From: Lepisosteus oculatus
Taxonomy: Eukaryota; Chordata; Actinopteri; Semionotiformes; Lepisosteidae
Reading direction: 5' to 3'
DNA length: 64,000 bases
Assembly (NCBI RefSeq): GCF_040954835.1
Contig: NC_090698.1
Location: 74,630,284 to 74,694,283 of the forward strand
Each line of letters begins with the position of its first letter. Positions within the stretch are counted from its first letter, which is position 1. This document shows positions 1 through 64,000 of the stretch, one piece after another. Made by a program: the position numbers and the translations under genes. Under the pieces are notes generated by a model, which was not told the DNA's origin, did no database searches, and saw nothing but the letters and a program-made list of their open reading frames with translations.

Positions 1-2510
1 AAAACCTGCTTCACAGGTGGAACTGGGACAAATGTTGACCTTTCAGCATTAAAGTGGCCCAGAGCTACGCAGCTCACCTCCTCCAGGACCCCAGTCAGAG
101 CCCAGACGTGAGTCCCCCTGAGACTGGAAAAGTGCGCTGTCCATGAAGGGATGCCCAAGAGCCCTGAGAGAGCTTGAGCACATCTGCCAAGAAAGTGGAC
201 AGAAGTGACCCGCGCCAGCGTGCGAGGCGGGTCGAGACTCAGTCACGAAGGCTTGTGAGCTGTCAAGAACCTGATGACCGCCAGAGGTCCTCCAGCAAAG
301 ACTGAGCTCACAGGCAGAATTCTCATGCAATCACCATACAGTATTTCACCTTTTCCCTTTTGATTTTAGATTTAGTGTAACTTATCTTACCATTTGTCTT
401 CATTTGAGCATTCAGGTTTTGAATAAAATATTAAGTTTGGAAAAAATGAGTAGCCGTAACTTTTCTAATTTTACAAAATGGGACACCGTAGGAAGGGCCT
501 GAGCACTTTGGCTAAGGTATTGTAAATATTTTCATTTTTTCTGACCCACAAGTATCCCTTAAACCTGCAGATTCCACTGCTTTCCACTCTAGTATCTAAA
601 TGCATCTTTTTTTCTGAACTTGCTGCACAGTCAGCAGAATCTCCTTCCCCCTAATTGTGAATTTAATTGATCTCTTCAGTCACTCTCCAGCAGATTGATT
701 CAGATTTAGTTGCTCTATACAATGAACGAGCCCTGCGGAGCCCCTGAAGTGCGACTGTCCACTCGGCTCCGGTTCCACATCCGTTATCCTCCGTCAGCCC
801 ACTCTCCGCAGTCAGCTTTTAGCTCATTTGTACAGCAGACTGCAACACCACTGCTTTGAAAGGGTGCTAGACAAAAACATATTTCTGTAGTTTGACATTA
901 TATTGTGTTATATTGTTCATATATTAAGACAAGACTGTGTCTGCATGGAAAGGTGCTTTGTGAGAACTGGGAATCTTTTGGGATAAACCTGTTGTACAAA
1001 TGCAAGCAATTATAGTTATTATCAATTAAGGAAGAGCCAAACTGAGATCCCATCTCCTTAAGGACTGACTCCAGAACAGCTGTAGCTGAGGAGCCACCCC
1101 TGTGGGCCCCAGCCCTTGGCCCCTGTCTGTGTGCTTACAGAGGAGACTGCAGGGCCTGCAGAACAGAGAAGTACCACACACAGGCCAAGAGACCCTATTC
1201 ACAGGGCTGACAGGAAAACTGAACACACAGCACTGACGTCCGTCTACAAGAATGTGGAAAAACTTAATCAGGTTAATGATGGACCCAGCTGCCGTGGAAT
1301 CACTGAGTGGATCAATGTTACGGGAGGCAGACAGCATGGGACCAGACAAGGAGTGATCCTGCCTTTCTGACGGGGGCAGTGGACACAGCGAGTACTGTAC
1401 TGGCCAAGGACGTGAGGAGGTGTATTCGCTCTGCAAGGTCTGTGATCACGTTCCCCCCAGCAGGTTAAGAAGACAAGGTGCAAACAAGACAGGGTGCAGG
1501 CAGCCCCTCAGACGTGTTTGGTAATTAACACTAATTGGTCCCAGGATCCCATCCATCACGGAGACCAGAACCAGGGCACAATCTCGAGCTCGCCAACCGG
1601 AACCCCTCACAGAAAGCTCGGTCAGGCTCAGGGGTCCGCCCGGACAGTGGACAGCGGGATCCATGGTCTTCTCTTGCTTCGAACCCGTGCAGTGTCCTTA
1701 TATCCAAGTAGATACAGGGTAATAGGTGTAACAATAGGTCAAATATGTATTCACAGCTGATACTTCACAGCTCTTGTGTCCTGGGTTTGAGTCATGGACT
1801 GTGGCCTGTGTGGAGTCTGCATGCTCTGCCCTTATTCGTGCAGGTTTCTGCAGGGACTCCTGTTTCATTGTGACTTTCAGCACACCTCCGCTGGCCGTGT
1901 GTGTGCTCTCGGTCCAGGTCTCGGACTGCCCTGGGCCACAGGAGATTTCAGACAATGGATGGACAGACAGAGCTGTACTAACTACAACATGAATCATATT
2001 ACTCATGTTAACTACATTTTACACACTGCTTCTAGATCTTACACTATTACAGTCCTTGATATGCACTGTGTTGCTCCTTTAAAACTGTATTTCAGAATTA
2101 TTATATCATTACAGAACTACAGTTTCCATAATATCACCATGGTAAATGACAGAGCAGGCTTTTCCAGGGAATGTGCTGGGACAGACACTCTCACTGTACT
2201 GCACTACCGAACACAGCACAATAAACACAGCACTGCAGTGCTGTTTCCACAGAACACAGCAGGTGGGAGGAAGTGACATATTCAGCACACACATCTGGTC
2301 ACCTGTGAAATAACACTCACGTAGTCAACTGCGGTAGGCCCTGGAGCAGCAGGGCACTCATACACCCTCGTACACACCGTCACACACAACCTCTCACACA
2401 CACAGTAAAGAGCCCTCACTGTCTTGCTCACAGGAGCAGTAATGGCTGAATGTCAGCTGAAGGGGAGGAGCAGAATTAGGCTCCTTTCACAGTCTGAAGT
2501 AATGAACAGG
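1..2510. other. intergenic, no gene recognised
   Basis: AT-rich to neutral single-copy-looking sequence. No open frame here has a recognisable domain or believable splice sites. A stretch at about 1775-1930 resembles, in reverse orientation, the dispersed repeat seen at 53025-53260: both share the gtggagtctgcatg-type core. Nothing else is supportable. Confidence 0.5.
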
Positions 2511-2516
2511 GACTAA

Positions 2517-3335
2517 GACAGAGGGAGGCAGTGTGGGCCAGTGGGTAGAGCCCAGAGAGAGGGAGGCAGTGGGGGCCAGTGGGTAGAGCCCAGAGAGAGG
2601 GGGGCAGTGGGGGCCAGTGGGTAGAGCCCAGAGAGAGGGGGGCAGTGTGGGCCAGTGGGTAGAGCTGAGAGAGGGGGGCAGTGTGGGCCAGTGGGTAGAG
2701 CTGAGAGAGGGAGGCAGTGTGGGCCAGTGGGTAGAGCCCAGAGAGAGGGAGGCAGTGTGGGCCAGTGGGTAGAGCTGAGAGAGGGAGGCAGTGTGGGCCA
2801 GTGGGTAGAGCCCAGAGAGAGGGGGGCAGTGTGGGCCAGTGGGTAGAGCCCAGAGAGAGGGAGGCAGTGGGGGCCAGTGGGTAGAGCCCAGAGAGAGGGG
2901 GGCAGTGGGGGCCAGTGGGTAGAGCCCAGAGAGAGGGGGGCAGTGTGGGCCAGTGGGTAGAGCTGAGAGAGGGGGGCAGTGTGGGCCAGTGGGTAGAGCT
3001 GAGAGAGGGAGGCAGTGTGGGCCAGTGGGTAGAGCCCAGAGAGAGGGAGGCAGTGTGGGCCAGTGGGTAGAGCTGAGAGAGGGAGGCAGTGTGGGCCAGT
3101 GGGTAGAGCTGAGAGAGGGAGGCAGTGTGGGCTAGTGGGTAGAGCTGAGAGAGGGAGGCAGTGTGGGCCAGTGGGTAGAGCCCAGAGAGAGGGAGGCAGT
3201 GTGGGCCAGTAGGTAGAGCTGAGAGAGGGAGGCAGTGTGGGCCAGTGGGTAGAGCCCAGAGAGAGGGAGGCAGTGTGGGCCAGTGGGTAGAACACAGAGA
3301 GAGGGAGGCAGTGTGGGCCAGTGGGTAGAGCAGAC
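2517..3335. repeat. minisatellite, 36/38-bp unit, ~22 copies
   Basis: Head-to-tail copies of a G-rich unit containing gggccagtgggtagag. Two unit types alternate: a 38-bp form with 'cccagagaga' and a 36-bp form with 'ctgagaga'. The order of types in the first half is largely repeated in the second half, which suggests a block duplication. The long open frames through it on both strands come from the stop-free unit. Confidence 0.9.
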
Positions 3336-3339
3336 AGGA

Positions 3340-5370
3340 CTGGAGAGAGTTGACAGGTTTTCTAATTTTAAGTTCCCTATTTTTAAGTTGATTTTAACTG
3401 ACAGGATGCATGAGGAGATCACCCACCTGCACAACTCCCTCGTGTGTGGCTGGGAAGTCTATGAGGATTGCAGTGTCCCTGTGTTCAGAGCATGCATGTT
3501 TGAATGGCAAGAAACTCACACACACACTCACACGCTCCCCTGAGGCCCCCCTTCCTCTCCTCTCTCCATTCACAAATTTCCTGGTGACATCAACTTGTCA
3601 GGGTTACTATGGTGACGGGCTCCAGCCAATGGGAGCCTGGGAACCAGTCAGGTGATAACAGAGGACGAGAGCACTGCCCTTCTCTCTCACTCTACAGCGG
3701 GAGGGTCAGATTAACCCAGCATCCTGAAGGAGCTGTGCAGGATCCTGTCGGGATTATGACCCCTGGGTCATAGCTCCTGGGTCCTGGCTCGGAAGACTGT
3801 TCCTTCAGGAAAATGGGAAGCCTTGAACAGTGAGAGCTTTGCTTTTAGTTTTATTTTCTCAACAGAAAGATTTCCATGAAACAAACTGTTCAAATCTAAA
3901 ACAGACAGAAGCATCATTAACATGCGCCTCCAGGGGCTGGGTGGAAGGGTCTGAGGTAGCAGGACTCTCCTGGGCGGTCAGGACTGGCCACTGTGCAATC
4001 GGCAAGCCTGTCCCACATTTCCCAGTATACACTGAGCATCAAAACTGCAACAAAACTGGGCTCACGTCTAGGGAGTGGGGTTTCTCTGCACCTCCAGCAC
4101 CATGTCCTGCTGCCGTCCTGCTGGAGCGCCGTCATGCCAGCTGAGGCCCCAGGGTGGCGCCGTGGAGTCAGGGTGCCTTCAGCTCCCATGAGAAAGAGCT
4201 GAGGACACCCCTCTCCACACCCTCCTCAAGGCCTCTGTTCATCGCTGGAGGGGCGTGCTGGGCCTCCCAGGAACTGCAGCTGGAGCTCTATGGTCACAGG
4301 TTCGAGTCCAGGCCATGTCACACAGCTCTGTGTCGAGCCCTGTGGTCATGGAGTCACGTCACAGACCAGCAGCAGCACCACCTGAGCTAATAATTGGCAC
4401 AGCGGAGAGGGCGGTGCGAGTCTCAGCAGCACAGCGCCCCCTGTGGCGGGCTCGTGCGGCTCGTGGTGAGGGATCAGCCATGCTGGGGCTGGGGGCTGTG
4501 TCTCCGGTTTGTGATAGAAGGCAAGAGGCCTTGGAGAGGGAGTCTGTCCGCTCTGCCTCTCCTGCTGTGTGCAGAGACGGAGGGCGTAGCCCTGAGCCAG
4601 GACTTGTACACAGAAAATAAAGAGGCTTCGCTCGCCTGCTGGGGCGCTTCTCCAACCCTGCACAGCCCAGTTCAGGACACGGGCATGGCTGTCCGCCTCC
4701 GTGCTTCTCTACTGAACTTCGCCAGGGCAAATCGCCTCTAAACCTGTCCTCCTGCACTCCTGAGCCAGACCCCTCTCACCCGGCCCGTGGTCCAGCACTA
4801 CTGCAACAATGTCACGACTGTCCGCTCGTTACTGACCAATTAATCATAATCAACAACAGCAACAATACTTAATCAATATCCAAAATCCATAAGCATTATG
4901 TTCCTACAAACACATGAATAAATAATGTCCCGCATTTCAGAAGGACCTGACCTGACCTGTTCTCTGTGCTTCAGTTCACAGTCACCCCGCTGGGGGGCAC
5001 CCCCCAGCATTACAGAGACTGGGACCAGGCCTTTACAAACGGGGTGTCAGCCGTAACCCCACTGACAGTTTCAGAGCTGGGTAGGATAATCATCTGGATT
5101 AAGACAGAACTGATACCACAACATCACTTGGAGCCTGAAGACTTCATGCACACCCAGATATAAGGCTGTTTAGCAGAAGGAAGGCACAGGGTGATTGAGT
5201 GCAGTGAAAAACTGAGTTCTACTCTCACCAGCACAACAGCAGCCTTCTGCAGTGTGGACAGAAGGGACAGAACCAACACGAAGACGGACGTTTCACAACT
5301 CGTTTCACAACTCTGCAAAGAGACGAGCGCGAGTGTGGACTCAGAGCCCCAGAGGCGCCCCACAGAGCCA
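3340..5370. other. intergenic, no gene recognised
   Basis: No coding exon is recognisable. At about 4293-4312 the motif ggttcgagtcc resembles the B box of a tRNA promoter, preceded by a plausible arm. This could be the head of an old tRNA-derived SINE, but no full cloverleaf can be drawn. Confidence 0.4.
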
Positions 5371-5374
5371 AGAA

Positions 5375-5660
5375 CACAGTCGGGTCAGCATCGCTGGCCC
5401 AGAGCTGACGATCACAGTCGGGTCAGTAGCGCTGGCCCAGAGCCGCCCCACAGAGCCGAGGATCACAGTTGGGTCAGTATCACCGGCCCAGAGCTGAGAA
5501 TCACAGTTGGGTCAGTAACGCCGGCCCAGAGCTGAGAATCACAGTCGGGTCAGAATCACTGGCCCAGAGCCGCCCTACAGACGCGAGGATCACAGTTGGG
5601 TCAGTATCACTGGCCCAGAGCTGAGGATCGCAGTCGGGTCAGTAGCGCTGGCCAAGCACT
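5375..5660. repeat. imperfect tandem repeat, ~35-50 bp unit
   Basis: About seven degenerate copies built around gggtcagta and ctggcccagagc, with cacagttgggtcag or cacagtcgggtcag variants. Unit lengths differ, so this is an old, diverged array. Confidence 0.75.
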
Positions 5661-6064
5661 GGCACAGTGTTGTGAATGAAATATACCAGCTGTCGGAACA
5701 TAGCCCAGGAGGTGACTCTGTTGTGCTGTGGAGTTCAGTATAGGCACTGTAGTAAAACTGCTACAATAACATTACACCAGAGAGGCAGTTTTCTGAACCT
5801 GAATTGTGAGTGAACACAGGAAGCAAAGATCCAAGTGAAGAGACAGCAGGGAGCCGAGATGCAGCACCAGGTACTCCTCGCTGCCCTCTGGGTACCGACC
5901 CGCTGCTCCAGAGAGCCAGGAGCCCACTGCCCTGCCTCGGGCCAGTATTGCCCCAGGGCTAAACACAGCGGAAACAGGGGGAAGAGCTGTCCTACCCTTC
6001 AACACGGCACTTTACCCTGACTGATCCAGCTGGGCAAACGCATCGCCAGGAACTGACGCTTCCT

Positions 6065-6795
6065 GCTGGACACCACCCCCTGGGAGCCGACCTCCACCCT
6101 GCTGGACACCAGCCCCTGGGAGCCGACCTCCACCCTGCCGGACACCAGCCCCTGGGCACTGATCTCCACCCTGCCGGACACCAGCCCCTGGGAGCTGACC
6201 TCCACCCTGCTGGACACCAGCCCCTGGGAGCCGACCGCTACCCTGCTGGACACCAGCCCCTGGGAGCCGACCGCTACCCTGCTGGACACCAGCCCCTGGG
6301 CGCCGACCTCCACCCTGCTGGACACCAGCCCCTGGGCACTGATCTCCACCCTGCCGGACACCAGCCCCTGGGAGCTGACCTCCACCCTGCTGGACACCAG
6401 CCCCTGGGAGCCGACCGCTACCCTGCTGGACACCAGCCCCTGGGAGCCGACCGCTACCCTGCTGGACACCAGCCCCTGGGAGCCGACCTCCACCCTGCTG
6501 GACACCAGCCCCTGGGCACTGATCTCCACCCTGCCGGACACCAGCCCCTGGGAGCTGACCTCCACCCTGCTGGACACCAGCCCCTGGGAGCCGACCTCCA
6601 CCCTGCTGGACACCAGCCCCTGGGAGCCGACCTCCACCCTGCTGGACACCAGCCCCTGGGAGCTGACCTCCACCCTGCTGGACACCAGCCCCTGGGCACT
6701 GATCTCCACCCTGCCGGACACCAGCCCCTGGGCACTGATCTCCACCCTGCTGGACACCAGCCCCTGGGAGCCGACCTCCACCCTGCTGGACACCT
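6065..6795. repeat. minisatellite, 36-bp unit, ~20 copies
   Basis: Copies of a 36-bp unit containing tggacaccagcccctgggag. Because 36 is a multiple of 3 and the unit lacks stops, the minus strand reads as a repeated 12-residue peptide (core SQGLVSSRVEV) inside an open frame of about 311 codons spanning 5999-6934. There is no splice or homology support for a protein. Confidence 0.9.
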
Positions 6796-6799
6796 GATG

Positions 6800-7890
6800 G
6801 GAGACTGCAGGCCAGTCCAGGAAGGATCTTGTGCTGTCAGGTACACAAGCTGGGCCGACTTTGCCCAGAGCTGCAGGGCAGGGCAGGGCTGGGCTGGGCT
6901 GGAGAGGGGCTGTAACTTTTACAGCATGAAACACAGGCGTCTCTGCTCTCGATCAGATTTACCTGAACGCGTTGGGCAGCTCTGTGCAACACCCCCTTAA
7001 GTACAGTACATCAACAGTGAAGAGGAAAGCAAAGATACATTTTACTGAGAGAGTTACAGGCATCTGTGTTACCCTGAGTGGAGAGAGCAGCCACTTCCGA
7101 AGTTTACACTGAAAAACCTGCTGTGGATTAAAATACAGCTCAACATAAAAACACTGTAAAAAAGATAAGCTACTGTAAAAGCAGCACGCGTGTATAAAGT
7201 CCCATTTTCTGCAGCAGAGCTGAGGCAGGATCAGGGTAACAGGGTAACGGGCCACGGCCAGCGGCCTGTCCAGTCCCCTCCACAGAGGAAGCCCGTTTGT
7301 GTCCCAGACAGGGGTCACCTTTAACATCACAGCTCCCCCAGCGTCCGTTTGCCTGACTGACCACCTGCCCACTGCTCAGAGCTCCCCGAAAGTTCTGGGT
7401 GGCAGTGCCAGTGCAGAAACACTCACCACCATCCCGAGGGGGTGTGGGGATCAGGGTCCTGCCACTGGGCAGCGGACAGAACAAGGGAGAGGAGACCCTT
7501 CTGCTCAGAAGGACAGGAGAGAAAGGGTGTCGACCGCAGAGCCACCCTGCGCTGCAGCACCCCAGTCCGGTGCTGGCTTCGCCCCCTGCCAGCTGCTGTA
7601 CAGGCAGCGGGGGCGGCGGTCTTGCCTGGGAAGCGGGTCGTGGCCCCTGGGCACGCTGGGCCGCCTGTGTGTCTTCTGGCTCCTGCTGGGGCCTGCCTGC
7701 GCACCACTACAACTGACTCGTTACACACCTCACACAGCCGGAGGAACAGCGAGGGCGAGAAGCGTGTGGAACTCTGCAGTCCGTGCTGCCAAGAGGAGGC
7801 CAGCAGCAGGCACCCTCAGAGCCTCAGGTGCTGTGCTGGGAGGCTGGGTGCCCTCTGGCCAGGCGCTGTCTGGCGCCCGACTGCCTCTCC
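6800..7890. other. downstream flank of the TMEM127-like gene
   Basis: This lies 3' of the minus-strand TMEM127-like stop codon and probably contains its 3' untranslated region. I found no clear AATAAA signal on the minus strand, and no other gene. Confidence 0.35.
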
Positions 7891-7892
7891 TT

Positions 7893-10844
7893 CTACGCAG
7901 ACCAGTCTGGGAAGACGCCCCCACCGTCCTCCCCCTCCGTGAGCAAGGGCGGGGTGTCCAGGTCACTGACCCCACCCTCGATGGCCATGTAGCCGCTCGC
8001 CAGCGCCCCCCGCCGGCGGCACTGCCACACGCTGCCGGCCGCGGCCAGCACACAGAACAGCAGCGCCAGCGCGGCGATGAAGAAGCTCTCCCCCAGCGCG
8101 GGGCCGCCCCACGGTCCTCGAACCGGCAGCATCCGAGTGACGACGCACAGACAGGCTCCGGCGACGCACAGGGAGCCCAGGCACAGCACCGCTGAGACAG
8201 ACAGAGAGGACGAGTCTCAGTACACGCTTACACCATAGGGCAATATTTCATGATACGTCTTTGTTGTAAATGTCAGCAGATGTTATTTTTTTAGTTTTGT
8301 TTCTTGTTAATTTTAATTTATTTTTTTTGCTTTGGCAACACTGATCGGTCATGCTAATAAAGCACCTTGAATTGAATTGAGAGAGATAGAACGAGTCAGG
8401 CTGCCGTCTGTCTGAACCAGGAGAGAGAGAGAACTAATAAACAGAGAAGAGAGTAATAAAGTATCAGTTACACCTAAAAAACAGCGACCAAAACCCCTAT
8501 GTAGAAGTCTAGGTAAAAGAAAGACAGCCCCATTCTTGTTAGCTGTATTTTATGAAAATGAAAATAGAGAAAAAAGAAAAACATCAGCATCTTCCCGTTT
8601 CACCACGAAGCCCTGCTGAGCCCAAAACAGAGCCCCCTGAGCCAGCTGGTCCCGAGGCTCACTGACCTGAGCCACACCGACACCAGCCAGCCTCAGGACA
8701 GCACTGCTAGAGCACCACAAACTGTAAATGTCTGTAGATGTTAATTGTAAATGCTTTGGCAACACTGAAATTCACTGGTCATGCCAATAAAGAACAAGTC
8801 AGGCTGCTGTTTGTCTGAACAACACTCTCTATTCCACAGCTACAGCTGTAAAGCAAATTCAACTCGGGTTCCTAAAATACCAGCCACTCCTCTATTCTCA
8901 CTCTTGGCCCCTTGGACAAACCCTGCAAGGTGATGTTACTCTTTCTGTGAAGTTTCTTAAAATGATCAAATTACCATTCAGGCCATGATCTCCTAGCCTT
9001 TTGTTAATTGGCTTCTGAGATAAATGTACTCTGTCCCTCTGGCAACAGACTCCTGAAATAGAACAATCTCTACTCCCCTGATACCTTGTCCATTTTCTCC
9101 TTAGCGGAGGGATGAGACAGAGCTGGAAGGGATCAGCAGTCTGCCTTCTTGAGACCGGACAGCAGTGCCCGCGCGGTCCTGGAAGAGCTCCGGGCTGGGA
9201 TTCCTCCTGTCTGGCCGGGGCAGTGACTCAGGGTCTCCCACTGGGGGCGCCCTGCCTGGGTTATTAACCTGCAGTCTGGGCGTGAGCATTGCTACAGCCT
9301 CTTCCTGTCCGATACTCCCGTCAGCCGCAGGCCCTCTTCGAATGAGCACGAATCTCTAACGGGCACTGAGCGCTGGCCCCTTGTGTCTGAAGCCCAGCTC
9401 TCTAGCTCTGCAGTGGCAGCTGTACACCACACACACACACACACACACACACACAGTCCTCAGTCTCCTGGCTGTGTCCGTCACATGCTTGAGGAACAGC
9501 CCCCAGCTCGTCCCCCGCTCAGTACCTGTGGAGACATGCAGCACTACGGACAGCCCCTCTCGGGTCCTGCTGGCACCCAGGAAGTCGAAGAGGAAGGAGA
9601 TGCTGGACAGGAGCACAGCGCAGTAACACAGAGCGGCCAGGGAGTAGAGCAGTCTCATCCCCGGGCCCTGGGGCCCTCCCAGAGGACCTGTCCACCACAG
9701 AGCACTGTTAGCACACAGACACACACAGAGGGACAGCGGACACACAGACACAGACGCTCAGAGAGACAGTAAACAGACATTCTCAGGGGGACAGTGGACA
9801 CAGACACACACAGAGGGACAGCGGACACACAGACACAAACACTCAGACAGACAGAAAAAGACACACACAGAGGGACGGTGGACACACAGACACACAGGCT
9901 CACAGACAGTAAACAGACACACTCAGGGGAACAGCAGACACACCGACACACAGAGGGACAGTGGACACACAGATATACGCTCACAGAGACAGTAAACGGA
10001 CACACGGAGGGACAGGGGACAAGGACAGACAGCACACACACTCAATCTGCCTGACACTAAAGCACAACAGGGATGCTCTTAGTTGAGGAGCACTGCTGTG
10101 TGTGACCCCTGTGTGCCACTTCAGAGCAGGAACAACGCCTTTCTGCAATCCTTAGTTTAAAATAAAATCACGAGTCACCAGTGCACAAATGCTGACTGCC
10201 TTCATCTCTTCCTGTCATGGGGAAGCTGGGAAACAGCTGCACTGGGGCTCTGAGCCCAGGACCCTGTACCCCGAGGAGCCTGTTGTCAGGGTCGGGGACA
10301 CCTGCGGCTCAGCCTGGCAGTGCAGGGAGACAGCGAGGCAGTGCTCCACATCTTACTGCTGCCACCTTGTGGTGATCCAGCTCACAGAGGGCAGAGGGCA
10401 CATGCCTCTTTCTAACCCTCCGTTTGCCACTCAAGGGGATTTTATTCAGAGTGGAAAAACACTCTGCGGACTCTTGCAGCTGATGTTTCACTGAGCCGGC
10501 ACTGAGAAAAGTGGGAATTTGTGTCCTCTGGACAGCTGGGGAATGCCGTGGCTGAGCCGGGAAAATGGTGTGCAGGCTGCTCGTGCGCCAGGACAGAACC
10601 AGCACCCCTGCTGCCCCGACCCTGAGCACAGTCAGCACAGACAGACCCCTCCCTGCCGCGTACCTGTGTCAGTGAGGTTCTGGGCCGCGTGCAAGGTGAA
10701 GGCCACGCCGTAGATGAGACTGGTGGAGCTGTAGGGGGCGCTGGCGTTCCACAGCTCGATCCAGTTGGGGTCGGCGATGGAGGTGCAGAGCGAGACAAGA
10801 GCGAAGCACTGGGACACGGCGGCCGGGGTCACGCTGAGAGCCAT
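7893..10844 (-). CDS. TMEM127-like four-pass membrane protein
   Basis: Coding exons on the minus strand are 10844-10664, 9687-9526 and 8191-7893 (stop tag), giving 213 aa. The start ATG lies two bases after a good acceptor (tgggcag at about 10847), so an upstream noncoding exon is expected. Predicted membrane segments are at about residues 5-24, 72-97, 106-134 and 150-170, followed by a polar, acidic C-terminal tail. Support for the TMEM127 family: the first segment with its CTSIADPNW motif resembles the human CTALAEPAW region; both introns are phase 1; the middle exon is 162 nt against 165 in human (c.245-409); and exon 1 is noncoding in both. Human TMEM127 (238 aa) is an endolysosomal negative regulator of mTORC1. 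The tail lacks the human PPPAYTP ending and the N-terminus is short, so this may be a diverged paralog and not tmem127 itself. The family call is moderately sure; the function is inferred. Confidence 0.72.
8267..8381 (+). mobile_element. non-LTR retrotransposon 3' tail
   Basis: Carries the tail shared by several loci in this window: gctttggcaacactga, then a 'tcatgc(c/t)aataaagca' segment, ending ttgaattgaattga. It sits in the last intron of the TMEM127-like gene. Confidence 0.7.
8440..8800 (+). mobile_element. internally deleted LINE 3' fragment
   Basis: Bases 8600-8715 match the LINE body at about 29812-29925 (gaagccctgctgagccc onward). The copy then jumps directly to the 3' tail (tgtaaatgtctgtagatgtt ... 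gccaataaaga), so the region between was lost by deletion. Confidence 0.75.
9429..9455. repeat. (AC)n microsatellite
   Basis: Uninterrupted AC dinucleotides of about 27 bp in the TMEM127-like intron, just 3' of the middle coding exon. Confidence 0.95.
9715..10045. repeat. degenerate CA-rich minisatellite
   Basis: Irregular repeats of gggacagtggacacacagaca and cagacagtaaacagaca with variable CA runs. It lies in the first coding intron of the TMEM127-like gene. Confidence 0.8.
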
Positions 10845-11204
10845 CGCTGCCCAGGAGGAAAGGGGTGGGGATGGGCCCAGCTGAGAGGAGGACAGCGAGA
10901 GACGCGTACTCAGCACAGAGCTCATGCAGGCTGAGGACAGGAGAGACAGCGCTGGAGTGGTCTCAGTGGAGCCCGAGACACGCCGAATACTTCAGTGACC
11001 ACAAGGGGTCATCATGTTTTCTGCCCTTTTCACAAATATCAGGCAGCATAGATGATTAACCAGACGCCAGTCATATTACAGTGAGCAGTATAAACAAGGA
11101 GGGAAAAAAAGCAAGCAAGCTGACAAAAACACATCCCCCAGCACTGTCTCCTCATGATGATGTCATTGCCAGCCCTGTCCACTAGACACTCACAACACTA
11201 CACT

Positions 11205-12445
11205 GCACCCTCATTACACAGACTGGATCACACACAGCCTGTCCCCTACAGAGCGCAGCGCACACACACACAACCTGTACCCTACAGCACACACACACAC
11301 AGCCTGTCCCTTACAGAGCGCAGCGCATACACACAACCTGTACACACACAGCCTATACCCTACAGCGCACACACACACAGATTGTACCCTACAGAGCTCA
11401 GCGCATGCGCACACACACAGCCCGTACCCTACAGCACTCACACAGCCTGTCTCCTACAGAGTGCAGAGCACACACACACACAACCCGTACCCTACAGCAC
11501 ACACACACAGCCTGTCCCCTACAGTGCAGCGTGCACACACACGCAGCCTGTCCCCTACAGAGTGCAGAGCACACACACACACAACCCGTACCCTACAGCA
11601 CACACACAGCCTGTCCCCTACAGAGTGCAGAGCACACACACACACAACCCGTACCCTACAGCACACACACACAGCCTGTCCCCTACAGTGCAGCGTGCAC
11701 ACACACGCAGCCTGTCCCCTACAGAGTGCAGAGCACACACACACACAACCCGTACCCTACAGCACTCACACAGCCTGTCTCCTACAGAGTGCAGAGCACA
11801 CACACACACAACCCGTACCCTACAGCACACACACACAGCCTGTCCCCTACAGTGCAGTGTGCACACACACGCAGCCTGTCCCCTACAGAGTGCAGAGCAC
11901 ACACACACACAACCCGTACCCTACAGCACACACACAGCCTGTCTCCTACAGAGTGCAGAGCACACACACACACACAACCCGTACCCTACAGCACACACAC
12001 ACTGCCTGTCCCCTACAGTGCAGCGTGCACACACACGCAGCCTGTCCCCTACAGAGTGCAGAGCACACACACACACAACCCGTACCCTACAGCACTCACA
12101 CAGCCTGTCCCCTACAGAGTGCAGAGCACACACACACACACAACCCGTACCCTACAGCACACACACAGCCTGTCTCCTACAGAGTGCAGAGCACACACAC
12201 ACAACCCGTACCCTATAGCACACACACACAGCCTATCCCCTACAGTGCAGCGTGCACACACACGCAGCCTGTCCCCTACAGAGTGCAGAGCATACACACA
12301 CACAGCCTGTACCCTACAGCACACACACAGCCCGTCCCCTACAGAGTGCAGAGCACACACACACAGCCCGTCTCCTACAGAGTGCAGAGCACACACACAC
12401 ACAGCCCGTCCCCTACAGAGTGAAGCACACACACACAGCCTATAC
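11205..12445. repeat. CA-rich minisatellite with higher-order repeats
   Basis: About 1.2 kb of short units alternating 'cctgtcccctacagagtgcag', 'acccgtaccctacagc' and CA runs. A longer period is visible because a variant containing gcagcgtgcacacacacgc recurs at 11526, 11690, 11855, 12019 and 12247. The array lies in the intron upstream of the TMEM127-like start codon. The 320-370-codon frames across it are repeat artefacts. Confidence 0.9.
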
Positions 12446-12569
12446 CCTACAGCGACTCCTCAGCTGCTGCCCGTTCAGGACGAATGTTTAATCTTGCAAA
12501 AGGGTATTTCTGATTAATTAGTAGAACCTCAACGAACGATTAATTACACTCAACGCTCAACAGGTGTGT

Positions 12570-13480
12570 TGTCAACACGGTGACTCCACCTGTCAAGCGC
12601 GCGTCCGTCTCCGCCAACCGTCCCGAACGACCCCCCGTCCAGCAGAAAGCACACTTCTGGCGTGGAATAATGAGAAATGAACGATCACACTCTTCATCAG
12701 TCCCAAGTCTTCCCCGCGGGGGTACCTGTCAGCACCTCCTCTTACCTGGAGGCGCAAGACCGCCCGAAAACCAGTCTCCTCGCTGCCAGAACCGGCAAAC
12801 CGAGCTCCGCACCCCGACCAGGCTGGCCCTCGAACCAGTGCGAACCCGTCCCTTCCGGACCCGTGCGAGCGAAACCCGCAGCCCAGTCCGCTGCCGGAGA
12901 GTTGCTGGACTTCCGGGATCAGCGGATATTAACACCGCGAGGCAAACGGGCCGCAAGCACTTAAAGAGCTCGTGTCCTGATTTGATTACAGCCAGCACGA
13001 GGCTCAGGACGGGTGGGGAGGGGGCTCCCGCCGGGCTCCCCTGCAGTCAGACCCGGGCTGGCCGAGGCTGACACTTTCCAGCGACTGTCAAGCTGTTTCT
13101 TGAGCCAACATGGCGCCCACAGGGCTGCAGTTGCCTGGCTGCGAGTGTGTTCTTTGGTTGGCTGTCCTCGGAAGAGGAGACGGTGTCGCATCTAGACAAA
13201 CCGGACAGACAGCTGTCTGGGCTCTTCCTTCTGTGAAAATATCTGTAAAGCTTTAATTAGATAGTTCTCGGAAGAGCATATATGGAAAAAGAGTTCAATC
13301 ACTTCTAGTCGTCACTTAACATTACAGCGTCATTTTAGGTCACGCGTGTTTCTGCAGTCTGTAGCCTCCTGTATTAACCCTTCAGCAGGCGCGCGCAGGG
13401 GTGATCCACCCGAAACGGCCGCGGTTGCCTTAGCTACAGTCGCGTGGATAGTAAGAGGCTCGGGGACTCTCCTGCGGTGT
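12570..13480. promoter_or_regulatory. CpG-rich promoter region, possibly bidirectional
   Basis: CG dinucleotides are markedly denser than in the flanks. The region covers the inferred noncoding first exon of the minus-strand TMEM127-like gene and continues rightwards to a CpG cluster at 13380-13440, ahead of a possible plus-strand exon at 13491. It is assigned as a promoter by composition and position only. Confidence 0.5.
12746..12965 (-). other. probable noncoding exon 1 of the TMEM127-like gene
   Basis: On the minus strand a consensus donor (tccag then gtaagag) occurs with the exon ending at 12746. It pairs with the acceptor just before the start codon at 10847. A noncoding first exon is the known arrangement in human TMEM127. 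The upstream boundary (transcription start) is a guess. Confidence 0.5.
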
Positions 13481-13490
13481 TGAGGTCCAA

Positions 13491-13625
13491 ATGGAGCCCG
13501 CTCTCAGGTTACAGGAGTGGTTGTTTGAGGGGTCCGGGTTTGTAGTGTATAACTGGACTGATGTTTTAAGGGAACTTGAGCTGCAGTCAGCGCAATTCCT
13601 GTTCCAGTGGGAACAAGCATGTACG
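13491..13625 (+). other. possible orphan first exon
   Basis: An ATG in good context (ccaaatgg) opens a frame of about 45 codons with ordinary, non-repetitive composition (starts MEPALRLQEW). It sits just downstream of a CpG-rich stretch and runs into a minisatellite at about 13680. A weak donor (gtacgc) is at 13621. I find no continuing exon before ddrgk1 and cannot name a family. It may be non-coding. Confidence 0.2.
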
Positions 13626-13679
13626 CCAAACCTTGACACCCTGTGTCACACTTATAACATATACTTATATTCATATTGC

Positions 13680-14110
13680 ATATACCCTCTACACCCTGTA
13701 CCCCAACCCCCTAAACTACTACATCCTGTACCCCAAACCCCTACAGCACTCCACCTTGTACCCCAAAACCCTTATAGTACTACACCCTGTATCCCAACCC
13801 CCTAAACTACTACACCCTGTACCCCAAATCCCCACAGCACTACACCCTGTATCCCAACCCCCTAAACTACTACACCCTGTACCCCAAACCCCCACAGCAC
13901 TCCACCCTGTATCCCAACCCCCTAAACTACTACACCCTGTACCCCAAACCCCTTATAGTACTACAACCTGTACCCCAAACCCCCACAGCACTACACCCTG
14001 TACCTCAAGCCCCTAAACTACTACACCCTGTACCCCAAACCCCCACAGCACTACACCCTGTACCTCAAGCCCCTAAACTACTAGACCCTGTACCGCAAAC
14101 CCCCACAGCA
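13680..14110. repeat. minisatellite, ~28-bp half units
   Basis: C-rich copies of ctacaccctgtaccccaa alternating with 'cccctaaacta' and 'cccccacagca', so a 56-60-bp two-part unit. It lies downstream of the ddrgk1 polyadenylation signal. Confidence 0.9.
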
Positions 14111-14205
14111 CCACTGTGCATTATATCCTAATCCTCTAAACCTCACCCAGCAGCCCAATCACGCAGACAGAGGAGTCCAGTCTGAGAAAAGATAAATATT
14201 CTGCA

Positions 14206-14211
14206 TTTATT
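14206..14211 (-). terminator. ddrgk1 polyadenylation signal
   Basis: tttatt on the plus strand reads AATAAA on the minus strand, 69 bases past the ddrgk1 stop codon. Confidence 0.7.
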
Positions 14212-14279
14212 GAAACACACATTAGCACAGAACATGGAAGCAGTCTGGTGGGGACCGCCGCTGGCTCCGACAGGGGGCC

Positions 14280-17200
14280 TCAGGCTGTGAGGGGGGTCTC
14301 GGGCGCGAGCCTGATGAGGGAGTTGCTGGCCTGGGCAAGCTCCGCGATGGACACACGCCCGCGCTGCTTGATGAACCGAGCCACTGCCGACAGCTCTGCT
14401 GGCGTGATGTAGATAAACTTCCCTCGGTCATCTATCACCCCTGAGAGAGGGGGAGAGAGCACAGAAATCACATGTGATCCTCGTACCTGCAGCCGGGGCA
14501 GCACAGGTGAGCAGGCACATATTCGAGGACCGCAGTGCACACGCACACCGGAGCCAATACACCTGCTGCTCACAAACAGCCAAGGGATGCAGGATGAAAC
14601 AGCAGCATCAGACTCTTTCTGACATGAGCCTCGCCCTGACTCACCTGTCACTCAGGGCCAGCTGCCATGGAAACACTATGATAGGAAGCCCTCATCACCT
14701 GCAGGCAATTTTCATCGAGGCCTGCATCAGGTGGTGCCAAATATTTGAGGTCTATTGGACAATGCTCAGTGCTCTGGTGTAGAGTCTTCTCTCGAGGTGC
14801 TCTGGTGTCTCACTCATGTTTCTCCCTGGATGCTCGTCCAGAGGCTCGCCCTGACCACGACTTTGCTTGAACCATGCTTGTTTGGCTTTGGATCCTCCCT
14901 GTACTTCGCTACCGTGTTTTTCTGGCTCTGACTGCTGCATTGTTGGACAACAACCCTGGATTGTGAACCTGACTCCCCAGTCTCTCATGCACTGGGCCTG
15001 TCTGTGAGCTCATCACTGCTCAACCTGATTCACCTTAAGAAGCAGGTATATAAAAAAAAAAAAACACCACCAAGAAGAAACAAAGCTTACCTGTTAGAGA
15101 GCCGTCTGCAATAAGGTCCTGTAGCCTGGAGATGGCATCCTAGGCACAGCAGGGGTCAAAGTTCAGTGGCTAACATTCCAACCTGAGCCTCCTCTTTAAT
15201 TTTTCAGTTTCACCCTTCACCCACCCACCATGCCTCTCCTCATCTCACACTGACCTGTGTGCGCATCCCAAAATGAGAGGCCAGGTCTTCCAACAAAACC
15301 ACCTTTGCATTCTGGGAACAGGGAAGAGAGAGGAAGAATGAGAGTGGCCATCACTGATACAGGTGAAAGGACCAGCCCTGAGGCGGACACTGAATGGGCT
15401 GGCACAGGGGGCCCTAGGACTGCGTGGCCAGTGGGGAGAAAAGGCAGAGGAGGGAATGGTGGTCACTAGGGGAGAAGGAGATCCTGCTGTTTAGAGTCGA
15501 GGACAGAGGACAGGCTCACCTTGATGTACTCGATAAACTCCTGCAGCAGGCTATGAGTCTGAAAGCAGAAAATAAACAGTGAGAAATGAGCATATCTGTC
15601 AGGCCCTGCTCCTCCACGGTGAAGGTCTCAGTCAGTCGGTACCTCCTGCTCAGTGAGCGTATCTGTCAGGCCCTGCTCCTCCACGGTGAAGGTCTCCTTC
15701 AGCTTCAGGTACTCCTCATGTTCCCGACGCTCCTGTTCCTCCCGCGTTCGCTGCTCCTCCTCCGCCTGAAACCATGGCAACAGTCAGCAGAGTGTCAGAG
15801 CCGCTGCGCCCAGCAGAGCGTCAGTGCTAGATCACGAGCACGGGGGTGTCGGGGCGTCAGGGTGTCGGCAGCACCTTCCTCTGCTCCTCCAGTCTCTCTC
15901 TCTCCTCCTCCCTCCTCCTCTCTTCCTCTCTCAGCTGCTGGGTTCGTTTCCGCTCCTCCCGGTCCTCCAGTTCAGCCTGAAACACCAGACAGCCGGTCAG
16001 CAGCGCCCACCCCGGATGCCACAGTGCGACAAGACAGCAACCGAAGCAGGACAGTGAGGCTGGAAAGGGAGGCCTCGCCCAGTGGAGGCCGAGCGTCTTG
16101 GGTCAGCCTGCTGCAGGTCCTTACGTCTGCTGCTGGAGAGCAGAGCCCCACTGGGCCCCCAGGTGAGCCGACAGGAGTGCCCACCGTCTGTATGGGACTG
16201 CACCATCAAGTCCCGCGTGTCAGAATGTACACACCTCAATCACTTAAAATCACATGCAGTGATTTCATCAGCTTGTTCATTTAAAATGAACAAATACCAC
16301 ACAAGGCCTGTTTGCTGCCTTGTTGCTCACTTCATACTGCACTTCTAGAGAAAGACTTGAGCTGCTGAATGTCCATCCATCCGTTCCTTACGGATTCTCC
16401 CAATTCTGGGCCGCAGGGGAGCCGGAGCCTATCCTAGCAAGCATCAGGTGCAAGGCAGGACACCCTGGATTGCAATTTCCCTCACGGGATCAATAAAGTA
16501 TCTATCTATCTATTGATCGCTAGTTCACTGCAGGACAGACAGACACACTCACTCCATGGCCAACTCCCAGGAGCGACGAGCTCGGAAGATCAGGAAACAA
16601 AGGAGAAAGGGGACCGGAGAGCCTCTCACCTCTCTCTGCGCTCTCCTGGCCTGCTTCTCCTCCAGCTTCCTCTGCTTCTTCGCCCCCACCTTCTCCGCAC
16701 CCAGGAGCTGAGGATGCTCCTCCAGGTCCTGCTCCTCCCCGTTGCTGTCCTCTGGGAGATCAGAGACACCCAGCTCAGCTCTCTACTCCTGGATCTGCCC
16801 CAGCGTTTCCACAGACACGCAGCTCAGCTCTCTACTCCTGGAGCTGCCCCAGCGTTTCCACAGACACCCAGCTCAGCTCTCTACTCCTGGAGCTGCCCCA
16901 GCGTTTCCACAGACACCCAGCTCAGCTCTCTACTCCTGGAGCTGCCCCAGCGTTTCCACAGACACCCAGCTCAGCTCTCTATTCCTGGAGCTGCCCCAGC
17001 GTTTCCACAGACACGCAGCTCAGTTCTCTACTCCTGGAGCTGCCCCAGCGTTTCCACAGACACCCAGCTCAGCTCTCTACTCCTGGAGCTGCCCCAGCGT
17101 TTCCACAGACACCCAGCTCAGCTCTCTACTCCTGGAGCTGCCCCAGCGTTTCCACAGACACCCAGCTCAGCTCTCTACTCCTGGAGCTGCCCCAGCGTTT

Positions 17201-19706
17201 CCACAGACACCCAGCTCAGCTCTCTATTCCTGGAGTTGCCCCAGCGTTTCCACAGACACCCAGCTCAGCTCTCTACTCCTGGAGCTGCCCCAGCGTTTCC
17301 ACAGACACCCAGCTCAGCTCTCTACTCCTGGATCTGCCCCAGCGTTTCCACAGACACGCAGCTCAGCTCTCTACTCCTGGAGCTGCCCCAGCGTTTCCAC
17401 AGACACCCAGCTCAGCTCTCTACTCCTGGATCTGCCCCAGCGTTTCCACAGACACGCAGCTCAGCTCTCTACTCCTGGAGCTGCCCCAGCGTTTCCACAG
17501 ACACGCAGCTCAGCTCTCTACTCCTGGAGCTGCCCCAGCGTTTCCACAGACACGCAGCTCAGCTCTCTACTCCTGGAGCTGCCCCAGCGTTTCCACAGAC
17601 ACGCAGCTCAGTTCTCTACTCCTGGATCTGTCCCAGCATTTCCACCACTGACATTAATTATTCCATTACACACAGTGTAATTACAGTCCACACAGGACAC
17701 AGTATGCACTGTACAACAGATACACACAGGACAGAACCAACAGGACAGATGCACACTGAACAATACACACAGGACAGGTGCACACTGTACACACGGGACA
17801 GGTGCACACTGTACACACGGGACAGGTGCACACTGTACACACGGGACAGGTGCACACTGTACACTCGGGACAGGTGCACAGGGGGTGTCGTACCCAGGTC
17901 AGGCGCGTCTCGCTGAGCACGCCGCTGTGCTGTCACTCGGGCGTTGAGGTTCCTGCGGCGGCGAGGCATTCCTGCAGGGCGGTCTTCCGCCACAGGGGGG
18001 CGAGCTCGAGCCTGCACATCCTGCCTGTGATCCCTGTCCGCTGGGAGAGAGAAATTCAGATTTCGACAGCGTCTCCCTCACAGAAGACACGCAGCATCAG
18101 TCCGCTGTCCCAGCAGCGCCGACAGTTTGGGGACAAGCCCGCCCCTCCATCACCAGGCAGAGTTTAGAGATCAGAGCTTCCCCTGGCCCCAGCCTCGGCC
18201 AGCTCCTGCTCCAGCTGACTCACGAAGCCCCGGGTTCACTCACCACTCCTCTCCGAGGTGTTCTCAGTTCGGAAGCTTTCAATTTACCTACAAACAGTCT
18301 GAGGAAACGTCAAACCGTAAAGTCCAATTAGTCGAGTCCAGCAGTCCTGCCCAGCTCTTTATAAAGCTGTGTGACAGTGCAGTCCACCTCCAGACCCGCA
18401 GGCTTCACTAGGCTCTTGAAAGCACTGACAGCAGGGGTTCTGACCCGATCAGTGGTGCCGTCTCTGAGACACACTGGGACACTGAGCAGCAGGGGTGAGA
18501 CTGGTCTGGTTCTGACCCGATCAGTGGTGCCGTCTCTGAGACACATTGGGACACAGTACACCAGGGGTGAGACTGGTTTGGTTCTGACCCGATCAGTGGT
18601 GCCGTCTCTGAGACACACTGGGACACTGAGCAGCAGGGGTGAGACTGGTCTGGTTCTGACCCGATCAGTGGTGCCGTCTCTGAGACACATTGGGACACAG
18701 TACACCAGGGGTGAGACTGGTCTGGTTCTGACCCGATCAGTGGTGCTGTCTCTGAGACACATTGGGACACAGTACACCAGGGGTGAGACTGGTCTGGTTC
18801 TGACCCGATCAGTGGTGCTGTCCCTGAGACACACTGGGACACTGAGCAGCAGGGGTGAGACTGGTCTGGTTCTGACCCGATCAGTGGTGCCATCTCTGAG
18901 ACACATTGGGACACAGTACACCAGGGGTGAGACTGGTTTGGTTCTGACCCGATCAGTGGTGCCGTCTCTGAGACACATTGGGACACAGTACACCAGGGGT
19001 GAGACTGGTCTGGTTCTGACCCGATCAGTGGTGCTGTCTCTGAGACACATTGGGACACAGTACACCAGGGGTGAGACTGGTCTGGTTCTGACCCGATCAG
19101 TGGTGCTGTCCCTGAGACACACTGGGACACTGAGCAGCAGGGGTGAGACTGGTCTGGTTCTGACCCGATCAGTGGTGCCGTCTCTGAGACACACTGGGAC
19201 ACTGAGCAGCAGGGGTGAGACTGGTCTGGTTCTGACCCGATCAGTTCTGCTCTCTGAGAGACAGTACACCAGGGGTGAGACTGGTCTGGTTCTGACCCGA
19301 TCAGTTCTGCTCTCTGAGAGACAGTACACCAGGGGTGAGACTGGTCTGGTTCTGACCCGATCAGTTCTGCTCTCTGAGAGACAGTACACCAGGGGTGAGA
19401 CTGGTCCGGCGAGAGACCAATACACCTCCTTCAACCTCCTGCAGGGGTGACCGTCACTCCCGGAGCGCTTTCCAGACACGCACCGACGTCTCTTCCGAAA
19501 GAAGCCGTGAAATTCCTGGATCTCTCTGTCTGCTCTCTGACAGTCCAGCCGAGTCCCGCCCCCGGGGCAGAGCGCTCCCCCCGTCCCCCAGCTCCCCTGG
19601 CCCCGCCGCAGAGCTCACCCTGCTCCGCCTGGCCGCGCACTTTCACGGCGAACACGATCAGCACGGCGAGGATGGCCGCCGCGACGGCGTACAGCACCGC
19701 GTCCAT
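14280..19706 (-). CDS. ddrgk1: DDRGK domain-containing protein 1 (UFBP1)
   Basis: Nine coding exons on the minus strand: 19706-19619, 18040-17894, 16751-16630, 15976-15875, 15765-15643, 15558-15520, 15311-15255, 15139-15091 and 14440-14280. They total 888 nt, 295 aa (human 314). An N-terminal membrane anchor is at about residues 2-22, followed by an Arg-rich segment and a long charged Glu/Arg coiled coil (about 85-190). The C-terminal winged-helix/PCI-like region carries the name-giving DDRGK at 246-250 and the signature [17 protein letters not shown]. The family protein is an ER-anchored adaptor that, with UFL1, directs UFM1 conjugation, and acts in ER-phagy and ribosome quality control. I chose the start MDAVLYAV, not an in-frame ATG 13 codons upstream, so that the anchor lies at the N-terminus. 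Introns 1-3 hold large minisatellites. Confidence 0.95.
15588..15630 (-). repeat. intronic duplicate of ddrgk1 exon 5 end
   Basis: Nearly identical to 15655-15697, offset 67 bp. The copy carries codons from the 3' part of exon 5 (for example cctccacggtgaaggtctc on the plus strand) and lies just beyond that exon's splice donor, inside intron 5. If read through the donor, the frame stops before the copy, so it should not add protein. Confidence 0.85.
16366..16505. mobile_element. dispersed fish repeat fragment (LINE-associated)
   Basis: Contains gccggagcctatcctagcaa and an 'aaggcaggacaccctgga' element, the hallmark of a very common fish interspersed repeat. It ends in (tatc)n at 16499-16513. 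It lies in ddrgk1 intron 3. The family assignment is from memory of the motif. Confidence 0.55.
16763..17645. repeat. 49-bp minisatellite, ~18 copies
   Basis: Units share gctgccccagcgtttccaca and ctcagctctctactcctgga, with sites alternating cacccag and cacgcag. The array begins about 12 bases beyond the ddrgk1 exon 3 acceptor (minus strand), inside intron 2. The plus-strand frames of 312-467 codons are artefacts. Confidence 0.95.
17700..17890. repeat. 24-bp minisatellite
   Basis: Copies of acacgggacaggtgcacact adjoining the ddrgk1 exon 2 donor. About five units are near-perfect, with a more diverged left side. Confidence 0.85.
18434..19405. repeat. 72-bp minisatellite, ~13 units
   Basis: Units contain tctgacccgatcagtggtg and aggggtgagactggt. 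About ten 72-bp copies are followed by three 60-bp copies with an internal deletion (gatcagttctgctctctgag). Within the 72-bp copies, two middle variants alternate (gacactgagcagcagg and gacacagtacaccagg). The array fills ddrgk1 intron 1 and is open on both strands. Confidence 0.95.
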
Positions 19707-19709
19707 GTC

Positions 19710-19830
19710 CAGCGTCTGTAGCCTCTTCTTCGCGTCCTCCCACACGTGACAGGAACCCGCCGGTCCACGTCAACCCGCTTCAGTCACACCCCCCTCACGT
19801 GATCTCAGGAGGGCCCGGATGCCCGACTCG
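19710..19830 (-). promoter_or_regulatory. ddrgk1 5' UTR and core promoter region
   Basis: Immediately 5' of the ddrgk1 start and moderately GC-rich, with no TATA-like element evident. It is assigned by position only. Confidence 0.35.
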
Positions 19831-19995
19831 GGGTTTCTCTGGTGGCCCCTGCTGGCCAGAGGGACTTACAACAACAAGAGGCGTTTCGATACCGTTTCGC
19901 TCCGTGCACTGCACAATCAAAATTTCATTCCATGTAGTGCTGTGAATGATTTTATTAAATAAACAAAGATCCATTAAACCATACAAGTGTTTTAA

Positions 19996-20060
19996 AATTC
20001 AAACAGCTTTATTGGCATGACTGATAATTCATGGTGTTTATAAAGCAATAACAACGGGAC
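19996..20060 (-). mobile_element. retrotransposon 3' tail, inverted
   Basis: aaattcaaacagctttattg followed by gcatgactgataattcatgg is the reverse complement of the LINE tail found at 8267, 28365 and 31310. Confidence 0.7.
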
Positions 20061-20112
20061 ATACATATTCACAGTTAAAAAATATAGAGAACTACAGATA
20101 CTGTACTTACAA

Positions 20113-21787
20113 CCTGCAGTGTGACTGTGTGGACAGTGGTCAGTAGTGCAGTGTGACTGTGTGGACAGAGGTCAGACAGCAGTGCAGTGTGATTGTGTGG
20201 ACAGTGGTCAGGCAGCAGTGCAGTGTGATTGTGTGGACAGTGGTCAGCAGTGCAGTGTGACTGTGTGGACAGTGGTCAGCAGTGCAGTGTGACTGTGTGG
20301 ACAGTGGTCAGCAGTGCAGTGTGATTGTGTGGACAGTGGTCAGACACCAGTGCAGTGTGAATGTGGACAGTGGTCAGCAGTGCAGTGTGATTGTGTGGAC
20401 AGTGGTCAGTAGTGCAGTGTGATTGTGTGGACAGTGGTCAGCAGTGCAGTGTGATTGTGTGGACAGTGGTCAGGCAGCAGTGCAGTGTGATTGTGGACAG
20501 TGGTCAGCAGTGCAGTGTGACTGTGGACAGAGGTCAGACAGCAGTGCAGTGTGATTGTGGACAGTGGTCAGCAGTGCAGTGTGACTGTGTGGACAGTGGT
20601 CAGACAGCAGTGCAGTGTGACTGTGTGGACAGTGGTCAGCAGTGCAGTGTGATTGTGGACAGTGGTCAGCAGTGCAGTGTGACTGTGGACAGAGGTCAGA
20701 CAGCAGTGCAGTGTGATTGTGGACAGTGGTCAGCAGTGCAGTGTGACTGTGTGGACAGTGGTCAGACAGCAGTGCAGTGTGACTGTGTGGACAGTGGTCA
20801 GCAGTGCAGTGTGATTGTGGACAGTGGTCAGCAGTGCAGTGTGACTGTGTGGACAGTGGTCAGCAGTGCAGTGTGATTGTGTGGACAGTGGTCAGACAGC
20901 AGTGCAGTGTGATTGTGTGGACAGTGGTCAGCAGTGCAGTGTGACTGTGGACAGAGGTCAGCAGTGCAGTGTGACTGTGTGGACAGTGGTCAGCAGTGCA
21001 GTGTGACTGTGGACAGAGGTCAGCAGTGCAGTGTGATTGTGTGGACAGTGGTCAGCAGTGCAGTGTGACTGTGGACAGAGGTCAGCAGTGCAGTGTGACT
21101 GTGTGGACAGTGGTCAGCAGTGCAGTGTGACTGTGTGGACAGTGGTCAGGCAGCAGTGCAGTGTGATTGTGTGGACAGTGGTCAGCAGTGCAGTGTGACT
21201 GTGTGGACAGAGGTCAGCAGTGCAGTGTGATTGTGTGGACAGTGGTCAGCAGTGCAGTGTGATTGTGTGGACAGTGGTCAGCAGTGCAGTGTGACTGTGT
21301 GGACAGTGGTCAGCAGTGCAGTGTGACTGTGTGGACAGTGGTCAGCAGTGCAGTGTGATTGTGTGGACAGTGGCCAGGCAGCAGTGCAGTGTGACTGTGT
21401 GGACAGTGGTCAGTAGTGCAGTGTGATTGTGTGGACAGTGGTCAGTAGTGCAGTGTGATTGTGTGGACAGTGGTCAGCAGTGCAGTGTGGTTGTGTGGAC
21501 AGTGGCCAGCAGTGCAGTGTGACTGTGTGGACAGTGGTCAGCAGTGCAGTGTGACTGTGTGGACAGTGTTCAGCAGTGCAGTGTGATTGTGTGGACAGTG
21601 GCCAGCAGTGCAGTGTGACTGTGTGGACAGTGGTCAGCAGTGCAGTGTGACTGTGTGGACAGTGGTCAGTAGTGCAGTGTGACTGTGTGGACAGTGGTCA
21701 GCAGTGCAGTGTGACTGTGTGGACAGTGGTCAGCAGTGCAGTGTGATTGTGTGGACAGTGGTCAGACAGCAGTGCAGTGTGATTGTG
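20113..21787. repeat. 32-bp minisatellite, ~50 copies
   Basis: Copies of gtgtggacagtggtcagcag plus tgcagtgtgactgt, with two kinds of variation: gactgt/gattgt, and an extra 4-5 bases in cagacagcag or caggcagcag units. Some units lack 'gt' (28-30 bp). It directly follows the inverted LINE tail. Confidence 0.95.
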
Positions 21788-21789
21788 AT

Positions 21790-22925
21790 GAATTGAGATG
21801 GGACTGTCTCGACCAACTTCTTAAAGTTCCTTAAACGAACAACAGAAGCAACGAGTATAAACAGAGTATATGCAATGGCACATTAAGTGTTTGAGAATGA
21901 ACTAACGTATTTTTGTGTTGAATTGCCCCCGATTCCAGATCAGTGCTCAGACAGCAGTGTCAAGGGGAGTTGAACCAGTGTAAAGATAGTGTTGAACTGC
22001 ACAGCCCTGCAGTCTGGTGCAGCAGCAGGAGGTCAAGGGCTCTGCCACCCTCGTGGCCCTGCACATGCTGCACTGATGAGGGGCAGCTGAGGGTCACATG
22101 CAGCCCCCTCCCTCCCGTGAGAAAGCTTCATCTTCGCCTCATCCCCCCATAAAACCTTATTTCCTGAGCTGTTCTGGTTAGACTTTGCACATCTTTGCGA
22201 ATTCCGGTCTGGCCTTTGTGTTTTTGTTGCTGCTGAGAGGTTTGCCTCTAGCAGTATTGCCCTTGTAAATGTGGACCAGATTCATGTGATAACTGGCATA
22301 ATGCTGGCTCTGGTTTCATGAGGTTTCATGACAGCAGACTCTGGCTTGCGTGACCTGGTTAGAGCAAGTCTTAACCAATCTGACTCCCTGTGCGTTCAAG
22401 CCGCACGTCACAAGACAGGAGGGCTGGCAAAGTTCATCATGTAATGCAAAGAAATAACTCAAGATGTTAAAAAACTATCAAAATGAGCACGCATGTATCG
22501 TCATGAATTAACTCACATTATTATGGCAGTGGTGTGAAGCTACTATTCCAGCCACTGTGTGAGATTGTTTTCATGCAGCAGTTATTGTAATGATTTATGC
22601 TCACAGCTGCACTGTAATGGGAGGTCAAGAAACAATACAAGACTCTCACTCAAGTGGCTCGTGCTTCTTCTTAGGAATCTCTGTAGCATACACAGTGCAG
22701 TGCAGCCCTTTGAATGAAAATGTTCGCTAAATGTAGCCAACAACAAGAATCGGAAGCACAAGCAGGCTGGAGGGGGAGGATCACCTCAGCGACACGATGA
22801 ACTACAGTGTGTATTCCCTCGTCGGGACATTTTCTTCTGTTCCAACACATTGGGATGGGAATCAGCTACTACTGGTGAGGTTTTTCCCCCAGGTTTCGGG
22901 TAAGATATGACCTACATATCATTGG
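21790..22925. other. intergenic, no gene recognised
   Basis: Mostly unique-looking sequence without recognisable exons. A weak tRNA-like element (ggttagagcaag with gcgttcaagccg) lies at about 22358-22408 and could be SINE debris. Confidence 0.45.
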
Positions 22926-22929
22926 AAGA

Positions 22930-24130
22930 AAAATGATATATTCTGAGAAACCTGGTCACCACGTGCAGGAGCTAGGATGGTGTTCCGCCTCACTGCCTCT
23001 CTCAGCTCTGCCGCCCTGCAGGCCGCTGCAGGTACCGCTGGGGTGGCAGCTCCGTCCTGCCTGCGGGGGGCAGTGTTACATACACAGCTCAGGTCATACA
23101 GGTCATGCCCTGTCTGGGGGTCCCCTCGGACCACCAAGACAATGAAATCTGGACTTCAGGATCCCACATGCCCTGTCGATGTGGGCTCGTGTCTTTACAA
23201 GAGCCTGACTAAGGCAGCCCTGGTCTCCAGGATCTGGGTCAGGGTAGGAGGTCGATAAAAAGGGGGTGCAGGAATAACCCGCATCCCCAGTAAGCAGCCC
23301 ATCAAGCTGACCAGTAACACAGATTAACAGAAGACTTCCTACTTCAGGTCAATGCCTGCTCTTATTCAATAGCTTGCACAGTATGAGTCTTCTGAATGGC
23401 CAAGAGTCATGTTGCTGAAGTAACACAATGCATCACAGATCATCCGATAATGTTCTGTTTTATGTAACTCCTGCATAACACCCATTGTGGGCACACATTT
23501 AAAAATAATTTCCCTTTGAATAGCCTTTTGATGGAAATTAGTCACAGTTTTTTACTGGGTCTTTTCTGTAGTTAATGTTCATAGTTTTTTTAGCCTCGGA
23601 AATGATTTTTTCACCAGTACATTTGATACTGGGAATCGATGTTCTGTGAACAGAAGCAGGCTTGTGTGGCCCTGTGAGGGCTTTAATGTCTGTGCAGTCC
23701 AGAGCACCTATCACATTAGGAAACACTGCAAGAAAACCTTCACATCTCACAGTGCGCAGCTACAGGGAACAGAGGATAGAATGATAGATGAATATTGTCA
23801 GCTATTCCACAAAGCCCCTCTTGATTGTACTCACTCTTACATGGCTGGGCATTGTTAAGGAGTGTTAAGGAGTGTTATGAAAATCAGTTTTAGCACACTT
23901 TCCTTTCTGCATGACAACCTGTCACTTTACTGACGTTCTCCGAGGTGCCAACACAGTAAAAAACCGCACCAGTCACAAAGAATCTCAGCCCTGTGCACAG
24001 AGCGGAAGCTGAGCTACAACAAGCAGTTTTACCAAGAATGTCTGGCCTTAAGAGATCATGAATGTAAAGTATACTCTGTCCACTGAAAGTATTAAAAAAA
24101 ATAGCAAACCGTGAAGAGTTTGGGAGACTG
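22930..24130 (-). pseudogene. decayed PIF/Harbinger (HARBI1-like) transposase
   Basis: Several minus-strand segments in different frames match successive parts of a Harbinger DDE transposase, in the expected order. A helical N-terminal part with YIHDLLRPDILGK is near 24000-24070. The catalytic-core signature FPNVIGALDCTDI is near 23685-23723. A degraded MICDALCY segment is near 23435. The GLLTGDAGY-type motif is near 23275-23300, followed by a RACGILKSRFHCL-type helix near 23150-23190. Stops and frameshifts separate the pieces, so the gene is dead. No terminal inverted repeats or target-site duplication were identified. PIF/Harbinger elements use this transposase plus a separate Myb-like protein; none is seen here. 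Confidence 0.75.
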
Positions 24131-24354
24131 AAACGTTCATTCTCTTTGCAAAGCTCTGATGTCCTCTGGGTCCCTGAAGAGAGGTGACGGTATTTACTGC
24201 AGGGGGGACTAATGTAACAAGCTAATGTCATTAGTCTTGAAAGGTTATATGAATACTGTGAGGGGTATTCAAAATCCTCAAAGGCACTGACACTGACCCG
24301 GAGAACTACTTCTGAACAAACTGTAAAAGACAAACATGCAGCACAAGTAAATAC

Positions 24355-24490
24355 AGTACGTGGACCCCTTTACACAAAGACCTGTGCAGGTCTGGAACAG
24401 GCTGCCCAGCCATGGTATTGAAGACGATGCCCTGGCTTGTTTCAAGAATCAGCTGGATGAGATCCCTGGATCACTACCTTTCAAGCAGAC
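24355..24490 (+). mobile_element. CR1/L2-type LINE fragment, end of reverse transcriptase
   Basis: Translates to the characteristic C-terminal RT motif (FTQRPVQVWNRLPSHGIE, then ACFKNQLDE), as in the QRVVxxWNxLP...SFKxxLD signature of CR1/L2-like elements. Confidence 0.65.
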
Positions 24491-25379
24491 CAGATGGGCT
24501 GAAAGACTCCTGTCGCCTGTAACTGTTCTTGGATCCTCTTCACACCAACACACTGTGTGCAGCTGTAAAAGATGTTAATGAGCCTTTGCAGTGGGTACTG
24601 TAAATCTCCCCCATAAACCCCAAAGGCCAGACACCTTAATTTATTATTTTTAATAGCATTTAGTTTTATTATACGGATTCTTGTCTTTGGGGGAGACACG
24701 CACCGATGTTGCAGAGTGACTGGCTGAATGCCCTATTTAGAGACAGCATGACATCCTGCTTTCATAAGGAATGACTGTTCAAAATGGCTCAGATGTCTGA
24801 AGCCCCTTAATAATCCCAGGGAAATTGCAATTTTCCCCTCAATGATAACCAGCCTCCCCAGCAGCAGAGAGACTGCAGGACTGCAGGTCGTTGAGGTGAC
24901 AGTAATGTACTGGGCGGCAGGCTTCACACTCTGCTTAGCCATGTCGTTTGTCATTGGTCACACCAGAGAGCCATGTCCAGGAGCTCCCCTGTGGGGTAGG
25001 ATCGAGGAGCAGGGGCAAGCCGGGTGGTCACAAGGGAATTCAAGATTACGATATAAACTCACCAATCTGGAAAACACAGAGGAAATGCATTTTCTTTATT
25101 ATCTGCCAAGTGGACAACAGCATCAGGCCTGGTTATTAAGTGCTTTAGGGCTTAACATTAAGTGTGACTCTTATGCAGTCTTGAAAGCCAAAGAGTTACA
25201 TGATCTTTGATATATATTTCCCTCTGTCATGCTGCCAGAAATGCACAGATCAGGAAAGAAACCTCCTATTTGGCTCAGCATGTGAAAGAATGAACTGTAC
25301 AGGCCTGTCATAATCATCAAAACTGTTTGAGGCCGAGATCTGGGCTGGATCTGGGTGTGGGGTGTGGGAGGGTGAACCT

Positions 25380-25600
25380 CACTTTTTCTCGGGGCTCTTC
25401 CTGGGCAGAAGCAGAAGCTTCTGAAGTGGCTCAGGAAGTCCAGCACTGCTGTTGAGGCCGATATCCTTGAAGGAAACCAAGATATCGGCCTCAACAACAT
25501 GGCTTTGCAGCTTGCTCCACCCTCCCACAACTCTTTGGGTAGAGAATCGCCTCCTGTTCCTGATTTTAAATGCAATTCCATATAGTTTCAAATTGTTCCT
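25380..25600 (-). mobile_element. CR1/L2-type LINE fragment, inverted
   Basis: The minus strand encodes FSTQRVVGGWSKLQSHVVEA and a following LVSFKD, the same RT C-terminal signature as at 24355, with a degraded remainder. Confidence 0.65.
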
Positions 25601-26214
25601 CTGGCTCATATTTCACTGTCAGTCTCTCCTTGTTCCAATTCTCAGATACATTCAACTCAGTGGATGTCTTCAGAATCAATAGTGAAACACTAACCAGTGG
25701 TCACATGTAGAAATTTAACAAAAGTTATTTTAAATGTAACCAGGCAACACACATTTACATAAAGAGATGTGGGAGTGTGGAACCAATATTGTTCAACAAT
25801 GCATTAAACAATCTTGTTTATAACTGCTCTTACATAACATTTCTTATGTTCTTATGCTTATTTCAAAACCCCAACTTGAACTGTGTCAGGGGAGCTTCTT
25901 GTAGAAGCAGTGGGTATTGTGTTCAATCTGTGGATAAACTTTAAACTGGTATGAATAAAACCTTTCAAGACGGGGTATTAAAGACTGACGAGTGACCCAG
26001 ATCTTGTTTTGTTCTTTTGGCAGGCATGTTGGGCTCCAAAGGGAAGGTACTCTGGGACAGCAGTGTGACTGCTTACAGTGCAAGTGACTGCAAGTTACAT
26101 GAGGGCCTTATACCCTGTAGGGCTCAGCAGAATCCTTCCCTAATCTGAGGAGAGACACTGCTAGGGACCAGCTGATGACTATCTGCTGACCTCAGAAGAC
26201 ATGGACTGCCCAAG

Positions 26215-26855
26215 CCTGCCCGTCCCCGGTCAGCACACTGTCACCTGCCTGTCCCCTGGTCAGTACACTCCCACCTGCCTGTCCCTCTCCTGGTCAGTAC
26301 ACTCTCACCTGCCTGTCCCTCTCCTGGTCAGTACACACTCACCTGCCTGTCCCTCTCCTGGTCAGTACACACTCACCTGTTCCTCTCCTGGTCAGTACAC
26401 ACTCACCTGCCTGTCCCTCTCCTGGTCAGTACACTCTCACCTGCCTGTCCCTCTCCTGGTCAGTACACACTCACCTGCCTGTCCCTCTCCTGGTCAGTAC
26501 ACTCTCACCTGTTCCTCTCCTGGTCAGTACACACTCACCTGCCTGTCCCTCTCCTGGTCACTACACACTCACCTGCCTGTCCCTCTCCTGGTCAGTACAC
26601 ACTCACTTGCCTGTCCCTCTCCTGGTCAGTACACTCTCACCTGTTCCTCTCCTGGTCAGTACACACTCACTTGCCTGTCCCTCTACTGGTCAGTACACTC
26701 TCACCTGCCTGTCCCTCTCCTGGTCAGTACACTCTCACCTGCCTGTCCTTCTCCTGGTCAGTACACTCTCACCTGCCTGTCCCTCTCCTGGTCAGTACAC
26801 ACTCACCTGCCTGTCCTTCTCCTGGTCAGTACACACTCACCTGTCCCTCATTGTA
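26215..26855. repeat. 34-bp minisatellite, ~19 copies
   Basis: Units contain cctgtccctctcctggtcag and tacactctcac, with a recurring 28-bp variant (acctgttcctctcctggtca). It lies upstream of spr. Confidence 0.95.
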
Positions 26856-26889
26856 ACTGCTGTCTCCTCTCATTGTGTGCATTTTTCTT

Positions 26890-26964
26890 ACAGTGAAGTG
26901 CTTTGGGAAACCTCTTTAATGAAAGGCACTATATTATTACCTTCATTTTATTACCTAAAATTAA

Positions 26965-27013
<49 letters not shown>
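26890..27013. mobile_element. SINE-like 3' tail with (AAT)n
   Basis: gaagtgctttgggaaacctc and gaaaggcactatat form a typical SINE tail. It is followed by an uninterrupted (taa)n run at about 26967-27013, the expected terminal microsatellite. Confidence 0.55.
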
Positions 27014-27289
27014 TTTTTGCAGACACTGTGCAGTGTCGGTCCGGACCTGGGGGAGGAGATGTCGGGGCTGCCCGGGGGGGTGCGGGTACTAACCAGCGCA
27101 AAGGGGAACCCTGGCAGAAAGCAAAGGTTCCTGTCAGGTGATGAGCAGCTCGCATCTTCTTCCTCACACTCAATCGACGCACTGAGTTTATAAAGCGCAA
27201 CTACAAGCACCTAATTAAAAAAAAATAGTAAAATATAAATGTCATACATTTTTTAATGTGATTATCATAGATTGCGTTATTTTTTACCT

Positions 27290-27558
27290 ATTCCCCCGGA
27301 CAAACGCGCCCCGGCCGCGGAGGGTGATTGTCCCCGGGCGCAGTGCCTCTCCCACGCCGGGGAGGGGAGTCACAAGGCCGGCCCCCCGCCTGCCGCGCAT
27401 TCCCGATCCGCCTCGCCTCGGTCAGCACCCTCTGACAGCCTCACGGGTCCGGACCTTGCCGGGGTTATATAGCAGAGAGGCCCACGCGTGTCGCCCACTT
27501 CCCGCCGCCGAGGAAAACGGTGTTTTTGAGCGGCCGTGCCCGTGAAGATCTCAGCGCG
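27290..27558 (+). promoter_or_regulatory. spr promoter, CpG-rich with TATA-like box
   Basis: A CpG-dense stretch ends in ggttatatagcag, a TATA-like element at 27466-27471. That places a transcription start near 27495 and gives a 5' UTR of about 60 bases before the ATG at 27559. Confidence 0.55.
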
Positions 27559-31720
<4,162 letters not shown>

Positions 31721-31799
31721 ACCCCCCCGCCACAGCACACAGCTACGCCAGCTGGACCATCGTACTGTCCTGTATTTAGACTGGAGCCACACTACACTA

Positions 31800-32105
31800 C
31801 CGACCTGTAACCTACCAGTGCACTGACCTGTAAGTGGACCACCCCACTGACCTGCAGCTGGACCACAGCCACCCCACTGACCTGTAACTGGACCACAGCC
31901 ACCCCACTGACCTGCAGCTGGACCACCCCACTGACCTGTAAGTGGACCACCCCACTGACCTGCAGCTGGACCACAGCCACCCCACTGACCTGCAGCTGGA
32001 CCACAGCCACCCCACTGACCTGTAACTGGACCACCCCACTGACCTGTAACTGGACCACAGCCACCCCACTGACCTGTAACTGGACCACAGCAACTCTACT
32101 GAAAC
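31800..32105 (+). repeat. minisatellite in the spr 3' UTR
   Basis: About eleven units of ccactgacctgtaactggac and ccactgacctgcagctggac, with or without 'cacagcca', so 23- and 32-bp forms. It begins 80 bases after the spr stop and lies before the probable poly(A) signal, so it should be transcribed in the mature mRNA. Confidence 0.85.
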
Positions 32106-32109
32106 AGTG

Positions 32110-33590
32110 ATACAGCTGACTCGCTGCTGGACAGAACACTGAATACGTCTGGTCGTCATTCCAGTTTGAAGAAGTACAGATCACATTCCTCAACTGTCTG
32201 TTTGTGCAAACCTGGACTCTCGGAGCCTGTGAGCGCAGAGCAGTGAAGTGGGCTCCTGTCTCTCCTGTCTCGTCTCCCACCCTGTGTCCTGCGCCTTATT
32301 TTCCCGCTTCTGTAACCCCTCTGCAGTGACCTGGTTGATTTTGGTTGTGTGCTGTGCTTTTTCCTGAGTGGTGAGAAGCTCAGTGAGTGGACTTCTTATC
32401 GGCCGGACAGGACGGCTTCAGAAGCACACGTTCACGAGAGAAGAGACCAATCTTTCATGCTTTACTGAGGCCTCTGTATTACAGCTGATGGCTCTGACTG
32501 TGCCTCTCTGTGGGGTGCTGGGTGTAGGGTGCCCTAGGAGAGAGAAGGCAGCCCCAAAGATACTGCAATTCTGTCCAAAGGAATTGTTCACAGCAATGAG
32601 ATGCGCAGTGTGCACACCTTCTACTGTTTAATGATTTCTTATGCTCTGGGCCCTGCCAGTGTTTCAGCACACAACCAGCGTACAGTGAGGGATGCCGCAG
32701 AGAGCTGTGTCCCTCTCGTCCTCGTGTGTCAGGTGGTGGCTGGGCTGTGGCGCCCCCTTGTGGGGTGGGACAGGGCAGGGGGAGGGGCTCTGGTCCCAGT
32801 CTGCGTTCAGAAGTTTGTGCAGTGCCTTAAGAACGTGTGTTCTGTTATTGTTGATGATATTGTTATTAATGTATCAGTGATGTCTGAAAATCTGGGCACA
32901 GTACCCTTGTCTCAGTTGTGAGTGTTCTGGTGTACGGGAGAGTATTTTGTCATAAATAAAATCCATTGAAGAAGTTGTTTGCGGTGTTGTTGTGGAAGAA
33001 GATCCATCGGGATCATCCCTGCGTTGTGCCTGCGGATGGGCTGGGAACTCCTGCCTCCTGATCCCTGCGCCCGGCCCTGTCCCTCCTCAGGATCAGGGTG
33101 CAGAAGCACTACGGACCAGGGGTGACGTGACTGAGCCTGGCCAGCGTGTGGAGGGGTGGACAGTGGGGTGAATGCGCTGTGTACGTCCTGCAGGAGTGTG
33201 GGGTGTGGGGTCACACTGACACTGCCCGGGGACGCTGCTGTGGCGCTCTGAGAGGTTCAGAAAAGGTTCAGAAACTGCTCGCGGTAAAAAAAATCCTGGT
33301 ACGTTCGGTATAGTGTGAGCCTTCAGTCTTGAAGAACAGCAGAGTCTCCGAGAGACTCCAGGCTTCCCGGCGCGGGCTGTTGTGACTGTGCGCTGTGTGT
33401 CGGGTTTCCTCCTGGTCTCTGAGGAGCAGCAGCTGTGAGCTCACAGGGAGCTCGAGAGGAGCTGTGTCTCCAGGGGCTGTTCCTGCGAAGGCCGGTTCTG
33501 GGGATCTGATGGGACCTGGGTCTGCCTGTCCGCCCTGCCCTCCTTTCCCAAGACCCTGCTGTCCTTCGGGGCTGGGCTGAGCCCTCTCTC
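32110..33590. other. spr 3' UTR tail and spr-smyd1 spacer
   Basis: No coding exon is recognised. The spr transcript probably runs to the AATAAA at 32955. The remainder is a short spacer before the smyd1 promoter region. Confidence 0.45.
32955..32960 (+). terminator. spr polyadenylation signal
   Basis: aataaa in cataaataaaatcc, followed by GT-rich sequence (gaagttgtttgcggtgttgt). This implies a 3' UTR of about 1.25 kb. Confidence 0.6.
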
Positions 33591-33764
33591 CCCTCTCCCT
33601 GCTGTCACACTGTGATGGGACTGGTCAGTGAGACCAGCCAGAGCTGGGGGTGGCGGGGGGTGGGGGAGGGCAGCGGAGGGCAGCTCTTTGTTCTGGAGGT
33701 TTCTGGAAATGGGCTCAGGCCGCCACTCTGGTAAAAGGTTGCTGGTGGCCACACAGCCCACGCT

Positions 33765-34156
33765 CTCCCAGCTGCCCCGGGTGACAGGCAGGCACTTCTG
33801 GCTGCTAAAAATACACTGGGACGGCCCAATTTCTCCCAAACAAGGGGAAGCTGAAACACACCACAGCCCTGCAGGGCCTGGTCCCGCGGCAGTTGGCCGT
33901 GTCTCCCCCCGAGAGAGAGCTCCCTGGGGGAGTGAGTGCAGAGGCGGCCGCGGTCCTGCGCGGGTGTGAGCTGTGCTCAGGGCTCGCTTTGCGGGCAGGA
34001 CGACCCCCCCCGCGCCCGGGAGCTGCAGCGCTTGGGGGCCGAGTCTATTTCGGGCCCTGCTGGGGGAGTGGCCAGAGAAGGTGTTGAAAGCCCGAGTCAG
34101 GGAGGGAGCAGGCAGGACATTCCTCTCGGCCAGTGTGAGCAGCGACCCCGGAGAGC
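33765..34156 (+). promoter_or_regulatory. smyd1 promoter with muscle-type sites
   Basis: A CAGCTG E-box at 33770-33775 and a MEF2-type core CTAAAAATA at 33805-33813 lie 35 bases apart, about 350-390 bases upstream of the smyd1 ATG and followed by CpG-rich sequence. Paired E-box and MEF2 sites are typical of striated-muscle promoters, and SMYD1 is muscle-restricted and known to respond to myogenic factors. Function is inferred from motifs. Confidence 0.5.
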
Positions 34157-37100
34157 ATGGAGAGCGTCGAGGTGTTCCAGTCGGAGGGCAAGGGCCGCGG
34201 GCTGAGGGCCACCCGGGAGCTCTGGGCCGGAGACGTGCTGTTCGCGGAGCCCAGCTTCGCCGCCGTGGTGTTCGACAGGTAGGCCCGGTCCTGGCCGGGG
34301 CGGGTCCGTGCGGAGCGTGCTGGACAGCACCAGAGAGGCGCAGGCAGCTCGTCGGTGTGGAGCGCGTGAGGACACGCTGACCGGCGGCCAGGCGGGGTTC
34401 AGGGCGGGAGCTGAGGGCTGTGCACAGCTGCCAGTGGGCGTGCAGTGACTGTCATGGACTGCCGAGCTGCTGCGTGTTCAGAATCACAGCGCTGCCGCCG
34501 GGGGCTTCTGTGTGTCTAGCTGCTCAGTGTTAAGAACGTAAAAATGGTATGTCCATCTAGTCATCTAGTTGTCATCCAGTAAGTGAAAGAAGCCAGGGTA
34601 TCGGCTCCACCCACAAGCCTGGGCAGCTTGTTCCCAGCTGTCACAGCCCTGTGTGGGGGGACGAGCCCCCTGTCCTCACTGGGGTGTCTCATCCAGCTGT
34701 TCCGGGAAAGAAGCCAGGGTATCTGTTCATACGCCCACAACCATGTTAGGGTGCTGGTGTGTTCAGTAGTTCACTTTTAGAGTGCTCCGCTGCAGTGTCT
34801 TCAGGTGCCGAGTGTCAGTGTGTTTGGCTGCAGTGTGTTCAGTATCTCAGTGTCAGTGTGCTGGGCTGCAGTGTGTTCAGTATCTCAGTGTCAGTGTGCT
34901 GGGTTGCAGTGGTTTCAGTAGTTCAGTGTCAGGTAATGGGCTGCAGTGTGTTCAGTAGCTCAGTGTCGGGGTGATGGGCTGTAGTGTGTTCAGTAGGGTC
35001 CTGAGTTTCCAGTGCAGGAAACAGCTAAAAGTCTAAACACCGAAGGCTGTAGATACAGTAAAGGGGTAGTGCTGTTGTGCAGTAAATGGAATTGTTATTA
35101 TGCTTCAGAACCTAAGTCTCAAAGTTGTGTTGTGCTAACCGCAGCAGCGTTACCACCTTGTATTCTGTATTGTGATAAGATCTCAGGAGATAAGCAGTCT
35201 GGTCCAGGTCAGTACTGGGATGGGAGACCTCTAAGGAAAACCAGACTCTGAAAGGCTGTTGGTGGGCCAGTAGGAGGCGCTCTTCAGGATCTGTTCAGAA
35301 TGTCCAAAGCAATCCCCCAGCACACCTACACTGTGCTGTAGGAGGCATCGCCCTTCAGATTGTCACACTCAAGCCCTGACTAGATATTCACTAGAGCTTG
35401 GGACACAGTGTTAACCCCAGTGTCCTGGAAAATTCCACCCTGCTTTTATCCAATCTGGACTCCCTCAATTCTTTTAACTTATTTTGCTTTTAAGAACTTT
35501 ATTTCCTTTTCACAAAGAATTACAGAATAAACACAAACTTTACAATATTTTATGCCTATAATGGTATATACTGTACTGTATATACACATATTAAGAGAGC
35601 AGAATAAAATTAATAATTATTTAATAAAACATTCCTGGTTAGTTTTTAACAAGAAAATTACATTTTTGCTTTACTTTCTTCTCTATTAGTCTGAGAGAGC
35701 TTTAAAGTGAAATACCTGGATCTAGTTTTCTAGATACTGGTCTCCACAGATCTCTCAGCTGGATGAGCCAGACCATCTGCACCCCTGACTGAAACTTCTC
35801 CTAAATCACCTGGGGCTGCAGTTTCTCTCTCCTCCCCCTGATCCACTGTGCAGTGGGGCCGCTGGTGCAGAATGATCCCTGTGTGTCTCCCAGGTGGGGC
35901 TGCTGGTGCAGAATGATCCCTGTGTGTCTCCCAGGTGGGGCCGCTGGTGCAGAATGATCCCTGTGTGTCTCCCAGGTGGGGCTGCTGGTGCAGAATGATC
36001 CCTGTGTGTCTCCCAGGTGGGGCTGCTGGTGCAGAATGATCCCTGTGTGTCTCCCAGGTGGGGCTGCTGGTGCAGAATGATCCCTGTGTGTCTCCCAGGT
36101 GGGGCTGCTGGTGCAGAATGATCCCCGTGTGTCTCCCAGGTGGGGCTGCTGGTGCAGAATGATCCCTGTGTGTCTCCCAGGTGGGGCTGCTGGTGCAGAA
36201 TGATCCCTGTGTGTCTCCCAGGTGGGGCTGCTGGTGCAGAATGATCCCCGTGTGTCTCCCAGGTGGGGCTGCTGGTGCAGAATGATCCCTGTGTGTCTCC
36301 CAGGTGGGGCTGCTGGTGCAGAATGATCCCTGTGTGTCTCCCAGGTGGGGCTGCTGGTGCAGAATGATCCCTGTGTGTCTCCCAGGTGGGGCTGCTGGTG
36401 CAGAATGATCCCCGTGTGTCTCCCAGGTGGGGCTGCTGGTGCAGAATGATCCCTGTGTGTCTCCCAGGTGGGGCTGCTGGTGCAGAATGATCCCTGTGTG
36501 TCTCCCAGGTGGGGTTGCATCAGTGGGGGATATGGTCCCCTTCTTTATGTGATGAGATTGGTGGAAATTTAGAATTCTTATAGTTAGAATTAGAATTATA
36601 GAATGATTTTATTGATTACTCTTAGTCAAATTAAAAATATCATCACATCAGCAGCAGTGCCTCTCTGTCCACCCTGTTTACAACCCCCCCCCCCCAGTCC
36701 ACCCTACTGTTTTCCTGGAAAACTCACGCTGTGCTTCTATTTTCAACCCTCACCTCACAGACTGCCTACTATCACGAGTGCCATCGGCTTTGTCTGCAAC
36801 ACCCGGCACACCGGCCTGGACAGTGTCAGTGTGCACGTTGTCAGAACAAAACCGCAGACCCTTCTCAGTCATCTGCCATTGGACACAGAAAGGACCAGCT
36901 GATCACAGTATTCAGTCATGTCTGCATCTGCACCAGGCCCTGCGCAGCTGTGCACACTTGTGGCTGTGAGGGAGTGAGGGAATCTGTTGTACAGCCCCAC
37001 TCTCCCTGAGTCACAAGACTGGCAACTCTTAACTGGATACAGCTATAGAAAAAGGTCATCGGAAGTTAAAAGCCAAGTTAAGGAGTTATATCACTGTTTA

Positions 37101-40100
37101 AGTGATTGGAATTAGTCCAGCCCTGGCTGCAGTCAGGGAAATCGTTTCTGAAGTGTAGTGAGGACTCTCAGGAGGAGTTCGGTTTTTTGTTCTGGTTGTT
37201 TATTTTTAAAGGAAAAGGAGTTGTTATTGACTGTGGAAGGGGACCAGCCTGCCTGCAGGACTGGATCTGAGACAAACAGACGTGCTACTGACAGTCTGCC
37301 AGGGTCACCATGACACTCTCCAGCGCTGAGAGATAGTCTGATCAGCCCCTGATCAGGGACTGTATCAGGGACTGTGAGCCGCAGAGCTCAGATCAGGAAT
37401 GTGCATCCTGTGGCAGAGGGGGGACTGGGAAAGATGGCTGACTGGGAGAAGTGATTCTGTTCCCTGAGGGTGACTGGAGAAAGTGGACATGGGAAATGCC
37501 GCCAGCTCTCGTGAGGAAAGTTCTCACAGGGGTTAGTGCTTGTTGTGGTATTTTCTGTACTTTCCCTCAGAATCTGTTCTGCAGTTTGAGCACAAGGCCT
37601 CTGAACAAGCTCAGGTTCAACATGCTGTCTGAACGCCGGTGTAGGACACGTCCCGGGATGTGTCTGGTTTTTCTATAACATGGTGACCACAGTGGTACAA
37701 AAGATGAGGCCTTACTAGCACATTGTTATACAATTTCAACACCCTAAATTCCGTGCTTTTAACTTTAAATCCTACCGTTTGGTTTGCCGAGTAAGTTGCC
37801 TCCCCACATTGTCTAGAAGATGTGAAAACATCAACGCCTGACCTACACCCCCTTCGCTGAGACTGGTGCAATCCGATCTGGGGCTCCCCTGCTGAGACCC
37901 CAGCGTCGGGTTTCCCAGCTGCAGGACCTCCCGGATCCTCCTGGCTGCACAGGCCTGACAAAACAACGTTACCGGCTCTGCTAGCCCCTGGGTGACGGGG
38001 CCCCGCGCTCTGCTGTGTGTTTCGAGGTGAGAGGCTTGTCCTGAGCCTGAGACCTGCCTCTCCGGTTGGCGTTCCAGAAGCTCCAAGTCAGCTCTTCTGC
38101 TGGGAAGAAGACTCCGTCTTTCAGGGCTGCTCCAGCGCTGGCTGCAGAATTCAGGACACAGTTCAGATTGCCGGCCTTCTCTCCCACATCGCACTCATTC
38201 CTGCTCCAATATGGACGCTCTGCCGAAGTGGGTCTGATGAATTGCTACTGTACAGCAGTGAACCAGCGTACCAGCTGCCGGCTGATAACAGGTCCTGTTA
38301 ATCACCCTCTCCTGAGGAGCCGTCAGGCCCTGTCTGCAAACGGCACATTCAACAGCACAGCTCAAGTACCGCCAGCTCATACCCCAAACACTGCCCCCTC
38401 CTGGATGGGTCAAAGGGGAGAGGCCAGACCTGCTATAGGGCTGCGTTTGATGGGCCAGAGGCTTTGAGCTCACAAGTTAAACGAGTGAGAGCTTTACTGA
38501 CCAGCAGAAAGGAGTAAAACTGCTTGTTTTACTAAAGCTAATTTGAAAATGAACCTCATTCTAAAGATTACTTATGAAGCTACTTTAATGGAGTTAAAAA
38601 TTATAATCAAATTGTATAATGGAATTCTATTACAGAAAAGTATGCAGAATCATTTATAGAGGAACACAGAGCAGGAAAGCAGAAGGGAATCACAGCATTT
38701 TCATCACATCATGCATTGGCGCTTAGTAATGGAAACTCTTGTTGATGCAAACTTAAAAATAACATTTCAAAATAGGAATCTGACAAACAGGTTTGTTTGG
38801 AGAGAAAATGTCAGCTGTGAAGGAGCTCTGAGCTGAACTTCATAAATACTCTCTGAGTTGGCAGGGATGTGCTTCCAAATTCCTGAGAGGAACCCAGGAT
38901 GATTTCTTCCCTCTGTTTTGTGTGATCAGCCTGCATCTCCAGATTGCAGTCATTTTCTTTCCTCTTAGTTCTGGAAAATAGATAAAAACAAACACATTTG
39001 AACACTGCTTCAAGTATTCCAAATCCTCATGGTATTCTTCAGTGGGCTTCAGTAGAATGAACGGTGAACCATGGGGCGCTAGTGGTTCAGTAGCTACTTG
39101 GCAGAGAATTTAAAACAGATAACAAGAGGTGCTTCTTTACACAAAAGGTGGTGAGAGACTGGAACTGGAAGTTACCCAGCCATGTTGTTACACCCATTAC
39201 CCTGGACTCTTTCAAGAGATCCTCAGATTGATTGGTTACTAACTTCCTAATGTTGTAGATAGGCTCCTAGAGCTGTGTATCTGTTATATATCTACTGTCA
39301 GATCGGCCTTTATCTTACATGCTTAAAGCTGTAATTCATCGGTCATTTGGATCTGAGTGAATGAGCAGGGGCTGTGTCACCACCTGTGCAGTGAGAGCCT
39401 TACTTGGACTTGGAGAGCCAGGAAGCCCAGAGGCCAGCAGGGAGGCCTGGGGCAGCTGTGTGGAGACAATCAGATTGACAGCGTGTGTGTCAGGCCCTGC
39501 ACAGACAGCTGCAGTCCGTCTGGCTGCTCTCACAAAAGGGACAGATGTACCAGTCCGCTGGTATCAATGACGCAGAGGAGCTGACCGGGTGTGTGGGAAC
39601 AGGCGATCTGGGGGTCACCCCTCTGCAGGTGACATCGCTGCTGGCTGTGAGCCCTGCAGTAACACAGCCCAGAGCTGCGCACAGCTCGCCTGCCCTCTGC
39701 ACTGTTTACAGTGTGGACATTGCTGAGAGCTCTCCGGGTTTCTGTGACACGTAAAGGGTTTCAAAGACGTGCATGATGTATGGTCTGCAGTGCTCTTTTG
39801 TGATCTTTTGTCTAGGTGATTTGTGTTGGATGATGAGACTGATAAAGACATGGAGTGTGAGAAGCAGTGAGAGTTTGGTGCTGCACCATCCCTGTGTGTG
39901 TGTGTGTGTGTGGGTGGGTGTTGGGTGTTGGGTGTTGGGTGTTGGGTGTTGGGTGTTGGGTGTTGGGTGTTGAGACAGGAGCCAGCTTCTCTTCAGCAGA
40001 ATTACAGTCTGCGCTGACACCTGACCACCTCATGAGTAACAGGGAAGAGATAAGGGTTCTGTGCCCCTGTACAACAGGGGCTCCTAGTCCTCATATCTGT

Positions 40101-40812
40101 TGAGTTCCTAATTAGTAATGGAACAAACTCTTGAGCTCTGCTGCTCTTTGCTGAGTCTCAAGTGGGGGTGATGTAAACAGGCCTGAAGGAGCTGCAGGGC
40201 TGTGGCTCTTAGGGTTGGGAAAAGAAAGAGATCCACAAAGTTAAAGTTTCTCTGTCAACTTTCCAAAGCTCTATCTGGCTAATCCCAGCCCTACCCCCAG
40301 AAGAATGGGACTGCTGGTGCAGAATGGCCTCTGTGTGTCTCCCAGGTGGGGCTGCACTTCGCTGAGGAAGGAAGCATGTCCCTCTTACATGTGAAGCTTT
40401 AGGATACTTTTGGATGAAAGGTGCTGTATAAATCAAGGAATTTACTGTTATTGTTACAAACTGGGTGAGTTATAAAGTTACTAATTAAGGAAGATATCCA
40501 ATGGGTAAGGAACCCAGGTCCTGACTCTGAATGATAACGCGTGACTCCACTCTGGGTGTCGATCAGGAGAGTCTGCTGCAGATGATCACTGGACTTTTTG
40601 GGCCTTTTCGCCAGCTCACACTCACATGGAGCCCAGTGCAGTTCTCCCTCCAGACCCTCCACCAGTCGATCCTTGGCCTTCATGCCCACCTCCACGGGCG
40701 CCTCACCGTTCACTCTGACAGCACCTCACCCTGCTCTCTCACACTGCAGAACTTGTCCCAGCAGGAACCTCTGTCATTCTCACCTCTGGTTCCGGGGAAG
40801 GGCTTCACCCTT

Positions 40813-40847
<35 letters not shown>

Positions 40848-43445
40848 CACAGGCGGTGCTGTTCCCTCTGCAACTTCAGAAAGGGCTGCCTTCCAACACA
40901 GCAGCCCTCTCGAAACCCACAAGCCCCTCCGGGATCGCTGTTCTCTCGGGTCGCTCTCCTCTTCGTCTGCTGCTTCAGCTTCTCCAGCCCAGCTGGCTGC
41001 CCTTTAACCAGCTTCTTCTCCGCGCTTGTTTCAGGATCGCTGACTCAGCTGGCTCAATAACAAACAGCCTTCAACCCGCTGCTGTAAATCTTCAAAACAC
41101 AGCTGTGGGCTTTATACCGCGTCCCTGTCACCTCGATCGCTCTGGCCGCATTCCGTTCCACAGCACATTCTCTCTCTCTGCCTGGCCCATGCTGGGTCTG
41201 CTGTTCGCTACCGGAGGAGACGAGTGGGGGATTCCTGAACCCTGTACCGCTCTTGACCGACAGCCTGGCTCCCACTGGGACGTATCCGACCCTCTCTGGC
41301 TCTGGCTAATTAGAACAGAGTCCACTCGGCCAATTTACAGCTTGATAACAGAGTAATAATCAGTTACCCTAGGAACCTCCTACAGACACTGACAGCCCAG
41401 AATTCTGTCCTTATAATCGTGGAAAAACAACTCTAAAATTGTAATAAAAAAATCCTGGGACCTGAACCAGGCCTAAATCACACTCTCACAAAGTACCAGC
41501 ACAGATTCTGCTTTTAAGTCTGAATTCAGAGAGGCGCTATCTCAGGGCACCAGCTTTGTGATGAGGAGGAGGGAGGATAAAGAGTTAAAAGCAAGGGTCC
41601 AGTTCTGTTGGGGCAATCTGACTGACCAGGGCACTGTGGGGTATTCATGTTTCCTCACGGGTCATCGTTTCAGTCTGCCGCCACATCTCCCTGCTGACCC
41701 TCTCGCCCGCCTGTCGCCCGCCTCTCCCCAGCCTCACGCAGCACGTCTGCCACACCTGCTTCGCCCGCCAGCCCAAGCTCCAGCGCTGCGGGCAGTGCAA
41801 GTTCGCCCACTACTGCGACCGCACCTGCCAGCGGGAGGGCTGGGCCGAGCACAAGGGCGAGTGCAGCGCCATCAAGAAGTACGGCCAGACGCCCAACGAG
41901 AACATCCGGTGAGCCCAGGGGTACAGTGTGTGTGTGTGGTGAGCCCAGGGGTACAGTGTGTGTGTGTGGTGAGCCCAGGGGTACAGTGTGTGCGTGTGTG
42001 GTGAGCCCAGGGTACAGTGTGTGTGTGGTGAGCCCAGGGGTACAGTGTGTGTGTGTCCGGTGAGCCCAGGGTACAGTGTGTGTGTGGTGAGCCCAGGGTA
42101 CAGTGTGTGTGTGGTGAGCCCAGGGGTACAGTGTGTGTGTGGTGAGCCCAGGGTACAGTGTGTGTGTGTGGTGAGCCCAGGGTACAGTGTGTGTGTGTGG
42201 TGAGCCCAGGGGTACAGTGTGTGTGTGTCCGGTGAGCCCAGGGTACAGTGTGTGTGTGGTGAGCCCAGGGGTACAGTGTGTGTGTGGTGAGCCCAGGGGT
42301 ACAGTGTGTGTGTGGTGAGCCCAGGGGTACAGTGTGTGTGTGTGGTGAGCCCAGGGGTACAGTGTGTGTGTGGTGAGCCCAGGGGTACAGTGTGTGTGTG
42401 TGTGCGTGGTGAGCCCAGGGGTACAGTGTGTGTGTGTGGTGAGCCCAGGGTACAGTGTGTGTGTGTGTGGTGAGCCCAGGGGTACAGTGTGTGTGTGGTG
42501 AGCCCAGGGGTACAGTGTGTGTGTGTGGTGAGCCCAGGGTACAGTGTGTGTGTGTGGTGAGCCCAGGGGTACAGTGTGTGTGTGTGGTGAGCCCAGGGGT
42601 ACAGTGTGTGTGTGGTGAGCCCAGGGGTACAGTGTGTGTGTGTGGTGAGCCCAGGGTACAGTGTGTGTGTGTGGTGAGCCCAGGGGTACAGTGTGTGTGT
42701 GTGGTGAGCCCAGGGGTACAGTGTGTGTGTGTGGTGAGCCCAGGGGTACAGTGTGTGTGCGTGGTGAGCCCAGGGGTACAGTGTGTGTGTGTGGTGAGCC
42801 CAGGGGTACAGTGTGTGTGTGTGGTGAGCCCAGGGGTACAGTGTGTGTGTGTGTGTGTGTGTGTGGTGAGCCCAGGGGTACAGTGTGTGTGTGTGGTGAG
42901 CCCAGGGGTACAGTGTGTGTGTGTCCGGTGAGCCCAGGGTACAGTGTGTGTGTGGTGAGCCCAGGGGTACAGTGTGTGTGTGGTGAGCCCAGGGGTACAG
43001 TGTGTGTGTGTGGTGAGCCCAGGGGTACAGTGTGTGTGTGGTGAGCCCAGGGGTACAGTGTGTGTGTGTGTGCGTGGTGAGCCCAGGGGTACAGTGTGTG
43101 TGTGTGGTGAGCCCAGGGTACAGTGTGTGTGTGTGTGGTGAGCCCAGGGGTACAGTGTGTGTGTGGTGAGCCCAGGGTACAGTGTGTGTGTGTGGTGAGC
43201 CCAGGGGTACAGTGTGTGTGTGTGGTGAGCCCAGGGGTACAGTGTGTGTGTGTGGTGAGCCCAGGGTACAGTGTGTGTGTGTGGTGAGCCCAGGGGTACA
43301 GTGTGTGTGTGTGGTGAGCCCAGGGGTACAGTGTGTGTGTGTGGTGAGCCCAGGGGTACAGTGTGTGTGCGTGGTGAGCCCAGGGGTACAGTGTGTGTGT
43401 GTGGTGAGCCCAGGGTACAGTATGTGTGTGGTGAGCCCAGGGGTA

Positions 43446-43476
<31 letters not shown>

Positions 43477-46400
43477 GTGAGCCCAGGGTACAGTGTGTGT
43501 GTGTGGTGAGCCCAGGGGTACAGTGTGTGTGTGTGGTGAGCCCAGGGGTACAGTGTGTGTGTGTGGTGAGCCCAGGGGTACAGTGTGTGTGTGGTGAGCC
43601 CAGGGTACAGTGTGTGTGTGTGTGGTGAGCCCAGGGTACAGTATGTGTGTGTGGTGAGCCCAGGGTACAGTGTGTGTGTGGTGAGCCCAGGGGTACAGTG
43701 TGTGTGTGTGGTGAGCCCAGGGTACAGTGTGTGTGTGTGGTGAGCCCAGGGGTACAGTGTGTGTGTCCGGTGAGCCCATGGGTACAGTGTGTGTGTGTGG
43801 TGAGCCCAGGGGTACAGTGTGTGTGTGTGGTGAGCCCAGGGGTACAGTGTGTGTGTGTGGTGAGCCCAGGGGTACAGTGTGTGTGTGGTGAGCCCAGGGT
43901 ACAGTGTGTGTGTGTGGTGAGCCCAGGGGTACAGTGTGTGTGTGGTGAGCCCAGGGGTACAGTGTGTGTGTGGTGAGCCCAGGGGTACAGTGTGTGTGTG
44001 GTGAGCCCAGGGTACAGTGTGTGTGTGTGGTGAGCCCAGGGGTACAGTGTGTGTGTGGTGAGCCCAGGGGTACAGTGTGTGTGTGGTGAGGCCAGGGGTA
44101 CAGTGTGTGTGTCCAGTCAGCCCAGGGGTACTGTGTGTGGTGAGCTCAGACAAGGGGTACAGTGTGTGTGTCCGGTGAGCCCAGGGGTACAGTGTGTGTC
44201 CGGTGAGCTCAGACGAGGGGTTCAGTGGGTGTGTCCGGTGAGCCAGACGAGGGGTACAGTGTGTGGTGATCTGAGATGAGGGGTACAGTGTGTGTGTGTG
44301 GTGATCTGAGATGAGGGGTACAGTGTGTGTGTCTGGTGAACTGAGAAGTGGGGTACAGAGTTTGTAACAAAGAAAACCTGTGAAAAATGGCAGAGCTCTT
44401 TTGAAGTAGCGTGTGTCCTCGCTCCTCTTTTCTAAGCCTTTCTCTCTGGCTCTCTGTCCACCTGTCTGTCTGTGCCAGGCTGGCAGCGAGGGTGCTGTGG
44501 CGCATCGAGCGAGAGGGCAGCTCTCAGGCCGAGGGCAGCCTGACCTCCCTGGACGAGCTGGAGGACCATGTGGCCGACATGCCTGAGGAAGACAGGAAGG
44601 AACTGAAAATCGATGTCCACAACTTCCTGGACTACTGGCCGCCCCACAGCCGCCAGTTTGGAGTGGAGTACATCTCACACATCTTCGGCGTTGTGCGTCA
44701 CTCTCTCTCTCTCACTCTCCTCCTGCCTTCCTCTCATTCTGCTCAACAAGCTTATGGCATGACCAGTGGATGACAGTGTTGCCAAGACAGGAGATCACAT
44801 GCTGTATTATTATTATTGAGAGACAGGCTCACTGTTCCTGGTAACTCCTCAGAGCTGTGTCATATTAAAATGAGTTTCTTTGACAGATGTTTGATGCTAC
44901 AGTATATTGTCTGATTGCATACCTTTGCACATCAAGCAGGGACAGATGTTCCTACAGCAGGCTGTATTTGCACACTTGAGAGACTAGTGAGTGCCATTGT
45001 GAAACACTAGGTCTCTGTAATTTCTCGCACTGAAGTCTCGCTGTACACCAGGCTGGCTGACAATCCAAACTGTGTTCTCGTTGGCAGATTAACTGTAACG
45101 GATTCACGGTCAGTGACCAGCGTGGGCTGCAGGCAGTGGGCGTTGGACTGTTTCCCAACTTGTGTCTGGTCAACCATGATTGCTGGCCCAACTGCTCTGT
45201 TATTCTCAACAATGGCAAGTGAGTACAGAGATACACTGGACACTGCAGCACCATACAGACACACTAGACACTACAGCACAATACAGACACACTAGACACT
45301 ACAATATCTTACAGACAGACTGGACAATAGCACTCCACAGACACACTGGACATTACAGCACCCTACAGACACACTAGACACTACAGCACAATACAGACAC
45401 ACTGGACACTACAATATCTTACAGAGGCACTGGACACTACAGCACTGTACAGACACACTGGACACTACAGGACCCTACAGACACACTGGACACTACAATA
45501 TCTTACAGAGGCACTGGACACTACAGCACTGTACAGACACACTGGACACTACAGGACCCTACAGACACACTGGACACTACAGCACAGACAGACACACTGG
45601 ACACTACAGTATGTTACAGAGGCACTGGACACTGTAGTATCTTACAAAGACAATGCCTGATGAGTCCTTTATGGATGTTACTACATGCTCCTATGCTGTA
45701 TTTACTGCACTTTGCCCTGATCTCTTTCAGCGTTGCTGGATTGGGCTGTGCTGCTGTCTGCTCTGCTTTTACAGTGCAGAGCAGTAAATCTCACTCACAA
45801 ACTCACAGGAATTTTGTAACAAAACCATTTTCCACTCTGTGTGAAGCTTAAGAACAGCTACAGACAAGAGGAATCCACTCGGTCCACCCAGCCTTTTAAA
45901 TAGTTATAAATAGCTAATTGATCCCAGGATTTCATCTGGCATTTCTTGACAGAAGCCAGAGTTCGGGCTCCAATCACATGGCTGGGCAGCCTGTTACTGA
46001 TTCCCGGCACCCCCACACTCCCGGGAGAGCTCCCTGTCACCCCAGGAGACGTGAGGGGTTAGTGCCCCACTGAGCAGTGACGCAGGGTCGGAGGGGGTGA
46101 AAGAGCTGGGAATCTGGGGTACAGCAGTCTGGGAAGGGATGGAGAGGCTGAAGGGAATAGCTGCTCTCTGAGCGAGGAGGAAGCCTCTGGCTCCTTCAGA
46201 GTTTGTGCACTTTCAGAGTTTGTGTCACACGACTGCACTTTCAGTGTGAGCAGCCTGCCCAGGTTTCCAAGTGACTTTTACTCTTATTTAGTTTAGAACA
46301 GGCAAAGTCTGAGTGTGTGTGTGACAGCTCAGGGACTGGGGACACTGCCTAGACAGATACCTTGTTGTGTAAACATTCTCATTTTGTTTTTCAGTCATGC

Positions 46401-49400
46401 AGCAGTGAACTCATTGTTTCACACCCAGATGAGGTGGGTCTGTGTGCATGAGTCCAGTCTGTAGACATCCCCCTCTACCCCCACCCCCTCCTCACCCCAC
46501 TGTCCACCCTCATATCATGGCCGAGCTCAGAGCTCCTGACCACTGTCCAGTATCTCCCACAGATGAGCTCAGAGCTCCTGACCACTGTCCAGTATCTCTC
46601 ACAGATGAGCTCAGAGCTCCTGACCACTGTCCAGTATCTCCCACAGATGAGCTCAGAGCTCCTGACCACTGTCCAGTATCTCCCACAGATGAGCTCAGAG
46701 CTCCTGACCACTGTCCAGTATCTCCCACAGATGAGCTCAGAGCTCCTGACCACTGTCCAGTATCTCTCACAGATGAGCTCAGAGCTCCTGACCAGTGATC
46801 TGAATTCTGTCCTTCTTAACAGAGAAACAGAGATTGAGGAATCATGCTTTTCCCAGTTCAAGCTCTGAGGACTTAAGAGCTCAAATATAATAACTATGAA
46901 AGAACACGAGGAGGAAAGCAGAAGAAAGGGAGTGGGTATCTGTGCACAGAGAGTACCACCCTGGCTCCTCCTGTAGCTGTCCCGAGTGTAGACGTGCGTC
47001 TAGAGCTTCCCCTCTCCTCCTCTCCCCAGATCCCCCCAACCCCACCAAAGAACTCTAGGTGCTTCTATCTACAAAGTGAATTAAACAACTTTAAAGATAT
47101 GTTCTGAGGATGCTGTGGCTCTGCTCAGACAGAAATGTCTTGCACTCTGGAGGTGCTCGGTGTGGCCTGGCCAGCTCAGCTGAGTCTCACTAGCCTGTTC
47201 GTCTGAGGGCGGCTGTCTCCTCTCACGAAGCCACAGCCTGTTGCCTGGCGAGGTCACGTTCAGCTCACGAGAGTAGTCGTTTGCTGGGGCTCACGTGCTC
47301 AGGGGAGTTTGGGCAGCAGGGAGCTGAATGGCCCCATCTTGAGTTCTTATGAAGTGACAAGAAGTTCTCACCACACAATCCCTGCAAGCAAATGTGATTG
47401 CAGTCTCCTTCGAAGATCTCATACCCCGTTTTAATTGCATAAGGTGTTGTGTTCTGGGTGAAACCTAAAACGCTTTTAAAAGCGTGAATGTGTCTTATGT
47501 ACGGTACACTGCAGTGCCACTACTGAGCACTTAGGAACGCAAGAACATAAGAAAAGTTACAGACAAGCCCCCCCTGAACTGTTTGGTCAGATTAGTAGTT
47601 AATTGAGCTCAGTGTATCATCCAGTCTCATCCAGCCAAAGTATCAGCTTCAACAACATGAAAGTTCCAGACTCCCACTACCCTCTGTGTAAGGAAGTCCC
47701 TCCTGTTTACATTTTGACTGTACTTCCCCTTAGTTTCCACCTGTGTCCTCTGGCCTGCTCTGCCCTAGTGAGAGAGGGCCAGTCTGCAGAGAAAGAGACA
47801 AAACCCAGTATTTGCACAAGTGACACTCCAGCTCTGTCAGGTCTGAAATAAACATCACTGTAACTGAGCTAATGCTCTTTCGGGAGCAGGCCAGTCCTTG
47901 TCTTGGAGGGCAGATTTTCCAGCAGGTATTCTAGGTCCCTGACTGGCACCAGCATAAGTCTGGTCCAGTTACCGCAGTAGTGAGCTGATTGAGGTTGTTA
48001 AGAGCTGTGTTACAATGAAGCCCTGCAGACACACCAGCCTGCACCAAGGCATGAAACTGGAGAGTAGGTTCTGGTCGCAGAACAGTCATGCAATCCAAGT
48101 GTGTAGCTCAAGACCCTGTCCGACGTGCGATTCTGCCCACAGGATCGAGCTGCGCGCCCTGGGGAAGATCAGCCCTGGAGAGGAGCTCACAGTCTCCTAC
48201 GTGGACTTCCTGAGCGTCGGCGCAGACCGGCGCAGACAGCTGCGGCAGCAGTACTTCTTCGAGTGCTCCTGTGAGCACTGTGCCAAGGGCATCAAGGACG
48301 ACCTCATGATGGCCGTGAAGGAGGAGGAGGGCAAGAAGGTGGGGCACCTCCCGCACTCACAGCCCCCCACACTACAACCCCAAAAACTACAGCCTCTCTC
48401 AGACTTGTCACACTACAACCCCAAAAACTACAGCCTCCCTCAGACTCGTCACACTACAACCCCAGAAACTACAGCCTCTCTCAGACTTGTCACACAACCT
48501 CAAAAACTACAGCCTCACTCAGCTTCCCTCACATCACAGTCCCCAAGACTACAGTCCCCAAAACCAAAGTCCCCTCACATTATAGCACCTCAAACTACCT
48601 CCTTACATCCTATTACATTGCAGCACCCTGATATCACTACAGTACCCAACAACCGGTGCCCCTACAGCTGTTCACATCATTGCTGGTTCAACAAAGCACC
48701 ACTATTTCCTGCAAGACTCTGTGCAGCGAGTGTCCACAGGAGTCCCATCTGCTGTGAGGATGAAAAGGGCATCGTTCAGCGATGCACAGCCAGGGAGAGG
48801 ACAGCGGTGTGAGTAAACACCCCTCTCCTCTCTGTTCCTCTCTCCCGGTGGCCCTGTCTCAGCCCCCGGAGGAGGTGGTGAAGGAGGTGCTGGAGTTCAG
48901 CCAGAAGGCTCTGGAGAAGATTGAGAAAGAACGCTCTGAGGGCAACTACCAGGAGGTACAGCACCCCTGCCCCCAGCAGATCACACCGCGTCCCCGGGTG
49001 CAAGGTTCAAGACAATACCAGCAGGATTTCGATATGGCCCTTCAACTTGTACTGTAAATTCAAAATGAGGCCCTTGCTAAATTGAAGTTGTTTCTTAATT
49101 ACTGTAAAGAGAAAGGAGTTTGTGCTGCTCAGCTGGTTGCTGTTCCTGCCTCTGGAGACAGACAGAAAGCTGGGTCTGATCAGGGAGAATAAGTGCAGAT
49201 TGGGGTAATAGTATCAATTAACCAATAACTGTTTAAAATATAGGTGATGGCAAAAAATAAAAGACAGAAATCATGAAGATTTTGTATTTGATAGCATCAC
49301 TGCTGAAGGGCTCTGCTGCAGGCCATGACTGGGGGATGATGAGGACAGCAGAGCAGCTACTTTTACAGTCTGAGGAGCTGTCCTGTCTCTGAGACAGCAG

Positions 49401-50707
49401 GGCTGCAGGGATCATCCCAGCGGGGGCCTGTTCCCTGTGTGGAGCACTGACGCCACCTGTAGGCCCGTGTGTGAATGGACGGTGTCCCCCCAGGTCGTGA
49501 AGCTGTGCCGTAAGTGCCTGGAGAAGCAAGAGCCGGTTTTGGGGGACACTCACATTTACCTGCTGCGGATTCTGAGTGTGATCTCTGAAGTCCTGTCCTA
49601 TCTGCAGTACTTTGAGGATGCAGCAGAATACGCACGCAGGATGGTGGACGGTTACCTGTGAGTACAGTCTCTGCATCTCCCATTACTGAATACACTGAGT
49701 CCATCATTACTGTAACACAGATTACTATAACACACTGAGTCCATCATTACTGTAACACAGATTACTATAACACACAGACCATCATTACTGTAACACACTG
49801 CAACACAGATTACTATAACACACTGAGTCCATCATTACCATTACACACTGTAACACCCAGATCATCATTACTGTAACACACTGCAACACAGATTACTATA
49901 ACACACTGAGTCCATCATTACTGTAACACACTGCAACACTGAGACCCAGATTACTATAACACACCGAGTCCATTACCATTACACACTGTAACACCCAGAT
50001 CATCATTACTGTAACACACTGCAACACAGATTACTATAACACTGAGTCCATTACTGTTACACACTGTAACACCCAGATTATCATTACTGTAACACACTGC
50101 AACACTGAGACCCAGATTACTATAACACACTGAGTCCATCATTACCGTTACGCCGTGCCAGTGCACCAAGTCCCTCAGCACAAAGGCGTTATGAGGCAGC
50201 AGCAGTAACTGCAGTGTCTCCATGCTGCCCCCTATCCTTTCTATTAACTAATATTTCTCACAGGAAGCTGTACCACCCCAACAACGCCCAGCTGGGCATG
50301 GCGACGATGCGAGCAGGGGTGACACACTGGCACGCAGGGCTGATTGAGGTGGGGCACAGCATGATCTGTAAGGCCTACGCCATCCTGCTGGTCACGCATG
50401 GCCCCACCCACCCCATCACCAAGGACCTGGAGGTAGGAGCCCGCCGTCCACACCCTGGCCTTGGGCACCTCCAGTATTTACTGCTCCTGCCCCGTCTCTG
50501 AAAGAGCCCCCTACACGCCCCCGAACTCACCCCTGCACCCTTCCTTTGCAGGCGATGCGCATGCAGACGGAGATGGAGCTGAGGATGTTCCAGCAGAACG
50601 AGTTCGTCTACTACAGCATGAGGGAGGCGGCGCTGAAGAACCAGCCCATGAAGATGATGGCCGAGCCCACGCAGGAGGCGCTCAAGATGATGTTCCGCAG
50701 GAAATAG
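34157..50707 (+). CDS. smyd1: SET and MYND domain protein 1, muscle lysine methyltransferase
   Basis: Ten exons: 34157-34278, 41732-41908, 44479-44692, 45088-45218, 46395-46433, 48143-48338, 48863-48955, 49494-49657, 50264-50432 and 50552-50707. They give 1461 nt, 486 aa (human 490). The split SET domain begins with the SAM-binding GKGRG at 11-15. The MYND zinc finger has C47, C50, C60, C63, C69, C73, H81 and C85. The SET core has NHDCWPN at 200-206 and the active-site-region Tyr247. Post-SET zinc ligands are C269, C271 and C274. A helical, TPR-like C-terminal domain follows ([19 protein letters not shown]). The family methylates histone H3 and acts in sarcomere assembly and heart and fast-muscle development with skNAC and Hsp90. 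All key residues are present. The introns carry several large minisatellites. Confidence 0.97.
34560..34740 (-). mobile_element. CR1/L2-type LINE 3' fragment
   Basis: gaagccagggtatcggctcc, cacaagcctgggcagcttgt and cccctgtcctcactggggtgtc parallel the inverted LINE debris at 25430 and 45950. It lies at the start of smyd1 intron 1. Confidence 0.5.
34780..35000. repeat. ~38-bp degenerate tandem repeat
   Basis: Five or six copies of gcagtgtgttcagtatctca with gtgtcagtgtgctgggct, in smyd1 intron 1. Confidence 0.8.
35140..36590 (+). mobile_element. 5S-rRNA-derived SINE with expanded 3' module
   Basis: Bases 35176-35229 align well with the 3' half of 5S rRNA, including the internal promoter: ctcaggagataagcag and agtactgggatgggagacc. 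Downstream comes a SINE body (ggcgctcttc, agtgtcctggaaaattccacc), then a section with ggtggggctgc present in about 16 tandem copies, and after the array a continuation (gttgcatcagtgggggatat). AT-rich sequence at 35470-35780 may be a separate insertion. The closest known type is SINE3/5S-SINE. Confidence 0.7.
35855..36525. repeat. 41-bp minisatellite, ~16 copies
   Basis: Very homogeneous units of ctgctggtgcagaatgatcc and ctgtgtgtctcccaggtggg. Only a few positions vary (cccgtgtg/cctgtgtg, ccgctgg/ctgctgg). A single copy of the same sequence sits in the truncated SINE at 40305-40350, which identifies the source. Confidence 0.95.
36600..39100. other. smyd1 intron 1 interior, nothing recognised
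   Basis: No exon, RNA gene or clear mobile element was recognised. A C-rich run is at 36687-36699. Open frames here lack domains. Confidence 0.45.
39105..39300 (+). mobile_element. CR1/L2-type LINE 3' fragment
   Basis: Encodes [26 protein letters not shown] after small corrections, the same RT C-terminal signature as at 24355. Confidence 0.6.
39897..39972. repeat. (TG)n followed by (GGGTGTT)n
   Basis: A TG run at about 39895-39911 passes into about eight perfect heptamers gggtgtt up to 39972. Four or more GGG tracts separated by 4-base loops fit a G-quadruplex motif. It lies in smyd1 intron 1. Confidence 0.9.
40285..40460 (+). mobile_element. truncated SINE 3' end
   Basis: Single-copy ctgctggtgcagaatggcct and tctcccaggtggggctgcac, then aggatacttttggatgaaag and gtgctgtataaatcaaggaat, a classic SINE tail. 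It shares its core with the element at 35140-36590. Confidence 0.65.
40814..40850. repeat. (GCAC)n microsatellite
   Basis: About nine tandem cacg/gcac tetramers in smyd1 intron 1. Confidence 0.95.
41909..44345. repeat. ~30-bp minisatellite of splice-donor units, ~80 copies
   Basis: This starts exactly at the smyd1 exon 2 splice donor: the exon ends catccg and the intron begins gtgagcccagggg. It fills almost all of intron 2. Each unit is gtgagcccaggggtacag plus a variable TG run (28-40 bp). Some units repeat even the exon-side bases (tccggtgagccc, for example at about 42057, 42229, 42925, 44170). The last ten or so units are more diverged. The 635-1002-codon minus-strand frames are artefacts. 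Confidence 0.97.
44745..44850 (-). mobile_element. inverted LINE tail with one copy of the 66-bp unit
   Basis: aagcttatggcatgaccagt and cagtgttgccaa are the inverted LINE tail. They are followed by a single copy of the sequence that is tandemly multiplied at 30400 and 59110 (gacaggagatcaca, attattattattgagagaca). It lies in smyd1 intron 3. Confidence 0.8.
45225..45645. repeat. ~27-30-bp minisatellite in smyd1 intron 4
   Basis: About fifteen units built on agacacactggacactacag with variable fillers (caccctac, cacaatac, tatcttac). It begins within ten bases of the exon 4 donor. Confidence 0.9.
45880..46070 (-). mobile_element. CR1/L2-type LINE fragment, inverted
   Basis: The minus strand reads [18 protein letters not shown] followed by W and D-rich remnants, the familiar RT end. 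In smyd1 intron 4. Confidence 0.6.
46505..46800. repeat. 42-bp minisatellite, ~7 copies
   Basis: Units of gagctcagagctcctgacca and ctgtccagtatctcccacagat, with a few t/c changes. Each copy contains a pyrimidine-rich tract ending in acag. In smyd1 intron 5. Confidence 0.95.
47590..47830 (-). mobile_element. CR1/L2-type LINE fragment, inverted
   Basis: catccagccaaagtatcagc, cttcaacaacatgaaagttc and gtccctcctgtttacatttt resemble the inverted LINE piece at 25440-25620. In smyd1 intron 5. Confidence 0.5.
48345..48560. repeat. short tandem repeat in smyd1 intron 6
   Basis: Four copies of acactacaaccccaaaaact with acagcctctctcagacttgt, about 40 bp, decaying rightwards. It begins directly after the exon 6 donor. 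Confidence 0.8.
49680..50150. repeat. degenerate tandem repeat filling smyd1 intron 8
   Basis: Irregular 20-50-bp units combining gagtccatcattactgtaac, acactgcaacacag and attactataacacac. It begins near the exon 8 donor and occupies most of the intron. Confidence 0.85.
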
Positions 50708-50885
50708 TCCCTCCCCCCCCATGCCCAGCCAGGGCTGACCTCCTTCACACCTCCAGGCCCGCTGGACCAGAAGCCCACAGCCGCACCGTGACGCTCTGGC
50801 CAGGCTAGAGGACGAGACCTGCGCCCTGCGAGCCAGAGCCTGTGCTCCAGCCCCGAGGGCTGGCTGCTGTCACGTTCCTGCTTGA

Positions 50886-50891
50886 AATAAA
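50886..50891 (+). terminator. smyd1 polyadenylation signal
   Basis: aataaa 179 bases after the smyd1 stop, followed by a GT-rich element (cctgtggtgtgtgg). Confidence 0.8.
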
Positions 50892-50894
50892 GAT

Positions 50895-51430
50895 GGTTCT
50901 CACTTGCCTGTGGTGTGTGGAGTCTCTTCCTGGCAGCAGCCTGTGCCCTCATGCTGGCAGCGCTGACCTGAACCCTGGGCTTCTTGCAGAGTCGCTAGAG
51001 AGCCGCAGCTTTAATCCCCCCCCATCATGTCTGTGTCAAGACACCTGCTTTTCTGTGCTTCAAGGGGCTCCTGCCTGGAGTGTCTCATTAATTAAAACAC
51101 TGGACTAATTCCACATCACCCTAGTGTCCCCAACATTGGCCCTGGGACATCCTGTCCCCCTGCGTCCCCCCACTGGACCTGGAGCATTTAACCTGGCAGG
51201 ATATTTCCTCGGACTCTGGTGCCCTGCCTTTGTCCTCCTGTTCTGAAGTGACACCCTGCTGGACACCCCTGTGTGGAGACGGGAAGGGGGCAGTGAGACA
51301 GACTGGCGCAGGAGGGAAGCACGTTCCCCCTCTGCCACTGCTGCCCCGGCACAGCGTGTGGCCCCAGGCAGGGCAGCCTGCTGCTCTCGCCGCCCACTCA
51401 AGAAACAGACACAGCCAGCTGATCGCTCTC
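50895..51430. other. smyd1-fabp1 tail-to-tail spacer
   Basis: A short convergent spacer between the two poly(A) signals. No gene or clear repeat was recognised. Confidence 0.5.
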
Positions 51431-51434
51431 GTGC

Positions 51435-51440
51435 TTTATT
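51435..51440 (-). terminator. fabp1 polyadenylation signal
   Basis: tttatt on the plus strand (AATAAA on the minus), only about 18 bases beyond the fabp1 stop codon, so the 3' UTR is very short. Confidence 0.7.
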
Positions 51441-51457
51441 GACACGCCCACTCGGCT

Positions 51458-54400
51458 CTAAATGCGCTTGCTTATCCTTTTGTACACAATGCCTCCGAGG
51501 GTCATGGTCTGAAAGACAAAGAGAGAAGAGATCAGGGGGCGCTGGTACACAATATCCCCTTGTGTGTCACACTTGAGAAAGAGGAGAACTTTGCAGAGAC
51601 AGGACGGAGGGGGTTCCTAAGGGACCTGGGCCTGTGCAGGCTGTCAGAATGTGGACCGATGTCCCTCACAGGCTAGGGCTGCCTCAGGACAGCAGCGGAC
51701 AACAGCGCACGCCCAGCCCGGGAGAGCCTGGAGTCCTCTGGGCTTCCAGGCCAACAGAACCCAGGGTCCACCTCCTCAGACCTGTAGCACTGATGACAGA
51801 TCTGGGTCTCCAAGAACATGGCTGGAAACAATTCCAGCTCTGTGTAACAGTGCTGGACACACTGCCCAGGCACACAGAGAGATCAGCTCTCCAGTGGAAC
51901 CAGTCACCACTCAAGAGAAACCTAGTCAAGCCGATACTCACATTGATGATCTGGTCTCCACACAGCTCTGTGACCGAATTGATCCCGTTCAGACACACCT
52001 TGAGCTTGTTCCCTCCCTCCATCGTCACCACAGCCTGGGGAGCAGAGGACAGGACAGCGAACACGTCACCAATCGCACGTTTACGGCACAAGTTTGTTCA
52101 ACTCTGCCAACGTCATTTATAATGACAGCAGAATCAGTGTCCCAATCTTTACTCTGTATTCTCTTTAAATCATAAGGTTAAGACCCAAGGTGCTTAAATT
52201 GGTCACTTTAAGCCTGAACCAGGACAGCTTAACAGAACTGTTCTCCCAAGCTCTGAAATCGCCTTTTAAAGAAACCCACCAGGCTTTGTGCATCAATGGC
52301 ACAAACTGATAAACCACGCTGGGTTCCTTCGGGCTGGGTGTGGATTTCTGCCGTCAGCCTCTTCCAGATCTGGGCATCTCTTGGCCACTAGCCTGTAGTT
52401 CTGCTTAAAGCAGCTGAATACAGTACAGCTTAAGAAACCAAAGAGAGGTTTTCAGAAGGAGAACAATCGTTCGGTCCCATGGTCAGCAGCTCATTTGGCA
52501 TTTACCCAGCGGATAAAGAGGCTGAGCCCATTTCTGAGCAGCGCTTGGGAGTGAAGGGAGCCTTTGTTCCGAGAATAAGCCCTTTTCCAAAGGTCGGGTG
52601 CTACAGAGGTCTTAACCCAGTGAAGCCGGCGGAGCGGCACTGTCTCCCCCTGCTGGCGGGAAGCGGTGCTGACCTTGACCTTCTCGCCCGTGGGCGTCTG
52701 CAGCTCGCTCTCCTGGCCCAGAGTGAACTGGTTCACCAGCACCTTGCTGCCTGTGGTCACCGTCACCTTGAAGGAGTCGCCGCTCTGCTCGATCTCCGAG
52801 ACGCTCCGGATGTCCTTGCCCTTCTGGACCAGCTCGTCCGGGAGCCCTGGGATTAGGGACAGTCCGGGGCTCAGAAGCAGATCAGCAGAAGGATTAAAAG
52901 TTCTCTCAGCGGCTGAAAACAGATCATCCCGTGGCAAGGCGACGAGCCGGTCCGGTCCGGTCCGGAGCTCTCGGATCACGCTGAAACACACCCACCCACC
53001 CGGTCGCGGGGGGCCGGAGCCTGTCAGTGGGCACAAGGCAGGGTGCACCCCGAACCCAGGGCAGACTGACGCCCACCTACACACACTCACACCAGGGCCA
53101 TCTTCCCAAGAGGACAACCAACCTGCCAGCTTGTCTTTGGACTGTGGAAGGAAACCCACACAAACACAGGGAGAACATGCAGACTCCACACAGACAGCAC
53201 CCCAGGAACTGATCCCAGGGCCCCAGCGCTGCGAGGCAGACATGCTGATCAACCCACCAACCGGGGACAAGCTGGAGATCCGGAGATCCGTCGCCATGGA
53301 CAAAGGTTCGCAGACGAGCAGTGGGTGATCGTGCAGACGGCACTCCAGGCTAGTAACTGGCTTGGAGTACAGTAACCCGCGACTGCCCCCAGGTGCGGAC
53401 TAAACTCCTCTGCCGCCAGGGAGCAACACCCCTCGGCTCGGTGAGCGACTGCTCTTCAGCGACCCTGCTGCACCAGAGGACGGCTTCTCCCCTCCGCACG
53501 GCGGTGGGATCGGAGCGGAGCAATTCACCGGTCGGTGAACCAAATCAAAGCACCAAGCATTTCAGACCGAGCAGGAGAGTTTAAAGTACAAACTAAAAGA
53601 TTCAAAATACGTAAACTCAAAGCCCAGACCGACCTCTTATTATAAGTCAAAACCGAGAAGGGGTTTGAAGACATTTCGAGCATTTGGCAGACATTTCAAA
53701 TTGCAATTTAACAAAAGCAATTCCAGATAAAAATGTTCTTAAACTGACACTGCAAGGTCTCTAAAACTCCCCCTTCGTTTCCCGAGCCAGACTTCACTGT
53801 CTCAGGAGCAGCCTTGCATCCGCAGACAGGGTCCGGACCGGACCGTGGTTCCGCGACTCGGACTCGGGAGTCCGGATCAGCCTGAGGGGCGATTCTCCGA
53901 AACAGGGCTGGAGTTGCGCGCAGTATCGTGCACCCCGACCCATGTGAGCGCTAGCGAGGCTTATTAAGAGTAGAAACTGTGCTCGTTTCAAACTTTAGGA
54001 GTTACAAACGCATTAAACTTTTGTTGTCCTCTACTGCCAAGGTCTACCCAATGTACTGCGAATGCCTGTATACAAACCTGCACCACAAGGCTGTATAGCG
54101 TGCACCGAGGGGCTCACAGAGCCCTTATACAGACTATACAGTAGCTTATAAACAACCCTGACTGACTATAGCGTGCACAATCAATCAATCAAGGTTTATT
54201 TATTAAATGCACAACAGCGTACTGTACAGCGGTGTTTGTCGGCAATGAAACGCTTTTTTCCGCAAGCTCGCAAGGAGAGATAGGACAGGAGCTGACAGAA
54301 TTAAGGTCACAGAGTAGAATACAACAATTTATACAATTTACACCGCGGCCGACCCTATTACAACAAATTACACAATTTACAAGATTTACGCAATGAATGA

Positions 54401-54883
54401 CATAACGAGATATGGTGGGGATTGGAGGTGTCGGGGAAAGAAAAAAAACGCAGGTGCATCTTATCAGTTTCAAGTGGACTGACTATTTACCAGTGGTCGT
54501 TTGGGTAACTGCTGGTGCCTGTCGTGGTTGGCTGTTTATCAGTCTTAAAAGCAATTCTGAAATCTTTTGGTCTTTGTCTCGATGCTTCGGTATCGTTTTC
54601 CAGACGAGCACCGAGGAGCTCACAGAGACCTCATACTGACTACACAGTAACTTACACACAAACCCGACAGAATAGCTGTTATACTCGCACGCAGAACACA
54701 CCTAAACAACTAAACAACCTGCGGCATCGCCTGAAGCTGCGCGAACCGGCTGCCCAGATTAATAAAGGGTGCAAGCGGAGAACCGAGCCGGCCCAGCCTG
54801 GTCAGCCCGCACTCACCGATCGCCTTCATGAAGGGCTCGAAGTTCTCATGAGACACCAGCTCGTATTTCCCGGTGAACGCCAT
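51458..54883 (-). CDS. fabp1: liver-type fatty acid-binding protein
   Basis: Four minus-strand exons, 54883-54817, 52846-52674, 52034-51942 and 51508-51458 (67, 173, 93 and 51 nt), the universal FABP gene layout, encode 127 aa as in human FABP1. This is a cytosolic ten-stranded beta-barrel that binds and carries long-chain fatty acids, acyl-CoAs and bile acids in liver and intestine. The N-terminal FABP signature [19 protein letters not shown] is at 5-23. Ligand contacts Ser39, Asn111, Arg122 and Ser124 are all at human positions, and the ending KRISKRI is typical of FABP1. Fish may carry more than one fabp1 copy; only one is visible here. Intron 1 contains an interspersed repeat at 53025-53260. 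Confidence 0.97.
53025..53260 (+). mobile_element. dispersed fish repeat, fabp1 intron 1
   Basis: Carries the sequence aaggcagggtgcacc, tttggactgtggaaggaaac, ggagaacatgcagactccac and cagggccccagcgctgcgag, the recognisable block of a very abundant fish interspersed repeat. Related fragments lie at 16366, 56155 and (inverted) 1775. Confidence 0.7.
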
Positions 54884-54923
54884 CGCTGCGGTCGGGCGGC
54901 GGGAGCGCGCAGGGACCGGGTGG

Positions 54924-54929
54924 TTTATA
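54924..54929 (-). promoter_or_regulatory. fabp1 TATA box
   Basis: tttata on the plus strand gives TATAAA on the minus, 41 bases upstream of the fabp1 ATG. A start site about 30 bases downstream leaves a 5' UTR of only 10-15 bases. Confidence 0.7.
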
Positions 54930-55139
54930 GGGCGGGGGGGCGGCGCGCCGGGGCGGTCGGATGACCTCAGGCCCGCTGAGGACCGCGGCAGGCCCACCTC
55001 TAGCCCTGATCAGATAAGATAAGGGCCAAGGAGTGGAGCCTCTCAGCGCTGGTGTCGGCAGCTCCGGGACTTAAAGGATCTCGCTGTCTGCTGTTTTCGG
55101 AATTACATCAAAACACAGCGATCATGGGGATACACCAGT

Positions 55140-55525
55140 CTGATTGGGGTACAGCCCTATATAAACTCCTGTGGTACACTATATAAACTCCTGTACTACA
55201 CTACACAGACTCCTGTACTACACTATATCAACTCCTGTAATACAGTTTATAGACTCCTGTACTACACTATATTAACTCATGTAATACAGTTTATAGACTC
55301 CTGTACTACACTATATAAACTCCTGTACTACAGTTTATAGACTCCTGCACTACACTACACAGACTCCTGTACTACACTACACAGACTCCTGTCCTACAGT
55401 TTATAGACTCCTGTACTACACTATATCAACTCCTGTACTACAGTTTATGGACTCCTGTACTACACTACACAGACTCCTGTACTACAGTTTATAGACTTCT
55501 CTATTGCACTGCAGTATACTGTATA
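55140..55525. repeat. ~22-bp minisatellite, AT-rich
   Basis: About seventeen units of actcctgtactacac alternating with tatataa, tacacag and agtttatag. It is about 0.25 kb upstream of the fabp1 start. The tatataaactcc variants resemble TATA elements. Confidence 0.9.
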
Positions 55526-56154
55526 CCCCATGCATTGCACCATGTAAACCCTTTAAGTATTTAATAACAAAATTGCATAACCTTTTTTAGAATTCAGTTT
55601 TTAATTTTTTTTTAATCCAGAGCACAATTTGTTTCAAGTTGTTAGGAATGATAAAACATATGGACGAAAAGTCAGAGCAGTGTCTGAATTGTCAGTGCTG
55701 TGCAGTGGGAGAGTAAAGGTTTCTCTGCTGTACAGAGCTGGGGCTGTGGAGGTCTAGGCTGTCCAATGTGCGCAGAGACACCTGATAACTCGCACTGTTA
55801 CAGAAGTTACAAAAGTCACAGACAGCAAGAGTTCTGCAGTCAAAGCAAAGATCAGTGTGACCACAGGTTACCTGCTGGGCTGTTATCAGTGCAGGGAGTC
55901 ACCAGGTACAGGGTGTGTCTGAGCGAAGGTGTGTGTGTTTTAGCATCACTCATGCAGCGCAAATAGCACAAACTGTGAGAAAACGTCCCCAGAAATAACA
56001 GTAGCTCCTGACATACAGGTGATGTAAGGATGTCATATTTTCTTAGAAATCAGAAGGCATCTTCTTTAAATCCAAAGGAGCCTAAACAATTTGTTTCTGG
56101 TCTGTTTTCACCTCATGTGGAGCTACTTGAATAGAAAGCGAACCAGAAAGAGAA

Positions 56155-56280
56155 TTTGATTGAAACCCACGCAAACACAGGGAGAGCAGATGAACTCCAG
56201 AGAGAAAACGCCCCAGGTCTAGGACTGAGCCCAGGGCCCCAGCACTGCGAGACAGCATTGCTGCCCATAAATTCAGTCCA
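56155..56280 (+). mobile_element. dispersed fish repeat fragment
   Basis: gaaacccacgcaaacacagg, gagcccagggccccagcact and gcgagacagcattgctgccc match the block at 53140-53245. Confidence 0.65.
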
Positions 56281-56899
56281 CCTGGCCTGCAGCAGCACAG
56301 ATAAACAGACACACACAGTGATGTGTCTGTGTCCCAACAGGAGTTCAGACGTGTCTCCAGGGAGCAGAGTCCAGACTGACTCACTCCTGTTACTTGTGAC
56401 CCTAATACTGTAAATGTGATACAAGAGATGCTCATCAGAAAGGCTTAATGTGTCTGAGTTTATTGGTCATGATCAGATTTCTGTATGTAAGAAGAAAAAC
56501 GAGCAAGAAGTGAATCATTTACAAGACTGGCGCCTCTGAGGAACGGACACAGAGCACAGTATCACAGCCGAGAAAACCAGTGAAACATCAGCCCTCGATA
56601 CAGACAGATGCAGGGTTTTGGTAGGGTTCAGGTAGACAAAATAACTGTAAATACAAAGTGAGAAATATTGAGCTAGAAGATGATACAGTTCTTGTGAAAA
56701 AGACCTGGGTGACTATGTCGACACATCGCTTAGCCTGCGTCTCCCAGGCAATGTGGGAAGCAATAAAAATACCAGGATATCTAGTGAAAAGTGAGGGAAC
56801 CCTAGGGAAAAGATTTAAATCAAAGCTGGTCGTGTCGAAGATGTCAGGCTGCATTTAGAATGGTGTGTACAATGATCAGAAGAGGGAGAGACTGAGGTT

Positions 56900-57244
56900 C
56901 CCGCTCTGCTGTCAGAGCTGGCCGTGTGTCTGCGTGTCGGCAGCAGAGGGCGCTGTCCGGCAGGCAGCGGGTTCCCTCGCCCCGTGCCCCGTGCCCCGTG
57001 CCCTGTGGGCGGAGTGTGTGGAAGAGCAGGCGTGGACTCTGCCCCGAGACCCGCTCCGGGACCCGGGCCGCCCACTGCGCCGTGTCCAGCGCTCGGCTCG
57101 GCCGAAGTGACCGCGGTGCGGACGGCAGGACACGCAGTCTCGCTGGTGACGCCAGTCCTAATAATAGCCGCGGTCTGTAACAGGCTGAAGCTGCATTCGC
57201 AGTGCTGTGCGTAGAAAGTCCACAGTAACCGCAGCGACGAGCCT
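56900..57244 (+). promoter_or_regulatory. thnsl2 CpG promoter and noncoding exon 1
   Basis: CpG-dense sequence ends in a perfect splice donor (gagcct then gtaagt) with the exon end at 57244. The thnsl2 start codon at 58239 lies six bases after an acceptor (gctggcag), which requires an upstream noncoding exon. This is the best candidate. Confidence 0.5.
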
Positions 57245-57299
57245 GTAAGTGCGGACTGTGTGCCTTCTTGCGTGTGAGAAAACTCTACAGATACCGTTT

Positions 57300-57900
57300 C
57301 TCTGTGTGAAGTGTGTGTGTCAGGTCAGTGTATTTCTCTTGTGAAGTGTGTGTGTCAGGTCAGTGTATTTCTCTTGTGAAGTGTGTGTGTCTGGTCAGTG
57401 TATTTCTCTTGTGAAGTGTGTGTGTCAGGTCAGTGTATTTCTCTTGTGAAGTGTGTGTGTCTGGTCAGTGTATTTCTCTTGTGAAGTGTGTGTGTCAGGT
57501 CAGTGTATTTCTCTTGTGAAGTGTGTGTGTCAGGTCAGTGTATTTCTCTTGTGAAGTGTGTGTGTCTGGTCAGTGTATTTCTCTTGTGAAGTGTGTGTGT
57601 CTGGTCAGTGTATTTCTCTTGTGAAGTGTGTGTGTCTGGTCAGTGTATTTCTCTTGTGAAGTGTGTGTGTCAGGTCAGTGTATTTCTCTTGTGAAGTGTG
57701 TGTGTCAGGTCAGTGTATTTCTCTTGTGAAGTGTGTGTGTCTGGTCAGTGTATTTCTCTTGTGAAGTGTGTGTGTCTGGTCAGTGTATTTCTCTTGTGAA
57801 GTGTGTGTGTCAGGTCAGTGTATTTCTCTTGTGAAGTGTGTGTGTCTGGTCAGTGTATTTCTCTTGTGAAGTGTGTGTGTCTGGTCAGTGTATTTCTCTG
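57300..57900 (+). repeat. 35-bp minisatellite, 17 copies, two variants
   Basis: Near-perfect units of gaagtgtgtgtgt, then caggtcag or ctggtcag, then tgtatttctcttgt. Eight copies are the 'caggtcag' type (units 1, 2, 4, 6, 7, 11, 12, 15) and nine the 'ctggtcag' type. It starts about 60 bases after the inferred thnsl2 exon 1 donor. Confidence 0.97.
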
Positions 57901-58230
57901 TGTTGTCTGGTGTGTCATGCATGTTGACCAGAGTGTTGTCCAGTATGTTATGTGTGTTGACCAGTGGGCAGTCCAGTTTGTAATGTGTGTTGACTAGTGT
58001 GTAATGTGTGTTTTCTATTGTGTGCATATTGACCAGAGTGACCAGTGTGTCCTGCGTGTTGGCCAGTGTGTTATGTGTGTTGGCCAGTATGTTGTCCAGT
58101 GTGTTGTGTGTGTTGTCCAGTATGCTGTCTGTGTTGTCCACTGCGTCCGGTGTGTTGACCAGTGTGTTGTCCAGTATGCTCTGTGTGTTGTCCAGTGTGT
58201 CCTACATGTTGACCAGTGTGTCCTGTGCTG
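57900..58230 (+). repeat. degenerate TG-rich tandem repeat
   Basis: Irregular copies of gtgtgttgaccagtgtg and gttgtccagtatg. It runs up to the acceptor of the first thnsl2 coding exon, so intron 1 is almost entirely tandem repeat. Confidence 0.85.
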
Positions 58231-58238
58231 GCAGGACC

Positions 58239-61200
58239 ATGCGCTACTGCAGCACGCGTGGAGCTGTGAGGGGGCGGGGCTTCGAGGACGTGCTGTTCTC
58301 TGGCTTCGCGGAGGACGGGGGCATGTTCATGCCTGAGGAGCTGCCCTCTGTGCCCCCTGCCACGCTGCGCCTCTGGAGCGCCCTGTCCTACCCCCAGCTG
58401 GTGGAGGAGGTCTGTGCCCTCTTCATCCCCCCAGAGGTCATTCCCCGAGAGGAGCTGAATGGTGAGACTGGCAGGGCTGCTCTCAGTGTCTCTGCCTGCA
58501 GGGCTCAGGGCTGCTCTCAGTGCCTGCAGGGCTCAGGGCTGCTCTCAGTGTCTCTGCCTGCAGGGCTCAGGGCTGCTCTCAGTGTCTCTGCCTGCAGGGC
58601 TCAGGGCTGCTCTCAGTGTCTCTGCCTGCAGGGCTCAGGGCTGCTCTCAGTGCCTGCAGGGCTCAGGGCTGCTCTCAGTGTCTCTGTCTGCGGGGCTCAG
58701 GGCTGCTCTCAGTGTCTCTGCCTGCCTGTATGTGTCCTTGACTCCTGGTTCTGTGTTGGCAGCCCTGCTGTCTCGGGCGCTCAGGGGGTTCTCTGTGCCT
58801 GAAGCAGTGCGGATGGTGAGGCTGCAGGATGGGCTGGCAGTCCTGGAGCTGTGGCACGGTGCCACCCTGGCCTTCAAGGACCTGGCCATGAGCTGCACAG
58901 CGCAGCTGATTGGACACTTCCTCAAGAGGCAGAAGAGACACGTCACTATCCTCGTGGGTAAGAGACAGGCCTGGTCTGCTTTTCAGTCTGTGTGCACCTG
59001 GAGCTCTATCTGCCTGTAAATTCAATTCAAGAACTGGACTGGTAAATTTCAGTGTTGCTAAGCATATACAGTCAATACATCATCTACAGACATTAGACAA
59101 CACATAGCTATTGAGAGACAGGCTCAGTCTGTTCCTCAGGCTGGGACAGGAGATCACACACTGTATTATTATTATTGAGAGACAGGCTCACTGTCTGTTC
59201 CTCAGGCTGGGACAGGAGATCACACTCTGTATTATTATTATTGAGAGACGGGCTCACTGTCTGTTCCTCAGGCTGGGACAGGAGATCACACACTGTATTA
59301 TTATTATTGAGAGACAGGCTCACTGTCTGTTCCTCAGGCTGGGACAGGAGATCACACACTGTATTATTATTATTGAGAGACAGGCTCACTGTCTGTTCCT
59401 CAGGCTGGGACAGGAGATCACACACTGTATTATTATTATTGAGGGACAGGCTTACTGTCTGTTCCTCAGGCTGGGACAGGAGATCACACACTGTATTATT
59501 ATTATTGAGAGACAGGCTCACTGTCTGTTCCTCAGGCTGGGACAGGAGATCACACACTGTATTATTATTATTGAGAGACAGGCTCACTGTCTGTTCCTCA
59601 GGCTGGGACAGGAGATCACACACTGTATTATTATTATTGAGAGACAGGCTCACTGTCTGTTCCTCAGGCTGTGACAGGAGATCACACACTGTATTATTAT
59701 TATCGAGAGACATGCTCACTGTCTGTTCCTCAGGCTGTGACAGGAGATCACACGCTGTATTATTGATACATATATACTGTATGCACAGATGATATCATGC
59801 TAAGCTCCCATCCTGGGTGACCTGGAGGCGACCATTGATAAATGTTAGTTTCTTTGTGGTCAGAGAGCCCAAACTTACTTCCTCTTTCTCTCACACAGAT
59901 GTCTGACACCTTATCTTAATTTAGCATATGTGTGAAGACAAGGCAGTCTTTTGCAAAAACAGCTTAAGTATACTTCTGCTAATGCTTATTTGATTTTATT
60001 AAAGCATTATTAAGCATATTATTTTGCAAATTGATAGATACATTTCCGTTCATTCAATATCTCTCTGTCTGTCTGTATCCCTCTCAGTATCTCTCTGAAG
60101 CTCTGTCCCTCTGTCCCTTTGTATTCAATTCAATTCAAGATGCTTTACTGGCATGACCAATTAATTGATCAGTGTTTCCAAAGCATATACAATTAGCATA
60201 AAATCTAGGCACAATCCTAATACATTTACAGACAAACATACAGTATGGAGCATTATTGGGAGACAGACTCACTGGGTTGTGAAAGGAGATCACATACTGG
60301 GCTGCCAGTTCAACTGAGTTTCCTCCTCCCTCTCCCAGTAGGATTGGGAGCTGTTGTGATTCTGGCAGGTGTGGGAATTCTGAGATTTGTAAGATTTGTA
60401 AATTCTAGATTTGTAAATTTGGGGAAGAAAGTCTAATCCCAGAATATGTGTCACAGTGCAGTAGAAAGTGCACCTCTGTCTCTGTTTCTTCCTGTTGGCA
60501 GTGGGAGCACACCATCCAGAGAATCAATGCCGAGATCTCACGGTGCTGCGCCCTGCTCCCAAACGTCTACCTGGCCCATCACTCCACCCTTGGACCACAG
60601 CATCTACACGACCATAAACACCTCAAAAAACAGACCATTGGACTCTTCACAAAAACTCTGAAAGACACCACACCTCCAGAGAGCACTGACCCCACTGCTC
60701 CTGTCTCCTCCTCCACAGAGCACTGACCCCACTGCTCCTGTCTCCTCCTCCTCCAGAGAGCACTGACCCCACTGCTCCTGTCTCCTCCTCCTCCACAGAG
60801 CACTGACCCCACTGCTCCTGTCTCCTCCTCCTCCACAGAGCACTGACCCCACTGCTCCTGTCTCCTCCTCCAGAGAGCACTGACCCCACTGCTCCTGTCT
60901 CCTCCTCCTCCAGAGAGCACTGACCCCACTGCTCCTGTCTCCTCCTCCACAGAGCACTGACCCCACTGCTCCTGTCTCCTCCTCCTCCAGAGAGCACTGA
61001 CCCCACTGCTCCTGTCTCCTCCTCCTCCAGAGAGCACTGACCCCACTGCTCCTGTCTCCTCCTCCTCCAGAGAGCACTGACCCCACTGCTCCTGTCTCCT
61101 CCTCCTCCAGAGAGCACTGACCCCACTGCTCCTGTCTCCTCCTCCTCCAGAGAGCACTGACCCCACTGCTCCTGTCTCCTCCTCCTCCAGAGAGCACTGA

Positions 61201-63997
61201 CCCCACTGCTCCTGTCTCCTCCTCCTCCAGAGAGCAGTGACCCCACTGCTCCTGTCTCCTCCTCCTCCACAGAGCACTGACCCCACTGCTCCTGTCTCCT
61301 CCTCCTCCAGAGAGCACTGACCCCACTGCTCCTGTCTCCTCCTCCACAGAGCACTGACCCCACTGCTCCTGTCTCCTCCTCCTCCTCCAGAGAGCACTGA
61401 CCCCACTGCTCCTGTCTCCTCCTCCTCCAGAGAGCACTGACCCCACTGCTCCTGTCTCCTCCTCCTCCAGAGAGCACTGACCCCACTGCTCCTGTCTCCT
61501 CCTCCTCCAGAGAGCACTGACCCCACTGCTCCTGTCTCCTCCTCCTCCAGAGAGCACTGACCCCACTGCTCCTGTCTCCTCCTCCTCCTCCACAGAGCAC
61601 TGACCCCACTGCTCCTGTCTCCTCCTCCTCCAGAGAGCACTGACCCCACTGCTCCCGTCTCCTCCTCCTCCACAGAGCACTGACCCCACTGCTCCCGTCT
61701 CCTCCTCCTCCAGAGAGCACTGACCCCACTGCTCCTGTCTCCTCCTCCTCCAGAGAGCACTGACCCCACTGCTCCTGTCTCCTCCTCCTCCACAGAGCAC
61801 TGACCCCACTGCTCCTGTCTCCTCCTCCACAGAGCACTGACCCCACTGCTCCTGTCTCCTCCTCCTCCAGAGAGCACTGACCCCACTGCTCCTGTCTCCT
61901 CCTCCTCCACAGAGCACTGACCCCACTGCTCCTGTCTCCTCCTCCTCCAGAGAGCACTGACCCCACTGCTCCTGTCTCCTCCTCCTCCACAGAGCACTGA
62001 CCCCACTGCTCCTGTCTCCTCCTCCTCCAGAAAGCACTGACCCCACTGCTCCTGTCTCCTCCTCCTCCAGAAAGCACTGACCCCACTGCTCCTGTCTCCT
62101 CCTCCTCCAGAGAGCACTGACCCCACTGCTCCTGTCTCCTCCTCCTCCACAGAGCACTGACCCCACTGCTCCTGTCTCCTCCTCCACAGAGCACTGACCC
62201 CACTGCTCCTGTCTCCTCCTCCTCCAGAGAGCACTGACCCCACTGCTCCTGTCTCCTCCTCCTCCACAGAGCACTGACCCCACTGATCCTGTCTCCTCCT
62301 CCTCCACAGAGCACTGACCCCACTGCTCCTGTCTCCTCCTCCTCCAGAGAGCACTGACCCCACTGCTCCTGTCTCCTCCTCCTCCACAGAGCACTGACCC
62401 CACTGCTCCTGTCTCCTCCTCCACAGAGCACTGACCCCACTGCTCCTGTCTCCTCCTCCACAGAGCACTGACCCCACTGCTCCTGTCTCCTCCTCCTCCA
62501 GAGAGCACTGACCCCACTGCTCCTGTCTCCTCCTCCTCCAGAGAGCACTGACCCCACTGCTCCTGTCTCCTCCTCCTCCAGAGAGCACCGACCCCACTGC
62601 TCCTGTCTCCTCCTCCTCCAGAGAGCACCGACCCCACTGCTCCTGTCTCCTCCTCCTCCAGAGAGCACTGACCCCACTGCTCCTGTCTCCTCCTCCTCCA
62701 GAGAGCACTGACCCCACTGCTCCTGTCTCCTCCTCCTCCAGAGAGCACTGACCCCACTGCTCCTGTCTCCTCCTCCTCCAGAGAGCACTGACCCCACTGC
62801 TCCTGTCTCCTCCTCCAGAGAGCACTGACCCCACTGCTTCACCCACAGGGACCTCTGGGGACACGGGCAGCTCTGCCATCCACAGTGTACGCGGACTGGA
62901 GGGCATCGACATTGTGGTAGTTTTTCCCAGTGGGCGCTGTACTGCTGTTCAGGAGAGACAGATGACCACTGTGCTGGAGGACAACGTGCATGTCTTTGCA
63001 GGTCAGAACACACAGCTCACAGGGTGGATACTGGCCACTGATCAGACAGTCTGTCACTGGATAGATACACTCAGGCCACTGGGAGGTCACTGGGCAGATA
63101 CACTCAGCCCACTGGGAGGTCACTGGGCAGATACACTCAGGCCACTGGACGGGCACTGGGCAGATACACTCAGCCCACTGGGTCACTGGGCAGATACACT
63201 CAGCCCACTGGGTCACTGGGCAGTTATACTCAGGCCACTGGACGGACACTGGGCAGATACACTCAGCCCACTGGGAGGTCACTGGGCAGATACACTCAGG
63301 CCACTGGATGGACACTGGGCAGATACACTCAGCCCACTGGGAGGTCACTGGGCAGATACACTCAGGCCACTGGATGGACACTGGGCAGATACACTCAGGC
63401 CACTGGGAGGTCACTGGGCAGATACACTCAGGCCACTGGGAGGTCACTGGGCAGATACACTCAGGCCACTGGACGGGCACTGGGCAGATACACTCAGGCC
63501 ACTGGACGGACACTGGGCAGATACACTCAGCCCACTGGAAGGTCACTGGGCAGATACACTCAGGCCACTGGAAGGTCACTGGGCAGATACACTCAGGCCA
63601 CTGGGAGGTCACTGGGCAGATACACTCAGCCCACTGGGAGGTCACTGGGCAGATACACTCAGGCCACTGGACGGGCACTGGGCAGATACGCAGCCACAGC
63701 ACATGGTCATACTGCAGCACCCTCGGGTGGAGCTGTCCCGGCAGACTGACAGCGCCTCGTCTCTCCCAGCGGAGGGCAGCTGTGACGACATTGATGTGAT
63801 CACCCGGCGCCTCTTCGCCGACAGCCGGTTCGTGAAGCGCCACAGCCTGATGAGTCTGAACTCGGTGAACTGGGCGCGCGTCCTGGTGCAGACGGCACAC
63901 TTCTTCTACGCCTACCTGCAGTGCTGCCCGCTCGACGCCACGCCCCTGCCACTCCTCGAGGTGGTCGTGCCCACCGGGGGGGCCGGCAACATCGCAG
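58239..63997 (+). CDS. thnsl2: threonine synthase-like 2, 5' part
   Basis: Four coding exons, 58239-58461, 58763-58957, 62849-63001 and 63770-63997, every intron phase 1, give the first 266 residues. A donor (gcag then gta) at the window edge shows that it continues; human THNSL2 is about 484 aa. The N-terminus [23 protein letters not shown] is typical. The PLP-binding lysine is K113 in AFKD, as in human. The phosphate-binding-type loop [10 protein letters not shown] and VVPTGGAGN follow. The family is a PLP fold-type II enzyme descended from bacterial threonine synthase. In mammals it acts as a phospho-lyase on O-phosphohomoserine and O-phosphothreonine, and a secreted form (SOFAT) has been described. 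The start sits just after an acceptor. Confidence 0.96.
58470..58735 (+). repeat. ~33-bp minisatellite filling a thnsl2 intron
   Basis: About eight units of ggctcagggctgctctcagt followed by gtctctgcctgcag or a shortened gcctgcag. Each unit therefore contains a pyrimidine tract ending in CAG, just 5' of the true acceptor at 58762. Confidence 0.92.
59018..59108 (-). mobile_element. inverted LINE tail
   Basis: attcaattcaagaactggac, gtgttgctaagcatatacag and atctacagacatt are the reverse complement of the LINE tail. It directly adjoins the 66-bp array. Confidence 0.75.
59109..59775 (-). repeat. 66-bp minisatellite derived from the LINE 3' end
   Basis: Ten units of tattgagagacaggctcact, gtctgttcctcaggctggga and caggagatcacacactgtat, the exact reverse complement of the spr intron 2 array. 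Divergence increases towards the right end. It lies in the 3.9-kb thnsl2 intron. Confidence 0.97.
60125..60480 (-). mobile_element. inverted LINE 3' end
   Basis: Tail attcaattcaagatgcttt, gcatgaccaattaattgatc, then ggagatcacatactgggctg, ctcccagtaggattgggagc and gtgtcacagtgcagtagaaag. This is the reverse of the LINE C-terminus at 28150-28350. Confidence 0.8.
60495..60665 (+). mobile_element. possible retroelement ORF1 remnant
   Basis: A plus-strand translation [20 protein letters not shown] and [20 protein letters not shown] resembles a conserved region found in fish LINE ORF1 esterase-like domains. Assigned from memory, so only tentative. Confidence 0.35.
60665..62838 (+). repeat. 40-bp minisatellite, ~55 copies
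   Basis: Units of gagcactgaccccactgctc plus a ctcc-rich tract ending ccag or ccacag. Lengths are 34-43 bp, depending on the number of tcc triplets and on 'agagagc' versus 'acagagc'. It ends 10 bases before the authentic thnsl2 exon acceptor at 62848. The minus strand lacks stops in all three frames, giving spurious 717-788-codon frames. Confidence 0.97.
63035..63690 (+). repeat. ~33-bp minisatellite, ~20 copies
   Basis: Units of cactgggcagatacactcag with 'cccactgggaggt', 'gccactggacggg' or shorter linkers. It fills the intron between thnsl2 exons ending 63001 and starting 63770. Confidence 0.95.
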
Positions 63998-64000
63998 GTA

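Follow-up and report, generated by a model that had tools for sequence, protein, structure and literature searches.

A minisatellite of near-identical splice donors beginning at the exon 2 donor of smyd1 in Lepisosteus oculatus, and its likely junction origin

How can an intron be spliced when its donor is followed by some eighty near copies of itself, and how might such an arrangement arise? Intron 2 of smyd1 in Lepisosteus oculatus raises both questions. The locus lies in a window of 64,000 nucleotides (the whole stretch of DNA that was analysed), in a minisatellite-rich zone of the 75-Mb contig C3, 0.71 Mb short of its end. The preliminary description had named the gene and had placed an array of about 80 donors at the start of the intron, and both statements hold. 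The spliced model, built with the first intron 2 donor, is intact at 486 aa and can be aligned to mouse SmyD1 (3N71) across residues 1-486 (E 1.9e-256), with a zf-MYND match in exon 2 (Pfam, E 1.4e-11); Pfam gave no family for 9 of the 10 ORFs tried. Exon 2 ends in ...AACATCCG, the intron (41909-44478) starts with GTGAGCCCAGGGG, and 96% of it is a single minisatellite (Table 1). Between 41908 and 44335 there are 81 copies of GGTGA, the real donor counted, at spacings of 27-54 nt, and it is beyond doubt that the array exceeds chance.

Table 1. Coordinates of the smyd1 junction, its array and other arrays in the window
Feature	Position	Strand	Details and basis
smyd1 exon 2 (MYND finger)	41732..41908	+	ends ...AAC ATC CG; intron after codon position 2; zf-MYND, spliced model
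smyd1 true 5' splice site	41909..41914	+	GTGAGC; 9-mer CCGGTGAGC
smyd1 intron 2 minisatellite	41908..44365	+	81 GGTGA units, mostly 27-32 nt; GGTGAGCCCAGGG(G)TACAG(TG)n; 80 decoy donors
Internal block duplication	42199..43342	+	unit run realigning with 42895-43858; unit-order alignment
Diverged 3' tail	44085..44365	+	several units of ~35 nt, e.g. CCGGTGAGCTCAGACGAGGGGTTCAG; unit core distances
smyd1 exon 3	44479..44692	+	214 nt; acceptor AG at 44477-44478
smyd1 intron 4 array	45229..45633	+	10 nt past donor by TRF
ddrgk1 intron 2, two arrays	16764..17880	-	87% of intron; 13 nt from donor, 12 nt from acceptor
thnsl2 intron 1 array	58472..58725	+	donor 10 nt before, acceptor 37 nt after; TRF
thnsl2 intron 2 mirror case	60673..62848	+	~54 acceptor-like units, mostly 37-40 nt; TRF edge 62838

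The true donor comes first and the decoys are of nearly equal strength, as had been proposed: 77 of the 80 score within 1 bit of it on a donor matrix, and GTGAG is kept in 78 of the 81 units. The claim that some units regain exon-side bases stands in so far as the exact 9-mer of the real donor recurs in 7 decoys, although the match extends over only four exon nucleotides (TCCG). What finds no support is the idea that retention in steps of about 30 nt would be useful. Given that intron 2 falls after the second base of a codon, all 80 decoys run into the TGA at 41910-41912, which is in frame when the true donor is skipped, and the product is truncated at 100 aa; decoy use therefore cannot insert peptides in 30-nt steps. 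An RNA fold at the array start (291 nt) was no better than shuffles (z 0.16), and no inverted repeats of at least 12 nt were found in the array.

The units carry a record of how the array has grown. TRF reports a 30-bp repeat of 80.2 copies at 41908-44304 and a second, older 35-bp repeat at 44132-44365. Taken in groups of nine, units 73-81 have a mean pairwise core distance of 6.81 and the remaining eight groups have values of 0.22-1.11, so that a uniform 5' end faces a diverged 3' tail, the polarity of one-sided homogenisation. Unit 1 belongs to the most frequent unit type and divergence is greatest at the 3' extreme of the array, so homogenisation has probably acted on the 5' edge. In the block duplication, 25 of 29 aligned units are identical (score 34, against at most 29 in 200 shuffles).

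The unit is specific to the locus. Genome-wide, at up to two mismatches, it has 66 matches, of which 54 fall in this array, 11 in an array on C21 and one on C27, and a dispersed-repeat origin finds no support in them; the C21 array has a 39-bp unit, and no exon was seen beside it when judged by eye. The exon 2 stretch matches the genome once, and a genome search for an smyd1 paralogue to serve as an outgroup returned none, the next match being at 31% identity on C14. In 10-kb samples of C3, the one contig sampled, minisatellite cover was zero in 11 of 11 interior samples and above zero in 6 of 9 nearer the ends; a KDM3B-like array on C11 lies at 29.4 of 42.3 Mb. With its tandem unit of 10-100 bp, its place in a zone of enrichment towards the ends of C3 and its polarity, the array fits the classical GC-rich subtelomeric minisatellite.

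Overall, these features are probably best accounted for by an event at the boundary of exon 2 and intron 2, in which a short stretch of sequence was duplicated in tandem. The array would then have grown by internal unequal exchange or slippage, block duplications included, in a minisatellite-rich zone near the chromosome end. Splicing would be carried out by the first donor, anchored by exon 2, and the downstream donors, though near-equal U1 matches, would rarely be used. Any decoy use would lead at once to the TGA and probably to nonsense-mediated decay, and selection would for this reason maintain the first donor. The net effect would be near neutral, with a possible length-dependent drop in the efficiency of splicing, or loss of the following exon, on the pattern of ABCA7. 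Founding at the junction, as the preliminary description held, is the likeliest origin, and the real donor does lie in unit 1 at the array start; for smyd1 the evidence consists of a few exon-side bases. The exon-side CC stands before GGTGA in 3 of the 7 units of the tail and in 4 of the 73 in the body (Fisher P 0.013, with the tail/body boundary drawn by eye), and because it is enriched in the diverged tail, CCGGTGAG, which matches the exon, is plausibly ancestral. Against this, the commonness of unit 1 means that the array may have replaced the original sequence on the donor side; the four-nucleotide exon match and a 5-nt position test (P 0.57) also count against junction founding. As for splicing, the intron-proximal of two equal duplicated donors can be preferred in experiments, which counts against dominance of the first donor, and an automatic dominance is further in doubt because human IFI6 uses downstream units.

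The position of the array has to be read against chance. When array positions were randomised within the 12 introns that hold arrays (25 introns in all), one edge was observed within 5 nt of a splice site against 0.79 expected, the P value just given, and six within 15 nt against 2.09 expected (P 0.003); other windows, likewise picked after the data had been seen, gave P 0.033 (10 nt), 0.014 (20 nt), 0.035 (30 nt) and 0.012 (40 nt). In these 12 introns the acceptor side alone was enriched at no window (P at least 0.28). When four further introns of thnsl2 were included (29 in total, 15 of them holding arrays), seven edges lay within 15 nt against 3.49 expected (P 0.018), with P 0.017 at 20 nt and 0.031 at 40 nt, and the test was not significant at 5 nt (P 0.41), 10 nt (P 0.057) or 30 nt (P 0.061); by side, P ran from 0.011 to 0.14 for donors and never fell below 0.38 for acceptors. 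The tests use 28 arrays (32 in the extended one) kept by hand from 115 TRF rows after overlaps were merged, and all intron counts exclude the minus-strand gene at ~7.8-11 kb. Short or low-scoring rows were left out, among them two arrays that touch junctions, one at the acceptor of smyd1 exon 2 (41699-41739) and one at the donor of ddrgk1 exon 5 (15598-15696), and the observed count is therefore lower than if they had been kept. That the smyd1 array starts exactly at the donor is weaker evidence than it appears, because the array covers nearly the whole intron, and it is weak as stand-alone evidence. Donor-likeness was dropped as stand-alone evidence, since units with donor- or acceptor-like sites are also present in arrays outside mapped genes and on antisense strands.

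A clearer case lies next door. In thnsl2 intron 6, just beyond the window, an array of eight donors carries 17 nt of exon in 3 of its 7 downstream units, and the exon tail with its donor, ACACACTGCACAGAGAG|GTCAG, occurs four times, the real one counted; the repeated exon sequence points to junction founding here. The 'unusually clean' founder that had been seen in smyd1 intron 2 is thus to be sought in thnsl2 intron 6 instead, for in smyd1 only TCCG of the exon is matched and the 5' edge has probably undergone homogenisation. The mirror image is found in thnsl2 intron 2, where the units combine a CTGAC branch-point-like motif, a pyrimidine tract and AG, and the last one leads directly into the real acceptor, at 62847-62848. 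In thnsl2 intron 1, acceptor-like sites occur in roughly half of the units, and the KDM3B-like intron is 95% donor-like minisatellite.

The donor-headed layout is already known from human ABCA7, CBS and IFI6, and the smyd1 array fits this kind of intronic VNTR, with its start at a real junction, the donor in unit 1 and donor-like units downstream. The IFI6 unit is short, at 12 nt. In ABCA7 intron 18, a 25-bp unit directly follows the exon, and the array opens with the GT of the donor; the array has about 12-427 units in people and 23.7 in the reference (PMC5954066). Transcripts that retain one unit are a minor form (2 +/- 1% across the tissues assayed) whose shifted reading frame runs into a stop and whose share does not vary with VNTR length, whereas exon 19 skipping ranges from 12 to 45% by tissue, rises with length and accompanies a disease association (PMC5954066). 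The smyd1 array likewise starts at the donor GT, and one-unit retention leads to a stop. It differs in its ~30-bp unit with a TG tract and a stop codon inside the donor, and, unlike the effects measured in people for ABCA7, its 81 units are known from the sequence of one assembly. The 31-bp CBS VNTR, c.1444_1467+7(16_21), has by its name a unit of 24 exon and 7 intron bases (PMC2630376); with its donor junction repeated 16-21 times, it is most closely resembled by thnsl2 intron 6, whereas smyd1 repeats only about four exon-side bases of what in CBS is a mostly exonic unit. In the IFI6 (6-16) minisatellite, tandem units act as splice donors and downstream ones are used (Turri et al., 1995), giving further mRNA species, whereas such smyd1 products would all be truncated. 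Among human segmental duplications, 27 intron modifications by variable tandem repeats on exon-intron boundaries alter splicing (PMC2812944); the cases described there are coding-repeat variation between paralogues, and are not presented as intron-filling donor arrays. UBC has a tandem array of dual-specific splice sites inside its repeat (PMC10809524), which is coding, with sites that are both donor and acceptor, whereas the smyd1 array is non-coding and donor-like only. Intronic minisatellites of C. elegans (PMC4039745) and tandem repeats of Nothobranchius (PMC2688266), as described there, have no bearing on the mechanism.

How the array came to lie at the donor could also be explained, with rather lower probability, by an ordinary minisatellite that was born inside the intron and grew or was homogenised up to the donor, its GTGAG being incidental. 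For an array of this extent it is no rarity to end at the donor, the most diverged units lie at the 3' end, splice-like units occur in arrays outside mapped genes and in antisense, and ddrgk1 intron 2 and smyd1 introns 4, 6 and 8 hold arrays without a strong splice site in their units. However, the real donor with its following bases is identical to the most frequent 30-nt unit, the diverged tail is enriched in exon-side CC, and a junction appears to have founded an array in thnsl2 intron 6 at the same locus. That the copy number is an assembly artefact, a collapsed or stuttered repeat, is very improbable: such arrays are hard to assemble and the block duplication could be read in this way, but the many unit variants stand in a non-trivial order with a diverged tail, a complete gene surrounds the array, and the exon 2 stretch matches the genome once.

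The consequences for splicing could likewise differ from those of junction founding with near-neutral first-donor use. The decoys might silence themselves, each with a UG tract coated by TDP-43 or a CELF-type protein, so that decoy and silencer were co-amplified; this putative self-silencing seems unlikely. Of the 80 decoys, 74 are directly preceded by a TG tract of 8 nt or more, the 30 nt before the real donor contain none, and in mouse muscle TDP-43 represses UG-flanked cryptic exons (PMC5289002). Yet the real donor also has a TG tract ~20 nt downstream, and the tracts may be mere parts of a slippage-prone founder. It is similarly improbable that a longer array would act as a brake, lowering correct smyd1 splicing or causing exon 3 skipping and so giving heritable variation in a muscle methyltransferase. 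Longer ABCA7 VNTRs go with more exon 19 skipping (p = 3.24e-13) and less expression (PMC5954066), which counts against near-neutrality, and the smyd1 model predicts truncation both for exon 3 skipping (147 aa) and for one-unit retention (100 aa); against this, the array is known from a single assembly.

What is new here is the recurrence of several such arrays in one genome, and the literature searched contained no array of many complete acceptor modules. They are non-human relatives of the disease-linked ABCA7 VNTR, and they give a hint that, where minisatellites abound, a splice junction can be the founder of a repeat. The smyd1 intron is a natural competition assay of one real donor against ~80 near-identical ones, with thnsl2 intron 2 as its counterpart, ~54 acceptor-like modules standing ahead of the real acceptor. 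RNA from such introns would reveal the weight of position and exon context at equal site strength, and whether UG tracts silence decoys. A broader view, and a tentative one that we hold to be much less likely than junction founding in smyd1, is that splice junctions are recurrent founders of intronic minisatellites here, with arrays reaching as far as the exon, and that the (UG)n of a donor array silences its own decoys, so that an intron consisting almost entirely of splice signals would still be spliced at its outermost site. Donors would then have served as founders in smyd1 intron 2, thnsl2 intron 6 and probably the KDM3B-like intron, and an acceptor in thnsl2 intron 2.

The gene around the array is certainly smyd1, because its recognised exons, located with human protein queries and then fixed by eye at GT/AG sites, splice into a single open frame of 486 aa that aligns throughout with mouse SmyD1 (3N71; E 1.9e-256). 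Intron 2 opens with GTGAGCCCAGGGG, and a single minisatellite of 81 GGTGA units, of the form GGTGAGCCCAGGG(G)TACAG(TG)n and mostly 27-32 nt in length, runs from the last base of exon 2 through 96% of the intron, ending 113 nt before the acceptor. The presence of a tandem-donor minisatellite at the exon 2 donor, as claimed in the preliminary description, is thus confirmed. On a literature-based donor matrix, CCGGTGAGC, the real site, reaches 8.59; among the 80 copies behind it (decoys hereafter), 69 are GTGGTGAGC at 7.79, seven are 9-mers identical to the real donor, one scores 8.11 and three are weak (4.04, 4.04 and 5.26), which places 77 of the 80 within one bit of the real site. Duplex energies with the 5' end of U1 are -8.3 for the real site versus -8.1 for the commonest decoy. 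Judged by matrix scores and duplex energies, therefore, little sets the real donor apart from the decoys.

Positions of the arrays and related features (bare numbers, window positions; L022, DNA directly beyond the window; L038, a stretch of contig C11)
Feature	Position	Remark
smyd1 exon 2	41732-41908	ends ...AAC ATC CG
smyd1 intron 2	41909-44478	array ends at 44365
In-frame stop	41910-41912	inside the smyd1 donor
Degenerate smyd1 unit	near 44113	carries CC
thnsl2 intron 6 array	L022:7044-7259	equivalent to 67044-67259, outside the window
thnsl2 intron 2 array	60673-62838	60673-62848 with acceptor
KDM3B-like intron array	L038:815-1548	minus strand
Match to smyd1 tail	C11:29410423-29410930	in KDM3B-like intron
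ddrgk1 intron 5 region	15559-15765	minus strand
66-bp unit	30437-31280, 59109-59764, 44786-44835, 30357-30409, 28318-28354	
38-bp units	2516-3331, L022:4325-4913	AGAGAGAGGGAGGCAGTGTGGGCCAGTGGGTAGAGCCC and AGAGGGAGGCAGTGTGGGCCAGTGGGTAGAGCCCAGAG
Array downstream of thnsl2	L022:9036-9724	unit contains CTTTCCCCCAG

Since intron 2 interrupts an arginine codon between its second and third bases, the donor itself contains an in-frame stop (read-through, CG|G TGA), and all 80 decoys lead to this same stop. The predicted products are of 100 aa with one unit retained, 147 aa with exon 3 skipped, and 371 aa, in frame, with exons 3 and 4 both skipped. The interpretation put forward earlier is therefore supported in part: the stepwise retention of units that it envisaged could, in smyd1, only decrease the amount of SMYD1.

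The history of the array is partly legible in its units. The commonest type is that of unit 1 (24/81), and, compared pairwise, the cores of the far-end units 73-81 lie 6.81 edits apart, while the eight remaining groups of nine give 0.22-1.11. Blocks have been duplicated within the array, because units 11-48 realign with units 34-65 at a score of 34, exceeding all of 200 shuffles (maximum 29). The exon-side CC stands ahead of GGTGA in 3/7 tail units versus 4/73 body units (P 0.013, the tail boundary being placed by eye), and its presence there and in a degenerate unit suggests an ancestral unit CCGGTGAG..., the same as the exon end. These few bases are the only direct sign suggesting a junction founder in smyd1.

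For thnsl2 intron 6 the evidence of such a founder is direct. Here the exon 6 donor leads an array of eight donors with units of 24-29 nt, the exon tail and donor ACACACTGCACAGAGAG|GTCAG recur in three further exact copies, and 17 nt of exon tail lie inside 3/7 downstream units; because these coding bases sit inside intronic units, the putative founder would be the splice junction itself. Four of the seven decoys (27, 54, 159 and 186 nt on) are in frame, with predicted products of 507, 516, 551 and 560 aa against 498 aa in our gene model, and stepwise isoforms are therefore possible; the other three would shift the frame. A young junction duplication is present in ddrgk1, whose 84-nt intron 5 repeats 43 nt of the exon 5 tail at 97.7% identity, beginning 13 nt after the donor. 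Among the best candidates, those that were scored, the diverged smyd1 tail has one other match in the genome, at 69-71% identity, in a 771-nt intron of a KDM3B-like gene (exons matching KDM3B 4C8D, E 8.8e-49). The array in this intron, 734 nt (95%) of 32-bp units, begins 10 nt past the donor and stops 27 nt short of the acceptor, and the scores of 29 decoys equal or exceed that of the real donor (7.34). The likeness of the units could reflect either shared descent or the copying, in both, of a donor, G-run and TG tract.

The thnsl2 intron 2 array is the mirror image, built of acceptor-like modules. Its approximately 54 units, mostly 37-40 nt, run into the real acceptor, and most carry a pyrimidine tract, AG and CTGAC, which occurs 52 times in total, the last time adjoining the real acceptor; the branch-point-like motif of the real acceptor lies inside the last unit. 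The literature searched yielded no published case of acceptor modules amplified in this way into an array of many copies. An acceptor-like motif is also contained in the unit of an array downstream of thnsl2.

Arrays of donors are of an already known kind, given the following precedents. In human ABCA7, a 25-bp VNTR of intron 18 directly follows exon 18, the donor being its first two bases, with alleles of about 12 to 427 units; one-unit retention amounts to 2 +/- 1% across the tissues examined, with no effect of length, and skipping of exon 19 reaches 12-45%, depending on the tissue, and is higher with longer VNTRs (PMC5954066). The CBS 31-bp VNTR c.1444_1467+7(16_21), judged by its name, spans a donor, and in CBS 844_845ins68 a junction has been duplicated to two copies (PMC2630376); two downstream repeat units of IFI6 are cited as donors (PMC4526556), and 27 intron modifications from variable tandem repeats at exon-intron boundaries are recorded in human segmental duplications (PMC2812944). 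The smyd1 array differs from these in its (TG)n spacer and in having a stop codon within the donor. The single smyd1 array matters less than the fact that such arrays recur and provide a natural test of competition between splice sites.

As to mechanism, on the favoured reading a segment containing the exon 2/intron 2 junction would have been duplicated and the array would have grown by unequal exchange or slippage. Splicing would be kept by the first donor, defined jointly with exon 2, and alleles with winning decoys would be purged by selection against the built-in TGA. When donors are duplicated in vitro, the intron-proximal site is often preferred. A candidate basis for first-donor dominance is the silencing of decoys by UG-binding proteins. 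Ahead of 74/80 decoys stands a TG tract 8 nt or more in length, and the real donor has none upstream. In mouse muscle, cryptic exons flanked by UG repeats are described as repressed by TDP-43 (PMC5289002). RNA folding of the smyd1 array gave no hint of how the first donor dominates.

Arrays in the window genes tend to run near donors. They are borne by 12/25 introns of five genes and, with each array placed at random inside its own intron, 6 edges lay 15 nt or less from a splice site versus 2.09 expected (P 0.003), and 1 versus 0.79 within 5 nt (P 0.57); at 10, 20, 30 and 40 nt, P was 0.033, 0.014, 0.035 and 0.012. Adding four thnsl2 introns from L022 gave 7 versus 3.49 within 15 nt (P 0.018), with P of 0.41, 0.057 and 0.061 at 5, 10 and 30 nt; in this larger set the enrichment comes from donors, with 5 edges no more than 15 nt away (P 0.011), and not from acceptors. 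These values were obtained at thresholds chosen without prior setting, from arrays merged and picked by hand from TRF rows. The zero gap between the smyd1 donor and its array is alone not surprising, because the intron is nearly all array.

The genome comprises 1.2 Gb in 813 contigs, and the window occupies 74630284-74694283 of the 75,406,407 nt of contig C3. Minisatellite cover was surveyed in 20 10-kb samples of C3 (L002-L021): at our cut-offs, minisatellites were absent from all 11 samples between 12 and 73 Mb, whereas 6/9 nearer the ends had 6-26%, and the window itself has 30%. The smyd1 array therefore belongs to a GC-rich repeat zone at the chromosome end. Such introns occur away from chromosome ends as well, since the KDM3B-like array lies 29.4 Mb along the 42.3 Mb of C11. 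A 66-bp unit is arrayed in spr intron 2 and, in inverted orientation, in thnsl2 intron 2, and also occurs at other places as single copies or fragments; it is a dispersed seed, perhaps transposon-borne. Two far-apart arrays also have alike 38-bp units.
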